Assembly (NCBI GenBank): GCA_030444405.1
Contig: JARFPM010000008.1
Location: 1 to 53,004, forward strand
From: Nitrospira sp.
Lineage (GTDB): Bacteria > Nitrospirota > Nitrospiria > Nitrospirales > Nitrospiraceae
Length of the DNA: 53,004 bases
Direction: 5' to 3'
The position numbers were made by a program, and so were the translations under genes. Of the stretch, positions 1 through 53,004 are shown one piece after another. The stretch's first letter is position 1; each line of letters begins with the position of its first letter. The notes under the pieces were generated by a model. It was not told where the DNA came from and did not search any database. It worked only from the letters and a program-made list of their open reading frames with translations.

Positions 1-164
1 CACAAACTTCGCGCAATGTCGCTGACCGAGTGTCCTTGCACGCAGTGCAGGATGATCTTGGCTCGCTCCACCAGGCGCGCTTCCTGGGTGCGGCTCCGCG
101 CCCACTCCTCCAGCGTCTTCCGGTCTGGTTCGGAACAATGCAACCCGTGTGGCGACTTGGGCAT
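1..164 (-). CDS. IS630-type transposase, N-terminal fragment (cut by window edge)
   Basis: Reading leftwards from an ATG at 164, 54 codons are visible before the window ends. The protein begins MPKSPHGLHC and continues with a helical segment (EARLVERAKIIL, then GHSVSDIAR) typical of the N-terminal helix-turn-helix of IS630/Tc1-mariner transposases. A strong ribosome site (AAGGAGG) ends 7 bases before the ATG and fixes the start. The catalytic DDE region lies outside the window, so whether the element is intact cannot be judged. The element's end probably lies between 165 and 220, directly next to the stop of the neighbouring hypothetical gene. I did not find a convincing terminal inverted repeat with only one end in view. 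Confidence 0.7.
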   Translation of the reverse strand, partial: MPKSPHGLHCSEPDRKTLEEWARSRTQEARLVERAKIILHCVQGHSVSDIARSL

Positions 165-220
165 GATCGGCCTCCTTGCCCAAGACCGTACGACTTATCG
201 CTTACTTATGCAACTAAGCA

Positions 221-649
221 CTAGTTCAACTTTTCAGAGGGTTGGGTTGCGGAACCGGGTGCTGCGGTAGAAATCTCTTCAACAGGAACTGTGGCGGCGG
301 GAGCAGCCGGGACAGGCGACCCAGGAGCGGCACCTACTGGAGAGGCCGAGGGCTTGGGCGGGGGAGCAGCTGGCTTGGGAGGCGCTGGCCTTTCTGGCTT
401 AATGCCTCCTTCCCAGGCTGGACCCGAATACATGTCTGCCGTTAAGCCCTTTGTCTTCCATTTCTCTTCGAAATCAGCAGCGGCCTTATTCGGTGTTTCA
501 CCGACGCCTAGGACATCGTTCCAAGGATAGACTTTCGGTCCGATCTGGCAGCCCGATTCCGTCCGCCGCAAATACAAAGCGATTGGATTACCCCGGTAGG
601 GCCCAAGAAAAATATGGACAGATCCAACGTACTCAAGCAATGAGGCCAT
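221..649 (-). CDS. hypothetical protein with Pro/Ala-rich C-terminal tail
   Basis: A 142-residue protein that I do not recognise. The first ~75 residues (MASLLEYVGSVHIF...) form a compact, mixed-composition domain with the phrase GPKVYPWNDVLGVGETPNKA. The remaining ~65 residues are a low-complexity tail dominated by Pro, Ala, Ser and Gly (PERPAPPKPAAPPPKP and similar), which is probably disordered. The start at 649 is chosen because GGAGGG lies 4-5 bases upstream; an upstream ATG at 700 has no such site. No signal peptide or membrane span is evident. It stands alone between the transposase fragment and nagZ. Confidence 0.6.
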   Translation of the reverse strand: MASLLEYVGSVHIFLGPYRGNPIALYLRRTESGCQIGPKVYPWNDVLGVGETPNKAAADFEEKWKTKGLTADMYSGPAWEGGIKPERPAPPKPAAPPPKPSASPVGAAPGSPVPAAPAATVPVEEISTAAPGSATQPSEKLN

Positions 650-773
650 AAGGCCCTCCAAGGGAGAGCTATGATGCCACAAGAGATGAGAAGAGGGCAA
701 GGTATTCGGCAGGGAGGACGGAGGTTTCGCTTCCTCACTTCAGTGAGATGAGGTCTTCTATCTTGGCGGAGAT

Positions 774-789
774 CCGGGAATTCTCCCGG
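774..789 (-). terminator. possible hairpin downstream of nagZ
   Basis: A 6-bp inverted repeat (CCGGGA / TCCCGG, 4-base loop) lies about 55 bases beyond the nagZ stop in the direction of transcription. A second short inverted repeat, CTCACT-TC-AGTGAG, is at 734-747. Neither is followed by a T-run on the minus strand, so a classical intrinsic terminator is not shown. Nothing else was seen in 650-843. Confidence 0.25.
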
Positions 790-843
790 GCGGCACTGCA
801 CAAAGTTGTCCACTCCGTTGTGTTGAAAAGAAAGAAGGCAAGG

Positions 844-1941
844 TCATAGATCGGCTTTGGCGAATCGTTCTCGTGTCTGGTCGATGGAGTGTAAGAGAGC
901 CTTGTGGCTTCGGCAGCCCACCACAAGTTTGGCATCAGAAATCATCACGGATCGATCGGGAAGAAGGAAACGTTCTTTCAAGCGGCGGATACGTGCGAGA
1001 GACTGGGCCAACCGTCCGGCAGAGATGTCCCCGTTTGCAACGGCCTTGTCAACGGCATTCAGCCCGGCGACGACTCTGTTGCGGTCTTTACAGATCAACG
1101 GCATGTCGCAACCGGCTTGGATGGCCAGTATCGTCGCGTCGCCGATGCCATAATGGTCAATGATGGCATGCATCTCGAGATCATCCGTCAACACGACACC
1201 GTCGTAGTGCAGCTCTTCACGAAGAAATCTCCCAATGATCGTCGGGGACAGGGTTGCCGGACGGTTCTCATCCAAAGCGTGATACAGAACGTGGGCTGTC
1301 ATCATCGTTGCCACGCCGTGCGCAATCGCGCGCCGGAATGGTGGAAATTCAATACGCTCGAGTCGTTCGCACGTCGCCTGTACGGTGGGTAACTCCTTGT
1401 GCGAGTCCGCAGTGGTATCCCCATGACCAGGAAAGTGCTTCCCACAAGCCACGACACGATTGTCTTGGAGGCCTCCCACAGTGGCCGACCCCATTTCAGA
1501 CACGACGTCAGGAGTCGTGCCGAATGCTCGATCACCGATCACCGGATTGGCGGGGTTGCTGTTCACATCCAGCACCGGGGACATGTTCATGTTGATGCCG
1601 ACGGCCTTGAGCTCTTTCGCGGTGGTCGCTGCTGCGGCATACGCCAGTTCGGACGAGCGGCATCGCCCCAAGACTTCGCACGGTGGGAAAATCGTAAAGT
1701 CTTTCGGCAACCGTGAGACACGGCCGCCTTCCTGATCAATAGAGATGAGAAGGGGAGAGTGCGGACTGCAGCGTTGAAGAGCGTTCGTCAATTCGATGAT
1801 CTGAGCGATCGATTCGAGATTTCTCGAAAACAAGATGACGCCACCGGGCTTATATTCCCTCAGGAAGGAGGCGAGTTCAGCCGAAACGGTGGTGCCGTCG
1901 AACCCTATCATGAAAAGTTGGCCGATCTGGTCGTAAGACAT
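844..1941 (-). CDS. nagZ: beta-N-acetylhexosaminidase (glycoside hydrolase family 3)
   Basis: NagZ removes N-acetylglucosamine from anhydromuropeptides in the cytoplasm during peptidoglycan recycling. The 365-residue length fits the family (about 340-380). Visible hallmarks are SIDQEGGRVSRL near residue 70, the KHFPGHGDTTADSH loop carrying the His/Asp general acid-base pair near residue 170, and GVVLTDDLEM with the nucleophilic aspartate near residue 250. The start at 1941 gives MSYDQIGQLFMIGF, the usual NagZ beginning. A longer reading into pepA is possible but would overlap that gene. It lies 23 bases after the pepA stop on the same strand, so the two are probably co-transcribed. No signal peptide is visible. 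Confidence 0.92.
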   Translation of the reverse strand: MSYDQIGQLFMIGFDGTTVSAELASFLREYKPGGVILFSRNLESIAQIIELTNALQRCSPHSPLLISIDQEGGRVSRLPKDFTIFPPCEVLGRCRSSELAYAAAATTAKELKAVGINMNMSPVLDVNSNPANPVIGDRAFGTTPDVVSEMGSATVGGLQDNRVVACGKHFPGHGDTTADSHKELPTVQATCERLERIEFPPFRRAIAHGVATMMTAHVLYHALDENRPATLSPTIIGRFLREELHYDGVVLTDDLEMHAIIDHYGIGDATILAIQAGCDMPLICKDRNRVVAGLNAVDKAVANGDISAGRLAQSLARIRRLKERFLLPDRSVMISDAKLVVGCRSHKALLHSIDQTRERFAKADL

Positions 1942-1964
1942 CTTCGAGCCGTCTTTCTCTCGCA

Positions 1965-3476
1965 CTACAGTGAGCGATTGATGAGGAACTGGATCAACAG
2001 TCTGGTTCCGATGCCGGTTGGGCCTTTGGGGATATATGCCCGCTCCCGTTCGCTCCAATCGGTGCTGGCGATGTCGAGATGCACCCAGGGGGCGTCGCCG
2101 ACGAACTTGCTCAAGAAGAGAGCGGCCGTGATCATGCCACCCCCCCGACCACCGATGTTCCGCATGTCGGCCACGTCGCTGCGGAGTTGCTCAAAATATT
2201 CTTCCCACAACGGCATTTCCCATACCCGCTCGCCTGCTCGAAGGCCGGCATTGCGAATCGCTTCTTTCAACGTCGCATCGTTGCCGAACATTCCGATGGC
2301 GAATTGACCCAGCGCGACGACACAAGCCCCTGTCAGCGTGGCGATGTCGATAAGTGCGGCCGGCTTGAATCGGGTTGCGTAGGCAAGGCCGTCGGACAAA
2401 ATAAGGCGGCCCTCCGCGTCTGTGTTCTGCACCTCCACGGTTTTCCCCGAAAGGGTCTTGACCACGTCACCCGGTCGCATCGCACGCCCTCCCGGCATAT
2501 TCTCCGCCGCCGGTAGGATGCTGATGAGATTAAGGGGTAGCTTCAGACGAGCCGCCGCCCGCATCGCGGCCAACACCTCTGCTCCACCGGTCATGTCGGC
2601 CTTCATCTGTTCCATATTCTCCGCCGGTTTGAGCGAGATCCCACCCGTGTCGAAGGTGATCGTCTTGCCGACGAGCACGACCGGGCGGTCGTTTTTGTTC
2701 TTGGCTCCGTGGTACTGGAGAATAATGAACTTCGGCGGTTCGTGGCTGCCTTTTGCGACTCCCAGTAACGCACCCATGCCGAGTTTTTCCATCTCTTTTT
2801 GTTCGAGGATCTTGAGATTCACGCCGGCTTCCTTCGCCACGGTCTTCGCTTCATTGGCGATCCTGGTCGGTGTCATCACATTGGACGGATGGTTGCAGAG
2901 ATCCCGAACGAAGACCGTGGCTTCAGCCGTCGCGATACCGCGACGAATCCCTTCAGACAACTGGCGCAGGTGATCTTTTTGCGGAACGAGAATAGTCATC
3001 GCCTTCACGTCCCTAGCCGTTGGGGAGTCGCTGCGATAAGTCGTGAATTGATAGCTCCCTAAGATCGCTCCTTCGGTCACTGTCTGGCCGACGTCGATCG
3101 GCGAGGCCCCATGTGGCACGACGCTCGGCAGCGCAACCGCAAAGGTGCTGCATTTGCCTTGGCGAACCCGTTTGACGGCATGCCCTATCGCCTGTCGGAT
3201 CTGATCCAAACCCAACTCATGTTTCTTCCCGAGGCCGACAAGAATCAACCGCTGCGCCGGAATTTTCCCGTGTGTATGAAATAAGACTACCTCACCGGTC
3301 TTGCCATCAAACTCCTTTGACCGCAGAAGCTCACGGAGTGCCCCTCCGAGGATTCGATCCAGAATCGTTCCATCTTCCTTAGGCAGTCCGTCCCCTTCAC
3401 AAGAGAGGAGGACAAGCGCATCTGTGGTCTCGGTGTGGACTCGTCCTTGTTTTGCGTGAACTCGCATAATATTCAT
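1965..3476 (-). CDS. pepA: cytosol (leucyl) aminopeptidase, M17 family
   Basis: PepA is a two-metal cytosolic aminopeptidase that releases N-terminal residues from peptides; some homologues also bind DNA. The 503-residue protein has the two-domain M17 layout. The variable N-terminal domain covers about residues 1-170, and the C-terminal catalytic domain contains the metal-binding region TFDTGGISLKP and the family signature NTDAEGRL, followed by LSDGLAYA. The start at 3476 (MNIMRVHAKQG) is supported by AAAGGAG six bases upstream; three residues later there is another ATG without its own site. It is the first gene of a likely pepA-nagZ pair, which links peptide and cell-wall turnover. Confidence 0.95.
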   Translation of the reverse strand: MNIMRVHAKQGRVHTETTDALVLLSCEGDGLPKEDGTILDRILGGALRELLRSKEFDGKTGEVVLFHTHGKIPAQRLILVGLGKKHELGLDQIRQAIGHAVKRVRQGKCSTFAVALPSVVPHGASPIDVGQTVTEGAILGSYQFTTYRSDSPTARDVKAMTILVPQKDHLRQLSEGIRRGIATAEATVFVRDLCNHPSNVMTPTRIANEAKTVAKEAGVNLKILEQKEMEKLGMGALLGVAKGSHEPPKFIILQYHGAKNKNDRPVVLVGKTITFDTGGISLKPAENMEQMKADMTGGAEVLAAMRAAARLKLPLNLISILPAAENMPGGRAMRPGDVVKTLSGKTVEVQNTDAEGRLILSDGLAYATRFKPAALIDIATLTGACVVALGQFAIGMFGNDATLKEAIRNAGLRAGERVWEMPLWEEYFEQLRSDVADMRNIGGRGGGMITAALFLSKFVGDAPWVHLDIASTDWSERERAYIPKGPTGIGTRLLIQFLINRSL

Positions 3477-3569
3477 CCGATTCTCCTTTGATGCGTCAAT
3501 CAGCAAGCGTCATCAGCTGATCGTTGTTGGTCCTCAGGACGTCTACATCTCGATCAACGGTGAAACTCT

Positions 3570-4205
3570 TCACACTCCCCGCATATCGGGTGCCCAGATG
3601 TGCTTGTGGAGTTGCAACTGAAGGCGAATAGGTAGTCGATCTGCCAGGAGCCATTCGGCCAACTGGCGTGGATCCAGCGCACCGAATACCGGACTAAAGA
3701 GGACCGGACAGCGATCGGTCAACTGGAAGCGATTCAGAATGCTTGTAGCCCATTCGTAATCGTTCCGGTCTTGAATGACGAATTTCGCCTCGTCCTGTGG
3801 CCGCAAACGTTCGACATTGGGCCAGTGCATCCGCTCCATCATGCCGCTTCCCGGGCATTTCACATCTAGGATAATACGGACCGATGGGTCGACGATCGTC
3901 GTATCCACAGCTCCGCTCGTTTCAAGAAGAACCGTGAATTCTTCATCGCACAATCGACGGAGTAATGTGCTGGTATCCGGTTGTGCTAACGGTTCACCTC
4001 CCGTCACCTCAACCAAGTGACAAGCATAGGATCGCACCGCGTCGAGAATATCATCGATGGACCGGTCCATCCCGCCAAAGAAAGCGTATTCCGTGTCACA
4101 CCAGGTGCATCGCAGAGGGCAACCGGTCAGACGCACAAACACGCAGGGGCAGCCGGCAAAAGTCGACTCGCCTTGAAGACTATGAAAAATTTCGGTGACG
4201 CGCAT
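3570..4205 (-). CDS. queE: 7-carboxy-7-deazaguanine synthase (radical SAM)
   Basis: QueE converts 6-carboxytetrahydropterin to 7-carboxy-7-deazaguanine, a step towards preQ0, queuosine and related 7-deazapurines. The 211-residue protein starts MRVTEIFHSLQGES, the usual QueE opening. It carries the radical-SAM [4Fe-4S] motif CPLRCTWC (CxxxCxxC) near residue 30, then DTEYAFFGG, and a VEVTGGEPLAQ loop (GGEP motif) near residue 70. No other queuosine gene (queC, queD, queF, tgt) is in this window. It lies 94 bases upstream of pepA on the same strand, and 77 bases follow the HAD phosphatase gene. Confidence 0.92.
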   Translation of the reverse strand: MRVTEIFHSLQGESTFAGCPCVFVRLTGCPLRCTWCDTEYAFFGGMDRSIDDILDAVRSYACHLVEVTGGEPLAQPDTSTLLRRLCDEEFTVLLETSGAVDTTIVDPSVRIILDVKCPGSGMMERMHWPNVERLRPQDEAKFVIQDRNDYEWATSILNRFQLTDRCPVLFSPVFGALDPRQLAEWLLADRLPIRLQLQLHKHIWAPDMRGV

Positions 4206-4282
4206 GAGCTGTGTGTGGGCCGACTGAATAGTCGATAGGATGATTTGCCGCGGAGACGGTTGATCCGATCACAAGCAGCAGC

Positions 4283-4963
4283 TCATTGCCATTTGACGAT
4301 GGGCCAGTTCCTGCGTCGGGCGATGGAGGCCATGCCACGAATCGGATTCACCACCGTGGGATAGCCTACGGCCTTGAGCAGGTCAAGATCACCGGGACTG
4401 TCTCCGTACGCATAGCATTGGGACAGATCCAGCGTCAGTTCATGGGTCAACCGATCGATGAGTTGCCGTTTCCCCCCGCCATAAGGAAGGGGGGGGACAA
4501 GGAAACCGGTATAGAGACCGTTCTGTTGCTCCAACCGACTCGCAAAACATCGATCAGCTCGAAGCGCGTCGGCGACGTGGGCGACCAGGAAATCAAGGGA
4601 CCCCGTCACGAAGATGACGGCATGGCCGGCATGGCGATGCTCCTCGAGCTTCCGCATGGCGGCGGGAGAGACACGAGGACATAATTCCTCGCGACAAAAC
4701 TCCTCACCCAACGGTTGAATCACTTGCGAGGGTTTTCCAGCCAAGTACAACTTCCGCTCGCGGAGGGGGTGCAGCGATAATGGGGGAAAATGTCGCAGGA
4801 GCCAAGACGCACTCTCGCGAGCTTCAGGCCAACCGACGATACCGCGTCGCCACAGCCACCGGAAAAATCTCACTTCGCTCGCTTCGCCGGGTAAAATGGT
4901 ATTATCGACGTCAAAAAATGCAGCAATTGAAGAGGAGAGACCTCGTTGGGCCGTTCGTGTCAT
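4283..4963 (-). CDS. HAD-superfamily phosphatase, subfamily IB (SerB-like)
   Basis: A 226-residue haloacid-dehalogenase-fold hydrolase. Motif I is FFDVDNTI near residue 14 (nucleophile Asp and acid-base Asp), motif II is VTGSLDFLVAH near residue 115, and motif III is YGDSPGDLDLL near residue 180. The C-terminal phrase YPTVVNP after motif III is typical of the TIGR01490/HAD-IB group of phosphoserine-phosphatase-like enzymes. The true substrate cannot be told from sequence. The ATG at 4963 is preferred; an in-frame TTG at 4981 would add six residues but has no ribosome site. It is divergent from the tRNA-Leu gene and may head the minus-strand group. Confidence 0.85.
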   Translation of the reverse strand: MTRTAQRGLSSSIAAFFDVDNTILPGEASEVRFFRWLWRRGIVGWPEARESASWLLRHFPPLSLHPLRERKLYLAGKPSQVIQPLGEEFCREELCPRVSPAAMRKLEEHRHAGHAVIFVTGSLDFLVAHVADALRADRCFASRLEQQNGLYTGFLVPPLPYGGGKRQLIDRLTHELTLDLSQCYAYGDSPGDLDLLKAVGYPTVVNPIRGMASIARRRNWPIVKWQ

Positions 4964-5015
4964 GAAAGAGTGCCCTAGCAAAATTAGGAACCGATTTTAC
5001 CGGACGTCCGGTTGA

Positions 5016-5045
5016 TTGACAAGAATTTTAGCCTCCACCTATAAT
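5016..5045 (+). promoter_or_regulatory. consensus sigma-70 promoter of tRNA-Leu
   Basis: TTGACA at 5016-5021 and TATAAT at 5040-5045, both perfect consensus hexamers, are separated by 18 bases. The tRNA begins 50 bases after the -10 box, which leaves a leader of about 43 bases to be removed by processing. Confidence 0.9.
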
Positions 5046-5095
5046 GCCTCTCCCTTCAGTCAGGCGTCCCGTAGGACGTTTCGAATCATTTGGTG

Positions 5096-5179
5096 GCCGA
5101 AGTGGTGGAATGGCAGACACGCACGTTTGAGGGGCGTGTGGCGAAAGCCGTGCGGGTTCAAGTCCCGCCTTCGGCACCA
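5096..5179 (+). tRNA. tRNA-Leu (anticodon GAG)
   Basis: An 84-base class II tRNA with CCA encoded at 5177-5179. The acceptor stem GCCGAAG (5096-5102) pairs with CTTCGGC (5169-5175), and the discriminator is A. The T-arm GCGGG-TTCAAGT-CCCGC is intact. The anticodon stem CACGT/GCGTG encloses the loop TTGAGGG, so the anticodon GAG is at 5129-5131. A variable arm (TGGCGAAAGCCGT) with a clear stem confirms the class II type expected for leucine. It reads CUC and CUU codons. Confidence 0.97.
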
Positions 5180-5405
5180 TCGATCTATACAGCTCTCGCT
5201 ACTTGCCAGCTAAAGACTCTGGGCCATTTGGATCTAGACTTTCACCTATTCTCATAGGACACTAGCCCCCTCCTGAGCTCTTTTCTTAGGAACCAGTAGG
5301 CTGGGCTGTCACCATCGATTATCATTCGCGACGTGACAACGCCTCTCCAGTGAGCTGAGCTGGCTTTTGAGGTGCTGTCGGCGTCGCGCGGCAAGGAGCC
5401 TCATC

Positions 5406-8400
5406 ATGACTCCAACGAGTCACCGTCCTGAATTGGATCTACTGCGCAGGCAGGTCGCCGATCTCGCACGGCAGCTTGCCGAACGGGACCGAGTGCTGCA
5501 CGAACAGACTCGCCACCTCCACGTCGCACAAGCTCTTGCTCACTTGGGGAGTTGGAATTGGGACATTGCAAGCGGCGAGGTGGAATGGTCGGAGGAGCTC
5601 TACCGGATCTTCGGCTATGAGCCTCGATCACGTCAGATGACCTTCGATAACTTTGTGTCGGCGGTACTCCCGGACGATCACGACCGGGTCCTGGCATCGA
5701 TCGATGACGCATTGGCCGGAATCGCAACATACGACATGGAATGCCGAATCGTCCGCCCCGATGGCGAAGTACGAACGGTTCATTGCTGCGGCGAGGTCGT
5801 GCGTGATAGCAGCGGTCAACCTCTTCGTATGTCTGGGACGGCCCTGGACATCACCGAACGCAAGCGAACGGAACTGGCCCTCCAGCAGCGTGAAGCGTAC
5901 TTCCGCGCCCTCGTTGAGCAGTCTTCCGATGTCATCACGGTGCTCGATCTGGACGGCAGGATCCAGTTCGAGAACCCGTCGGTCGAACGATTACTCGGAT
6001 ACGCACGGCACGAGCTCGACGGGCGTATCGCCTTTGAGTTTGTTCATCCAGAAGACCTTCCGACGGTGACCAAGAAATTTGAATTGCTCGTTCAAGGGCC
6101 CGGAACGCCTCAAATGGCTGAATTCCGGTTCCGTCATAAGGACGGCTCGTGGCGAAGTTTCGAAGGGATTGGCCGGACGATCAAGGACCTAGATGGCCGA
6201 AGCCGTGTGATCGCGAATTTACGTGACATTACTGAGAGGAAACGCACGGAGGCAATGTTACTGTCCTCGGAGGAAAAACTCCGACAGGCCCTCCAAGCAT
6301 CGGGCACTGGACTGTGGGACTGGAGTACGGAAACGAACGAAGTGGCTTTTTCGGCGGAGTGGAAACGTCAGCTCGGGTACGAGGAGGGGGAGATTTCGGA
6401 CTCGTTTAAGACGTGGGAGCAGTTGCTGCACCCAGACGATCATGATCGCGCCGTTGCCTATGTGCAGGACTACTTGGCAAATCCTTACGACGATTACCGG
6501 CAGGAGTTTCGCCTGCAGCATAAGGACGGGACGTACCGGTGGATCGAGGCGCGTGCCTCCTTTGTGATGGAGGCAGACGGCCGTCAGATCCGCCTCGTCG
6601 GGTCACATGCCGATATTACTGATCGCAAACGGATGGAAGAAGCGGTACGGGAGAGTGAAGAACGGTACAGGACGTTGGTCGAGCTTTCACCATCCGGGGT
6701 CTTCGCCTTCTGTGAAGGACGGGCAGTCTACTTCAACCATAGGGGCACCGTTCTCATGGGAGCGAATAGTCCCCGGGAAATTCTCGACCGGCCCATTTTT
6801 GACTTAATCCATCCAGACTATCATCAAGAAGTCCGTGAGAATGTGAATCGGTTGCTCACCGGTGGAGTGTCCGTCCATAGCGCGGAACGAATCTTTCTGA
6901 AGGTGGATGGAACATCGATTCCGGTTCAGGTCGAGGCGGCGCGGATCACGTGGAACGGTAAGCCCGCCATCCTCGGCCTGTTCTCCGATATCACCGAGCG
7001 GAAACGAATGGAAGAGGAGCGGCAGAGGACACTGACACTGCTCACGAACGTCATCAATGCCACGCCGGATCTGATCTTTGTGAAGGATCGGGATCTGCGG
7101 ACGGTGCTGTGCAACAACGCCTACGCGCAAGCCGTGGGCAAGGCGCCCGAAGAGATGATCGGTCACACCTCCATCGAAAACGGCTGGGATGCTGAATGGG
7201 TGCGCGGCGATCCTGACAAGGGCATTCGAGGATTCGAGGCGGATGATCGGCAAGCTTTGAGCGGACAGGTCGTCCACAATCTCTCCGTTCCTGCCAACGT
7301 GAAGGGCGAAGTGCGGATTTTCGACGCCATCAAGATACCGCTGCGCAGCGAAACCGGGGAGGTCATGGGTGTACTCGGGGTTGCTCGTGATATCACCACA
7401 CGTATATCCATGGAAGTAGAGCTCAAGCAAAGTGAAGCGCGATTACACGAGGCCCAACGCATCGCACAGTTGGGCAGCTGGGAAGTGGATCTGACGGCGA
7501 ACCGGCTCAGCTGGTCCCCTGAGACCCATCGAATTTTCGAAATCAACGAGGATCAGTTCGACTCATCGTTCGAGACCTTTCTGTCAGCGGTGCACCCGGA
7601 CGACCGATCCGCTCTGCAGCGTGCCTATGCCGACTCGGTACGGGATAAATCGCCGTGTGAGATCGTGCATCGCCTGCTCTTGCGGGACGGGCGGGTGAAA
7701 TACGTCCAGGAACGTTGTGAGACTATTTATGACGCACAGGGTGCGCCCCGGCGGTCGTTCGGCACGGTCCAGGACGTAACTGAGGCTACACGCCTAGCCC
7801 AACGCGAAGCCGTCCGTGTCAATCAATTGAAGAAACTCTCCGAACTCAGTTTGACGTTGTCGGGAGATCCCGCCGTCATTTTCAAGCAGGTGGTGCGCAT
7901 CATCGGAGAGTTGTTCAAGGTGCGGGTTGTCTGCCTGTCGGAAATTGTCGGTCAGGAACTCCATTTCAAGGCAGTCTACGTCAACGGTCAGGTTGTGCTC
8001 GACGCGGGCCGATGTCCGCTGGATGTTACCCCTTGCGCCACCGTGGAGATGGACAAGGATCTGCGCCTGTACGATCGCGTCATGGAGCGGTTCCCTCAAG
8101 CCTCGTTCCTTCAGGACCACCATGCCGTGTCTTATTGCGGATTCCCTTCTCTAGACGCGCACGGCCAGGTTGTGGGGGTCACGTGTCTGTTGGACGACAA
8201 GCCCCACAAGTTTACCCAGGAAGATCAGGAGCTGTTGCGCGTTTTTGGTCAACGCATTGCCATGGAGGTCGAGCGGGCGCGGCATCTTGCCGAGCGCAAG
8301 GCCGCCGAAGAGACGCTATATAGGACAACCTCCATGCTCACCGCGCTGATCCAATCCTCACCTGTCGCCATTATCACGGCTGATACGGAGGGTCGCCTGA

Positions 8401-11006
8401 CCAGTTGGAATCCCGCTGCCCAACGCATTTTTGGATGGACCGAGCAGGAAGTCCTGGGAGGGCAAGCCCCGTACCTTTCTCCGGAAGACCAGGAAGAAGC
8501 CCAGGCGTTGTGGGACCTTGCGATCGGGGCAGGAAACACGCGGGGGTTGGAGTTACGGCGATTCCGGAAAGATGGGTCACGGATCGATGTTGAGTTCTGG
8601 GGCGGCGCACTCCGGGATCAAGCCGGCACGGTGACGGGCGCGTTCGGGGTCTTAAGCGATATCACCGAGCGCAAACGGGTGGAAGCTGCATTGCGGGAGA
8701 GCGAAGAACGCTATGCGCGCGCCACGGCCATCGGCAAGGTCGGAGTATGGGAATTGGATGTTATCAAAGGTGAATACCACGCAGATGCCAATTTAAATGC
8801 CCTCTTTGGCTATGCTCCCGAAGAACTCTCCACGGATCCCTATGCTTGGCTGAACATGGTCTGTCCGGAGGACCAGCCGATCGCCATGAAGAACTGGGAA
8901 CTGCTCCAAAGCGGAGCAGCTGATGCCTGTCACTACGAGCTGAGAATGGTCAAGAAAGACGGATCCATGGTGTGGACTGACGTTCGATGCCACAGCGTTC
9001 GTGATCAGAACGGGCGATTGACACACCTGATTGGCGCCACCGTCGATATCACCGAGCGTAAGCAGGCGGAACAGGCCCTCTGGAAGGGTCGGCAGGCAAT
9101 CCGCGCGCTCCACGATATCGCGTCGGCGCAGGGCCAGTCGTTTAAGGAACGGGTCGAAGCGCTGCTTCAGCTGGGGTGCCGCTTCTTCGACCTCCCGATC
9201 GGGATGGAGACCTTTGTCCGGGGCGACGAGTTGGAGGTGCGGCAGGTGAACGCGCCCGGCCCGTCTTTCCGTCCGGGCATGCGCGTGTCTCTGAGCAAGA
9301 CGTACTGCAGCGAGGCCTTTCACCAGCGCGGGCCGGTATGTTTCACGCATGCCGGTGCTTCTCCGGAATGGCAGTGCCATCCAGCCTATGCTGCACTGAA
9401 GTTGGAATCGTACATCGGGACTGCGATCAACGGACTAGTGGGCAGCTACGGAACCCTGTGTTTTGCGGGCGTCGAACCCCGCCAGAAACCGTTTGACGAG
9501 TCCGAAAGGGATTTCATTCAACTTATGGCGCGGTGGCTCGGCGGAGAGATGGACCGCCAATCGGCTCTGGACGCCCTGCGCCAGAGCGAGCAGCGATTCC
9601 GGACCCTCTATGATGAAACTCCCTCCATGTATTTCACCGTGGACGGAACGGGAGTCATTCGGTCCGTCAACCAGTACGGCGCGCAGTACTTGGGCTATCG
9701 CGTCGAAGATCTTGTCGGGAAGTCGGTGGCGGCGATCTTCTTGGAAGAAGATCGAGCGCGCGTATGTGCCAAGATGGAAGCGTTCTTTCGTCATCCGGAA
9801 GGGGTTGCGCAATGGGAATTTCGCAAGGTGCGAAGCGATGGCGCGGTGCTGTGGGTACGCGAACTCGTGCGTGTGTTGCAAGACCGGGACGGAGACTCAT
9901 TGGCACTGATCGTGTGCGAGGACATCACTGAACACAAGCAGTCGGAGGAAGAGGTCAGAAAATCCCACGCCTTCATCCGCCAAGTCATCGATACAGCCCC
10001 GAATCTCATCTTCGCCAAGGACCGTGAAGGACATTTTGCGATGGCCAACAAGGCTGTGGCGGATTGGTATGGCACCACGGTGGAAGACCTGATCGGGAAG
10101 TCCGATGCTGACTTCAATGCCAATGCGGACGAGGTGGAGTTCTTTCGTCAGCGAGATCTTGAGGTGATCGATTCCATGCAAGAGAGTTATATACCGGAGG
10201 AAAAGATTACGGATGCGGCGGGAAAAACACGCTGGTTGCAGACGGTCAAGCGGCCGATTTTCGACGACCACGGGCAGGTCCACTTGGTGCTTGGAGCCGC
10301 AACCGATATCACTGAGCGCAAGCGGATGGAAGAGATGCTCCTACAACGGGAACGAGATTTGAGCGCGGCGCTTCAAGAGCGAGAACGAATCAGCCAGGAT
10401 CTCCACGACGGTATTCTCCAATCCTTGTACGCCGTCGGGCTGGGGTTAGAAGCGTGTAAACCACTGATCAGGAAACAGCCAGATCGTGTCGCGGAGAAAT
10501 TCCTGGCGACACTGAATCAAGCCATTGGGCAGCTCAACCAAGTCATGACGGAGGTCCGGAATTTCATTGCCGGACTCGAATCTCAAGTGATGCAGGGTAA
10601 AGACTTCTCGACCGCCCTGCGGACCATGGTCGAAACGATGGCCATTTTCTCTTCCGCCAGATGTCGGGTGAGGATCGACGAGGCGGCAGCACGGCGGCTT
10701 TCCACCGAACAGGCGCTCCATATTATCAACATCGTACGGGAAGGGATGAGTAATGCGCTGCGCCACAGTCGTGCCAAACAGATCACTGTATCGCTCCGGG
10801 ATCTCATCCGCTCAGATCGTCTCGCCGTGACGGATGACGGCATTGGGTTTAATACACGCTCGGTTCAGCGGGTTGGTCACGGGTTAGTCAACATGGCGGC
10901 ACGGGCTCAAAAAGTCCGCGGCTTGTTCGCCATCCAGTCGAAACCTGACAGGGGGACGAGGATCTCACTCGATCTTCCAAAGGATACTCATTATGCTCAC
11001 AACTAA
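5406..11006 (+). CDS. giant soluble multi-PAS/GAF sensor histidine kinase (NarL-type)
   Basis: An 1,866-residue kinase without transmembrane segments. Each PAS unit ends in a DITERKR-like linker. I count six PAS units in residues ~30-790, a GAF domain at ~800-955, PAS 7-8 ending near 1085 and 1213, a second GAF at ~1232-1385, and PAS 9-10 ending near 1506 and 1634. The kinase core is of the HisKA_3 type: ERERISQDLHDGILQSL holds the phosphorylated His (about residue 1667), and an HATPase domain with DDGIGF closes the protein. AAGGAG seven bases before the ATG at 5406 sets the start. The stop overlaps the NarL-type regulator gene by 14 bases, which makes that regulator the obvious partner. The signals sensed are unknown; cofactor-binding residues could not be assigned by eye. 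Confidence 0.93.
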   Translation: MTPTSHRPELDLLRRQVADLARQLAERDRVLHEQTRHLHVAQALAHLGSWNWDIASGEVEWSEELYRIFGYEPRSRQMTFDNFVSAVLPDDHDRVLASIDDALAGIATYDMECRIVRPDGEVRTVHCCGEVVRDSSGQPLRMSGTALDITERKRTELALQQREAYFRALVEQSSDVITVLDLDGRIQFENPSVERLLGYARHELDGRIAFEFVHPEDLPTVTKKFELLVQGPGTPQMAEFRFRHKDGSWRSFEGIGRTIKDLDGRSRVIANLRDITERKRTEAMLLSSEEKLRQALQASGTGLWDWSTETNEVAFSAEWKRQLGYEEGEISDSFKTWEQLLHPDDHDRAVAYVQDYLANPYDDYRQEFRLQHKDGTYRWIEARASFVMEADGRQIRLVGSHADITDRKRMEEAVRESEERYRTLVELSPSGVFAFCEGRAVYFNHRGTVLMGANSPREILDRPIFDLIHPDYHQEVRENVNRLLTGGVSVHSAERIFLKVDGTSIPVQVEAARITWNGKPAILGLFSDITERKRMEEERQRTLTLLTNVINATPDLIFVKDRDLRTVLCNNAYAQAVGKAPEEMIGHTSIENGWDAEWVRGDPDKGIRGFEADDRQALSGQVVHNLSVPANVKGEVRIFDAIKIPLRSETGEVMGVLGVARDITTRISMEVELKQSEARLHEAQRIAQLGSWEVDLTANRLSWSPETHRIFEINEDQFDSSFETFLSAVHPDDRSALQRAYADSVRDKSPCEIVHRLLLRDGRVKYVQERCETIYDAQGAPRRSFGTVQDVTEATRLAQREAVRVNQLKKLSELSLTLSGDPAVIFKQVVRIIGELFKVRVVCLSEIVGQELHFKAVYVNGQVVLDAGRCPLDVTPCATVEMDKDLRLYDRVMERFPQASFLQDHHAVSYCGFPSLDAHGQVVGVTCLLDDKPHKFTQEDQELLRVFGQRIAMEVERARHLAERKAAEETLYRTTSMLTALIQSSPVAIITADTEGRLTSWNPAAQRIFGWTEQEVLGGQAPYLSPEDQEEAQALWDLAIGAGNTRGLELRRFRKDGSRIDVEFWGGALRDQAGTVTGAFGVLSDITERKRVEAALRESEERYARATAIGKVGVWELDVIKGEYHADANLNALFGYAPEELSTDPYAWLNMVCPEDQPIAMKNWELLQSGAADACHYELRMVKKDGSMVWTDVRCHSVRDQNGRLTHLIGATVDITERKQAEQALWKGRQAIRALHDIASAQGQSFKERVEALLQLGCRFFDLPIGMETFVRGDELEVRQVNAPGPSFRPGMRVSLSKTYCSEAFHQRGPVCFTHAGASPEWQCHPAYAALKLESYIGTAINGLVGSYGTLCFAGVEPRQKPFDESERDFIQLMARWLGGEMDRQSALDALRQSEQRFRTLYDETPSMYFTVDGTGVIRSVNQYGAQYLGYRVEDLVGKSVAAIFLEEDRARVCAKMEAFFRHPEGVAQWEFRKVRSDGAVLWVRELVRVLQDRDGDSLALIVCEDITEHKQSEEEVRKSHAFIRQVIDTAPNLIFAKDREGHFAMANKAVADWYGTTVEDLIGKSDADFNANADEVEFFRQRDLEVIDSMQESYIPEEKITDAAGKTRWLQTVKRPIFDDHGQVHLVLGAATDITERKRMEEMLLQRERDLSAALQERERISQDLHDGILQSLYAVGLGLEACKPLIRKQPDRVAEKFLATLNQAIGQLNQVMTEVRNFIAGLESQVMQGKDFSTALRTMVETMAIFSSARCRVRIDEAAARRLSTEQALHIINIVREGMSNALRHSRAKQITVSLRDLIRSDRLAVTDDGIGFNTRSVQRVGHGLVNMAARAQKVRGLFAIQSKPDRGTRISLDLPKDTHYAHN

Positions 11007-11649
11007 AACTCACGCCATTCGAGTACTGCTCGTGGACGATCATGAGGTTATTCGCGTGGGACTGCGGACGGTGCTCGGCCAGAATCACGGTGTCTCGGTT
11101 GTAGGGGAAGCGGGTACCATGGCGGATGCGATCCAGCAAACGCAGAGGTTGAAACCTGACGTGATCTTGATGGATGTCCGACTGCCGGACGGGTCCGGTG
11201 TCGATGCCTGTCGGGAGATTCTAGGGGCGCTGCCGGAGACACGGGTCATTTTCTTGACCTCCTATGCCGACGACGACTCCGTTCTCGCCGCAGTGCTCGC
11301 CGGTGCTCATGGCTATGTCCTCAAAGAAATCGATTCACCCGGATTGCTCGAAGCCATCCGCGCGGTTGCCAACGGCCAATCGATTTTGGACTCCAGTGTG
11401 ACTGAACGGGCTCTGCGGTGGTTGAGAGGGCTTCACGATCTGCCGGCGACCCCTGGCACGGATCAACTGTCTTCTCAGGAAGAACGAGTTGTCGCGCTGG
11501 TTGCCGAAGGAAAGACCAACAAGGAAATCGCCGTTACGCTCGGACTCAGCGACAAGACCGTCAAGAACTACTTGGCAAACGTATTTCAAAAGCTTCGCAT
11601 CACCCGGCGCGCGCAGGCGGCCGCGTTTTTTGTGAAACGGCGAGGATGA
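10993..11649 (+). CDS. NarL/LuxR-family response regulator
   Basis: A 218-residue two-domain regulator. The receiver covers residues ~10-125, with the acidic pair in LLVDDHEV and the phospho-acceptor Asp61 in ILMDVRLPDGSG. A LuxR-type helix-turn-helix (residues ~150-215) contains the family phrase VAEGKTNKEIAVTLGLSDKTVKNY. The gene starts inside the end of the giant PAS kinase gene with an AAAGGA site upstream, so the pair is translationally linked and almost certainly a cognate system. The C-terminal tail is rich in basic residues. Its targets cannot be inferred from this window. Confidence 0.93.
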   Translation: MLTTKTHAIRVLLVDDHEVIRVGLRTVLGQNHGVSVVGEAGTMADAIQQTQRLKPDVILMDVRLPDGSGVDACREILGALPETRVIFLTSYADDDSVLAAVLAGAHGYVLKEIDSPGLLEAIRAVANGQSILDSSVTERALRWLRGLHDLPATPGTDQLSSQEERVVALVAEGKTNKEIAVTLGLSDKTVKNYLANVFQKLRITRRAQAAAFFVKRRG

Positions 11650-11805
11650 GCGACACACATTCGGCTCTACTGATTTTAGGTGCAAAAATCTAGCTTTGCA
11701 GCTACCCTTCATATCTGGGCATTCCCCTTGCGTTTCATGTAGGTTCACCTCAATTTATTCGGATTCTTAACTACGCCGTGTGCATACACCGGGAGGTTGT
11801 CCCGC

Positions 11806-13941
11806 ATGACTGCTGGTCTCTTCCTTGGGTTGCTCCTGTCCCTCAGTTTCTGTCTATGGATGCTGCTTCGACAGCGCCAAGAGAACGTCCTGAATTCAAC
11901 CGTCATCGCGGCGACCAATTGTAGCGTGCTCGTGACGGATGCGACGTTGTCTCATCATCCCATTGTCCATGTCAATCCAGCCTTCCTGTTGCTGACTGGC
12001 TACACTGAGCAGGAAGTGGTCGGTCAAACGACGTCGATCTTGACCGGCCCAGATACAGATCGGGCCTCGATGGAAAAGCTTGCGATGGCCCTCCAAGATG
12101 GAAGGGCATGTCGTGTGCGGTCATGTCATTACCGCAAGAACGGCACCACATTTTGGAGTGACGTATCGCTGTCACCGTTGAAAGACCGCCTAGGTCGGGT
12201 GACGTCGGTCGTTTGGACCATGAGCGAAGTGTCACAACTTGGGCAGTTCGCAGAAGCTCCTGACAGGATCCAATACAAGGACATCCCCGCCCGTCGGCAG
12301 GGCGAACAGGCGCTTCTGGATAGCGAGACACGATTTGATCTTGCCGTGCAGGTAGGGCGGGTCGGGTTTTTTGAATGCGATCATCGGACGGATTCCCTCT
12401 CTTGGTCACCGATCCTCCGTGACATCTACGGCGTCGGTACCGATGAGCCAGCTTCATGGCAGCGCTACCTTGACCTCGTTCATCCTGATGATCGGGAGCA
12501 GGTGATCTCTACGGTCCAACGAGCCCGTGCCGCGACAGGGAACGGCCTGTATGAGATCGAGCACCGTCTCGTCAGACCAGATGGCGCCATGCGGCACATC
12601 AGTCTTCGTTCTCTGACTTTGTTTGATAGCGATGGTTCCTCGCGGCAACCGGTCCGTACGCTTGGGACGGTCGTCGATGTGACCGATCGTAAGAACATCA
12701 AGGACCGTAGGCGCGAGACGGCGAGAATGGAAGCGATCGGCACCTTTGCCGGTGGTATCGCTCACGAGTTGAATAATGGTCTCACGGCGGTACTCGGCTT
12801 CAGTGAGTTGGCGCTTCCGTTGATTCCGGCTGAGAGCAAATCGCATCGTCATATCAGGCAAGTTGTCACGGCGGCGAAAAAATCCCGAGACCTGATTCAG
12901 CAGTTGCTGGCCTTCGGTGGGCAGAACGATCAAGGTCGGAGTCCACTGTTACTCCATTCCTTGGCGAAAGAATCGCTCAGGTTCCTTCGTCCGACGATCC
13001 CCTTGTGGATTGAACTCAGAACGCAGATTGCACACGCGACCGACCCTATTTCAGCCAATGCCGTGCAGATGCATGAGATGATTTTCAACCTAGTCGATAA
13101 CGCCCTCTGTGCGATGCAGAAGACGGGAGGAATCCTCGAGGTTCAACTTCAGAACCGGGAGTTTGTAACGGATCAGATCATGCCTTCCGGTCGACTCCCC
13201 GCCGGAAGGTACATCTGCTTGAGCGCTCGGGATACAGGTGAGGGCATGGACCATGAGAGCATCAACCGATGGTTCGACTCGTTTGTGACGTCCAAGGCCG
13301 TCAGCAAGGGGCAGGGTGTGGGACTAGCGGTCGTCTACGGCATCGTCACGGCGCATGGCGGTGCCCTGGCGGTTGAGAGCCATATTGGCGCCGGTACGAC
13401 GGTATCGGTCTACCTCCCTACTCTCCCGGCTTGTGCTCCATCAACGACTCCACAGGACGATCCGCTAGCCCACGGACACGAAAGTATCTTATTCGTCGAT
13501 GACGAAGACTCCGTCCTGCGTTTCGGAAGGGAGGTGTTGGAATCCCTCGGCTACCATCCGGTGGTCTGTAGGACGGCCGCGGAAGCCTTGGAAGGCTTTC
13601 AAGTCGACCCTAATCGGTTCGACTTGCTGATCACCGATCGGATGATGCCCGGTATGAGTGGGGATCGTCTAGTCCAAGAATGTCGGCGACTTCGACCGGA
13701 TCTTTCCGTCATTCTCTGTAGTGGGTCAAATGGTGTACCTGGTCTGGACGACACCTGTTCGCGGGGAGTTACGGAATACCTTCTAAAACCGCTCACGTTG
13801 CATGAGCTGGCCTATGCCATCCGTCGGGCATTGGACCAGTCTTCCACCTCTCCGGAATCTACAGATGCACCGGCCAACTCCGGCCCAGAACCATCCAGGA
13901 TGTCGATTGAGGTATCGGATGCCGTCGGTCCTCGTGGTTGA
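11806..13941 (+). CDS. membrane-anchored PAS hybrid histidine kinase
   Basis: A 711-residue hybrid kinase. One transmembrane segment (residues ~2-20, MTAGLFLGLLLSLSFCLWML) precedes a PAS domain (~30-145) and a second PAS domain with a PAC tail (~175-300, ending DVTDRKN). The HisKA/HATPase core has the His at about residue 320 in GGIAHELNNGL and the ATP lid phrase DTGEGMD. A C-terminal receiver has LFVDDEDS and acceptor DLLITDRMMPGMSG. The ATG at 11806 follows GGGAGG by nine bases; a TTG three codons earlier abuts that site. It follows the NarL-type regulator by ~155 bases and overlaps the next receiver gene by 23 bases. Confidence 0.92.
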   Translation: MTAGLFLGLLLSLSFCLWMLLRQRQENVLNSTVIAATNCSVLVTDATLSHHPIVHVNPAFLLLTGYTEQEVVGQTTSILTGPDTDRASMEKLAMALQDGRACRVRSCHYRKNGTTFWSDVSLSPLKDRLGRVTSVVWTMSEVSQLGQFAEAPDRIQYKDIPARRQGEQALLDSETRFDLAVQVGRVGFFECDHRTDSLSWSPILRDIYGVGTDEPASWQRYLDLVHPDDREQVISTVQRARAATGNGLYEIEHRLVRPDGAMRHISLRSLTLFDSDGSSRQPVRTLGTVVDVTDRKNIKDRRRETARMEAIGTFAGGIAHELNNGLTAVLGFSELALPLIPAESKSHRHIRQVVTAAKKSRDLIQQLLAFGGQNDQGRSPLLLHSLAKESLRFLRPTIPLWIELRTQIAHATDPISANAVQMHEMIFNLVDNALCAMQKTGGILEVQLQNREFVTDQIMPSGRLPAGRYICLSARDTGEGMDHESINRWFDSFVTSKAVSKGQGVGLAVVYGIVTAHGGALAVESHIGAGTTVSVYLPTLPACAPSTTPQDDPLAHGHESILFVDDEDSVLRFGREVLESLGYHPVVCRTAAEALEGFQVDPNRFDLLITDRMMPGMSGDRLVQECRRLRPDLSVILCSGSNGVPGLDDTCSRGVTEYLLKPLTLHELAYAIRRALDQSSTSPESTDAPANSGPEPSRMSIEVSDAVGPRG

Positions 13942-14290
13942 CGATCAGGACCAAGTTCGTCAGCTCATCCGGGAAACGTTGGAGCAGGCCGGCTATGAGG
14001 TTGAAGAGGCCTGCGACGGGAAAGAGGGACTTGAACGGTATCGGGCTAAATCGCCGGATCTTGTCATCATGGATATTCTCATGCCGGACCAAGACGGATT
14101 AGAGGCCATCATGACGCTCCGACGGGAGTTCCCCGATACGCGCGTTATTGCGATGACTGGGGGAAGTGATACGATCGGCGTCCTCAATTTCTTGGACGTC
14201 GCAAAGATGCTTGGAGCCAGACGGACGCTTCAAAAGCCCTTTGAACTGAAGGTTCTGCTCGATACGGTTGCTGCCGAACTGACCGTCTAG
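13919..14290 (+). CDS. single-domain response regulator (CheY-like)
   Basis: A 123-residue stand-alone receiver, MPSVLVVDDQDQVRQL..., with the acidic pair DD near residue 8, acceptor Asp in LVIMDILMPDQDG near residue 53, the conserved Thr in IAMTGGSD and the Lys in LQKPFE. GAGG six bases before the ATG supports a start inside the end of the hybrid kinase gene (23-base overlap), so it probably takes phosphate from that kinase in a phosphorelay. There is no output domain. A stretch of 82 bases without further features follows. Confidence 0.9.
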   Translation: MPSVLVVDDQDQVRQLIRETLEQAGYEVEEACDGKEGLERYRAKSPDLVIMDILMPDQDGLEAIMTLRREFPDTRVIAMTGGSDTIGVLNFLDVAKMLGARRTLQKPFELKVLLDTVAAELTV

Positions 14291-14372
14291 ACCACTCGCC
14301 GCGCACGCTCAACGTTCTTCGCATTGACATCACGATAGGGTCCCGTCAGACTTCGCATTCCATGCCTGGATC

Positions 14373-14807
14373 ATGCCCATCATGATATTGCTCAATCTGT
14401 TTCTGGGGACCTTCGTTGCCGCCGTCGGGTTTTGGCTCATCTGGGGGGGAACTGTCTCACCAGTCATCGTGGTTGGATGGGCGCTGATCGTGGGGCTGTT
14501 CTTATGGTTCATGACGGAGTCGATTACGGAACTCTGGGCATGGTCTACCCTGTTGCTCGGGCTGGAAAGCTTTGCCTGGCCGTTGGTGTTGATGATTCAA
14601 CTCAGGGGCCAGGCAGAATCACTTCCCGAATCTGAGATGGGAACGATCCTCTCAGCCGTCGTGCTGGGTCTCTTCTCATCTGTGTTCTGGATTTCGTTTT
14701 CCTACGGCTTGTTCAAACGAGCACGGAAGCTGGATGCGGCTCTATCCGAGGAGAAGGTTGCGACGGTGTCGACTTCTCGGGCGAACAAAAAGAAGCAACG
14801 CATGTAG
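14373..14807 (+). CDS. small integral membrane protein, function unknown
   Basis: A 144-residue protein with about four hydrophobic helices: residues ~2-25 (MILLNLFLGTFVAAVGFWLIW), ~28-47, ~55-75 and ~90-112. It ends in a charged, lysine-rich cytoplasmic tail (RANKKKQRM). I do not recognise a family. The start is uncertain: ATG at 14373 and another three codons later have no clear ribosome site. Its stop is two bases from the stop of the convergent priA gene, so the two 3' ends leave no room for a separate terminator. Confidence 0.6.
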   Translation: MPIMILLNLFLGTFVAAVGFWLIWGGTVSPVIVVGWALIVGLFLWFMTESITELWAWSTLLLGLESFAWPLVLMIQLRGQAESLPESEMGTILSAVVLGLFSSVFWISFSYGLFKRARKLDAALSEEKVATVSTSRANKKKQRM

Positions 14808-14809
14808 CC

Positions 14810-17044
14810 TTATCCATTCTCGATCGGGTCGATGTCGACAACGAATTTGAGCCGACCCTTGTGGTGCTCTCGCTCCATTTTCTGGACAGAAGCGTGAATC
14901 CGTCGGCTGAGGGCGGTGATGGTAGTTCCTTTAACCAAGATACGATACTGCTGGCGGCCTTTTTGACGCCTGTGTATTGCCGGCACTGGTCCTAAAACAG
15001 TTAAAGCCTCCTGCTCACAGGCGTTCTGTTCCAGCTCCGCCCCCCATCGCTTGGCGGCCTCTTCGACAATCCTAGGATCGTTTCCAGTTACCGAGAGATC
15101 AGCCAAGTGACAGACGGGCGGATAATCTAGAAGCCGGCGTGCGGCGAATTCTGCACTATAAAATTGACTGGGATCTCCTGATGTCAAGGCCTGTACGGCG
15201 TGATGTGTAGGAAGGCGCGTCTGTACTATGACTCGACCTCCGGCGGACGCCGGACATGCCAGGTTGGCAGCATCAACCAGCAGGTGATAGGTGCGTTCCG
15301 CTGCGCGAAAATCCGAGACGTGCAACCCGGAATCTGCTTGAAGGACCCCCACCAAGCCGTAGCGGGGCAATGGCTCCCGGCAAAACAGTGCTTGGGTCCC
15401 AATGAGCACATCCCACGCGCCCGACCTGGCACCTTCCCACAGGGCATGAGCTGACGCCGAATGCCGAAGTGTGTCGCCATCGAGGCGGGCGATTTTGGCC
15501 TGTGGAAATATGCGACGAACTTCAGCTTCAACCCGCTCGGTGCCAGTACCCACAGGACTCATACGGGGAGTACAGCACAAAGGGCAGAGATCCGGTAATC
15601 GATCTGCCCTACCACAGTAGCGGCAAGTCAGCCTGCCAGCCTCACGATAATAGGTGAGCGGCACGATACAGGAATTGCAACGAGGAACCCAGCCACAGTC
15701 TCGACAAACCAACGTCCCTGCATAACCTTTCCTATTGAGGAAGAGAACGATCTTGGCATGGTTCTGTAGGGCGTCGTGCAACGCTCGGACGAGTTTGTGG
15801 CTCAGGAGGGTTCCTACTGACTCGTTGCGGAGGTCAACGAGTTCAATCGTGGGTTGAAGAGCAACTTCTTGTGGCACGTAGTGGATCGCAGCTTCGGTAT
15901 CGAATCTTGATTCAAGGGATGGGTGAGAGGAGGAGAGTACAACGAGTGCCCGTTCGCTCTCAGCTCTCAAGGTAGCCACCTCTCTGGCATGATAGCGAGG
16001 CTCCCGAGGTTCTTTCAGGGCCGGATCCTCTTCTCCTTCCACCCAGATCAGACCGATCGATCTAAGAGGTGAAAATATGGCTGAACGGGTTCCTACGACT
16101 ACCGAGGGAGTCTGTCCCTGACTCTGTTGCCATCGGCGTGATTCTGAAGATGGGCGTGCGAGGGTAATCTGGAGGTGTGTGAGTCTTGAGAGCAGTTGTC
16201 TCAACCACGATGCTCTCACGATCTCACCGGTGAGAACGATAGTGGATCGCTTCATCGAGTGCGCCTGCTGAATAGCGTCGGCAAGCCTGCTGAGTCGGTG
16301 TTCCCACGGGGCATGAAGTACGAGCTTTCTCATCTGGTTTCCGTGAAGACCGTGTGCGACGTGCGCTTTCCATGAGGCGTCGACCGTCGGGAGCGTTTCA
16401 GTGAGAGGAGCGCCGTCGACTGGCGTTCGGCGAGCATACTCGTCCAAGGTGAGCTTCCTGCTCGGCTTTTGGAGCTCGACATCGGTGTTGTTAGAAGGTA
16501 TGAGTGATATCCACGACTTGTTGATGAGGTCGTCGATGCCCCGCACGGCGTTTCCCTGTCGGGTTGGTTCAAGTGTCGAGGACAGGATTCCTGGAGTTCG
16601 TCGGGCAATTCGGTCGAGAGTTGGCTTCAGATAGTCTGGACAAAGGCCGGCTTCTAAGGCCGCGCGACCCTGCGCAGTGGCCACATATCGCGTGGGGGAG
16701 GTTTTTCGCGTTGCCATTGGGGGTAATATGAGCCGAAGACACTGACCCCAGGGTGCAACGTAATATTCCGCGATCTTGCGAGATAGTTCGAACAGTGCCG
16801 GAGACAGTGCGGAAACTTGTCCGTCGGGGGTTAGAGAGCGGATCTCTCTAAGGGAAGCAGGCTTTATCTCGGTCGCAAGATGATTGCTCAGCGAGATGAC
16901 GACCCCCTCCAGCACCGTCCGTCCAAACGGGACAAGGACGCGACGCCCTATTGCTATGGTCTGAGCTAGGGTGGGAGGGACGAGATAGGTAAAGGCCTTC
17001 GCGATATGGCGGGGCACGATAACGTCTGCATAGAGTACCGCCAT
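14810..17044 (-). CDS. priA: PriA-like primosomal protein N' with degenerate helicase motifs
   Basis: A 744-residue protein collinear with PriA, the replication-restart protein. The N-terminal 3'BD-like domain (MAVLYADVIVPRHIAKAFTY), the four CxxC zinc pairs (CRDC, CNSC, CRYC, CPLC; residues ~447-490) and the C-terminal domain are all preserved. The ATPase motifs are not. Where GxGSGKT is expected the sequence reads HAPWEHRL (16292-16321), DEEH is replaced by EGEED (about 16028-16042), motif III reads SSSHPS, and the QxxGRAGR box is replaced by DAANLACPASAGGR (about 15233-15283). The frame is open throughout, so this is divergence and not a frameshift. The start at 17044 matches other PriA openings; ATG 17080 is an alternative. 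Confidence 0.85.
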   Translation of the reverse strand: MAVLYADVIVPRHIAKAFTYLVPPTLAQTIAIGRRVLVPFGRTVLEGVVISLSNHLATEIKPASLREIRSLTPDGQVSALSPALFELSRKIAEYYVAPWGQCLRLILPPMATRKTSPTRYVATAQGRAALEAGLCPDYLKPTLDRIARRTPGILSSTLEPTRQGNAVRGIDDLINKSWISLIPSNNTDVELQKPSRKLTLDEYARRTPVDGAPLTETLPTVDASWKAHVAHGLHGNQMRKLVLHAPWEHRLSRLADAIQQAHSMKRSTIVLTGEIVRASWLRQLLSRLTHLQITLARPSSESRRWQQSQGQTPSVVVGTRSAIFSPLRSIGLIWVEGEEDPALKEPREPRYHAREVATLRAESERALVVLSSSHPSLESRFDTEAAIHYVPQEVALQPTIELVDLRNESVGTLLSHKLVRALHDALQNHAKIVLFLNRKGYAGTLVCRDCGWVPRCNSCIVPLTYYREAGRLTCRYCGRADRLPDLCPLCCTPRMSPVGTGTERVEAEVRRIFPQAKIARLDGDTLRHSASAHALWEGARSGAWDVLIGTQALFCREPLPRYGLVGVLQADSGLHVSDFRAAERTYHLLVDAANLACPASAGGRVIVQTRLPTHHAVQALTSGDPSQFYSAEFAARRLLDYPPVCHLADLSVTGNDPRIVEEAAKRWGAELEQNACEQEALTVLGPVPAIHRRQKGRQQYRILVKGTTITALSRRIHASVQKMEREHHKGRLKFVVDIDPIENG

Positions 17045-17219
17045 TCGAGGAGGAAGGGTCGAGGTCCCACCGCAAGCCATACCGCATTCTAGCAGTCTGG
17101 AAATGCGAAGAACACCGGCCACACCAGCATTCTTGAGCAGGAAGGTTCGATTGTAGTTATAGATGGTGTCGTAGAGCGGGGAATTCGGGTAGGGAGGAAT
17201 CCCCCGCCTAGGGCCGATG

Positions 17220-18788
17220 CTATTCCGTTGGTGTCCCAGCGGCTGGCTGCTGGGTGGGAGTTCCCTGCCTGCTCGTATCTGGCGACGGAGAGCTGCTCGT
17301 GTCAGAGGTGTTGGCGGTACCCGACCCATCCTGTGCGGGAATTTGTGATGGAGCACCGACTGACAAGGTTCCTGAAACAGCGGAATTCGTGGAATCTGAG
17401 CCAGCGGTAGAAGAAGTCGGCTGGTCGTTGCTTCCACGTGCGCTCAAACTGGAAGGATTGCTCTCGACCTTTTGCACTTGAGTCTGAACTTCTGGTATGG
17501 GTTCCGAAGTATCAGCTTTGGGCGCATACAGCAAAACCTCCACACGCCGATTCCTCGTGCGGCCTTCCTCGACTGCATTGGTGGCAGTTGGCTTGGTAGC
17601 TCCAAGCCCTACCGCACTGACGCGTGCCGAATCCACACCACCCTTTTCTACGAGATAGCGGAGGACGCCGTTTGCGCGTACTTTGGACAACTCCCAGTTG
17701 CTTGGATACCGTGACTTGAGCGATGGGCCGATCTCCACATTATCCGTATGCCCCTCGATTCGGATCATCCTCGTGTCGCCGCTGGTGCGCAGGTATTCAA
17801 TCAACTGATCGAGCACCTTGTAATTCTCCGGCTTAATGGCTGCGTCTCCTGAGTCGTAGTGCAGAAACTTCGCTAGGTCCCCAAGGTTAAGGCGGCTTTG
17901 TCCAGACGCGTCTTGTACTTTCAGCTTGCTGGCTACGAGATCGGCTGGGATGGCCTGACTGGCCTGAGTCGTGGGCGACTCCGGGATTGCTCCTACCGGC
18001 TGGGTGAGGGGTGAGGCGTATCCAACGAGTTTGAACCGGTCTCCTTTGATGACACGGGTGTTGGCCTTGATGACTTTGGCAGCTGCCGTATGAGGTTCCG
18101 CTGACAGCACCTTGAGTTGGCCGATCTTGCGTGGAGGAAGCCCAGCACTGTGGCGGTGGATATCGAGGAGGTCGCCCGCTTTGAGTCCATCCTCCCTTCC
18201 TCGATCAAGGTACACGACATTTGATTGTGAAACCAATGTCATCGGCCGGTCGGCCTGGAGCTCAATGATCATGCCTTCGAGGTCGGAAACATTCTCCACA
18301 GGGGTCGTGTCGACATCTGGAGCAGGAGGAACAAATCGCACGACAGGGTCCCCAGGGGAAACTGCTCCATAATTGACCACAACCTCTACCGTTGTAAGGG
18401 CGTGATCCGCAGATGTGACCTTCACGATTGCTGAACGGTTCACGACAAATCCGAGATATTCCTTCGTCACTGGATGAAACACCTTCCGAACCCGCCGGTA
18501 GACCGTGAAAAGGTCACCAACTGCTACATCGGTTGGGTTGTTGAGCTTCAGATAGAGTAAATCTCGCTTGCCGAGAAGCATGCGATTGCCCGTTGACTGA
18601 TTATCACCTGTCACCAAGTTTACGGTTCCGTCGATCGGGGACGTCTTCTGGATGGCACCACTGGAAAAGGCGAGCGCGGCCTCTGAAAACCGAACGGAAT
18701 CAATCTCTGGAGACTGAGCTCGTGCTCCGTCAAGTGAGACAACGATTCCTGAACATAGGACCAGGAGGAGAGACGCCAAGGTTTTCAT
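17220..18788 (-). CDS. OmpA-family peptidoglycan-binding protein
   Basis: A 522-residue exported protein. A signal peptide (MKTLASLLLVLCSGIVVSL, cleavage after ARA near residue 24) is followed by a ~250-residue region of beta-rich repeats with phrases such as GDLFTVYRR and GDLLDIHR. An OmpA C-terminal domain lies at ~300-420, with the peptidoglycan-binding signature IEGHTDNVEIG and the later TRNRRVEV. The last ~100 residues are a Ser/Thr/Pro/Gln-rich tail ending in PTQQPAAGTPTE. AAGGAA eight bases before the ATG sets the start. It probably tethers the outer envelope to peptidoglycan. A good promoter lies 37 bases upstream. Confidence 0.88.
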   Translation of the reverse strand: MKTLASLLLVLCSGIVVSLDGARAQSPEIDSVRFSEAALAFSSGAIQKTSPIDGTVNLVTGDNQSTGNRMLLGKRDLLYLKLNNPTDVAVGDLFTVYRRVRKVFHPVTKEYLGFVVNRSAIVKVTSADHALTTVEVVVNYGAVSPGDPVVRFVPPAPDVDTTPVENVSDLEGMIIELQADRPMTLVSQSNVVYLDRGREDGLKAGDLLDIHRHSAGLPPRKIGQLKVLSAEPHTAAAKVIKANTRVIKGDRFKLVGYASPLTQPVGAIPESPTTQASQAIPADLVASKLKVQDASGQSRLNLGDLAKFLHYDSGDAAIKPENYKVLDQLIEYLRTSGDTRMIRIEGHTDNVEIGPSLKSRYPSNWELSKVRANGVLRYLVEKGGVDSARVSAVGLGATKPTATNAVEEGRTRNRRVEVLLYAPKADTSEPIPEVQTQVQKVESNPSSLSARGSNDQPTSSTAGSDSTNSAVSGTLSVGAPSQIPAQDGSGTANTSDTSSSPSPDTSRQGTPTQQPAAGTPTE

Positions 18789-18824
18789 AGGTAGATTCCT
18801 TCTGAGTCTAGTGCTGCTTTGAAA

Positions 18825-18852
18825 AACATAGCAAAAGACGCTGTTTTGTCAA
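18825..18852 (-). promoter_or_regulatory. sigma-70 promoter of the OmpA-family gene
   Basis: On the minus strand, TTGACA (18847-18852) is followed after 16 bases by TATGTT (18825-18830). The -35 box is perfect and the -10 box matches 4 of 6. The gene starts 37 bases downstream of the -10 box. Confidence 0.7.
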
Positions 18853-18954
18853 GAATTTGAGCTGGATTGGTAGGAGTTTGACGGGCCGTTCTTTCCGGTG
18901 ATAACGTGGGATCTTATGATCCCGTATCTGTCTGGAGAGGGTGGTGACTGACCG

Positions 18955-19233
18955 ATGAGTGGTAACGAAAAAGATGGTCAACGTCTCTCCAGGGCCTTCC
19001 GCCAGAAGGAACGAATCGACACACAGATCCACCGACGACGAAAGGTCAAGGCGTTTTCTCCTTTAGAATTGGAATGGGAGAGTTCACTGGCTAGACCATC
19101 CTCTCTGGCTAGACCATCCTCTTCGGGGGTGATAAACGAAGCGAAGGAGATTATGCGCTTGATACCTGATCGTAAGTTGCGACCAGAACCTAACCGCTCA
19201 ACCTATTCTGCGCTCCCAGACCATCATACCTAG
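18955..19233 (+). CDS. possible small hypothetical protein with tandem repeat
   Basis: A 92-residue, strongly basic reading frame (MSGNEKDGQRLSRAFRQKER...) with no recognisable family. It lies between the divergent OmpA-family gene and nuoA. A perfect in-frame 18-base tandem duplication gives the doubled phrase SLARPSSLARPS. The best ribosome site candidate (GAGGG) is 13 bases from the ATG, which is too far, so real translation is uncertain. The composition could also reflect an untranslated leader of the nuo operon. Confidence 0.35.
   Translation: MSGNEKDGQRLSRAFRQKERIDTQIHRRRKVKAFSPLELEWESSLARPSSLARPSSSGVINEAKEIMRLIPDRKLRPEPNRSTYSALPDHHT
19087..19122 (+). repeat. perfect 18-bp tandem repeat (two copies)
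   Basis: The unit CTGGCTAGACCATCCTCT occurs at 19087-19104 and again at 19105-19122 without mismatch. It keeps the reading frame of the possible small gene around it. Confidence 0.95.
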
Positions 19234-19358
19234 GGCTTTCGGGTCCGCCTGAATTAGGTCCTTTGTTCGCTTGCTATCCCCGAGACCAGGGCACTAAGAT
19301 TCCACTCATCAAAACTAGAATACCCTTTCCAGTTCAACGCCTTGTGAGAGAAAACTAA

Positions 19359-19742
19359 ATGACCGGTACCGAAGTTCTCCTTGAATATCTCACAAAGTTT
19401 TTCCCGATCTTTCTCTTTATCTTTGTCGGGTTGGTTTTGGGGATATTGACGTTGCTGGTCAGTCATTTTGTGCAGCCCCGGTACCCGGAGCCAGAAAAAC
19501 TATCGACCTACGAATGTGGAGCCGAACCATTTTCTGATGCCCGTATGCCGTTCCCCGTCAGGTATTACATTTTTGCGATGTTGTTCGTCATCTTCGACAT
19601 TGAGGTGATCTTCCTCTACCCCTGGGCCGTCGTCTTCACCAAGATCGGGGTGATTGGGTTGATTGAAATGATGATTTTTATAGGGCTGTTCATCGTGGCC
19701 TACGTGTATGCCTGGCGAAAAGGCGCGCTGGAGTGGGATTGA
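19359..19742 (+). CDS. nuoA: NADH-quinone oxidoreductase subunit A
   Basis: NuoA is a three-helix membrane subunit of complex I near the quinone-binding junction. The 127 residues have helices at ~13-38, ~70-92 and ~97-117, with the conserved loop [20 protein letters not shown] between helices 1 and 2 and the [12 protein letters not shown] signature. It is the first gene of the complex I operon that runs to 33201. A clear promoter could not be picked in 19234-19358. The spacing to nuoB is seven bases. Confidence 0.96.
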
Positions 19743-19749
19743 GGATTGT

Positions 19750-20277
19750 ATGGGACTGATCCAACTGGGACGGCATGAAAAAGACGGGGCTCCGGACGTC
19801 ATCACGGGGTCTCTTGAAAAAGCCGTGAACTGGGCGAGGAAGGGTTCTCTCTGGCCTATGACCTTCGGGCTTGCCTGCTGCGCCATCGAGATGATTGCCG
19901 CCGTTTCTTCCCGGTACGACATGGATCGGTTCGGAGCAGGAGTGTTTCGTGGTTCGCCGCGGCAGTCGGATTTGATGATTGTCGCCGGAACCGTGTGCCG
20001 ACGTATGGCGCCGGTGATTCGAAAGATTTATGACCAAATGCCGGAACCCAAATACGTGATTGCGATGGGTTCCTGTGCCACCTCAGGCAACATCTATGAC
20101 AGTTACAGTGTCGTGCAGGGAGTCGACCGATTTGTTCCCGTTGACATTTATGTGCCCGGCTGCCCTCCGACTCCGGAGGCGCTTTTGGACGGGATTTTAA
20201 AACTGCAAGAGCGCATTATGCAAAAACGTGTGTTTGTGACTCAGCCGGAACAGGTCAAGGTTAATTTGAAAGTCTGA
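19750..20277 (+). CDS. nuoB: NADH-quinone oxidoreductase subunit B
   Basis: NuoB binds the terminal [4Fe-4S] cluster N2, which passes electrons to quinone. The 175-residue protein contains the N2 ligands: the adjacent cysteines in GLACCAIEM, the Cys in GTVCRRMAP, the Cys in GSCATSG and the Cys in VPGCPPTPE. The start at 19750 gives [13 protein letters not shown]; an upstream ATG at 19708 lies within nuoA and is not favoured. All ligands are present, so a working electron path to quinone is expected. Confidence 0.96.
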
Positions 20278-20286
20278 CACGCATCT

Positions 20287-20784
20287 ATGCACCCACTACT
20301 ACAGCGAATTCAACAGACGTTTTCAGTCGGAGTGACCGGCTTAGCTGAATGGCGAGGCGATGTGGCAGTGACCGTCTCGCGAGACAAACTCCATGAAGTT
20401 GCTCAGTTTCTGCGCAACGATCCCGGGATGGATTTTGATTATATCGTCCATGTGAGTTCCGTGGATTGGCCAGACGACGAAGAGCGATTCGAAGTGGTGT
20501 GGGAATTCTACTCGATTCGGAAGCGGCATCGCATCCGGCTGAAGACTCGGGTGCCTGAATCGGATTGTGTGGTTGATTCTTTGACGGATCTGTGGAAGGG
20601 TGCCGACTTCATGGAGCGCGAAGTCTTCGATATGATGGGTATCCGGTTCCGAAATCATCCGGACCTTCGCCGTATTTTAATGCCTGATGACTATACCGAA
20701 GGTTACCCTTTGCGAAAAGATTTTCCACTTCGTGGCAAAGGCTGGCGAGATACGTTTGACTTTCTGGACGAAGTCCCACGATAG
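20287..20784 (+). CDS. nuoC: NADH-quinone oxidoreductase subunit C
   Basis: NuoC is a peripheral-arm subunit (30-kDa type) that packs against NuoD. The 165 residues include the family signature around EREVFDMMGIRFRNHPDLRR followed by ILMPDDYTEGYPLRKDF. It is separate from nuoD, not fused as in E. coli. It lies nine bases after nuoB and 14 bases before nuoD. The start codon at 20287 has only a weak ribosome site. Confidence 0.95.
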   Translation: MHPLLQRIQQTFSVGVTGLAEWRGDVAVTVSRDKLHEVAQFLRNDPGMDFDYIVHVSSVDWPDDEERFEVVWEFYSIRKRHRIRLKTRVPESDCVVDSLTDLWKGADFMEREVFDMMGIRFRNHPDLRRILMPDDYTEGYPLRKDFPLRGKGWRDTFDFLDEVPR

Positions 20785-20798
20785 GACGCTCCACCAGC

Positions 20799-22043
20799 AT
20801 GGCATTCGAGGATCAAAGAACCACTGTTTATAAGATTGACCCTGAGCATCCGGAAAGCGAGTCGCTCCCGACTTTGCGGACCGAGGAGCTTCTGCTCAAC
20901 TTGGGTCCCCAACACCCCAGTACGCACGGTGTTCTCAAGGTGATACTGGAATTGGAAGGGGAGCGGCTGGTGAAATCCACGCCGGTGATGGGGTATCTCC
21001 ACCGAGGAGTAGAAAAGCTTGCTGAAGACGGCACCTATCATCAGTTCATTCCTCATACGGATCGGCTCGACTATGTCTGCGCGATGTACAACAACTTTGC
21101 CTATTGCCGTGCTGTTGAAAAACTCTTGAATTTACAAGTCCCGGAGCGGGCGGAATACCTCCGGACAATCGTTGCTGAAGTCCAGCGCATCATTGGGCAT
21201 CAATTTTGGCTGGGTGCCCAGGCGCTTGACATCGGGGCCATGACCGTCTTTTTTTATTGTTTTCGGGATCGGGAAATCCTGCTCGATTGGTTCGACGAGC
21301 TGTGCGGAGCTCGTCTCACGACGACCTGGTATCGAATCGGTGGGGTTGAGCGGGACTTGACGCCCTCGTTGATCGACAAGCTCAAACAGTTCCTCGACTA
21401 TTTCCCACCGAAGATTGATGAATATCAGGTGTTTCTCGAGAAAAATCGCATTTGGCTTGGGCGCACCAAAGGGATCGCTGTGATTTCCGCCGAAGATGCG
21501 GTCAATTTTGGGCTGAGTGGACCGGTTCTTCGCGGATCCGGCGTGGACTATGACCTCCGCAAGTACGAGCCCTATAGCGCATATCCAAAATGCGAGTTCA
21601 GCGTGCCAGTCGGAAAGAACGGGGATACGTACGATCGTTACTGGATTCGGGTAATGGAGCTCTACGAGAGCGTCAAGATCATTCGACAATGTCTGGAGCA
21701 GATGCAGGAGGGACCGATCATGGCGGATGTTCCCAGCGTGACGCTTCCGCCGAAAGAACGGGTCTTTACAAACCTAGAGTCGATGATCCAACAGTTCAAG
21801 CTCTTCTCGCAGGGGTTTGATGCTCCACCGGGTGAAATCTACTGCGGTACAGAAGCGCACAAAGGGGAACTGGGCTTTTACATCGTCAGTACTGGGGGAG
21901 GGAAGCCCTATCGGCTGAAGATTCGTGCCCCTTCGTTCGTCCACATGGGCGCGTTTGATCATATGGCCAGAGGTTATATGATCTCGGATGCCTGTACCAT
22001 CTTCGGGACGTACGATGTCGTGATGGGGGAGTGCGATCGATAG
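20799..22043 (+). CDS. nuoD: NADH-quinone oxidoreductase subunit D
   Basis: NuoD (49-kDa type) forms the quinone pocket together with NuoB. The 414-residue protein has the signature LLNLGPQHPSTHGVLK near residue 30, which includes the conserved His of the quinone site, and MGYLHRGVEKLAE. The C-terminal end (MISDACTIFGTYDVVMGECDR) is complete. A gap of 92 bases separates it from nuoG; in the canonical order nuoE and nuoF would lie here. Confidence 0.96.
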   Translation: MAFEDQRTTVYKIDPEHPESESLPTLRTEELLLNLGPQHPSTHGVLKVILELEGERLVKSTPVMGYLHRGVEKLAEDGTYHQFIPHTDRLDYVCAMYNNFAYCRAVEKLLNLQVPERAEYLRTIVAEVQRIIGHQFWLGAQALDIGAMTVFFYCFRDREILLDWFDELCGARLTTTWYRIGGVERDLTPSLIDKLKQFLDYFPPKIDEYQVFLEKNRIWLGRTKGIAVISAEDAVNFGLSGPVLRGSGVDYDLRKYEPYSAYPKCEFSVPVGKNGDTYDRYWIRVMELYESVKIIRQCLEQMQEGPIMADVPSVTLPPKERVFTNLESMIQQFKLFSQGFDAPPGEIYCGTEAHKGELGFYIVSTGGGKPYRLKIRAPSFVHMGAFDHMARGYMISDACTIFGTYDVVMGECDR

Positions 22044-22074
22044 CGAGTAGAGAGTGTTGAGTTGTGAGTGCCGA

Positions 22075-22122
22075 GTTTTGAGTTTCAACTCAGCATTAAG
22101 AAAAGAACTAAAAACTCAAAAC
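22075..22122 (+). repeat. inverted repeat in the nuoD-nuoG gap
   Basis: GTTTTGAGTTT at 22075-22085 is the exact reverse complement of AAACTCAAAAC at 22112-22122, with a 26-base loop. The preceding 40 bases also consist of loose GAGT-TGTGAGT-like repeats. The hairpin sits just upstream of the nuoG start, in a place where the operon might be processed or attenuated. The function is unknown. Confidence 0.7.
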
Positions 22123-22135
22123 CGCCGGACCAAGC

Positions 22136-24829
22136 ATGGGACTTAAGCCAGCGACCAATCCCGACGTCGAAGCGACGACGATCGAACTGAACATAGACGG
22201 TAAAGCTGTCACTGCGAAAGACGGTGTGTCGTTGTACGACGTTATCGCAATGACGGGCAAAATTATCCCGGCTATGTGCTACCACTACACATTCGACCCG
22301 TTCGGCTCCTGCGGTATGTGTCTGGTGATGCAAGAGGGGAAGAAAGCTCCGGTTCGGTCGTGTACCGCCAAGGCGGCGGCTGGAATGGTGATCCGTACCG
22401 AAGGCGAAGATCTCTTTCTCGCCCGGAAGAAGGCCGTCGAGAAGCATCTGTCTGTGCATCCTCTCGATTGCCCGGTGTGCGATGCGGACGGCCATTGTGA
22501 GTTGCAGGACATGGCTTTCCAGCACGGCGTGACAAATCTGGCCAATGCCAAGCAGAAATTCATTCCGGAAGATACGCGCAGTCCCGTACTCGACTTCAAC
22601 ATGAATCGCTGCATCGCCTGTGCGGAATGCATCAATGTTTGCAAGGATGTGTTGATGATCGATGCCTTACAGTTCATGAAGAAGGGTGGATTCAACCAGG
22701 TGGTGGCCAAGGGCGACCTCGCCCTCCATTGTGAATTCTGCGGAGATTGTTTAGCGGTCTGTCCGGTTGGCGCCATCACAAACAAGTTTTCCAAGTATCT
22801 GTATAAACCATGGCAGATGAAGAAGACGACGACTACCTGCAACTACTGCGGAGACGGTTGCCAACTCTACCTGGAAACGAAAGATGAAGAGGTGGTCCGA
22901 GTCACCTCCCCATTATCTTGGAAGAACAAATGGGGAGACCGATCGGAAACTGCCAAGGGGCACGGTGGGCTCTGCGTACGCGGACGTTTTGGGTTCGAAT
23001 ATCTGGACAGTCAGAGCAGGCTTACACAGCCCCTGGTACGCGAAGGGGGTCAGTTGGTGCAGAAGCCTTGGCTGGAAACAATGCACCTGCTCGTAGACCG
23101 GTTGACCGAAATCAAACGCAAATACGGTGCCGATGCCATCGCTGGCCTCGTGACGGCGCGCTGTACGAATGAAGAGCTGTATTTGTTTCAGAAGCTCATG
23201 CGCACTGGTTTTGGAACCAACCAGCTCGATAGCAGCGCCCGCTACGGCCATATGAACTTTGTGCTCGCGTCCAAACATGCCGTCGGACTTGGGCGATCGC
23301 CGAATGATTGGGAAGATCTGACAAAAGCAAAAGCAATCATTTTGATCGGCTCCAATATTTCGGAGACGAACCCGCTGACCGCCGTGCGAATCAAAGAGGC
23401 TATCCGAGTCTACAAAGCTCAGGTGGTGACTCTCGATAGCGCCATTACGAATGTGGCCAAGCTGGCCTCGCACCCCTTCTTGATCAAGCCTGGGACAGAA
23501 GGAGCAGTGATCGATGGGTTGGTCAAGGCGACGATCGACCAAGATTTGGTGGATGAAGAAACTGTGGGAAGGCATCCCCAAGCGTTTGAAGCGCTTAGGG
23601 GTGCGGTGGCGAATGTTTCATTGGATCAGCTGTCGGCTCAGACCGCTCTTCCGATTGAGGCTTTCAGGGAAATAGCTTCCATTTTTGCGGAATCCCCGAG
23701 ATCGATCATTTTGTGTGCGGAAGGGATTGTCAGGAGAGCGAACGGTTATCAGAACGTCTTAAAACTGATGGATCTCGCCTGGATCACCGGCAAGCTCGGT
23801 CGAACGGGTTGCGGGGTGGACACGGTGACGGAGGAGCCGAACGAACAAGGGGCCGTTGATATGGGCGCGTCACCTGAGTTTTTTCCAGGTCAGGCTCGGT
23901 TTGACGACCCAGGAGCTCGGGAGCGTTTTGCCAAAGCATGGGAAGCGTCGCTACCTCCTGTCGGATCAGGGGCACATCTCATCGAAATCTTGAAGCGGTG
24001 CAAGGGTGGACAGATTAAAGCCCTGTACATTCTGGGGGAAAATCCGCTCGCGACCTTGCCGGCTTCGATGGAGGTCCGAGCTGCTCTCGAACGACTAGAA
24101 CTGTTAGTCGTGCAAGATCCTTTTTTGACTGATACTGGAAAATTGGCTCATTTTGTGCTCCCCGCTTGCACGTATGCGGAGAAGGACGGCACGTTTACGA
24201 ACCTAGAAGGTCGTGTGCTTCGCGTTCGTCAGGCGATGGATCCACTTGGAGAGAGCCTGCCGGACTGGCACATCATGACAGCCCTTGCGAATGCCATGGG
24301 ATACCGATGGGAATACCAATCGGCCAATGATATTCAAGCCGAAATCATGAAGCTGTTGCCCGGATACTATAATCTCGGACAACCCCGTAAAGTCGTCCCT
24401 GTCCCTGGCCAGTATTTGTCCAGCGGCTACGCAGCGGAGGTCAAGGCCCGTTATCAACGGACTCCGCCATCGGGAGAACACGGGCGTCCCTTTTCCCTGT
24501 TGATGGGGCAGTTATTAGTGCATTCGGGGAAACTGTCGACGCAAGCGCCCGGACTTATCAAGATCGCTCCGAACACTGGGAAGCTGCGGATGAATATACG
24601 GGACATGGAGCGTCTTGGATTGCAAGACGGTGCGAAGGTGCGTCTGACCTCCGATCGTGGCTCCCTTCAGCTCGGAGTGCAGGCAGATCAGTCCATCGCG
24701 CCTGGCACCTGCTTTTTCCCCGAGCATTTTAATGAACCTCCGGTGAAGGACTTGATGACCGTGTCGGTTGATGCTACGACCGGTGTCCCGTCGTTCAAGC
24801 AGATCTGGGTCAGTGTTGAACAGGCGTAA
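22136..24829 (+). CDS. nuoG: NADH-quinone oxidoreductase subunit G (molybdopterin-fold)
   Basis: An 897-residue iron-sulfur subunit of the complex I electron-input arm. In order it shows: a 2Fe-2S ferredoxin domain (AMCYHY, GSCGMCLV, VRSCTA; residues ~45-85); the His/Cys cluster site HPLDCPVCDADGHC (~105); two [4Fe-4S] motifs (CIACAECINVCK and CEFCGDCLAVCPVG; ~158-215); a further CNYCGDGC site (~240); and a long molybdopterin-oxidoreductase-type domain, including GENPLATLP. With nuoE and nuoF missing beside it, this subunit would receive electrons from a different donor module. It resembles formate-dehydrogenase alpha subunits as well, but its place between nuoD and nuoI supports NuoG. Confidence 0.92.
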   Translation: MGLKPATNPDVEATTIELNIDGKAVTAKDGVSLYDVIAMTGKIIPAMCYHYTFDPFGSCGMCLVMQEGKKAPVRSCTAKAAAGMVIRTEGEDLFLARKKAVEKHLSVHPLDCPVCDADGHCELQDMAFQHGVTNLANAKQKFIPEDTRSPVLDFNMNRCIACAECINVCKDVLMIDALQFMKKGGFNQVVAKGDLALHCEFCGDCLAVCPVGAITNKFSKYLYKPWQMKKTTTTCNYCGDGCQLYLETKDEEVVRVTSPLSWKNKWGDRSETAKGHGGLCVRGRFGFEYLDSQSRLTQPLVREGGQLVQKPWLETMHLLVDRLTEIKRKYGADAIAGLVTARCTNEELYLFQKLMRTGFGTNQLDSSARYGHMNFVLASKHAVGLGRSPNDWEDLTKAKAIILIGSNISETNPLTAVRIKEAIRVYKAQVVTLDSAITNVAKLASHPFLIKPGTEGAVIDGLVKATIDQDLVDEETVGRHPQAFEALRGAVANVSLDQLSAQTALPIEAFREIASIFAESPRSIILCAEGIVRRANGYQNVLKLMDLAWITGKLGRTGCGVDTVTEEPNEQGAVDMGASPEFFPGQARFDDPGARERFAKAWEASLPPVGSGAHLIEILKRCKGGQIKALYILGENPLATLPASMEVRAALERLELLVVQDPFLTDTGKLAHFVLPACTYAEKDGTFTNLEGRVLRVRQAMDPLGESLPDWHIMTALANAMGYRWEYQSANDIQAEIMKLLPGYYNLGQPRKVVPVPGQYLSSGYAAEVKARYQRTPPSGEHGRPFSLLMGQLLVHSGKLSTQAPGLIKIAPNTGKLRMNIRDMERLGLQDGAKVRLTSDRGSLQLGVQADQSIAPGTCFFPEHFNEPPVKDLMTVSVDATTGVPSFKQIWVSVEQA

Positions 24830-24870
24830 GCAGATGCGTACGGCCGTTCGTTCGTGACGAGGAGTCTACG

Positions 24871-25458
24871 ATGAGTGTCGCCGCCTTGACCAAAAAAATC
24901 CTCCATGCCGCGCTCTTCTATGAGATTTGGGATGCGATGAAAGTCACGTTTCGGCACATGCTTCATCGACCGATGACGTTTCAGTATCCGAGGGAACAAC
25001 GCACGATTCCGGATGCGCATCGCGGTGCGCTTGGCTTGCTTCGATACGATGATGGGCGAGAGCGGTGCGTCGGCTGCGATCTGTGCGAGGCCGCTTGCCC
25101 ATCGCGTTGCATCAAGGTGATTAGTGCGGAGGATATGACCCGTCCACTCCAGCGCTACGCCAGTGAATTCTATATCGACATCACAAAATGTGTTTTCTGC
25201 GGCTATTGTGTCGAAGCCTGTCCGGTCAACGCGCTGGCGATGACCAAGATGTACGAATATTCAACTCACGACAAACGCAGTCTGCTGTTCGACAAGAAGC
25301 GGCTTTACGACATCGGCGAACGCCACCTCGATGATGGGAAGAAATATTTGTATGCGCACAACCAGGAGAAAAATGTCGAGCAGAGCCGCGAGTACCGCTA
25401 CTATTTCCCGCAGTCGGTACAGAAGTCGACCCAACCACCTCCCAAACATCTGAGCTGA
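24871..25458 (+). CDS. nuoI: NADH-quinone oxidoreductase subunit I
   Basis: NuoI carries two [4Fe-4S] clusters (N6a, N6b) that relay electrons to NuoB. The 195 residues contain CVGCDLCEAACPSRC (~67-81) and CVFCGYCVEACPVNAL (~109-123), complete ligand sets for both clusters. The N-terminal segment is amphipathic and lies against the membrane arm. Only 41 bases separate it from nuoG; nuoH, which usually lies between these genes, is not there. It is somewhat longer at the C-terminus than E. coli NuoI. Confidence 0.95.
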   Translation: MSVAALTKKILHAALFYEIWDAMKVTFRHMLHRPMTFQYPREQRTIPDAHRGALGLLRYDDGRERCVGCDLCEAACPSRCIKVISAEDMTRPLQRYASEFYIDITKCVFCGYCVEACPVNALAMTKMYEYSTHDKRSLLFDKKRLYDIGERHLDDGKKYLYAHNQEKNVEQSREYRYYFPQSVQKSTQPPPKHLS

Positions 25459-25467
25459 GCCGCACAC

Positions 25468-25995
25468 ATGGTCGGAATGTTTTTCGCTTATTTTGCATTG
25501 GTCAGTATTGCCGGCGGTGTTTTAACGGTGACCTTGCGTCACCCAGTTCACTGCGCACTCTCCCTGCTCGTGTTGCTGATGCACGTCTCCGGCCTGTTCA
25601 TCCTCCTGAATGCGGAGTTCCTTTGGGCCGTGCAGGTCATCGTCTACGTCGGGGCCATTCTGGTGCTGTACCTCTTTGTGTTGATGTTGATGAATCTCAA
25701 GACGGATGATCGGTATTTTCATCAATCGGCTCGGTATATTCTCGGGCCTGCCGTCTTGGGGGCCAGCTACGTTCTGTACCTCCTCCTACGGTCTCCGTTT
25801 GATGGGGCGAAAGGGGATGCGCCGGCCATTGCCGTGCTGCAAGACGGGGATACATACGCCGTTGGTATCAAGATGTTTAGCGACCATCTCTTGCAGTTTG
25901 AGATCGTCGGCATATTTCTGCTTGGAGCCGTCATCGGCGCGATCGTCCTGGCCAAGACTCCGAAACAGCTGGATGCGGGGAGAGAGCGCTTATGA
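25468..25995 (+). CDS. nuoJ: NADH-quinone oxidoreductase subunit J
   Basis: A membrane-arm subunit of 175 residues with five hydrophobic helices. The conserved TM3 motif VQVIVYVGAILVLYLFVLM is present near residue 54. The gene overlaps nuoK in an ATGA junction, so the two are translationally coupled. NuoJ helices belong to the half-channel region next to NuoA and NuoK. Confidence 0.95.
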   Translation: MVGMFFAYFALVSIAGGVLTVTLRHPVHCALSLLVLLMHVSGLFILLNAEFLWAVQVIVYVGAILVLYLFVLMLMNLKTDDRYFHQSARYILGPAVLGASYVLYLLLRSPFDGAKGDAPAIAVLQDGDTYAVGIKMFSDHLLQFEIVGIFLLGAVIGAIVLAKTPKQLDAGRERL

Positions 25996-26294
25996 TCCCG
26001 CTGTCTGCCTATATAGCCGTAAGCGCCGTCCTTTTTATGACGGGGATTTTGGGTGTGCTTGTCAGGCGGAACTTCATCATTGTGCTGATGTCAGTTGAAA
26101 TCATGATGAATGCCGCCAACATTAATTTGGTCGCCTTTTCACATTATTTGGAATCTATGGCAGGGCAACTTGTGGCTCTGTTCATCATCGCGATTGCGGC
26201 GGGCGAAGCGGCCGTCGGTTTGGCCATCATCATCGTCGTGTTCAGAGGCAAGATGTCCACGAATGTGGATGAAATGAACCTGTTAAAGTGGTAG
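25992..26294 (+). CDS. nuoK: NADH-quinone oxidoreductase subunit K
   Basis: A 100-residue, three-helix Mrp-related membrane subunit. The two conserved membrane glutamates are visible in VLMSVEIMMNAAN (~residue 36) and AIAAGEAAVGLAI (~residue 71). It starts within the nuoJ stop (ATGA). A 134-base gap without a gene follows; it includes the palindrome AGCGTACGCT. Confidence 0.95.
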   Translation: MIPLSAYIAVSAVLFMTGILGVLVRRNFIIVLMSVEIMMNAANINLVAFSHYLESMAGQLVALFIIAIAAGEAAVGLAIIIVVFRGKMSTNVDEMNLLKW

Positions 26295-26428
26295 CAGGAT
26301 GTGGGCGGTCACATCCAACGGTGCAGTCGGTGGCTCGTACCCCTCAACGTACCCCCAAGCGTACGCTTTAGGATCCGGCTCCGTGAGCATGGTTGGCTAG
26401 GTGAACATCCTCGGAATGGCACGATACT

Positions 26429-28405
26429 GTGTCCGACTTGACTGATCTCCTCATCAAATTGATTCCTGTTTTTCCGTTGCTCGCGGTCCTTGTGAACGGA
26501 CTGCTCGGATCCCGCTACTCTCATGACTTGGCCCATCGATTGGCTTGGGGGGCGGTCGGTCTATCGTTTCTCTGCACGGTCGGCGTATTTGCCGATGTCA
26601 TGCGTACGGGAGTTTCCCATGAAGTGATTGTCTATGAGTGGATCTTCGGGGGTGATCTCGCGATCAATTTAGCCTACCTGGTGGATCCCTTGACCTGTGC
26701 CTGGCTGCTGGTCGTCACAGGTGTGGGGTTCCTCATTCACGTCTATTCCGTCGGCTATATGCACGGAGAAGTCGGATTCACGCGCTTCTTCACCTACATG
26801 AATCTATTCATGGTCTCCATGCTGCTTCTTGTCATGGGGAACAACTATGTCGTGCTTTTTATCGGTTGGGAGGGCGTCGGGCTCTGTTCGTATCTCTTGA
26901 TCGGTTATTACTATGACAAAGTCTCTGCGGCCAAAGCAGCATCCAAGGCGTTCGTCGTCAACCGGATCGGCGACGCGGGATTTCTTGTGGCCATATTTCT
27001 TGTCTTTATCAACTTTAAGACTCTGGACTATACAAAGGTCTTTTCCCAGGTCGGGCAACTGTCTCCGGACATGGCCACCGCCATCGCTCTCTGTCTCCTC
27101 GTTGGTGCGATCGGAAAGTCCGCGCAACTTCCCCTCCACACATGGCTGCCCGATGCAATGGAAGGTCCGACGCCAGTGAGCGCCTTGATCCATGCGGCGA
27201 CGATGGTGACGGCCGGTGTCTACATGATCGTCCGTAATCACGCCATCTTCGATCTCTCACCCTTCGCGATGTCGATGGTGGCGTTCGTCGGAGGAGGCAC
27301 CGCCTTATTTGCGGCGACCATCGGACTCGTCCAGACCGATATCAAGCGCGTCTTGGCCTATTCGACCGTGAGCCAGCTCGGATACATGTTCCTAGGCTGC
27401 GGGATCGGTGCCTATACGGCGTCCGTTTTTCATGTCATGACCCATGCGTTCTTCAAGGCGTTGCTGTTCTTGTCGGCAGGGTCGGTGATCCATGCATTAT
27501 CGGGGGAACAGGATATCCGGAAGATGGGCGGACTGAGCAACCGAATTCCATGGACCCATCGTCTGTTTCTGATCGGCACCATTGCGATCGCCGGGCTTCC
27601 ACCCTTAGCGGGATTCTGGAGCAAAGACGAAATTATGGCCCATGCCTTCACCCATCATCACTATCTCCTGTATAGCATGGCGGCCGTCGGGGCACTAATG
27701 ACATCTTTTTATATGTTCCGTCTGACCTATCTGACGTTCTATGGTGCTTCTCGGATGGATGCTCATACGGCCGAGCATGTGCACGAATCTCCGATGGTCA
27801 TGGTCGCTCCATTGCTGGTCCTTGCTTTTCTCTCGATCGTGGGTGGATTGATTTTGGGGTTTCCCCCGGAGCATGGCTGGCTGCATGGATTTTTGGGACC
27901 GGTCGTCGGGGTTGGGGCTGAGCATGAGGCCGGTGCCGGCATGGTACTTCTGTTAATGAGCATCGCGATCGTCATTGCCTTGCTCGGATGGGGACTCGCA
28001 CATTTCCTGTATGCCGTGAGTCCGGTGACCTCGGAAGGATGGGCGGAGAGATTTTCCGGGGCATATCGGATCTTATTGAACAAGTACTATGTGGATGAAC
28101 TGTACGACCTTATTTTTGTCGAGCCGCTCAAACGTCTGGGTGCAATGCTTGACTGGTTCGATCGTACGGTCATAGACGGTATCGTGCGCGGCGTGGGACG
28201 GCTTACCGATTGGGGTGCCTCTGGCTCTACATGGATCGAGAAGTACATCGTCTATGCCGGGCTCAACGTGATCGGCTATGGAAATCATCTCGCGGCTCGC
28301 GAAGGGCGAAAGATACAGAGTGGAATGGTCCATCATTATGCCGCCATCATCGTTGCGGGGCTTTTCCTTTTGGTTCTTGTCGTTCAATTGTTTGCTCAGA
28401 GGTAG
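26429..28405 (+). CDS. nuoL: NADH-quinone oxidoreductase subunit L
   Basis: The distal antiporter-like proton pump of complex I, 658 residues. Key charges are all kept: Glu148 in FIGWEGVGLCSY (TM5), Lys230 in GAIGKSAQLPLHTW (TM7) and Lys399 in GFWSKDEIM (TM12). The C-terminal part (from ~545, NKYYVDELYDLIF) forms the long lateral helix and the last membrane helix. With an extra NuoM in the arm this lateral helix would have to reach further than in canonical complex I; its length cannot be measured by eye. The start is GTG at 26429 with a weak ribosome site. Confidence 0.94.
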   Translation: MSDLTDLLIKLIPVFPLLAVLVNGLLGSRYSHDLAHRLAWGAVGLSFLCTVGVFADVMRTGVSHEVIVYEWIFGGDLAINLAYLVDPLTCAWLLVVTGVGFLIHVYSVGYMHGEVGFTRFFTYMNLFMVSMLLLVMGNNYVVLFIGWEGVGLCSYLLIGYYYDKVSAAKAASKAFVVNRIGDAGFLVAIFLVFINFKTLDYTKVFSQVGQLSPDMATAIALCLLVGAIGKSAQLPLHTWLPDAMEGPTPVSALIHAATMVTAGVYMIVRNHAIFDLSPFAMSMVAFVGGGTALFAATIGLVQTDIKRVLAYSTVSQLGYMFLGCGIGAYTASVFHVMTHAFFKALLFLSAGSVIHALSGEQDIRKMGGLSNRIPWTHRLFLIGTIAIAGLPPLAGFWSKDEIMAHAFTHHHYLLYSMAAVGALMTSFYMFRLTYLTFYGASRMDAHTAEHVHESPMVMVAPLLVLAFLSIVGGLILGFPPEHGWLHGFLGPVVGVGAEHEAGAGMVLLLMSIAIVIALLGWGLAHFLYAVSPVTSEGWAERFSGAYRILLNKYYVDELYDLIFVEPLKRLGAMLDWFDRTVIDGIVRGVGRLTDWGASGSTWIEKYIVYAGLNVIGYGNHLAAREGRKIQSGMVHHYAAIIVAGLFLLVLVVQLFAQR

Positions 28406-28430
28406 GTCTTAACCCGATCAGATTACTTTC

Positions 28431-29990
28431 ATGCTCGAAGAACTCACAGCCGGATTTCCGATTCTGTCCTGTATTCTATTCCTCCCCGTTGTCGGGGCGG
28501 CTGTGCTCTGGCTGTTCGACGAAGAAGATATGGTCAGGACCTCAGCACTCACTATTGCGCTGGTGGAGTTTGCGCTCTCTGTATTTGTCCTGCTGCGTTT
28601 CGTACCGGAATCGGCCGCCATGCAGTTTACAGAGCGTGTCCGATGGATTCCGGCGTTAGGCATCAGCTATCACCTGGCAGTCGATGGAATCAGTGTATTG
28701 TTCGTTGGGCTCACGGCCTTTCTGACGGTCTTGGTGGTGGTGTACTCGTGGGATACGATCCGACATCAAGTCAAACTGTACATGATGTGCCTGTTAGCGC
28801 TCGAGACGACGACGATGGGCGTCTTCGTGTCGCTGGATTTGATTCTGTTCTTCGTGTTCTGGGAACTCATGCTTATTCCCAGCTACTTCTTGATCAAACT
28901 GTGGGGAGGAGGAGCCGAGCGTCACTATGCCGCGTTGAAGTTCGTCCTGTATACGCTCTTGGGCAGTGTATTCATGCTGGTAGGCATCGCGTTGCTGAAC
29001 ATCAATTATCATCAGTGGGCGTTGCTGCACCACACGGATCAGACCTATTCGTTTGATCTGCTCGATCTCCTGACGGTGCCAATACCCGTCTCTCAGCAAC
29101 TCCTCATCTTTTGGCTGATGTTCTTAGGATTTGCGTTCAAAGCGCCAGTGTTTCCCTTTCACACATGGCTGCCAGATGCGCTGTTGGAGGGTCCGATCGG
29201 GATGGCTGTGGTCTTGGCGGGTTTGAAACTGGGCACGTTTGGTTTCATGCGCTTCAGCATTCCCTTGCTCCCGGATGCGTCGAAAAGCGAGACGGTCGTT
29301 ATGGTCGTGGTCGTGCTCGGACTCTGCGCGATTCTGTATGGAGCTTGGATGGCCTTGGTCCAAGCCGATTTTCGACGCCTGCTAGCCTACAGCAGCGTCA
29401 GTCATCTTGGCTTTGTCGTCGTGGGATTGTTTGCCTTGAACTACCAAGGTCTGCAAGGGAGCTTGCTCACGATGATCAATCTAGGATTCAGCACGGCGGG
29501 GCTCTTTTTTATCGCCGGGTTTCTCTACTCTCGGCAGCAGACGACCCAGTTATCGGCGTTCGGCGGAATGGCGAAACAAGTGCCTTTGCTGGCGACCTTC
29601 TTTCTCATTATCGGGCTGGCGTCGATCGGACTTCCCGGCACCAATGGTTTTGTCGGCGAGTTTCTCATTCTTTTGGGGGCGTTCAAAGCCAAATGGTGGT
29701 TCGGGGCCATTGCCGTTCTGGGGGTGATTTTCGGCGCCGCGTATTTTCTGTGGTACTACGAACGTTCGATGTTAGGGCCGTTGGGTGCTGCGGTGAAGGG
29801 GACGATGAGCGACCTGCAACCGCGCGAGAAGATCATTGCGGTGTCGCTGTCTGTCATGATTCTTTGGATCGGGCTCTATCCGTCACCGTTCTTGCGAATC
29901 ATGAATGGATCGGTCCAAGCACTTGTTGATCGAGTCCAACAGGAGACGAAAATGTCACTGGAAGGCAACCACTTCGAAAGAGGGTATTAG
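28431..29990 (+). CDS. nuoM: NADH-quinone oxidoreductase subunit M, copy 1 (canonical)
   Basis: A 519-residue antiporter-like subunit with normal charge pattern: Glu145 in VFWELMLIPSYF (TM5), Lys237 in GFAFKAPVFPFHTWLPDA (TM7), Lys266 in AGLKLGTFGF (TM8) and a TM12 Glu in NGFVGEFLILLG. The motif HTWLPDA is intact. It lies 25 bases after nuoL and 8 bases before a second nuoM. It is the copy most similar to standard NuoM. Confidence 0.94.
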   Translation: MLEELTAGFPILSCILFLPVVGAAVLWLFDEEDMVRTSALTIALVEFALSVFVLLRFVPESAAMQFTERVRWIPALGISYHLAVDGISVLFVGLTAFLTVLVVVYSWDTIRHQVKLYMMCLLALETTTMGVFVSLDLILFFVFWELMLIPSYFLIKLWGGGAERHYAALKFVLYTLLGSVFMLVGIALLNINYHQWALLHHTDQTYSFDLLDLLTVPIPVSQQLLIFWLMFLGFAFKAPVFPFHTWLPDALLEGPIGMAVVLAGLKLGTFGFMRFSIPLLPDASKSETVVMVVVVLGLCAILYGAWMALVQADFRRLLAYSSVSHLGFVVVGLFALNYQGLQGSLLTMINLGFSTAGLFFIAGFLYSRQQTTQLSAFGGMAKQVPLLATFFLIIGLASIGLPGTNGFVGEFLILLGAFKAKWWFGAIAVLGVIFGAAYFLWYYERSMLGPLGAAVKGTMSDLQPREKIIAVSLSVMILWIGLYPSPFLRIMNGSVQALVDRVQQETKMSLEGNHFERGY

Positions 29991-29998
29991 GTCGCGCA

Positions 29999-31708
29999 AT
30001 GGGAGAGTACACACTGCTCTATATCCTTTTTGCGCCGTTCGCGGGGGCCCTGGCGTTGATTTTTATTTCCAATCGCCAGCCTCTGCTCGTTCGAAGTGTC
30101 GCAGCGACTGCGGCGTTTGTGTCGCTGCTTGCGTCGCTCTATCTCTTTTATGCGTATGATCCGGTGAAAGGCGGGTTCCAGTTCGTCCAGAAATATGAAT
30201 GGTCGACACAGCTCGGTATTTCATTGCATCTTGGTGTGGATGGGATCGGGACGCCTCTCGTGCTCGCCTCATCGATTTTGCTATTTGCCGGCATCTTCGT
30301 GTCGTGGCATATCAAGGACCGCACGAAAGAGTTTTACATCTGGCTACTGATTTTGGCTGCGGCCACAATCGGCGTGTTCATGTCCCTCGACCTGTTCTTC
30401 CTCTATTTCTTCTATGAGATGTCTGTCATCCCGATGTACTTATTGTTGGGGATGTGGGGCAGCCACACCAAGAAGTATCTGGAGATGACCGATCCCGAAG
30501 GTCTGAAGCTGCGGGACTCAGTCGGATTTATCCTCAACTTTGGATCGAACAGCAAAGAATATGCGGCGATGAAACTTGTGCTCTTCCTGTCGGCGTTTGC
30601 CGTTGTCGCGCTGATGGGCATCTTACTCATCTATAAATACTCCGGCCTGAACACCTTCGATATTCTGGTGCTCCGTGAGCAGTCCAATCTCATGAATATC
30701 CCGGTGCTCGGTACGACGTTGGACAAGATCATCTGGGTGTTGGTGTTCTTCGGCTTTGCATCGATCGCCCCACTGTGGCCGTTGCACTCGTGGTCTCCGG
30801 TCGGCCATGCGGCTGCGCCCGCCGCAACCAGTATGCTTCATGCGGGCGTCTTGATGAAGCTCGGACATTTTTCCATTATTCGGGTGGCCTTCGAAATTCT
30901 CCCTGAAACGACCAGAGAACTGATGCCGATCGCCGCTGTTCTGTGCATGTTCAGCATTATTTACGGCGGCTTCGTTGCGTTTTACGCCAAAGACACCAAA
31001 TACGTGATCGGCTATTCCAGTTCCAGTCACATGGGCTATGTATTCTTAGGCATGGCGGCTTTGAATTACATCAGCTTGAGTGGCGCTGTGATCTACATGT
31101 TCGCCCATGCCATGGCGACCGGCATGCTCTTCGCGATGGCAGGGTGGGTCTATGATCAGACCCATACGCGTGACATCCCCTCGTTGGGCGGTCTTTCTAA
31201 CAAGATGCCGTTTATCTCGGTGTGTTTTGTCGTAGGTTGTATGGCTTCAATTGGGATGCCCGGCACCGTAAATTTTATTGCAGAAATCATGATCATTGTC
31301 GGAAGTTGGGACAAGTACCCTCTCCAAGTAATCGTTGCCATGTTAGGAATTGTTCTGACCTTAGCCTACCTGTTCAAAATGATGCGGGGCCTTTTCTACG
31401 GTCCGATGAACCAAAAGTACAGTCATGCGCATGATGCGATTTCTACGGTCGACCGCCTGCCTCTGTTAATCATGATCGCTATCAGTATCGGCTTCGGGAT
31501 TTTCCCGATGCATTTGTATGATGTCGTTCGCTCGGGAGTGGATCCTTTGGTCGCAAGGATTACACGCGTGGTTCCAGTCGCCCAAACTGGAGATGGGCTA
31601 GGTGGGGGAAGCGCTGAAATGAGCCCTGAACCAACTGGTGTCGCTTCGGTTGCTGCGAATAAAGTTTTACGTCCTTCGTCTGAGGTTTCAGGGAGGGGGC
31701 GCGAATGA
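29999..31708 (+). CDS. nuoM: NADH-quinone oxidoreductase subunit M, copy 2 (divergent)
   Basis: A 569-residue second NuoM. Glu140 (TM5, FFYEMSVIPMY), Lys287 (TM8, LMKLGHFS) and Glu429 (TM12, NFIAEIMIIVG) are kept. The TM7 lysine is replaced by Ile256 (FGFASIAPLWPLHSW, codon ATC at 30764-30766), and WLPDA reads WSPVG. About 27 residues are inserted between TM5 and TM6 (residues ~156-184, KKYLEMTDPEG...). The C-terminus has an extra Ser/Gly/Pro-rich tail. It overlaps nuoN by an ATGA junction. The copies are too different for a recent duplication, so this fits an established second M subunit. Confidence 0.93.
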   Translation: MGEYTLLYILFAPFAGALALIFISNRQPLLVRSVAATAAFVSLLASLYLFYAYDPVKGGFQFVQKYEWSTQLGISLHLGVDGIGTPLVLASSILLFAGIFVSWHIKDRTKEFYIWLLILAAATIGVFMSLDLFFLYFFYEMSVIPMYLLLGMWGSHTKKYLEMTDPEGLKLRDSVGFILNFGSNSKEYAAMKLVLFLSAFAVVALMGILLIYKYSGLNTFDILVLREQSNLMNIPVLGTTLDKIIWVLVFFGFASIAPLWPLHSWSPVGHAAAPAATSMLHAGVLMKLGHFSIIRVAFEILPETTRELMPIAAVLCMFSIIYGGFVAFYAKDTKYVIGYSSSSHMGYVFLGMAALNYISLSGAVIYMFAHAMATGMLFAMAGWVYDQTHTRDIPSLGGLSNKMPFISVCFVVGCMASIGMPGTVNFIAEIMIIVGSWDKYPLQVIVAMLGIVLTLAYLFKMMRGLFYGPMNQKYSHAHDAISTVDRLPLLIMIAISIGFGIFPMHLYDVVRSGVDPLVARITRVVPVAQTGDGLGGGSAEMSPEPTGVASVAANKVLRPSSEVSGRGRE

Positions 31709-33201
31709 CCTTCTCGCTGAACATGGCTTTCTCCGATCTTCTGCTCTTATTGCCGGAGATCTTTTTAACCTGCTGGCTCTGTGTGGTCCTCATCGTCGAT
31801 TTTGCCCTTCCTCGCTTACCCAAAGAGCGACTGGCCTATCTCAGTATCGCAGGCCTTGTGATCACACTCGGATGTTTGGGGTGGTTTGACCTGAATCATG
31901 TTTCCGGTACGCTTTTCGGCAACATGTTTGTGCTGGATCGGATGGCGATCTTTTTTAAAGTCTTGATTCTCAGTGCTACGATACTCGTCATCCTCGCATC
32001 AATCGAGTACGTTAATCGCTTCACTCTGTTCAGGGGGGAATATTATTGCCTCGTCGTCATGGCGGCACTGGGCATGATGTTCATGGCGTCCGCCAACGAT
32101 CTGCTCTCCGTCTTCGTCAGCCTGGAGTTCGCAACACTTGGGTTCTACGTTCTGGTGTCTTATCTGCGTGATGATGTGGCTTCGAACGAAGGAGGGCTCA
32201 AGTTTTTTATTCTGGGTGTCTTTGCCGCCGGTTTGCTCGCTTACGGGATTAGCCTCGTCTACGGTGAAACCGGCAAGCTCGTCTTTTCGGAAATGGCGTC
32301 CGCCCAGCCAACACCCGGCTTGATCATTGGGTTTCTGCTGATCTTTGCGGCCCTTGGATTTAAGATCGGCGCCGTTCCATTCCACTCATGGATTCCTGAT
32401 ACCTACCATGGAGCTCCGACTCCTGTAACGACCTTTCTGTCGATTGCTCCAAAGGGCGCAGCCTTTGCGATCTTGCTCCGCATTTTCCTGGTTGCCTTGG
32501 GAACGTTCAAGCCCCTATGGGTGTCTCTCTTAGTGGCTGTGTCTATCCTATCGATGACCTATGCCAATATCGTGGCAATTGCCCAACGCAACATAAAGCG
32601 GCTCCTGGCGTACTCCGGTATCGCCCAAGTAGGGAATGTGCTGATCGGCCTTGCGGCGGGCACCAAAATGGGAAGCGATGCCATTTTGTTTTATCTTCTC
32701 GCGTACTTGTTTGCGAATATCGGGGCGTTCGCCGTCGTGATTGCGGTCAGCCAGGCTATTGGAAGAGATGAAATCGAGGATTACCGAGGCCTAAGCAGAC
32801 GGTCGCCGTTTCTGGCGTTCGCGATGTTGCTGTTCCTCCTGTCTCTGGCCGGAGTGCCACCTCTCGCCGGATTTATCGGCAAACTCTACATTTTCGTAGC
32901 GGCTATCAAGGAAGGCCTCTACACATTGATCGCGGTCGGGCTGATCAACATCGTGATCTCGATGTACTATTACCTCATCGTCGTGAAACAGATGTACATC
33001 AATGAGCCGTTGGATCCCTCTCCTATCGCGATTTCTGGTCCGATGAAGGCCGTGATCTATGTCGGGTTAGCTGGAACGTTAGTGATCGGCATTTACCCGC
33101 AACCGTTCACAGACTGGGTGGTCTCCGCCACACTCATGTTTGCCAATTTTGTCGGTCCTTCGGTTACTGTCATTCCTCTGGGTCCTTCGCTAGGCGGCTA
33201 G
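31705..33201 (+). CDS. nuoN: NADH-quinone oxidoreductase subunit N
   Basis: A 498-residue antiporter-like subunit that joins the quinone-side module to NuoM. Glu141 in SVFVSLEFATLG (TM5), Lys220 in LGFKIGAVPFHSW (TM7), the TM8 Lys in SIAPKGAAFA and the TM12 Lys in GFIGKLYIF are present. The start overlaps the second nuoM in an ATGA. It is the last gene of the operon; a short hairpin follows at 33226. Confidence 0.95.
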   Translation: MTFSLNMAFSDLLLLLPEIFLTCWLCVVLIVDFALPRLPKERLAYLSIAGLVITLGCLGWFDLNHVSGTLFGNMFVLDRMAIFFKVLILSATILVILASIEYVNRFTLFRGEYYCLVVMAALGMMFMASANDLLSVFVSLEFATLGFYVLVSYLRDDVASNEGGLKFFILGVFAAGLLAYGISLVYGETGKLVFSEMASAQPTPGLIIGFLLIFAALGFKIGAVPFHSWIPDTYHGAPTPVTTFLSIAPKGAAFAILLRIFLVALGTFKPLWVSLLVAVSILSMTYANIVAIAQRNIKRLLAYSGIAQVGNVLIGLAAGTKMGSDAILFYLLAYLFANIGAFAVVIAVSQAIGRDEIEDYRGLSRRSPFLAFAMLLFLLSLAGVPPLAGFIGKLYIFVAAIKEGLYTLIAVGLINIVISMYYYLIVVKQMYINEPLDPSPIAISGPMKAVIYVGLAGTLVIGIYPQPFTDWVVSATLMFANFVGPSVTVIPLGPSLGG

Positions 33202-33225
33202 GTTCTGCTTCCGCCTCTCAAGAGT

Positions 33226-33243
33226 TCTGCTACAATTAGCAGA
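33226..33243 (+). terminator. hairpin after the nuo operon
   Basis: TCTGCTA and TAGCAGA form a 7-bp stem with a 4-base loop, 24 bases after the nuoN stop. No T-run follows, so it may be a 3'-end protecting hairpin instead of an intrinsic terminator. Confidence 0.35.
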
Positions 33244-33311
33244 GAGACACGATTTCACTGTATGGCTTCCGTACGATCACCGAAGTATTTTGATGCAAGT
33301 CATCCCGATCG

Positions 33312-34802
33312 ATGGACGCAGCCTCCAACCATCAATCACAGACTCCCTTCTTAGGGGCTGAGGGGCCTCAACCTTCATCCTCCGTTCCTGCGGGCTCATC
33401 CGGTTTCTACCCTGTTTCAGTCGGGTGGTTTCATGGCTTGACCATCGAGCAACGGGTCTTAGCCGGGTTCAGCCTAGTGTTCGTGGGGATTCTCATCGTG
33501 AGTGGGATATCCTATCACAATATGAACATCCTACTTACGAACAGAGGACTGGATGGACGCAGTCATGACACCATCCAACTCCTGAACAATATCGATGTGG
33601 CGATGAGTGAAGCAGAAGATACACACCGGCGTTATCTGGTGACTGGAGAGGCGTCGTATCTGGAAGCGTACCAGAAGTTCGCGAAGCAGAAATTGACATT
33701 CACTGCGTATCTCAATGACTTGATCCGTGAGTCACCGGAGCAGCAGCAACGAGCCGGACTCCTCGATCGGATGATGGACCGGCAACTGAACGCCGAATCA
33801 AAAGCCATTGCCCAGTTTCAAGAAGGAGGCTTCCGGGCCGTCAAGAAAATGGCCTTCGAAGGGGCCGGAAAGCGTGAGCTCGGCGTGATTCATCAAATCA
33901 TTACCGAAATGGATCTGTATGAGCGGCAGGCAGTAGGACGGCGTGTAGTAGAATCCGCCGCCGGGACAAGGAATACCATCGTACTGCTCGGCATCGGTGC
34001 GTTGCTGCAGCTGGTTTTGCTGGCAGGGGTGTATTACCTCATACGGCATGACATCACGGAACGGCGACGTGTTGCCGGAGAGCTACAACGTCGAGGAGAG
34101 CTCTTGGAGGCCGCAAACAAGGAGCTGGAAGCGTTTAGCTATTCCGTTTCCCACGACCTGCGAGCTCCGTTGCGACACATCGACGGCTATGCCGCACTCT
34201 TACGAAGAGCGGTCGAGCATTCTCTGAATGACAAGGCTACTCGGTATTTGCAGACAATCTCCGACTCTGCCAAGCAGATGGGCCAGCTGATCGACGACCT
34301 GTTGGTTTTCTCTCGTATGGGTCGGCAAGAAATGCTTCACACCGCCGTCAACCTGGATCAGGTGATCAAGAACATCCTTTCCGATCTCCGCTTGGACTTG
34401 CAAGGACGAGAAATATCATGGACAATCGCTGCACTGCCTGAAGTACAGGGCGATCCGGCCATGCTCCGACAGGTCTTTATGAACTTGATCGCAAATGCCG
34501 TGAAGTTTACGAGCACCAGGCCGATCGCCACGATTGAGATCGGTGTGGAACGCCCAAGCTCTACGGAAATCGTCCTTTTCGTCCGCGACAATGGTGTGGG
34601 ATTCGACATGCAGTACGCCCCCAAACTGTTTGGAGTGTTCCAGAGACTACACCGAGCCGACGAGTTTGAAGGAACTGGTATTGGCCTCGCCAACGTTCGT
34701 CGGATCGTTCATCGCCATGGGGGACGGACCTGGGCCGAAGGTGTGCCGGACAAAGGAGCGACGTTCTACGTACTGCTCCCAAGCAGGAGGCGTGATTCAT
34801 GA
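33312..34802 (+). CDS. CHASE3-domain membrane histidine kinase
   Basis: A 496-residue sensor kinase. The first ~40 residues are Ser/Pro-rich. TM1 (~48-68) and TM2 (~222-244) enclose a periplasmic four-helix CHASE3 domain with the phrase AEDTHRRYLVTGEASYL. A HisKA domain holds the phosphorylated His281 in FSYSVSHDLRAPLRH, and the HATPase domain has DNGVGFDM and GTGIGLA. This kinase type often pairs with Rcp1-like receivers; here the next gene is one and overlaps by ATGA. The start at 33312 has no strong ribosome site. Confidence 0.92.
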   Translation: MDAASNHQSQTPFLGAEGPQPSSSVPAGSSGFYPVSVGWFHGLTIEQRVLAGFSLVFVGILIVSGISYHNMNILLTNRGLDGRSHDTIQLLNNIDVAMSEAEDTHRRYLVTGEASYLEAYQKFAKQKLTFTAYLNDLIRESPEQQQRAGLLDRMMDRQLNAESKAIAQFQEGGFRAVKKMAFEGAGKRELGVIHQIITEMDLYERQAVGRRVVESAAGTRNTIVLLGIGALLQLVLLAGVYYLIRHDITERRRVAGELQRRGELLEAANKELEAFSYSVSHDLRAPLRHIDGYAALLRRAVEHSLNDKATRYLQTISDSAKQMGQLIDDLLVFSRMGRQEMLHTAVNLDQVIKNILSDLRLDLQGREISWTIAALPEVQGDPAMLRQVFMNLIANAVKFTSTRPIATIEIGVERPSSTEIVLFVRDNGVGFDMQYAPKLFGVFQRLHRADEFEGTGIGLANVRRIVHRHGGRTWAEGVPDKGATFYVLLPSRRRDS

Positions 34803-35254
34803 CTACGGCCAAACCGATCCTACTTGCCGAGGATAACCCCCGAGACGCCGAGCTGGCTTTGGCTGCCATGGAGGCAGAGCATATCTCCGAGAAAGTCGTT
34901 CTGTGCCATGACGGAGCTGAAGTGTTGGACTATTTGTATTGTCGGGGACAATTCAAGTCCCGGCTGAGAGGAAACCCTGCAGTAGTGTTTCTTGATCTGA
35001 AAATGCCCAAGGTGAACGGCCTCGAGGTTTTGCGTACCATCAAGGCGGACATCAATCTTCGTCCGATTCCCGTTGTGATGCTAACATCATCGCGAGAAGA
35101 ACGTGACCTGGCCGAGAGCTATGCCTTGGGGGCCAACGCCTACGTCGTCAAGCCTGTAGAGTTTCACAAGTTTTTGTCTGCGGTCAAGGAACTGGGGACG
35201 TTTTGGGGTGTCATCAATGAACCCCCTCCCGAAAGCTGCCGTTCTACCCACTGA
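34799..35254 (+). CDS. Rcp1-like single-domain response regulator
   Basis: A 151-residue receiver. The acidic residues in LLAEDNPRDAEL and the acceptor Asp in VVFLDLKMPKVNG are present, as are the Thr/Ser in MLTSSREE and the Lys in YVVKPVEF. The insert DYLYCRGQFKSR before the acceptor strand is typical of the Rcp1 group. It starts in the stop of the CHASE3 kinase gene (ATGA), so the pair is a cognate kinase-receiver module. There is no output domain. Confidence 0.93.
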   Translation: MTTAKPILLAEDNPRDAELALAAMEAEHISEKVVLCHDGAEVLDYLYCRGQFKSRLRGNPAVVFLDLKMPKVNGLEVLRTIKADINLRPIPVVMLTSSREERDLAESYALGANAYVVKPVEFHKFLSAVKELGTFWGVINEPPPESCRSTH

Positions 35255-35261
35255 CCTTGCC

Positions 35262-36848
35262 ATGACGACTCTGCTGCGAGTACTGCATCTAGAGACTAAC
35301 CCACAAGTTGCTGGTCGTATCGAGGCCCTGTTGACCGAGGGAGGCATGTCTTGTGCGATACGACGGGTAGAAACTCGCCACGCTTTTACTTCAGTTCTGA
35401 AGGAAGGCCAGGTGGACCTCATCTTGGCTGAATTCTCCGTTCCTGAGTTTGATGGGGGGGGCGCTTTGGAGTTGGCCCAAGAGTTGGTTCCTGACGTACC
35501 GTTTATCTTTGTTGCGTCCGCACTTACTGAGACACTGTGCATCGAGCAAATGCAGCGCGGTGCGACGGATTGCATTCCCAAAGGAGGATTAGGTCGACTT
35601 GTCCCGTCGGTGCGCCGAGTGCTGCGTGAGCTTCAAGCACGGGTCGCGCGGAAGCAGGCGGAGGAGGCGCTTCTGCAAACCGAACAGCAACTTCGGCAGC
35701 TACAAAAACTTGAAGCCGTCGGCCGTCTAGCGGGAGGACTGGCGCACGACTTCAATAACTTGCTGACTGTCATCATGGGCCACAGTCAGGTTCTGCTCGG
35801 TGAAATGAGCCAGGATCATCCGCTGAGAAGCAGGGTGAAAGAAATGCAGAAGGCGGGGGATCGCGCGAGGGTCCTCATTCGCCAGTTGCTCACGTTCAGC
35901 AGGAAACAGCCTTCCGGAGCGAAAGTGTTGAGCCTGAATGCCACTCTCAGTAATGTTGAGACCATGCTTCGAAGGTTGATCGGAGCGGATATTCAACTGA
36001 CGTTGAGACTGAGCGTGGACGACCTCCGAATCAAAGCTGATCCTGCCTTTGTCGAGCAGATTGTGATGAATCTGGTCGTGAACGCCCGGGATGCGATGCC
36101 GACCGGCGGCAAGCTTATGATCGAAACCGCTTCGGCCGATCTCGACCACCAGCCGAGATACCACGCCAATCCGATTCCACCAGGAGAATACGTGAAGCTT
36201 TCGGTATCCGACACCGGCTGCGGAATGTCCCCGGAGGTACAGGAGCATATTTTCAAGCCCTTCTTTACGACCAAGGAGGAGGGAAAAGGCACGGGGCTTG
36301 GGCTTTCGACCGTGTTCGGCATGGTCACCGAGGGCGGTGGTGGATTGGATGTGATCAGCGAGAGTGGACGGGGGACGCGTTTCGATGTTTACTTCCCACG
36401 CGTCGCAAGCGAGATCGAGGCCCTGACAGACGAGAACGTATCCTTGCAATCAGTGGAAGGTCACGAAACCATTCTACTTGTAGAAGATGAGGAGGATGTC
36501 CGCATACTCATCCGGGATGAACTTCGTAAGCTCGGATATCGCATCGTTGAAGCAAGAAACGGTATAGAGGCATGTCTGGTGGCCACTCCGCATATTGGGA
36601 AGCTCAAGCTGTTACTCACGGATATCGTGATGCCGGGGATGAGTGGGACTGAACTGGCGAGGCATCTTCGCGTGATCAAGCCGGAATTGAAGCTTCTCTT
36701 CATTTCAGGATATACGGATGATGTCGGTATCGGAGCCGGTGACCCTGGCAGTGCCTATCTGCAGAAACCCTTTACACCGGAAGCCTTGGCAAGTTCCGTG
36801 CGTGAGCTTTTGAATGTGAAGCCGACAAATCAGATGAGAGTCAGTTAA
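35262..36848 (+). CDS. hybrid histidine kinase with N-terminal pseudo-receiver
   Basis: A ~528-residue protein. The N-terminal receiver fold (~5-120) lacks the usual acidic pair (VLHLETNPQ) and has Glu where the acceptor Asp should be (LILAEFSVPEFDG), so it is probably not phosphorylated. It is followed by a short coiled coil (~130-150), a HisKA domain with His in GGLAHDFNNLLT, an HATPase domain (DTGCGMSP, GTGLGLS) and a normal C-terminal receiver (LLVEDEED, LLLTDIVMPGMSG). There is no PAS domain or membrane span. The ATG at 35262 lies eight bases after the preceding gene; in-frame ATG 35217, nearer a GGGG stretch, is an alternative that would overlap that gene. Confidence 0.88.
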   Translation: MTTLLRVLHLETNPQVAGRIEALLTEGGMSCAIRRVETRHAFTSVLKEGQVDLILAEFSVPEFDGGGALELAQELVPDVPFIFVASALTETLCIEQMQRGATDCIPKGGLGRLVPSVRRVLRELQARVARKQAEEALLQTEQQLRQLQKLEAVGRLAGGLAHDFNNLLTVIMGHSQVLLGEMSQDHPLRSRVKEMQKAGDRARVLIRQLLTFSRKQPSGAKVLSLNATLSNVETMLRRLIGADIQLTLRLSVDDLRIKADPAFVEQIVMNLVVNARDAMPTGGKLMIETASADLDHQPRYHANPIPPGEYVKLSVSDTGCGMSPEVQEHIFKPFFTTKEEGKGTGLGLSTVFGMVTEGGGGLDVISESGRGTRFDVYFPRVASEIEALTDENVSLQSVEGHETILLVEDEEDVRILIRDELRKLGYRIVEARNGIEACLVATPHIGKLKLLLTDIVMPGMSGTELARHLRVIKPELKLLFISGYTDDVGIGAGDPGSAYLQKPFTPEALASSVRELLNVKPTNQMRVS

Positions 36849-36949
36849 CAACCGGAGGCAATTGACCAGTCACGGAGCGTGAAGCGATCTTGAACCATGA
36901 GCTACGTCACCTGCCTGTGCGCTACGACTGGGTATCTGCAGGGACCGTC

Positions 36950-37798
36950 ATGACTGCACACCAGTTGATCGAAGGAGCCAACTATGCCGTGCGCCTCCTC
37001 CTAGTGAGTGTAGTTCTACTACCGGGCCTGTGCCCTGCCCAGGATATCTCGTGGGAGCGCCTTACTGACGGCCTAACGGTTTCGGTGTGGAAGCCAGGTG
37101 ACGCTTGTCTCACCGTGCCGACAATGCTGGTTGTCGATATGGATCCCGAACGTACAAAGTTCTCCGTCCATCATTACGCCCAGGAAGGACTTTCAGAACC
37201 TCCGAGGATGGACGAATGGCAGAGACGAACGGGCCATCATGTGCTGTTCAATGCGGGGTTGTTCCGTGAAAACTTCGCCTATCTCGGTCTTCTCTACAAG
37301 GACGGGCGTCCGTTGGGAAGCCGACGCCACACATCGTGGCAGGGATTGTTTGTTGCCGAACCGTCCGCCTCGGGGTTGAAGAAGGCGCGGGTTCTTGATC
37401 TGGCCGCAGAGAGTTTCGACGAAGAACAGCCGCGCTATCGGGAAGCGGCACAGGCGTTGATGCTTCTGGATCTCACCGGCAAGATCCGTGTCCGGGAGAG
37501 TGGGAAGCATGCCTATCAGACGATTGTCGCTGAAACGGAGACCGGACATATTCTGGTCTTCAAGAGCCTCGGAGCCGTTCGTTTATACGACATCGGTCAG
37601 TGTTTTAAAGATGCGCTTCCTGCTGTGCGTCAGGCGATGGCAATGGACGGTGGGTCCTCCTCAGAGATCCGCATTTTGGAATCGCTGTGGGAAAAAGACT
37701 TGCAGGTACAAGAACATGCTTCATGGAAGAGTCTCTTCGGCGGAGGCACGGGTAGTCATATTCCGTTGCCCACAGTGATCGGGGCCAGCACCAGGTAA
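36950..37798 (+). CDS. secreted phosphodiester glycosidase-like protein (DUF2233/NAGPA)
   Basis: A 282-residue exported protein with a signal peptide (about residues 1-31, hydrophobic core AVRLLLVSVVLLPGL, likely cleavage after CPAQ). The domain matches the phosphodiester alpha-N-acetylglucosaminidase fold: LFNAGLF near residue 100 and AMAMDGGSSSEIRI near residue 230 are the conserved core phrases. The ATG at 36950 has AGGGA upstream; an in-frame TTG at 36890 is possible but unsupported. Bacterial members may act on cell-wall or exopolysaccharide phosphodiesters; the substrate is unknown. Its stop overlaps the lipoprotein start. Confidence 0.82.
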   Translation: MTAHQLIEGANYAVRLLLVSVVLLPGLCPAQDISWERLTDGLTVSVWKPGDACLTVPTMLVVDMDPERTKFSVHHYAQEGLSEPPRMDEWQRRTGHHVLFNAGLFRENFAYLGLLYKDGRPLGSRRHTSWQGLFVAEPSASGLKKARVLDLAAESFDEEQPRYREAAQALMLLDLTGKIRVRESGKHAYQTIVAETETGHILVFKSLGAVRLYDIGQCFKDALPAVRQAMAMDGGSSSEIRILESLWEKDLQVQEHASWKSLFGGGTGSHIPLPTVIGASTR

Positions 37799-38115
37799 TG
37801 ATCAATTCTTGGCTGAAAACAGCCGTGGTAGCGGCGTGCGTAGCTCTTGGAGGTTGTGCCGATGGCGCAAAGATTGTTCAACAGCACGACACGGGTGGGA
37901 TCGTCATCTATCCGTTTAAAGAAGTACAAGGCCCCATGCTCTCCTCCTTCCGCAAAGATGCCCTTGACCTCATGAAAGAGAAATGTGGCGGCAGATCCTA
38001 CAGTATCGTTCGCGAGGGAGAAACCAAAGGGCGCACACGAGTCGTAAGTCCGCTGGATGGGGCGCCAGAAACGGTAGAGGAGCGGCGGTGGGGGATTGAG
38101 TTCGAGTGCAAATGA
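37798..38115 (+). CDS. small lipoprotein, function unknown
   Basis: A 105-residue protein with a lipoprotein signal: a hydrophobic core (AVVAACVAL) and the lipobox LGGC, so Cys20 would be lipidated. The mature part is short and has an IVIYPFKE segment and two cysteines near CGG and the C-terminal FECK. Start and upstream stop share the TAATG junction, so it is translated with the glycosidase-like gene. I do not recognise the family. Confidence 0.72.
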   Translation: MINSWLKTAVVAACVALGGCADGAKIVQQHDTGGIVIYPFKEVQGPMLSSFRKDALDLMKEKCGGRSYSIVREGETKGRTRVVSPLDGAPETVEERRWGIEFECK

Positions 38116-38145
38116 ATGGTGAACGCCCAATCTATGCTGGTGGCA

Positions 38146-38724
38146 CTAGTCCTTCTTCAGCGTGCTCATGAGATCCTGAATAGTTAACAGACTGATAAGC
38201 TGAAGCTTTTCTCTTTCCACACGCACTCTTCCATCCTGTTCTTGGCGGTCCACTATGACCAATGCATGATCCACCCGAAGCCCGGCCTCTCGCGCGACCC
38301 CCATCGCTTTCAGCAACGACCCACCGCTCGTGAGCACGTCGTCCACGATCAGCGCTCGATCGCCGGGACGAATGGTACCCTCGATCAACTTTCCAAGTCC
38401 ATGGTCTTTGGGCTGCTTGCGAACGACGAAAGTCCGCCAGAGACGCTGACGCGAAGCAGCGCAGGCAAAATCGGAAATGGTTACGGCAATCGGGATGGCT
38501 CCGAGTTCGAGGCCGCCCAGACAATCGAATTCAATGTCAGTGAGCGCTTCATAGGCCAGTTGGGCGACCAGACGACGCGCTTCCGGATGTGCCATGAGCG
38601 CGCGACAATCAACATAGAAGGGGCTGATCTCTCCGGATGCGAGCTTGAAGCCCTTCTCGCAATCCCACTTGAAGGACTGAGTATCATGGAACGCTTTCGC
38701 CAGTTCCTCTCGAAGCGTGACCAT
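38146..38724 (-). CDS. pyrE: orotate phosphoribosyltransferase
   Basis: PyrE adds ribose 5-phosphate from PRPP to orotate in pyrimidine synthesis. The 192 residues include FKLASGEISPFYVDCR near residue 25 and the PRPP-binding loop ALIVDDVLTSGGSLL near residue 122. A strong site (GGGAGG) precedes the ATG. It is convergent with the lipoprotein gene (30 bases between stops). No other pyrimidine gene is nearby. Upstream, 38725-38972 holds only a decayed cbiX end. Confidence 0.92.
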   Translation of the reverse strand: MVTLREELAKAFHDTQSFKWDCEKGFKLASGEISPFYVDCRALMAHPEARRLVAQLAYEALTDIEFDCLGGLELGAIPIAVTISDFACAASRQRLWRTFVVRKQPKDHGLGKLIEGTIRPGDRALIVDDVLTSGGSLLKAMGVAREAGLRVDHALVIVDRQEQDGRVRVEREKLQLISLLTIQDLMSTLKKD

Positions 38725-38804
38725 TCTTCCTCCCTCGTGCAGCAGACGATAGTGAGTGGCATTCTACACTGTCCAGCCGACCCATCACACAGTTTTTCAC
38801 AGCT

Positions 38805-38915
38805 TCAGTGAGGTGTGGGCTGAGAGAAGCAATGGATCTGTCGGGCCAAAACATTCGCCACGAGTTGCAGATCGAACGGCGAGGCGTAACGGAGGTCCAC
38901 ACTGGGATGCTGAGG
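38805..38915 (-). pseudogene. remnant of the cbiX 3' end
   Basis: Between pyrE and the CFA-synthase gene the minus strand reads PQHPSVDLRYASPFDL and then LVANVLARQ..FS before a stop at 38805. It matches the last 31 residues of the intact CbiX protein (46070-46579) at 21 positions, and 16 consecutive bases are identical (38887-38902 and 46137-46152). No start or upstream cbiX sequence is present, so it is a fragment. It has the same orientation as the intact gene and, with it, brackets the eight-gene lipid cluster. Confidence 0.75.
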
Positions 38916-38972
38916 CGAAGGGACGCTAGTACGACGCTGCTGCCTATCAGCGGAGAGGCCAGCCTCAGTGCC

Positions 38973-40277
38973 TCAGCATCCGACAGATTGAGGCCGCCAT
39001 TCCGGTTTGCAAAAGAGCATGTGGACGGTGCTGATTGTGCGCTCAAGGAAGCCGCCTTCACAGTAAGAGAGATAGAAGTCCCACAGGCGAAGGAATTCAG
39101 GTTGATACCCCAAGGCCTTGATCTCCGGAAGATTCGTGACAAGGTTCCTCCTCCAGGCCCGCAGCGTAGGAGCGTAGTGCACTCCGAGATCTTCAAAGTG
39201 AATCAGTGCCAGATCGCCGACTTTCGCAGACGCTTGCGTCAGAGCGCTCACGGACGGGATGCAGCTGCCGGGGAAAATGAAGCGTTGAATAAAGTCGACG
39301 GAGTGCTTTGCCCGCTCATAGAATCGTTCATCGATCGTGATGCCCTGAATGAGGGCCAACCCCTGAGGCGTCAACATGCGGCTACAGATCTCGAAAAACG
39401 TCCTGTAATACTGATGCCCGACGGCCTCGATCATTTCGATGGAGACGAGCTTGTCGAATTGCACACCTAGCGTCGGTAAATCCCGATAGTCCGTGAGCAA
39501 CACCGTGACTTGATCACTCAAGCGAGCTTCCTGAACTCGTTGCAGGGCCAGGTCATACTGCCGCCGCGAGATTGTCGTCGTCGTCACACGGCAACCATAG
39601 TGAGACGCGGCATGGATGGCGAATCCACCCCAACCGGAGCCGATCTCGAGGAGATGGTCGCTGGCGACCAACTGCAGCTTTCGACAGATGCGATCGTTCT
39701 TTGCGCGTGAGGCTTCCGCCAGCGTCGCATTCGGTCGCTCAAAGCAAGCGCAAGAGTACATCATCGTCTCGTCAAGCATGAGACGAAAGAACTCGTTGCC
39801 CAGATCGTAATGGGCTGCGATGTTCTTCCTGCTGCCGGCCTTCGTATTGCGATTCAGCCAATGGATCGTCTTGAACAATGGCCTCGTCGCCAGCGCCATG
39901 CCACCTTCCATGCGATCCAGGAGCGTGCGATTCAAGACGAAGATCCTAACCAAGGTCGTCAGATCGTCACAACTCCACAAACCACGGCGGTAGGCGTCAC
40001 CCAGTCCCACCGTTCCACCCAGCGTGATATCCGCATACACGCGAGGGTCGTGAATCCTCACGGTGGCTTTCAGCTGACAGCGAGAGGTGATTTGGCCAAA
40101 CTGGAAGTGCTCGTGTCCTTCCACGATCGTCACTGTGCCTGACTCCATCTTCGACAGGAGAGAGAAAACCTCCCGACGTGCGAGACGGTAAAACCAGGGC
40201 GTGATCGTCGAATGGACTTGTTGCGCGCTCGACCGATCGTTGAGCGCAATGCCGGGCGCAATGGTCTGATTGCTCAT
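38973..40277 (-). CDS. cfa: cyclopropane-fatty-acyl-phospholipid synthase-like methyltransferase (CFA 1)
   Basis: A 434-residue SAM-dependent enzyme that would methylate or cyclopropanate unsaturated acyl chains in membrane phospholipids. The C-terminal catalytic domain (from ~170) has MMYSCACFERPNATLAEA (the conserved Cys region), the SAM loop LLEIGSGWGGFAIHAA and SIEMIEAVGHQYYRTFF. A lipid-binding N-terminal domain includes RVYADITLGGTVGLGDAYRRG. The ATG at 40277 overlaps the DUF1365 stop (ATGA). It is the last gene of an eight-gene run and keeps the canonical cysteine, unlike its partner at 44954. Confidence 0.9.
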   Translation of the reverse strand: MSNQTIAPGIALNDRSSAQQVHSTITPWFYRLARREVFSLLSKMESGTVTIVEGHEHFQFGQITSRCQLKATVRIHDPRVYADITLGGTVGLGDAYRRGLWSCDDLTTLVRIFVLNRTLLDRMEGGMALATRPLFKTIHWLNRNTKAGSRKNIAAHYDLGNEFFRLMLDETMMYSCACFERPNATLAEASRAKNDRICRKLQLVASDHLLEIGSGWGGFAIHAASHYGCRVTTTTISRRQYDLALQRVQEARLSDQVTVLLTDYRDLPTLGVQFDKLVSIEMIEAVGHQYYRTFFEICSRMLTPQGLALIQGITIDERFYERAKHSVDFIQRFIFPGSCIPSVSALTQASAKVGDLALIHFEDLGVHYAPTLRAWRRNLVTNLPEIKALGYQPEFLRLWDFYLSYCEGGFLERTISTVHMLFCKPEWRPQSVGC

Positions 40278-41065
40278 GATGGTGTCTGACTCGTCGCCAC
40301 AGGCGACGGCTCCTTTGGTTTCTTGGGGTGGGCATAGAATGGGACACGCTTGGCCCAGAGTCTCAAGGCCTGCCAATGGATGGCACCGATGACCTTGGCC
40401 GTCATCAAGGGGTACTGGACAAGCACACGTGCGAGGGACGTACTCGATAGCTCCCGACGCTCTAGCCTCATCGTAGCGTCGAAAAAGGGCCTCCCTTCGC
40501 GAAGATTTTCCATATGGATGGCGAGTTGCGATGCCGGTTCGGTGAATCGCCAGTCGTAGGCGACGTCCATGTCGATAAAGGGCGAGATGTGGAACACCTT
40601 GTCGAGTCGGTAACGCTTCCTTCTGCCGCTGGCGCGATTGTCGTTCGTTCCCAGAACGTAACAGTGGCGCTCTCCCCATGGGGTATTCGTGATTTCCGCG
40701 ACGATGGTGTCAACAGAATCACCGGATCGGTCATAGCAAAAATAGAAGCTGACGGGGTTGAAGACATACCCAAAATAGCGGAAGTGAGTCAGGAGGCGGA
40801 TCGGTCCAGCCGGTCGACTGCCTGTTCTCTCCTCCACGAGTTGGCGGATCGATTCATCCAATGGAATGATTGGATCGCCGACATGGTCCACGCGATTGAA
40901 CGAAGCGAGGTTGGTGCGGTCAACTGACCAGAACCAGCGATCCTTAAAGACGGTCGGCAGTTCGTCCAGGTCCACATACATCATGAACAACCGGTAGGTG
41001 AACGCGTGCGGAACCGGACTGAACCGCCGGTGCCGAACGTGTCCCATATAGATCGCGCTCTTCAT
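40274..41065 (-). CDS. DUF1365 protein
   Basis: A 263-residue protein of the DUF1365 family, starting MKSAIYMGHVRHRRFSP and containing HAFTYRLFMMYVDL and YVFNPVSFYFCYDR, hallmark phrases of the family. DUF1365 genes typically lie beside a COG2907 flavoprotein and a CFA-type methyltransferase, exactly as here, and are thought to help modify acyl chains; the biochemical role is not established. Its start at 41065 overlaps the oxidase stop by one base (or GTG 41068, by four). Confidence 0.9.
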   Translation of the reverse strand: MKSAIYMGHVRHRRFSPVPHAFTYRLFMMYVDLDELPTVFKDRWFWSVDRTNLASFNRVDHVGDPIIPLDESIRQLVEERTGSRPAGPIRLLTHFRYFGYVFNPVSFYFCYDRSGDSVDTIVAEITNTPWGERHCYVLGTNDNRASGRRKRYRLDKVFHISPFIDMDVAYDWRFTEPASQLAIHMENLREGRPFFDATMRLERRELSSTSLARVLVQYPLMTAKVIGAIHWQALRLWAKRVPFYAHPKKPKEPSPVATSQTPS

Positions 41066-42324
41066 CACGAGAGATCCTTCCCGAATGGCTTACAAACGGC
41101 CAGAGCACTGTTCACTCCGTCCTCGTGAAACCCAAAACCCCAGTAGGCACCGCAATAGGACGTCCGATTGACGCCGTTGATCTCGCCGTGGCGCTTCTGT
41201 GCGGCAACGGCTTCCGGTGAGTACACCGGATGATGATAGGTGATGCGACGAAGGATCTTGGCTGGATTGATGGCCTGTGAGTGATTGAGCGTGACACAGA
41301 ACTCACAGGGTGCGGTCAGGCTCTGAAGCTTGTTCATGTGGTAGGTCAGAACCGCACGATCCGGCTGGGAGCCAAGCAGGTGGTAATTCCATGCGGCCCA
41401 GGCCAGTTTCCGCTTGGGGAGCAACGACGTGTCGGTGTGCAACACCGCTTCATTCTCTTGATAGTGGATCGCCCCCAATACCTCCTTTTCTGTCGGTGAG
41501 GGGTCGGCCAGCATCGAGAGGGCTTGATCGCTGTGCGTGGCGATGATCACATGGTCGAATCGCAGAGCTCGGTAGTTTTGCCCTTGCATCTTCGCGCGGA
41601 TCTCCACGTAATCCGGGAAACGGCTCATTGACTCGACCGGGGAGTTGAGATGAATCCGGTTGCGGAACAGCGCGACGAGTTTCTCACTATACCGCTGCGA
41701 GCCACCCTTGATGACCCGCCACGTCGGTCGCTCATCGACCGAAAGCATGCCATGGTTCTTGAAAAACTGGACGAGGTGCCGGGCCGGAAACTTCCACATG
41801 CTCTCGTGACCGGCTGACCAAATCGCGGCTCCCATTGGGACAATGTAGTGATCGATGAACTCCCTTGAGTATCGGTGAGTCTCCAGATAGGAGCCGAGTG
41901 ATGGACCTGGCTCCGGCAGAGTCAGCAGTTCAGGCGACTCACGATTGAAGCGCAGGATGTCCTGTATCATGCGGTAGAACGAGGGGCGAAGCAGGTTTCG
42001 CCGCTGGGCGAACAGTGTATTCAGCGACGTCCCATTGTACTCGAGGCCGGTTCGCTCGCACTTCACACCGAAGCTCATGTCGCTCGGTTGCGATTCCACG
42101 CCCAGTTTCTGGAGCAAGGCCATGAAGTTCGGGTAGGTCCAATCGTTAAACACAATGAATCCGGTGTCTATGGCGTAACCTCGGCCTTCCATCGGGACTT
42201 CGACCGTATTGGTATGTCCGCCGATGTAGTCAGCGGCTTCAAACACGGTAACCTCATGATCTCGGTGTAAGAGATACGCGGCGACCATGCCGGAGATGCC
42301 TGTACCGACGATGGCGATTCTCAT
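41065..42324 (-). CDS. COG2907-type FAD-dependent oxidase/desaturase
   Basis: A 419-residue flavoprotein with an N-terminal FAD-binding Rossmann motif (VGTGISGMVAAYL, then EAADYIGGHT) and an amine-oxidase-like fold. Homologues in Rhodobacter sphaeroides are reported to act in forming methyl-branched or furan fatty acids alongside a CFA-type methyltransferase; that role is recalled, not shown here. GAGGG five bases before ATG 42324 sets the start; residues further upstream are unlikely. Immediate coupling to DUF1365 and CFA supports a shared acyl-chain pathway. Confidence 0.88.
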   Translation of the reverse strand: MRIAIVGTGISGMVAAYLLHRDHEVTVFEAADYIGGHTNTVEVPMEGRGYAIDTGFIVFNDWTYPNFMALLQKLGVESQPSDMSFGVKCERTGLEYNGTSLNTLFAQRRNLLRPSFYRMIQDILRFNRESPELLTLPEPGPSLGSYLETHRYSREFIDHYIVPMGAAIWSAGHESMWKFPARHLVQFFKNHGMLSVDERPTWRVIKGGSQRYSEKLVALFRNRIHLNSPVESMSRFPDYVEIRAKMQGQNYRALRFDHVIIATHSDQALSMLADPSPTEKEVLGAIHYQENEAVLHTDTSLLPKRKLAWAAWNYHLLGSQPDRAVLTYHMNKLQSLTAPCEFCVTLNHSQAINPAKILRRITYHHPVYSPEAVAAQKRHGEINGVNRTSYCGAYWGFGFHEDGVNSALAVCKPFGKDLS

Positions 42325-42396
42325 GATGCCCTCACTGACTCCTTCCGCCATTCCCGGGCCGTCCGACCCGGATGGCCCGGCAAGGCGGTATTGTCA

Positions 42397-42927
42397 CTAT
42401 CTCCACCGTTGCGGGACCTTGCGGACTTTGGAAACATCGTAGCCTTCCTGGGCGATGAGTGTGAGAAACCGTTGATAGTCCGAATCGGGAATTTCAGGTG
42501 TTCGCGCCATCAACCACACGTAATCACGCGCGGTTCTTCCGATGACCGTTTGACTGTAGGACTCATCCAGAAAGACGATGCGATAGTCGGCCTGGATGGG
42601 CCAGAAGAACTGCATACCCCAGACAGCGTTCGATTCCCGATCAAGAACGTAGCCGGTAGGATGGTACGTTTTGAGATCGCCGTCGAAGCTGCCCTGGCGG
42701 AAACTGAAAGTCGTGGCCACGGTACCGTCCTGCGCCAGGCGATAGGATTCTACGGCATTGTGGGCGTCCCGCTCGATCCACGTGGGAATATTGGCGATGA
42801 CATACCAGTCACCCATGAACCGCTCCAAGTCCACGGCCGTCGCGGTGTGAATGGGTGGTGGGCTGCTGCAGGCTGCGAGTCCGAGCAGCACAACGGGCAT
42901 GAAGAGTGATGGCATCACAGATGACAT
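42397..42927 (-). CDS. blc: lipocalin lipoprotein (Blc type)
   Basis: A 176-residue outer-envelope lipocalin. The signal peptide ends in the lipobox LAAC. The lipocalin signature FMGDWYVIANIP (GxW motif) lies near residue 38 and the domain closes with PQRWR. Bacterial Blc proteins bind lysophospholipids and fatty acids, which suits a cluster that alters membrane lipids. GAGG five bases before ATG 42927 supports the start, just eight bases after the DUF6134 stop. Confidence 0.9.
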   Translation of the reverse strand: MSSVMPSLFMPVVLLGLAACSSPPPIHTATAVDLERFMGDWYVIANIPTWIERDAHNAVESYRLAQDGTVATTFSFRQGSFDGDLKTYHPTGYVLDRESNAVWGMQFFWPIQADYRIVFLDESYSQTVIGRTARDYVWLMARTPEIPDSDYQRFLTLIAQEGYDVSKVRKVPQRWR

Positions 42928-42934
42928 GCTGTCC

Positions 42935-43606
42935 TCACTGGAGCACATACCGAAGGGTATCGCCCTTCTTTGTGGTGGAGTGAAGGGCGACCCAGCGGCC
43001 GTTTAAGGTGTACCAGAGATCGATCGTGAACTTGTCCGTCACGATGCGGCGATGTGTGGTTCGTGTCGGGACTCCCTGCACGGGGATCGTCTCTTCGCCC
43101 GCCGCAAGAATGGAAGCGGGTTGATGTTCGCCGGTCTGCGAATTCAGCAATCGCTCACCCGTGATCCACTCAGAGTTCCAGTAGGCAAAGGTCTTGATAC
43201 ATCCCTCGCCGATCCAGTTCCCGGCCTGTGTCTGCACCTCCAACTGCCCGTTCCGAAAGATGCCGTTCACGAAGAAGGACTCGCCGTTATCATCAGTCTC
43301 CGCGCGAATCTCGCGCAGGCATGTTCCCTCCCATGTTTCGACGTTGGTATGACGATAGGTATAGACGGTGATATACAGGAACTTGACTGTGAACCGCGCG
43401 GCTACCCGGACCTGGGTCCGCTCGCCTTCCGTAGAGACGTCAAAGCGCTGGCGTCCGATTTCATCCTTGCCGAGGAAGACCTTGAAGTCATAGGTCTGCG
43501 AACTGGCACTCCAAGCCGGTTGTGACGAACTTCCAAGGCATGTCAGGAATCCGAGGAGGGCCACCACGATACGAAACCCGCTGGTTATGGAGCACACTCT
43601 GATCAT
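42935..43606 (-). CDS. exported DUF6134-like protein
   Basis: A 223-residue protein with an N-terminal signal sequence (hydrophobic core IVVALLGFLTCLG, cleavage near AWSA). The mature part starts YDFKVFLGKDEIGRQRFDV, which I link to the DUF6134 family; function unknown. It is a mostly beta protein that would act in the periplasm. The start at 43606 overlaps the DUF1295 stop (ATGA). In related clusters DUF3833 or similar small exported proteins occupy this place. Confidence 0.72.
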   Translation of the reverse strand: MIRVCSITSGFRIVVALLGFLTCLGSSSQPAWSASSQTYDFKVFLGKDEIGRQRFDVSTEGERTQVRVAARFTVKFLYITVYTYRHTNVETWEGTCLREIRAETDDNGESFFVNGIFRNGQLEVQTQAGNWIGEGCIKTFAYWNSEWITGERLLNSQTGEHQPASILAAGEETIPVQGVPTRTTHRRIVTDKFTIDLWYTLNGRWVALHSTTKKGDTLRYVLQ

Positions 43607-44409
43607 GACGTCTGTTTCCTGGAAATGGAGCCACACGTACCCTGTTTCGGTGGACCGGGAATGAAGGCATTGGTCCTGGCGATGTATGCTCGATACGCCG
43701 GTCGCCGCTCGACGATGGTCTGCTCCAACAAGGTTACACCTGAGAATTTCAAAAGCATGTATGTGAGGAGCAGCGGCCCCACGACAGTCCACCAGGCTCC
43801 CGTCGGTATCGCGAAGAAATAGAAGCCCCACCAGATCAGGCACTCGCCGAAGTAGTTGGGATGACGGGTGTAGCGCCAGACTCCGCGGTCCATCACCTTC
43901 CCGTGGTTCTCCGGGTCGGCCTTGAACCTTGACAGCTGCCAATCCCCGATGCCTTCGAAGGTCATGCCGACGGTCCATACCATCACCGCGAGCACATCAA
44001 ATGTTCCCCAATCGACCGGTACGGTGAGAGCCGGCCACAGGGGCATGGAGATGAGCCACGCCAGTCCCGCCTGAAACCAGAAGATGATACCAAGACTCTT
44101 CCATGCGAAATTGGGTTCGTATTTCTGGCGAATGTCTCGATAACGCCGATCCTCGGGCTCACCCCAGTTGCGATGGATGATATGACCTGACAGGCGCACG
44201 GCCCACAGCACAACCAGCGTCAGGATGAGCGTCGTCCGTCTGGTATCGGGCTCCGGACCGGTGGCGTACACCGTCGCGGCAGCGAGGAGCATCAAGGCCC
44301 ACAGGCCGTCCACAATGCTCACATCGCGCTTGAGGACGCTGACCACCCATGTCACAGTCGCCAGACCCAGCGTTGAAACCAGTCCCAAGACATAGAGTGA
44401 TAGACTCAT
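43603..44409 (-). CDS. DUF1295 membrane protein (steroid 5-alpha-reductase-like fold)
   Basis: A 268-residue integral membrane protein with six or seven helices. The C-terminal region carries YTRHPNYFGECLIWWGFY, the signature of DUF1295 and of isoprenylcysteine methyltransferase/5-alpha-reductase relatives. Such proteins use NADPH or SAM near the membrane surface; the substrate here is unknown. The start overlaps the DUF2878 stop (4 bases). It shares the cluster with CFA-type enzymes, so lipid reduction is plausible. Confidence 0.9.
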   Translation of the reverse strand: MSLSLYVLGLVSTLGLATVTWVVSVLKRDVSIVDGLWALMLLAAATVYATGPEPDTRRTTLILTLVVLWAVRLSGHIIHRNWGEPEDRRYRDIRQKYEPNFAWKSLGIIFWFQAGLAWLISMPLWPALTVPVDWGTFDVLAVMVWTVGMTFEGIGDWQLSRFKADPENHGKVMDRGVWRYTRHPNYFGECLIWWGFYFFAIPTGAWWTVVGPLLLTYMLLKFSGVTLLEQTIVERRPAYRAYIARTNAFIPGPPKQGTCGSISRKQTS

Positions 44410-44957
44410 GACATCTTCTCTTCCAGCAGGCCGGCATAGCCGTCAAAGCGAGCTGACAGCGCCAGCAGCAGCGGTGTCAGCACCGCCCAGCCGATGGCCA
44501 GAGCCAACAGCCCCGCGGGCATATTGCCGAATTCCAGCGCCCCGAGGCGGAGGCCGCCGTAGTAGGCGGCTGGGCCCCCGGCGGCCCCAAACACCACCGC
44601 GATGACCCAGCGCCCTCTCATCCAACGCAACGAGACATTCAAGAGGGTTGCGAAGAGCCCCCACAAGGCCACGATCCAATAGGGGGCGATGTTCGGCACC
44701 AGCATTCCCGATGAATAGGTGAGCCAGCCCTGCCATACCAACAGGCTGTCGAAGACGAGTCCCAAGGCAAGTGTCAGGAATACCAGTTTGAGCTCCGCCT
44801 TTGGCAAGGGAGCGCGGAGCACGTGCGCGAGCACCACTCCAGTCGTCACAAGCACGCCGATCCAGGGCTGGTGCGCCGCGGCGCTCCACACGCACGCAAA
44901 CCAGCCGATTTGAAAGAGCAGGAAGTTGCTCACGATCATCGTGGTGCTCATCTTCAT
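44406..44957 (-). CDS. DUF2878 membrane protein
   Basis: A 183-residue protein with about five membrane helices, starting MKMSTTMIVSNFLLFQIGWF. The phrase FDSLLVWQGW and the family's length match DUF2878, usually found beside CFA-type methyltransferases and DUF1295. The function is unknown. ATG 44957 overlaps the stop of the upstream methyltransferase (ATGA); the stop overlaps DUF1295. Confidence 0.85.
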   Translation of the reverse strand: MKMSTTMIVSNFLLFQIGWFACVWSAAAHQPWIGVLVTTGVVLAHVLRAPLPKAELKLVFLTLALGLVFDSLLVWQGWLTYSSGMLVPNIAPYWIVALWGLFATLLNVSLRWMRGRWVIAVVFGAAGGPAAYYGGLRLGALEFGNMPAGLLALAIGWAVLTPLLLALSARFDGYAGLLEEKMS

Positions 44958-46033
44958 GAACCACTCGCCGCCGGTTTTTCGAAGAGATAGTGACTGACCC
45001 CCCATTGTCGGCCCTCCTCATAGCCGAACAGCTCGGCACAGGCCATGAAGAAGATACGCCACCGCCCCCACCAGGCTCGCGCGCATGCCTTGCCGTAGAC
45101 ACGCTCGATCACAGGCCACAATGTCTCGCGGGCGGCATCCATATTGGCCAGCCAGGCGTTGGCCGTTTTCTCATAATGCGTGCCGTTCCACTGCCAGCGG
45201 CCCACGCAGGCCAGATGGTCTTGACAGGCCAGCGGTAGACCATCGCTAGGCATCATCCCACCAGTGAAAAAATGACGACTCATCCAATCAGCAGGTCCCC
45301 GGTCTTCGAACAGGTACGAAGTAGCGCGATGCACGAACACGTGCATAAAGAACTGGCCGCCCGGTCTCAACCATCGGCGCACACGCGCAAAGAGCTCAGG
45401 CCAGTTACGCATGTGCTCGAACATTTCCACCGACACCACCCGATCGAATAGCCCTGGGTCGACCTCGAACGTGTTCATGTCGCAGGTCATTACGTGAATC
45501 TGGTTTTGTAGGCCTCGTTCTCTGGCTTGGGCCTCGATGTAAGACCGCTGCGAACGGGAATTGGAGACCGCCGTGATATGGCTGTCAGGGTAGTGCTCAG
45601 CCATCCACAACGTGAGAGACCCCCAGCCGCATCCGAGCTCCAGAATCGTCTGCCCGTTCATCAGGCCCGCATGCAGGCAGGACTCAAGCAAACCGGCGGC
45701 TTCTGCTTGGTCTAGGGTCGTCGCATTGGCGGGCCAGAAGGCGCTGCTGTATTTCAGATGCGGCCCGAGGACCTGCCTGAAGAACTCAACCGGGACCTCA
45801 TAGTGCTGATCATTGGCTTTCTCCGGTACCACTGCGATGGGCGCACGACGCATCTCCTCGATAAATCTCATTTCCTGCCGTGCTGCGGTTTGAGCGTCAC
45901 CCGACCGGATCTCACGGAGGCGCTGCATAAGCAACTGCCGAATCCCCCATCGAGTCGCCACATCAGGAAAGAATCCCAGTTCAGCCAGGTTCAATGTGAG
46001 ACGAGTGAGATGTTGCAAGGGCTTAGTCTCCAA
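44954..46033 (-). CDS. CFA-synthase-family SAM methyltransferase (CFA 2, divergent)
   Basis: A ~359-residue class I SAM methyltransferase: LELGCGWGSLTLWMAEHYP (SAM loop) near residue 135 and VVSVEMFEHMRNW near 205. It is related to CFA synthases but differs at the conserved cysteine: YSSAFW where the cognate CFA protein has YSCACF. It may therefore methylate acyl chains without ring closure, like the methylases reported for branched or furan fatty acids; this is an inference. The only in-frame start at the 5' end is TTG 46033, with no ribosome site, so the start is uncertain. It is the first gene of the eight-gene run and lies 36 bases after cbiX. Confidence 0.85.
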   Translation of the reverse strand: METKPLQHLTRLTLNLAELGFFPDVATRWGIRQLLMQRLREIRSGDAQTAARQEMRFIEEMRRAPIAVVPEKANDQHYEVPVEFFRQVLGPHLKYSSAFWPANATTLDQAEAAGLLESCLHAGLMNGQTILELGCGWGSLTLWMAEHYPDSHITAVSNSRSQRSYIEAQARERGLQNQIHVMTCDMNTFEVDPGLFDRVVSVEMFEHMRNWPELFARVRRWLRPGGQFFMHVFVHRATSYLFEDRGPADWMSRHFFTGGMMPSDGLPLACQDHLACVGRWQWNGTHYEKTANAWLANMDAARETLWPVIERVYGKACARAWWGRWRIFFMACAELFGYEEGRQWGVSHYLFEKPAASGS

Positions 46034-46069
46034 ACAAACGTGCGCATATGGATAGCGCTCTAGCCATCG

Positions 46070-46579
46070 TCATGAAAAACGCTTCACCTGCTCCGCCAAG
46101 GTGTTGGCGACTGAGTCGAGATCAAACGGCCAGGCATAACGGAGGTCCACACCGGGATACTGTGGCCGCAACTGATCGAGGATTTCCGGAATCTCGACTT
46201 CCGAATGAGACCCGCCTGGTGTGAACATCGTCGTCGTCACGGTAATATGAGTCGCCCCCTGCTTGATCAAGGCCTCGACCGATTCCTCCAACGTCGGTGC
46301 ACAAAACTCATTGTAGGCCACGGCAAAAAGCGCGCCGTCGAGTTGAGTCCGAAGGCGCGCCGCTACTGTTTCAAGACCGGCTTGGTAGGGATCCGTTTCC
46401 GCGGTTCTCGGCCACTGGCGGATCTTGGTATCCAGCTCACGTTCTTCCACAGAAGGGGGACGTTTCGCAGCACGCCGCTGCGCTTCCAACCGTTTAAGTT
46501 GCGTGACTAATTCCTGAGGGCACCCCTTGGGAATGCCACCGTGACCAACCAGAATCACTCCTCGTGTGATTGCCGCCAT
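46070..46579 (-). CDS. cbiX: CbiX-type sirohydrochlorin chelatase
   Basis: A 169-residue protein beginning MAAITRGVILVGHGG, with the metal-binding His in GHG and a second in FTPGGSHSEVEIP near residue 125. CbiX-like enzymes insert Co or Fe into sirohydrochlorin for cobalamin or siroheme. An insertion (residues ~35-60, RRAAKRPPSVEERELD) is longer than in short CbiX proteins. It is followed 36 bases later by the lipid cluster. A decayed second copy of its 3' end lies at 38805. Confidence 0.85.
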   Translation of the reverse strand: MAAITRGVILVGHGGIPKGCPQELVTQLKRLEAQRRAAKRPPSVEERELDTKIRQWPRTAETDPYQAGLETVAARLRTQLDGALFAVAYNEFCAPTLEESVEALIKQGATHITVTTTMFTPGGSHSEVEIPEILDQLRPQYPGVDLRYAWPFDLDSVANTLAEQVKRFS

Positions 46580-46618
46580 CCCCTCACTCCTCTTGTTGTG
46601 ACTTGCGTCTGTGTTCTG

Positions 46619-46990
46619 TCACTCTGAACTCACTGTTGCCTCGAGGTATTCCTGCAGATTAGTCTTTCCATAGCGACTTCCCGGGTACACCTTCCGAATG
46701 AATCCGGCGACGAGGGCCATCACTTTCTTCACGGCGGGGGTTTTCTCAGGGTCGGTGGCAGGCAGCAACCGAACCGTGATGGCTTTCTCGTGCAACTTGA
46801 GCTGGACAAAGAAACTGCTCGAAGTGCCTTGCTCGATCGCCACGGACTCAAGCAGTGCGTCTTTTCCGCTCCGCGACAAATAGAATTCCTGAACTTTGAG
46901 AATCTCGTTTCCGGTTCGGTGAACCATCGGCGTGAACGCTTGATAGAGGCCCTGCAGATCACCGGCTTCTTCTACGACAACATGTGGCAT
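46619..46990 (-). CDS. hypothetical protein
   Basis: A 123-residue soluble protein (MPHVVVEEAGDLQGLYQ...), alpha/beta in character, with no family I can name. It ends in a lysine- and valine-rich helix (VKKVMALVAGFIRKVYPG). AGGGGGA about seven bases before the ATG gives good support for translation. It lies between cbiX and the DUF523/DUF1722 gene, all on the minus strand and separated by 39 and 11 bases. Confidence 0.7.
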   Translation of the reverse strand: MPHVVVEEAGDLQGLYQAFTPMVHRTGNEILKVQEFYLSRSGKDALLESVAIEQGTSSSFFVQLKLHEKAITVRLLPATDPEKTPAVKKVMALVAGFIRKVYPGSRYGKTNLQEYLEATVSSE

Positions 46991-47001
46991 TGCGTTTCCC
47001 C

Positions 47002-47955
47002 CTACGCATGATTCCGCAACATGAGCTCTTTCGGATGCGGGTTAAGATAAACCTGATCGCGAATGTAACTGACGTCAAATATGTGCACATAGTGCTTGAT
47101 CAAAGTCAGTGGGACGATCAAAGGGGTAAGCCCCCGATGGTAGTCGGCGATCACGTCCAACAGCTCGGCCTTTTCAGGAGTGGTCAATCGACTCTTGAAG
47201 TAGCCCACAATATGCTGCAGCACATTGACATGCTTACGCACCGTCGCCTTCATGATCAGGGCTCTCATGAAGTGGTCACCGTACTTCACCGCCAATTCTT
47301 TGAGTCGATACCGCTCCGCTTGACCGACCAGACGCCCCATCGTTTCGTAGTGCTGCTGGCTATGTGCTAACAGGAGATATTTATGGATCGTGTGGAAGCG
47401 TATCAGAGCCTGTTTCGTAACTCCGTTGTGCATCAGATCTTGGAACCGGCGGTAGCAGAACACGCGCTCGATGAAGTTCTCCCGAAGCAATGGATCACAG
47501 AGCCGCCCTTCTTCCTCGACGGGGATCAACGGAAACTGTTCTAGAAAGGCTTTTGCAAAGATTCCGACGCCGCTCTGGCTCGGCATTCCCTGTGCGGTGT
47601 ACACGCGCACCCGTTCAACCCCGCAACTGGGCGAGCCTCTCTTGAAGACAAACCCTGAGAGGTCCAGTGTGCGGAGTGAGTTGAGCCGTTCGTCCAGCAT
47701 CGACTCCATCGCCTGGGTGTGATCGTGCTTGCTTGTAATAGTCATCAGCCGGGGGTGATGCGGATTGCCCACCAACCGCATGGCTTCACGCGGGGTGCCC
47801 AATCCTGCCTCCACCTCTGGGCATACCGGTACCCATTCGACGTAACGGCCCAATACATCCGTTAAGAAATGGTCCTGCTTGTGTCCTCCGTCGAAGCGGA
47901 CCTCATCTCCGAGAAGACAGCGACTGATTCCAAGGCGAAGCGGGGAGGTCGTCAT
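47002..47955 (-). CDS. DUF523-DUF1722 protein (YbgA-like)
   Basis: A 317-residue two-domain protein. The N-terminal DUF523 domain has ISRCLLGDEVRFDGGHK and CGVERV. The C-terminal DUF1722 domain has LIRFHTIHKYLLLAHSQQHY. DUF1722 (E. coli YbgA) genes commonly lie next to photolyase, and here the ATG at 47955 overlaps the photolyase stop (ATGA). AGGAGG seven bases upstream of the ATG fixes the start. The biochemical role is unknown; a link to photolyase or DNA repair is contextual. Confidence 0.9.
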   Translation of the reverse strand: MTTSPLRLGISRCLLGDEVRFDGGHKQDHFLTDVLGRYVEWVPVCPEVEAGLGTPREAMRLVGNPHHPRLMTITSKHDHTQAMESMLDERLNSLRTLDLSGFVFKRGSPSCGVERVRVYTAQGMPSQSGVGIFAKAFLEQFPLIPVEEEGRLCDPLLRENFIERVFCYRRFQDLMHNGVTKQALIRFHTIHKYLLLAHSQQHYETMGRLVGQAERYRLKELAVKYGDHFMRALIMKATVRKHVNVLQHIVGYFKSRLTTPEKAELLDVIADYHRGLTPLIVPLTLIKHYVHIFDVSYIRDQVYLNPHPKELMLRNHA

Positions 47956-49397
47956 CTCGTTGCCTCCTGCTTCCCGAGGGTGAGATATTCCTGGCGGGCA
48001 AGCTGATGGTCCACAATCGGTGAAGGATAATCGGTCCCGATTCGGCATCCAGCGCGTGCCTGCTCATCTGCGGTCATGAGATGCGGCTCATGAATCCTCT
48101 TTGCCGGTACTCGGGCAAGTTCCGGAACATAGCGGCGAATGTACGCGCCGTCCTGGTCGAACTTCTTACTCTGCAGCGCTGGATTGAAGATCCGATAACC
48201 GCGCATGGCATCCGTACCGGTCGAGGCACACCACTGCCAATTGCCGTTGTTTGCTGCCACGTCAGCATCAAGGAGGTGCTGCATGAAATACCGTTCGCCG
48301 CTCTGCCAGTCGATCCGAAGATCTTTGATCAGAAAGGACGCAACGACCATCCTGACACGGTTGTGCATCCAGCCCGTTTGATTGAGTTGCCTCATCCCCG
48401 CATCCACGATCGGATAGCCGGTCTGCCCATTGCACCAGGCTTGAAACAGGGAATCATGTTCCGGACCAGGCTCACGGGACGGCGGGACGGCCACCTTGCG
48501 GAATGGTCCCTCTGCAACGTGTGGAAACGATGCCAAGACTTGCTGAAAGAACTCACGCCAGATCAACTCATCGATCCAGGTGAGGACACCGATCCGGGAC
48601 ACCTGCCCACCTTTGGCCAACGCATTCAGCGCCTCGTGAATGGCCACGCGAGGAGACAGGGTTCCGAAACGGAAGTGCGGCGAAAGCTTTGAGCTTCCAT
48701 CGATGGCCGGCAGATTCCTGCTTTGCGCATACGAATGAATCGGCTCTTTAGTGAACCAGCGCAACCTCTTCTGCGCGCTCCGCTCGCCCGGCTCAATCCA
48801 GGGTACGGCCGGATCGTACCCCAGCTCACTGGCTGAGGGGAGAAGACGAGAGATAGGCAGTAGGGCAGCTTTCTTTTTCGCAAGGGCGGGTGGGATCGGC
48901 TGAACTTCCGGGGTTGTTGCATGCCATTTCGTCCACCAGCGTGCGCGATAGGCGCTGTAGCGCTGGAGTGGCTCGCCGGTCGCGCTACGTACCTCATCCG
49001 CTTCAAATACGACATGGTCCTTGAACGTCCGCACCGTCACTCCCAACTGGCTCAGTTGCTGTTGGGCGAGACGATCTCGCTCGACTGCTCCCGGCTCGTA
49101 GTCACGATTCCAATAGACCACGTCGGCCTTCCAATCACTCGCCGCTCGCACAATGTGTTTAACTGGCTCGCCGCGACGCCACTGAAGCGGGACTCCATGA
49201 TCGGCTAGTGAGGACGCAAGTTGCCCTAGACACCCAAGCATGAAGTTGACGCAGGCTGACCCAAACTTATGCGATTGCAGCAACGGCTCATCGAACACAA
49301 ACAGCGGAATGACCTCGTCGCATTCTTGGCAGGCTGCTGTGAGTGCCGGCTGGTCATGCAATCGAAGATCGCGCCTGAACCAAACCATCCCACGCAT
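47952..49397 (-). CDS. phrB: deoxyribodipyrimidine photolyase (class I CPD)
   Basis: A 481-residue flavoprotein that splits cyclobutane pyrimidine dimers with blue light. The antenna domain starts WFRRDLRLHDQPALT. The FAD domain has TGYPIVDAGMRQLNQTGWMHNRVR and NNGNWQWCASTGTDA, the class I signatures. AGGGGG precedes the ATG at 49397. The gene is coupled to the YbgA-like gene and lies a few kilobases from the lipid cluster, which suits a photo-damage response. Confidence 0.94.
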   Translation of the reverse strand: MRGMVWFRRDLRLHDQPALTAACQECDEVIPLFVFDEPLLQSHKFGSACVNFMLGCLGQLASSLADHGVPLQWRRGEPVKHIVRAASDWKADVVYWNRDYEPGAVERDRLAQQQLSQLGVTVRTFKDHVVFEADEVRSATGEPLQRYSAYRARWWTKWHATTPEVQPIPPALAKKKAALLPISRLLPSASELGYDPAVPWIEPGERSAQKRLRWFTKEPIHSYAQSRNLPAIDGSSKLSPHFRFGTLSPRVAIHEALNALAKGGQVSRIGVLTWIDELIWREFFQQVLASFPHVAEGPFRKVAVPPSREPGPEHDSLFQAWCNGQTGYPIVDAGMRQLNQTGWMHNRVRMVVASFLIKDLRIDWQSGERYFMQHLLDADVAANNGNWQWCASTGTDAMRGYRIFNPALQSKKFDQDGAYIRRYVPELARVPAKRIHEPHLMTADEQARAGCRIGTDYPSPIVDHQLARQEYLTLGKQEATR

Positions 49398-49420
49398 GTG
49401 CCCCCCTTTGCCCCGAAGGG

Positions 49421-49870
49421 TTACCGTTCCGGATTTCCATGAGATCCCGCTTGACCTCTTGGGAGTTTGTCGCTTGATACGCGCTCGACGGAGAGCTCAT
49501 GAAGGCCTTTCTCGTCCTTAACGCCAACTTTTACAACGGTTCCCGCTTCCCCACGTATCATTTTGACGACCTGCTCGTAACTCTTTCCCGTCACGGTGGT
49601 TCCATCCACACTCACGACTTCATCCCCATGTCGAAGTCCCGCCTTGTGGGCTGGCCCTTCCGGATGGACCATGCCGACATACAGGATGGCCGGATCACCG
49701 ATCCGCTCGGCTCCTATCTGTAGAGAGAGACCGATCACACCCTTGGGCAGCTTGGTATCGTCTCCATGCCCATACGGAGCCTGGTTCGCTGGTTGGTCGG
49801 CTATAGCCGATCCAGCAACGAGAAGGCCCATCAACAACCCTGCCATCATATGGAAACCTGAGATTCTCAT
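49421..49870 (-). CDS. small exported PDZ-domain protein
   Basis: A 149-residue protein with a signal peptide (MRISGFHMMAGLLMGLLVAGSAIA) and one PDZ domain (~45-125): GVIGLSLQ, PAHKAGLRHGDEVVSVDG and the peptide-binding loop. It lacks a protease domain. ATG 49870 has AGGAGG upstream. It may bind C-terminal peptides in the periplasm. It lies 23 bases upstream of the photolyase gene and 29 bases after the 31-residue membrane-protein gene. Confidence 0.85.
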   Translation of the reverse strand: MRISGFHMMAGLLMGLLVAGSAIADQPANQAPYGHGDDTKLPKGVIGLSLQIGAERIGDPAILYVGMVHPEGPAHKAGLRHGDEVVSVDGTTVTGKSYEQVVKMIRGEAGTVVKVGVKDEKGLHELSVERVSSDKLPRGQAGSHGNPER

Positions 49871-49899
49871 GGCGTACCTCCTGTTAAATGCCCTATTGA

Positions 49900-49995
49900 T
49901 CACCGAATACGTACCAACCCAAGTAAAGACAGTGCCGCGACCATTAGAACCCCCAGTATCAATCCTGCCGCAATATAGATGGCGAACACTGTCAT
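49900..49995 (-). CDS. 31-residue single-helix membrane protein
   Basis: A very short gene: MTVFAIYIAAGLILGVLM..., almost entirely one hydrophobic helix, ending LVRIR. A near-perfect ribosome site, AAGGAGG, lies seven bases before the ATG, which is far better than expected by chance. The family is unknown. It resembles the size class of small stress- or complex-associated membrane proteins. It lies in the same orientation as the PDZ gene. Confidence 0.6.
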   Translation of the reverse strand: MTVFAIYIAAGLILGVLMVAALSLLGLVRIR

Positions 49996-50168
49996 GAGCC
50001 CACCTCCTTGTGGGCTACATAGGACCTGCCAATACAAGTAAGTGCAGTGCCTCGACTGGCATGAGAGAGTTCAAATCAACCCAGCGATGATGGGATGGAT
50101 TCATTCTCTTGGCGAGCGTCTGAGTCATCTTTTCTAACCCGGAAGCACCGTCGTAATCCGCCCGGAGC

Positions 50169-51107
50169 TCAGGCTGCCCTTGAAGCGTCTGTCGTTCCGA
50201 CCAGGATAGCCCCCAGGGCCCGCTCCAACGTCGGATAGTGAAATATGTACCCTCCCGCGATCGCTTTTGTCGGAATCACCCGCTGGCCGGTCGTCATCAA
50301 TGTCCCCAGCTCACCAAGGAGAATGTTCATTGCAACGCTAGGAACTGGAAGCCACGATGGTCTTTGTAGCACCCGCCCTAGGACCTCACAGAATGTCCTC
50401 ATCGTCACGGGTTCCGGAGCCACGGCATTGAGCGGGCCGGAAACTGTCGTGGTGGTGAGAGCCCAGTGGATCAGACCGATGTGATCACGCCGGTGGATCC
50501 AAGAGACCCACTGGGTCCCCGGCATGATCGGACCCCCTGCAAACAGCTTGAACGGCAATAACATTTTGGCCAACGCCCCACCGTCTGCCTCGAGGACCAT
50601 GCCGGTCCGCAGGATGACCACGCGGGTTCCGAACTCTGCGGCGCTCATGGCTTCCGCCTCCCAGGCAAGACAAAGATCCGCGAGAAAGCCCTTGCCGCGA
50701 GCAGCACCTTCATCCAATAAGCGGTCATCGCTGGCGCCGTAATAGCCGATGCCGGAGGCGCTGATGAACGTTGCGGGTTTAGAAGAGCGCCGTGACAGGG
50801 CTCTGACCAGCAATCGGGTGGTAAAGACGCGGCTATCGGTAAGGATTTGCTTACGCTCGTCCGTCCAGCGTGCGTCGGCGATCGGAGCACCAGCGAGGTT
50901 AATGACCGCATCGGCTCCTTCAAGAGCCCGCTCCCATGGTCCTGTATCTCGACCATTCCATTGGACTGGGTTCACGCTCACCCCGGGCTGGTGAAAAACC
51001 TGTCCCGCATTTCTCGTGAGAATGCTTACTGTATGACCTCCCTGGAGGAGCGCGCCGCATAATGCGCGCCCAATGAATCCTGTGCCTCCGGTTACGACGA
51101 TGTTCAT
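50169..51107 (-). CDS. TIGR01777-family epimerase (SDR fold)
   Basis: A 312-residue NAD(P)-dependent extended SDR protein: VTGGTGFIGRALCGALLQGGH (Rossmann loop) at the start, SASGIGYYG near residue 125 and LRTGMVLEADGGALAKM near 175. Homologues (YfcH/SulA family) have no settled substrate. The start is 51107, with AGGAG eight bases upstream; ATG 51113 is too close to that site. It lies between the two very small membrane-protein genes. Confidence 0.9.
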   Translation of the reverse strand: MNIVVTGGTGFIGRALCGALLQGGHTVSILTRNAGQVFHQPGVSVNPVQWNGRDTGPWERALEGADAVINLAGAPIADARWTDERKQILTDSRVFTTRLLVRALSRRSSKPATFISASGIGYYGASDDRLLDEGAARGKGFLADLCLAWEAEAMSAAEFGTRVVILRTGMVLEADGGALAKMLLPFKLFAGGPIMPGTQWVSWIHRRDHIGLIHWALTTTTVSGPLNAVAPEPVTMRTFCEVLGRVLQRPSWLPVPSVAMNILLGELGTLMTTGQRVIPTKAIAGGYIFHYPTLERALGAILVGTTDASRAA

Positions 51108-51170
51108 AGACATATCTCCTGAAAGAGCCATCGACAGGCCGACTGATACGCCGGGCAAGCTGACAGCGTC

Positions 51171-51296
51171 TTACCTTCGGGTCGGTTTGTCGCTGACCCT
51201 CCGCCTAACAACAGCGGTAACAGTCTGAAAGAGTCCAGCCACCACCACAGAAGTCAGGAATCCTATCGCGACCAAAAAGACAAAGCTCATATCCAT
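51171..51296 (-). CDS. 41-residue single-helix membrane protein
   Basis: A short gene, MDMSFVFLVAIGFLTSVV..., with one hydrophobic helix and a basic C-terminus (VVRRRVSDKPTRR), so it would sit N-out, C-in. AAGGAGG seven bases before the ATG is a strong site. The family is unknown. It lies 63 bases upstream of the TIGR01777 gene. A 207-base stretch (51297-51503) upstream holds no gene or clear element. Confidence 0.6.
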   Translation of the reverse strand: MDMSFVFLVAIGFLTSVVVAGLFQTVTAVVRRRVSDKPTRR

Positions 51297-51503
51297 AGCC
51301 GTCCTCCTTCTTGAAATTGGTAGAAGCCACGTGCCCGCATGTCGATTCCACTGTTCGCCAAGGAGACAGGCCCCTCATCGTGAGGAGACCTGTCTACCTC
51401 GGTGGGCGACGCCGTGCGGAGTTTCGGCGTCACCTGGATGAACAGGAACCGGCCTCCTGCATTGTTTGGTTGTCGATGTCTTCCATCGATGCCTCTCCAC
51501 GGC

Positions 51504-52352
51504 CTAGTGCGATGGCTGGGGTGCGTTCTCGAGACTGCGGGCACAGCGAAAGCCTGTGCCATGAGTTTGCAAGGCGAACCCGCCGCGACCCCGCGCCGAT
51601 GTGGTGACATCGGACGCCGGACTATGCCAGGAGCCACCACGAATCGACCGAACCACTCCCTTTTTGTCGGGACCTTGTGGATTCCGATCAGGCGCATGTT
51701 GATAGTAGTCCGCGTCGTACCAATCGGAGACCCACTCCCTGACGTTCCCGGCCATATCCTTCACTCCGTAGGGTGAATCTCCATTGGGAAGCGATCCGAC
51801 AGCATGCAAGGTATGCTCATCCTCCCACTCTCGATCAAAGTTCGCCCGCTTCGCAGTGGGCGGTTCATTCCCCCAGGGGTAGCGGCGACCGTCAGTCCCG
51901 CGAGCAGCCTTCTCCCATTCTGCTTCCGTCGGCAGCCGTTTCTTAGCCCAGCTACAATAGGCCTTGGCGTCATACCAGGTCGTCTGCACGACGGGTAATT
52001 GCTCAATCCCATTAATGGACGTGAGGGAGCCTGTGCTGTAGGGATTGGGCGGGTTGCGATGGCCGGTGGATTTTACAAAGACCATATAGCGTTCATTCGT
52101 GACTTCGACTTGATCGATCGCAAACTCGTCGAGGTAAACAGATCGCTGCGGCCTCTCATCCTCCCGGCCTTTTCCTTCTGGATTACCCATCAAAAATGCT
52201 CCGGCCGGTATCGTGACCATCGCTACCGGGTCAAGCTCTTTCGTTCCCGGCAACGCTTCCTCGGTGAGCGACTGCATGAGCGCAATGACCGTGACAACCA
52301 CGATCGTGATTCTCTTGAACTGAGGTGATCTGCGCCACAGACCAGTGATCAT
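51504..52352 (-). CDS. exported FGE-sulfatase (SUMF1)-fold protein
   Basis: A 282-residue protein with an N-terminal hydrophobic segment (~15-28, ITIVVVTVIALM) that could anchor or export it. The rest is a formylglycine-generating-enzyme-like domain: IPAGAFLMGN, PVVQTTWYDAKAYCSW, LPTEAEWEKAARG, GNVREWVSDWY, RGGSWHSP and GTGFRCA. The active-site Cys pair of true formylglycine-generating enzymes is not seen after RGGSW, so it may be a structural or binding protein of the same fold. Its ATG overlaps the upstream stop (ATGA). Confidence 0.88.
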   Translation of the reverse strand: MITGLWRRSPQFKRITIVVVTVIALMQSLTEEALPGTKELDPVAMVTIPAGAFLMGNPEGKGREDERPQRSVYLDEFAIDQVEVTNERYMVFVKSTGHRNPPNPYSTGSLTSINGIEQLPVVQTTWYDAKAYCSWAKKRLPTEAEWEKAARGTDGRRYPWGNEPPTAKRANFDREWEDEHTLHAVGSLPNGDSPYGVKDMAGNVREWVSDWYDADYYQHAPDRNPQGPDKKGVVRSIRGGSWHSPASDVTTSARGRGGFALQTHGTGFRCARSLENAPQPSH

Positions 52353-52717
52353 TTCTTCTGCTCCTTGCTACCCTCAATTGCTCTGGTGGTATGGAGTCTG
52401 ACTTGCTTGAGAAGGTCCTCAACCTGGCGCTCGTCTCCCCGCTCAGCTGCCTCTTGCGCCTGGGTCACGAGGGTTCTGGCTTCGTGCAGGTGCTGCTCGA
52501 TATCCGCCTGAAGGGCAGGCGAGGCCACTGTGCCTCCCAATGCTGCCCGATGGTAAACCTCCCACGCGTGGTCCACTTCATGATTGGCCTCATGGACCAG
52601 CTGGGCCTTATCCTGATGCCCGTGACCGGGTGAATCGATGGGACCGGCGTGGAGGGATGAGGCCCCGAGTAGGGTGATGAGGACAATCCCTCGATAAAGA
52701 AGCTTGTTGTGTATCAT
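52349..52717 (-). CDS. small exported helical protein
   Basis: A 122-residue protein with a signal peptide (MIHNKLLYRGIVLITLLGASSLHA). The mature part is a charged, Glu/Gln/His-rich helical bundle (HQDKAQLVHEANHEVDHAWEVYHR) with a His-rich start GHGHQ, which may bind metal. GGAGG precedes the ATG at 52717. It overlaps the FGE-fold gene (ATGA), so the two are co-translated. No family could be named. Confidence 0.72.
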   Translation of the reverse strand: MIHNKLLYRGIVLITLLGASSLHAGPIDSPGHGHQDKAQLVHEANHEVDHAWEVYHRAALGGTVASPALQADIEQHLHEARTLVTQAQEAAERGDERQVEDLLKQVRLHTTRAIEGSKEQKK

Positions 52718-52770
52718 CGGTTCGCCTCCGTCACGATCACACTATGAACAAGAGCCCGTGAAATCTTTCT

Positions 52771-53004
52771 TCACGGTCGCTTCATCGATTGCTCAATCAA
52801 TTGTCGTAGCTCCAGGAGCTCCCTATTCTTTGGGTCAAGGGCCAGTCCCTGGACGACGGCCTGTCTGGCCTCTGCAAAGCGCTCTCGTCCCATTTCGACG
52901 TAGGTCAAGATGGCGGCTTCTTTGATACGCTGATCGATTTCTGGTGGCGCAGTTTTCGCACAGCGGAATCCCAGGCCCACGCCGTAGCTGTTATTGAGTG
53001 GATG
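52771..53004 (-). CDS. FGE-fold protein with helical tail, C-terminal part (cut by window edge)
   Basis: The last 77 codons of a gene that enters from the right edge. The first visible residues NNSYGVGLGFRCAKT are the C-terminal end of a formylglycine-generating-enzyme-like domain. A tail of ~60 residues follows, with a TPR-like pattern (ILTYVEMGRERFAEARQAVVQGLALDPKNRELLELR). A GTG at 52980 could be read as a start but falls inside the domain. It is a second FGE-fold gene in a row with the one at 51504. Confidence 0.8.
   Translation of the reverse strand, partial: HPLNNSYGVGLGFRCAKTAPPEIDQRIKEAAILTYVEMGRERFAEARQAVVQGLALDPKNRELLELRQLIEQSMKRP

Follow-up and report, generated by a model that had tools for sequence, protein, structure and literature searches.

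The eight-gene lipid cluster lying between cbiX and pyrE in a comammox-type Nitrospira appears to have come to this place together with its own cbiX gene, leaving the tail of the resident cbiX behind as a scar. We analyzed a window of 53,004 nt, which is the whole stretch of DNA considered here, from Nitrospira sp. (assembly GCA_030444405.1, contig JARFPM010000008.1). Its genome, G000 below, belongs to an ammonia-oxidising Nitrospira with AmoA. With a probability of about 0.6, a linear block replaced resident DNA, with a homologous left end and an illegitimate right end inside the resident cbiX, and was afterwards passed on by allelic exchange. This reading is carried by the cbiX remnant itself, the ancestral cbiX-pyrE order, the presence of the cluster in two genomic contexts, and conflicting trees along the block. 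Nearly all of the key genomes are draft MAGs.

All genes described here lie on the minus strand. Downstream of the intact cbiX (46070-46579, PF01903; CbiX domain 48.6 bits vs. a gathering score of 22), the cluster runs through cfa1, a CMAS-family methyltransferase gene identified by domain match (44954-46033), then genes for DUF2878 (44406-45005), DUF1295 (43603-44409), and DUF6134 proteins (42935-43603, start codon uncertain), likewise by domain match, a Blc-like lipocalin (42397-42948, PF08212; NF007786 below its cut-off), an FAD-dependent amine-oxidase/desaturase-type protein assigned by domain match (FAD oxidoreductase, 41065-42351), and a DUF1365 protein recognized by its Pfam domain (40274-41068). 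The last gene, cfa2, codes a second CMAS-family methyltransferase (38973-40277, PF02353, E 2e-81), and its start codon was placed by the 434-aa G013 orthologue. Both CMAS proteins score below the NCBIfam Cfa equivalog cut-off (278.6 and 143.7 bits vs. 400), and their products are assignable to the CMAS superfamily only. The domain search shows that all eight genes are metabolic or belong to DUF families. None of the eight codes for an integrase, as the original prediction had stated; a tRNA gene is absent there too, and an Rfam search gave no matches.

The prediction had also described the cluster as one tightly overlapping lipid-modification operon. The co-directional run extends farther upstream, with short gaps or overlaps, via cbiX, h46619, a RudS-type gene (2-thiouracil desulfurase and DUF1722 domains, 47002-48048), and a DNA photolyase gene (47952-49397), and reaches 49397. 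The h46619 product (46619-46990, 123 aa) has no Pfam or NCBIfam matches; its gene adjoins RudS in nearly all cluster-bearing loci and is absent from those of RSF8 and CG24D.

The cbiX remnant beside pyrE (38823-38918) is genuine. When the intact cbiX is compared with its own genome by tblastn, the remnant is the sole further match (66% identity over 32 aa, residues 138-169, E 4e-6). The 21 matches in 31-32 residues, the 16-base identical run (GTGTGGACCTCCGTTA), and the shared orientation noticed earlier all hold. The shuffle test proposed at that time places the similarity above chance: the local DNA score is 39, while the maximum among 1000 dinucleotide-preserving shuffles is 16. By blastn the remnant reaches 60.8 bits vs. 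a maximum of 39.2 among 300 codon-shuffled cbiX sequences, and the 3′ ends of 24 other window genes, taken as a control, reach at most 28.3 bits. A repeat search of this region found one direct repeat and no inverted repeats.

It is useful to trace this locus across the genus. Our sample for the cluster survey comprised 35 genomes, including that of the window; named contigs supplied UBA2082, MDeep, and others in addition. Nine of the 35 (G000, G002, G005, G013, G014, G020, G026, G030, and G033) have a close homologue of the cluster FAD gene. In the rpoB comparison, G000 groups with G028, G016, G024, G010, and G001, all of which are without the cluster. That the cluster was gained between cbiX and pyrE has good support, since these nearest relatives have cbiX directly before pyrE. 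The locus comparison that had been suggested gave the same order in cluster-less Nitrospira relatives generally, where cbiX lies about 100 bp upstream of pyrE. The distance from remnant to pyrE in the window is 98 bp, which indicates that the remnant sits at the old cbiX place. No cluster-less relative with the identical cbiX fragment beside pyrE was found; the decayed cbiX at this place in G013 is a different one and nearly full-length. Upstream of pyrE, the motif AGTGTAGAAT (window 38761-38770), kept in many relatives, is likely the -10 region of the pyrE promoter.

Among canonical Nitrospira carriers of the cluster, no cbiX remnant was found between cfa2 and pyrE (scores 9-15, shuffle maxima 13-19), and in some of them a DUF2878 gene, intact or decayed, lies there instead. 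This second DUF2878 gene is intact in L166 (16753-17244), has a stop in L114 (17178-17657), and is apparently decayed in L055 (13201-13330). The closest relatives of cfa1 beyond Nitrospira are mostly gamma- and betaproteobacterial (55-65%).

If the remnant marks the old cbiX place, then we can ask: Which cbiX does it come from? By itself the window remnant is not long enough to be typed (type I 43.5, type II 42.5, canonical 40), so its assignment to the resident gene depends on position and on the G013 remnant. Longer copies of it are present in G013 and G020 (window vs. G020, 157/191 identical; G013 vs. G020, 204/227). The G013 copy, which extends back to about cbiX residue 61, matches best the pyrE-locus cbiX of G003, with a score of 76.5 vs. 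40.5 for the FAD-locus type described below. Relative to G013, about 230 bp of remnant are missing in the window at 38919-38972, the spacer between the cfa2 stop and the remnant, which is common to the two genomes. The tails are also informative. Cluster-linked cbiX genes end in VKRFS* or nearly so, and the comammox ones whose 3′ end can be read (window, G013, G020, UBA2082, and MDeep) all end in VKRFS*; most cluster-less pyrE-linked comammox cbiX genes carry a C-terminal extension. Against G001 and G003, the window remnant aligns beyond the VKRFS* stop and on into their extension and spacer. Most likely the fragment is the tail of a displaced resident pyrE-linked cbiX, native extension included, and not a duplicate of the intact gene, which most likely travelled with the cluster.

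The VKRFS tail is not unique to cluster carriers, because G017 has a cbiX of this type with no cluster adjoining. We had considered VKRFS* as a hybrid tip gained with the cluster and dropped this idea after G017, preferring a whole separate cbiX type. Three cluster-less genomes, G001, G029, and G019 (L034, L038, and L040), combine a cluster-type cbiX body with a native-type tail, which shows that the history of the block is more tangled than a single path. Four cbiX pieces were seen in G013 (L097, L098, and L045): the cluster-linked intact gene and its remnant, a stub of 45 residues preceding the FAD gene, and the decayed copy before pyrE. In G020, the remnant (L046, 4290-4507) is joined to a pufL-like sequence upstream; this low-coverage contig is probably chimeric, and we do not trust it on that side.

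The cluster has a second context. In UBA2082, MDeep, and G005 it is followed by an FAD oxidoreductase gene rather than pyrE, and a cbiX remnant lies directly after cfa2. The cluster-less genomes G011 and G032 show the plain cbiX-FAD order at this FAD locus. Remnants of the FAD context score 48-67 against the FAD-locus cbiX type and at most 44 against any other; G002 is also consistent with the FAD-locus type. Remnant type thus matches local cbiX type, which points to the local resident gene as the source of the scar in both contexts. Two contexts, each with its own resident tail, argue that insertion took place at least twice and cut short the local cbiX each time. The cleanest junction is that of UBA2082, where cfa2 runs at its end into cbiX-derived DNA (TGGCGGCC/TGGGGGCC) with a microhomology of 7/8 nt. 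The junction in the window, of the pyrE context, is decayed. In cluster-less FAD loci, two genes separate h46619 from cbiX; UBA2082 and MDeep lack both, as replacement predicts; this loss suits a linear replacement better than integration of a circle. One comammox genome has an AmoC gene (L102, 4124-4696) close to its FAD-context cbiX locus.

The history of the block in the window's own lineage is different from that of a first insertion. The identity profile along the window switches sharply at about 38.7 kb: pyrE (38146-38724) and the sequence beyond it are similar to G028, G016, and G001, and the cluster side to G013 and G020. The pyrE DNA is 83-90% identical to the former three genomes and 72-80% to the latter two; together with the right-flank tree this suggests that pyrE is native to the G000 lineage. 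The pyrE upstream spacer (38725-38822) is G020-like (81/97 identical), while cluster-less comammox relatives share with the window 58-69 positions of 91-96. The cluster 3′ half places G000 with G013 and G020 at 100, and the window photolyase-rudS region groups with G013. AU tests reject a G000+G013+G020 clade for the right flank (p 6e-8), G000+G001 for photolyase-rudS (p 0.006), and the native clade for rudS (p 0.001) and for the cbiX body (p 2e-7); their groups were chosen after the identity profile had been seen, so these p values are indicative. A native pyrE side beside a G013/G020-like cluster side implies that block and scar entered the G000 lineage already joined. The whole block looks imported, with its right boundary at the pyrE start. 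Thus the predicted gain of the cluster stands, but its first insertion was probably not in this lineage, as the scar is common to G013 and G020.

Within the block, canonical-comammox divergence is much lower at 42.8-45.9 kb, the cluster 5′ half, than in the 3′ half, and in every comammox carrier this half lies close to the canonical group. Such closeness suggests a later gene conversion overlaying the first event. A canonical tract in G000 only was considered and rejected for 42.8-45.9 kb, because G000 stays among the other comammox carriers in the tree.

In the preferred reading, a linear chromosome stretch with photolyase, rudS, h46619, cbiX, and the eight lipid genes would have entered other Nitrospira and been incorporated into their chromosomes by recombination, with no dedicated integrase. 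The left crossover would have used homology in the photolyase/rudS/h46619 region; RudS, and at the FAD locus h46619 too, is common to cluster-bearing and cluster-less loci and can serve as the homologous anchor. At the right end, just past cfa2, an illegitimate joint within the resident cbiX would have cost this gene its 5′ part and spared the 3′ tail. The outcome would be cbiX-cluster-ΔcbiX-pyrE at the pyrE locus (window and G020; in G013 the block would have moved elsewhere) and cbiX-cluster-ΔcbiX-FAD at the FAD locus (UBA2082, MDeep, and G005). Allelic exchange with a G013/G020-like donor would later have brought the pyrE version into the G000 lineage, the right crossover falling near the pyrE start. 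The linear uptake, the illegitimate right end, and the direction of transfer are what we infer here from genome comparison. Since the same cluster displaced a different cbiX at another locus in other species, it appears to have spread by ordinary DNA recombination, not as its own mobile element. We tentatively extend this to cbiX as a recurrent landing place, where the integrase-free photolyase-RudS-cbiX-lipid block truncates the resident cbiX, its own cbiX survives, and the cluster may later be lost through cbiX-cbiX recombination, as the hybrid cbiX genes of G001, G029, and G019 suggest.

Other explanations must be weighed against this replacement. A circular DNA with cbiX and the cluster could have integrated by a single crossover, giving two full cbiX genes of which the second decayed. 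The direct-repeat arrangement and the reach of the G013 remnant to about residue 61 agree with it. However, a circle would keep the resident left flank, and h46619 is present in the window though cluster-less cbiX-pyrE relatives are without it; the two genes before the FAD-locus cbiX are gone in UBA2082 and MDeep, and no genome was seen with two full flanking cbiX copies. We regard this origin as doubtful. It is unlikely that the cluster stood between two cbiX copies from the start and that most species have lost it. The hybrid cbiX of G001, G029, and G019 is the product expected of such a deletion by cbiX-cbiX recombination, but the presence of the cluster in the genus is patchy (9/35), its flank trees conflict, and its two contexts have different resident tails. 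Duplication of the intact cbiX 3′ end with insertion of the cluster, the reading first offered for the fragment, has in its favor the 48 bp repeat with 88% identity (38869-38916/46119-46166). It is improbable, because the remnant runs into an extension absent from the intact cbiX, keeps the ancestral spacing to pyrE, and has counterparts matching the resident type at each of two loci, including that of G013. Island integration at a site in the cbiX 3′ end, also offered originally, with later loss of the integrase, is very improbable: gene 3′ ends are frequent island targets, but there is no integrase among the cluster genes, the only repeat found is imperfect with no exact att-like one, and the junction point differs (at cbiX residue 72 in UBA2082, at about 61 or still farther upstream in G013). 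Assembly chimerism at about 38.7 kb, which the draft state of the MAG and the sharp identity switch might suggest, is hardly to be expected, as G020 shows the same remnant-spacer-pyrE junction and the genome has one intact cbiX and one pyrE, with no second pyrE or resident cbiX found.

The replacement would be of a known kind, and what makes it interesting is that it recurs at cbiX in two loci. In homology-facilitated illegitimate recombination, one end is homologous, the other is joined at short microhomology, and recipient DNA is lost at the joint. This process is cited for natural transformation of Acinetobacter baylyi (PMC8116780). The Nitrospira block resembles it in having a homologous anchor at one end and in the recipient DNA lost at the junction (the resident cbiX 5′ part and, in UBA2082 and MDeep, two more genes). 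In contrast to A. baylyi, the Nitrospira event is read from genome fossils, and the incoming DNA carries a homologue of the recipient gene that is truncated. Type-matched scars at two loci would show how an adaptive cluster moved without a mobile element among slow-growing, mostly uncultured nitrifiers, with donor type, junctions, and later exchange readable in the sequence.

The gene content of the block also has known parallels. We take ybgA to be related to DUF1722, the domain of the window RudS-type protein. In Shewanella oneidensis, the SO_3386-SO_3374 operon of the RpoE2-ChrR regulon unites ybgA, phrB (photolyase), and cfa, and the regulon also holds a periplasmic GPx and a ferrochelatase (PMC4336711). 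The Nitrospira block likewise has a DUF1722-type gene, photolyase, and cfa in one run, but its cbiX sits between RudS and cfa1; no co-occurrence of a ChrR cupin with the cluster was found, and no RpoE2-type promoter motif stands out at it. The light-induced pmlR1 region of Pseudomonas mendocina contains phrB, SDR, FAD oxidoreductase, and ufaM (PMC9758184). Photolyase, FAD oxidoreductase, and fatty-acid methylase stand together in Nitrospira too, while common light control is a feature of the Pseudomonas region and we noticed no LitR gene in the neighborhood of the window cluster. With the furan fatty acid genes ufaM/ufaD/ufaO of Rhodobacter sphaeroides (PMC7380195), the cluster shares, by family only, a CMAS (SAM-dependent fatty-acyl methylase) and an FAD desaturase-like protein; unlike them, it has two CMAS genes plus lipocalin and DUF genes. 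RudS genes themselves often occur in light-responsive operons (PMC11417400). From these operon parallels, a role in membrane lipids and light or oxidative stress is likely but unproven, and by homology and gene content the block is a putative membrane-lipid and photo-oxidative stress module, a candidate of this kind in comammox Nitrospira.
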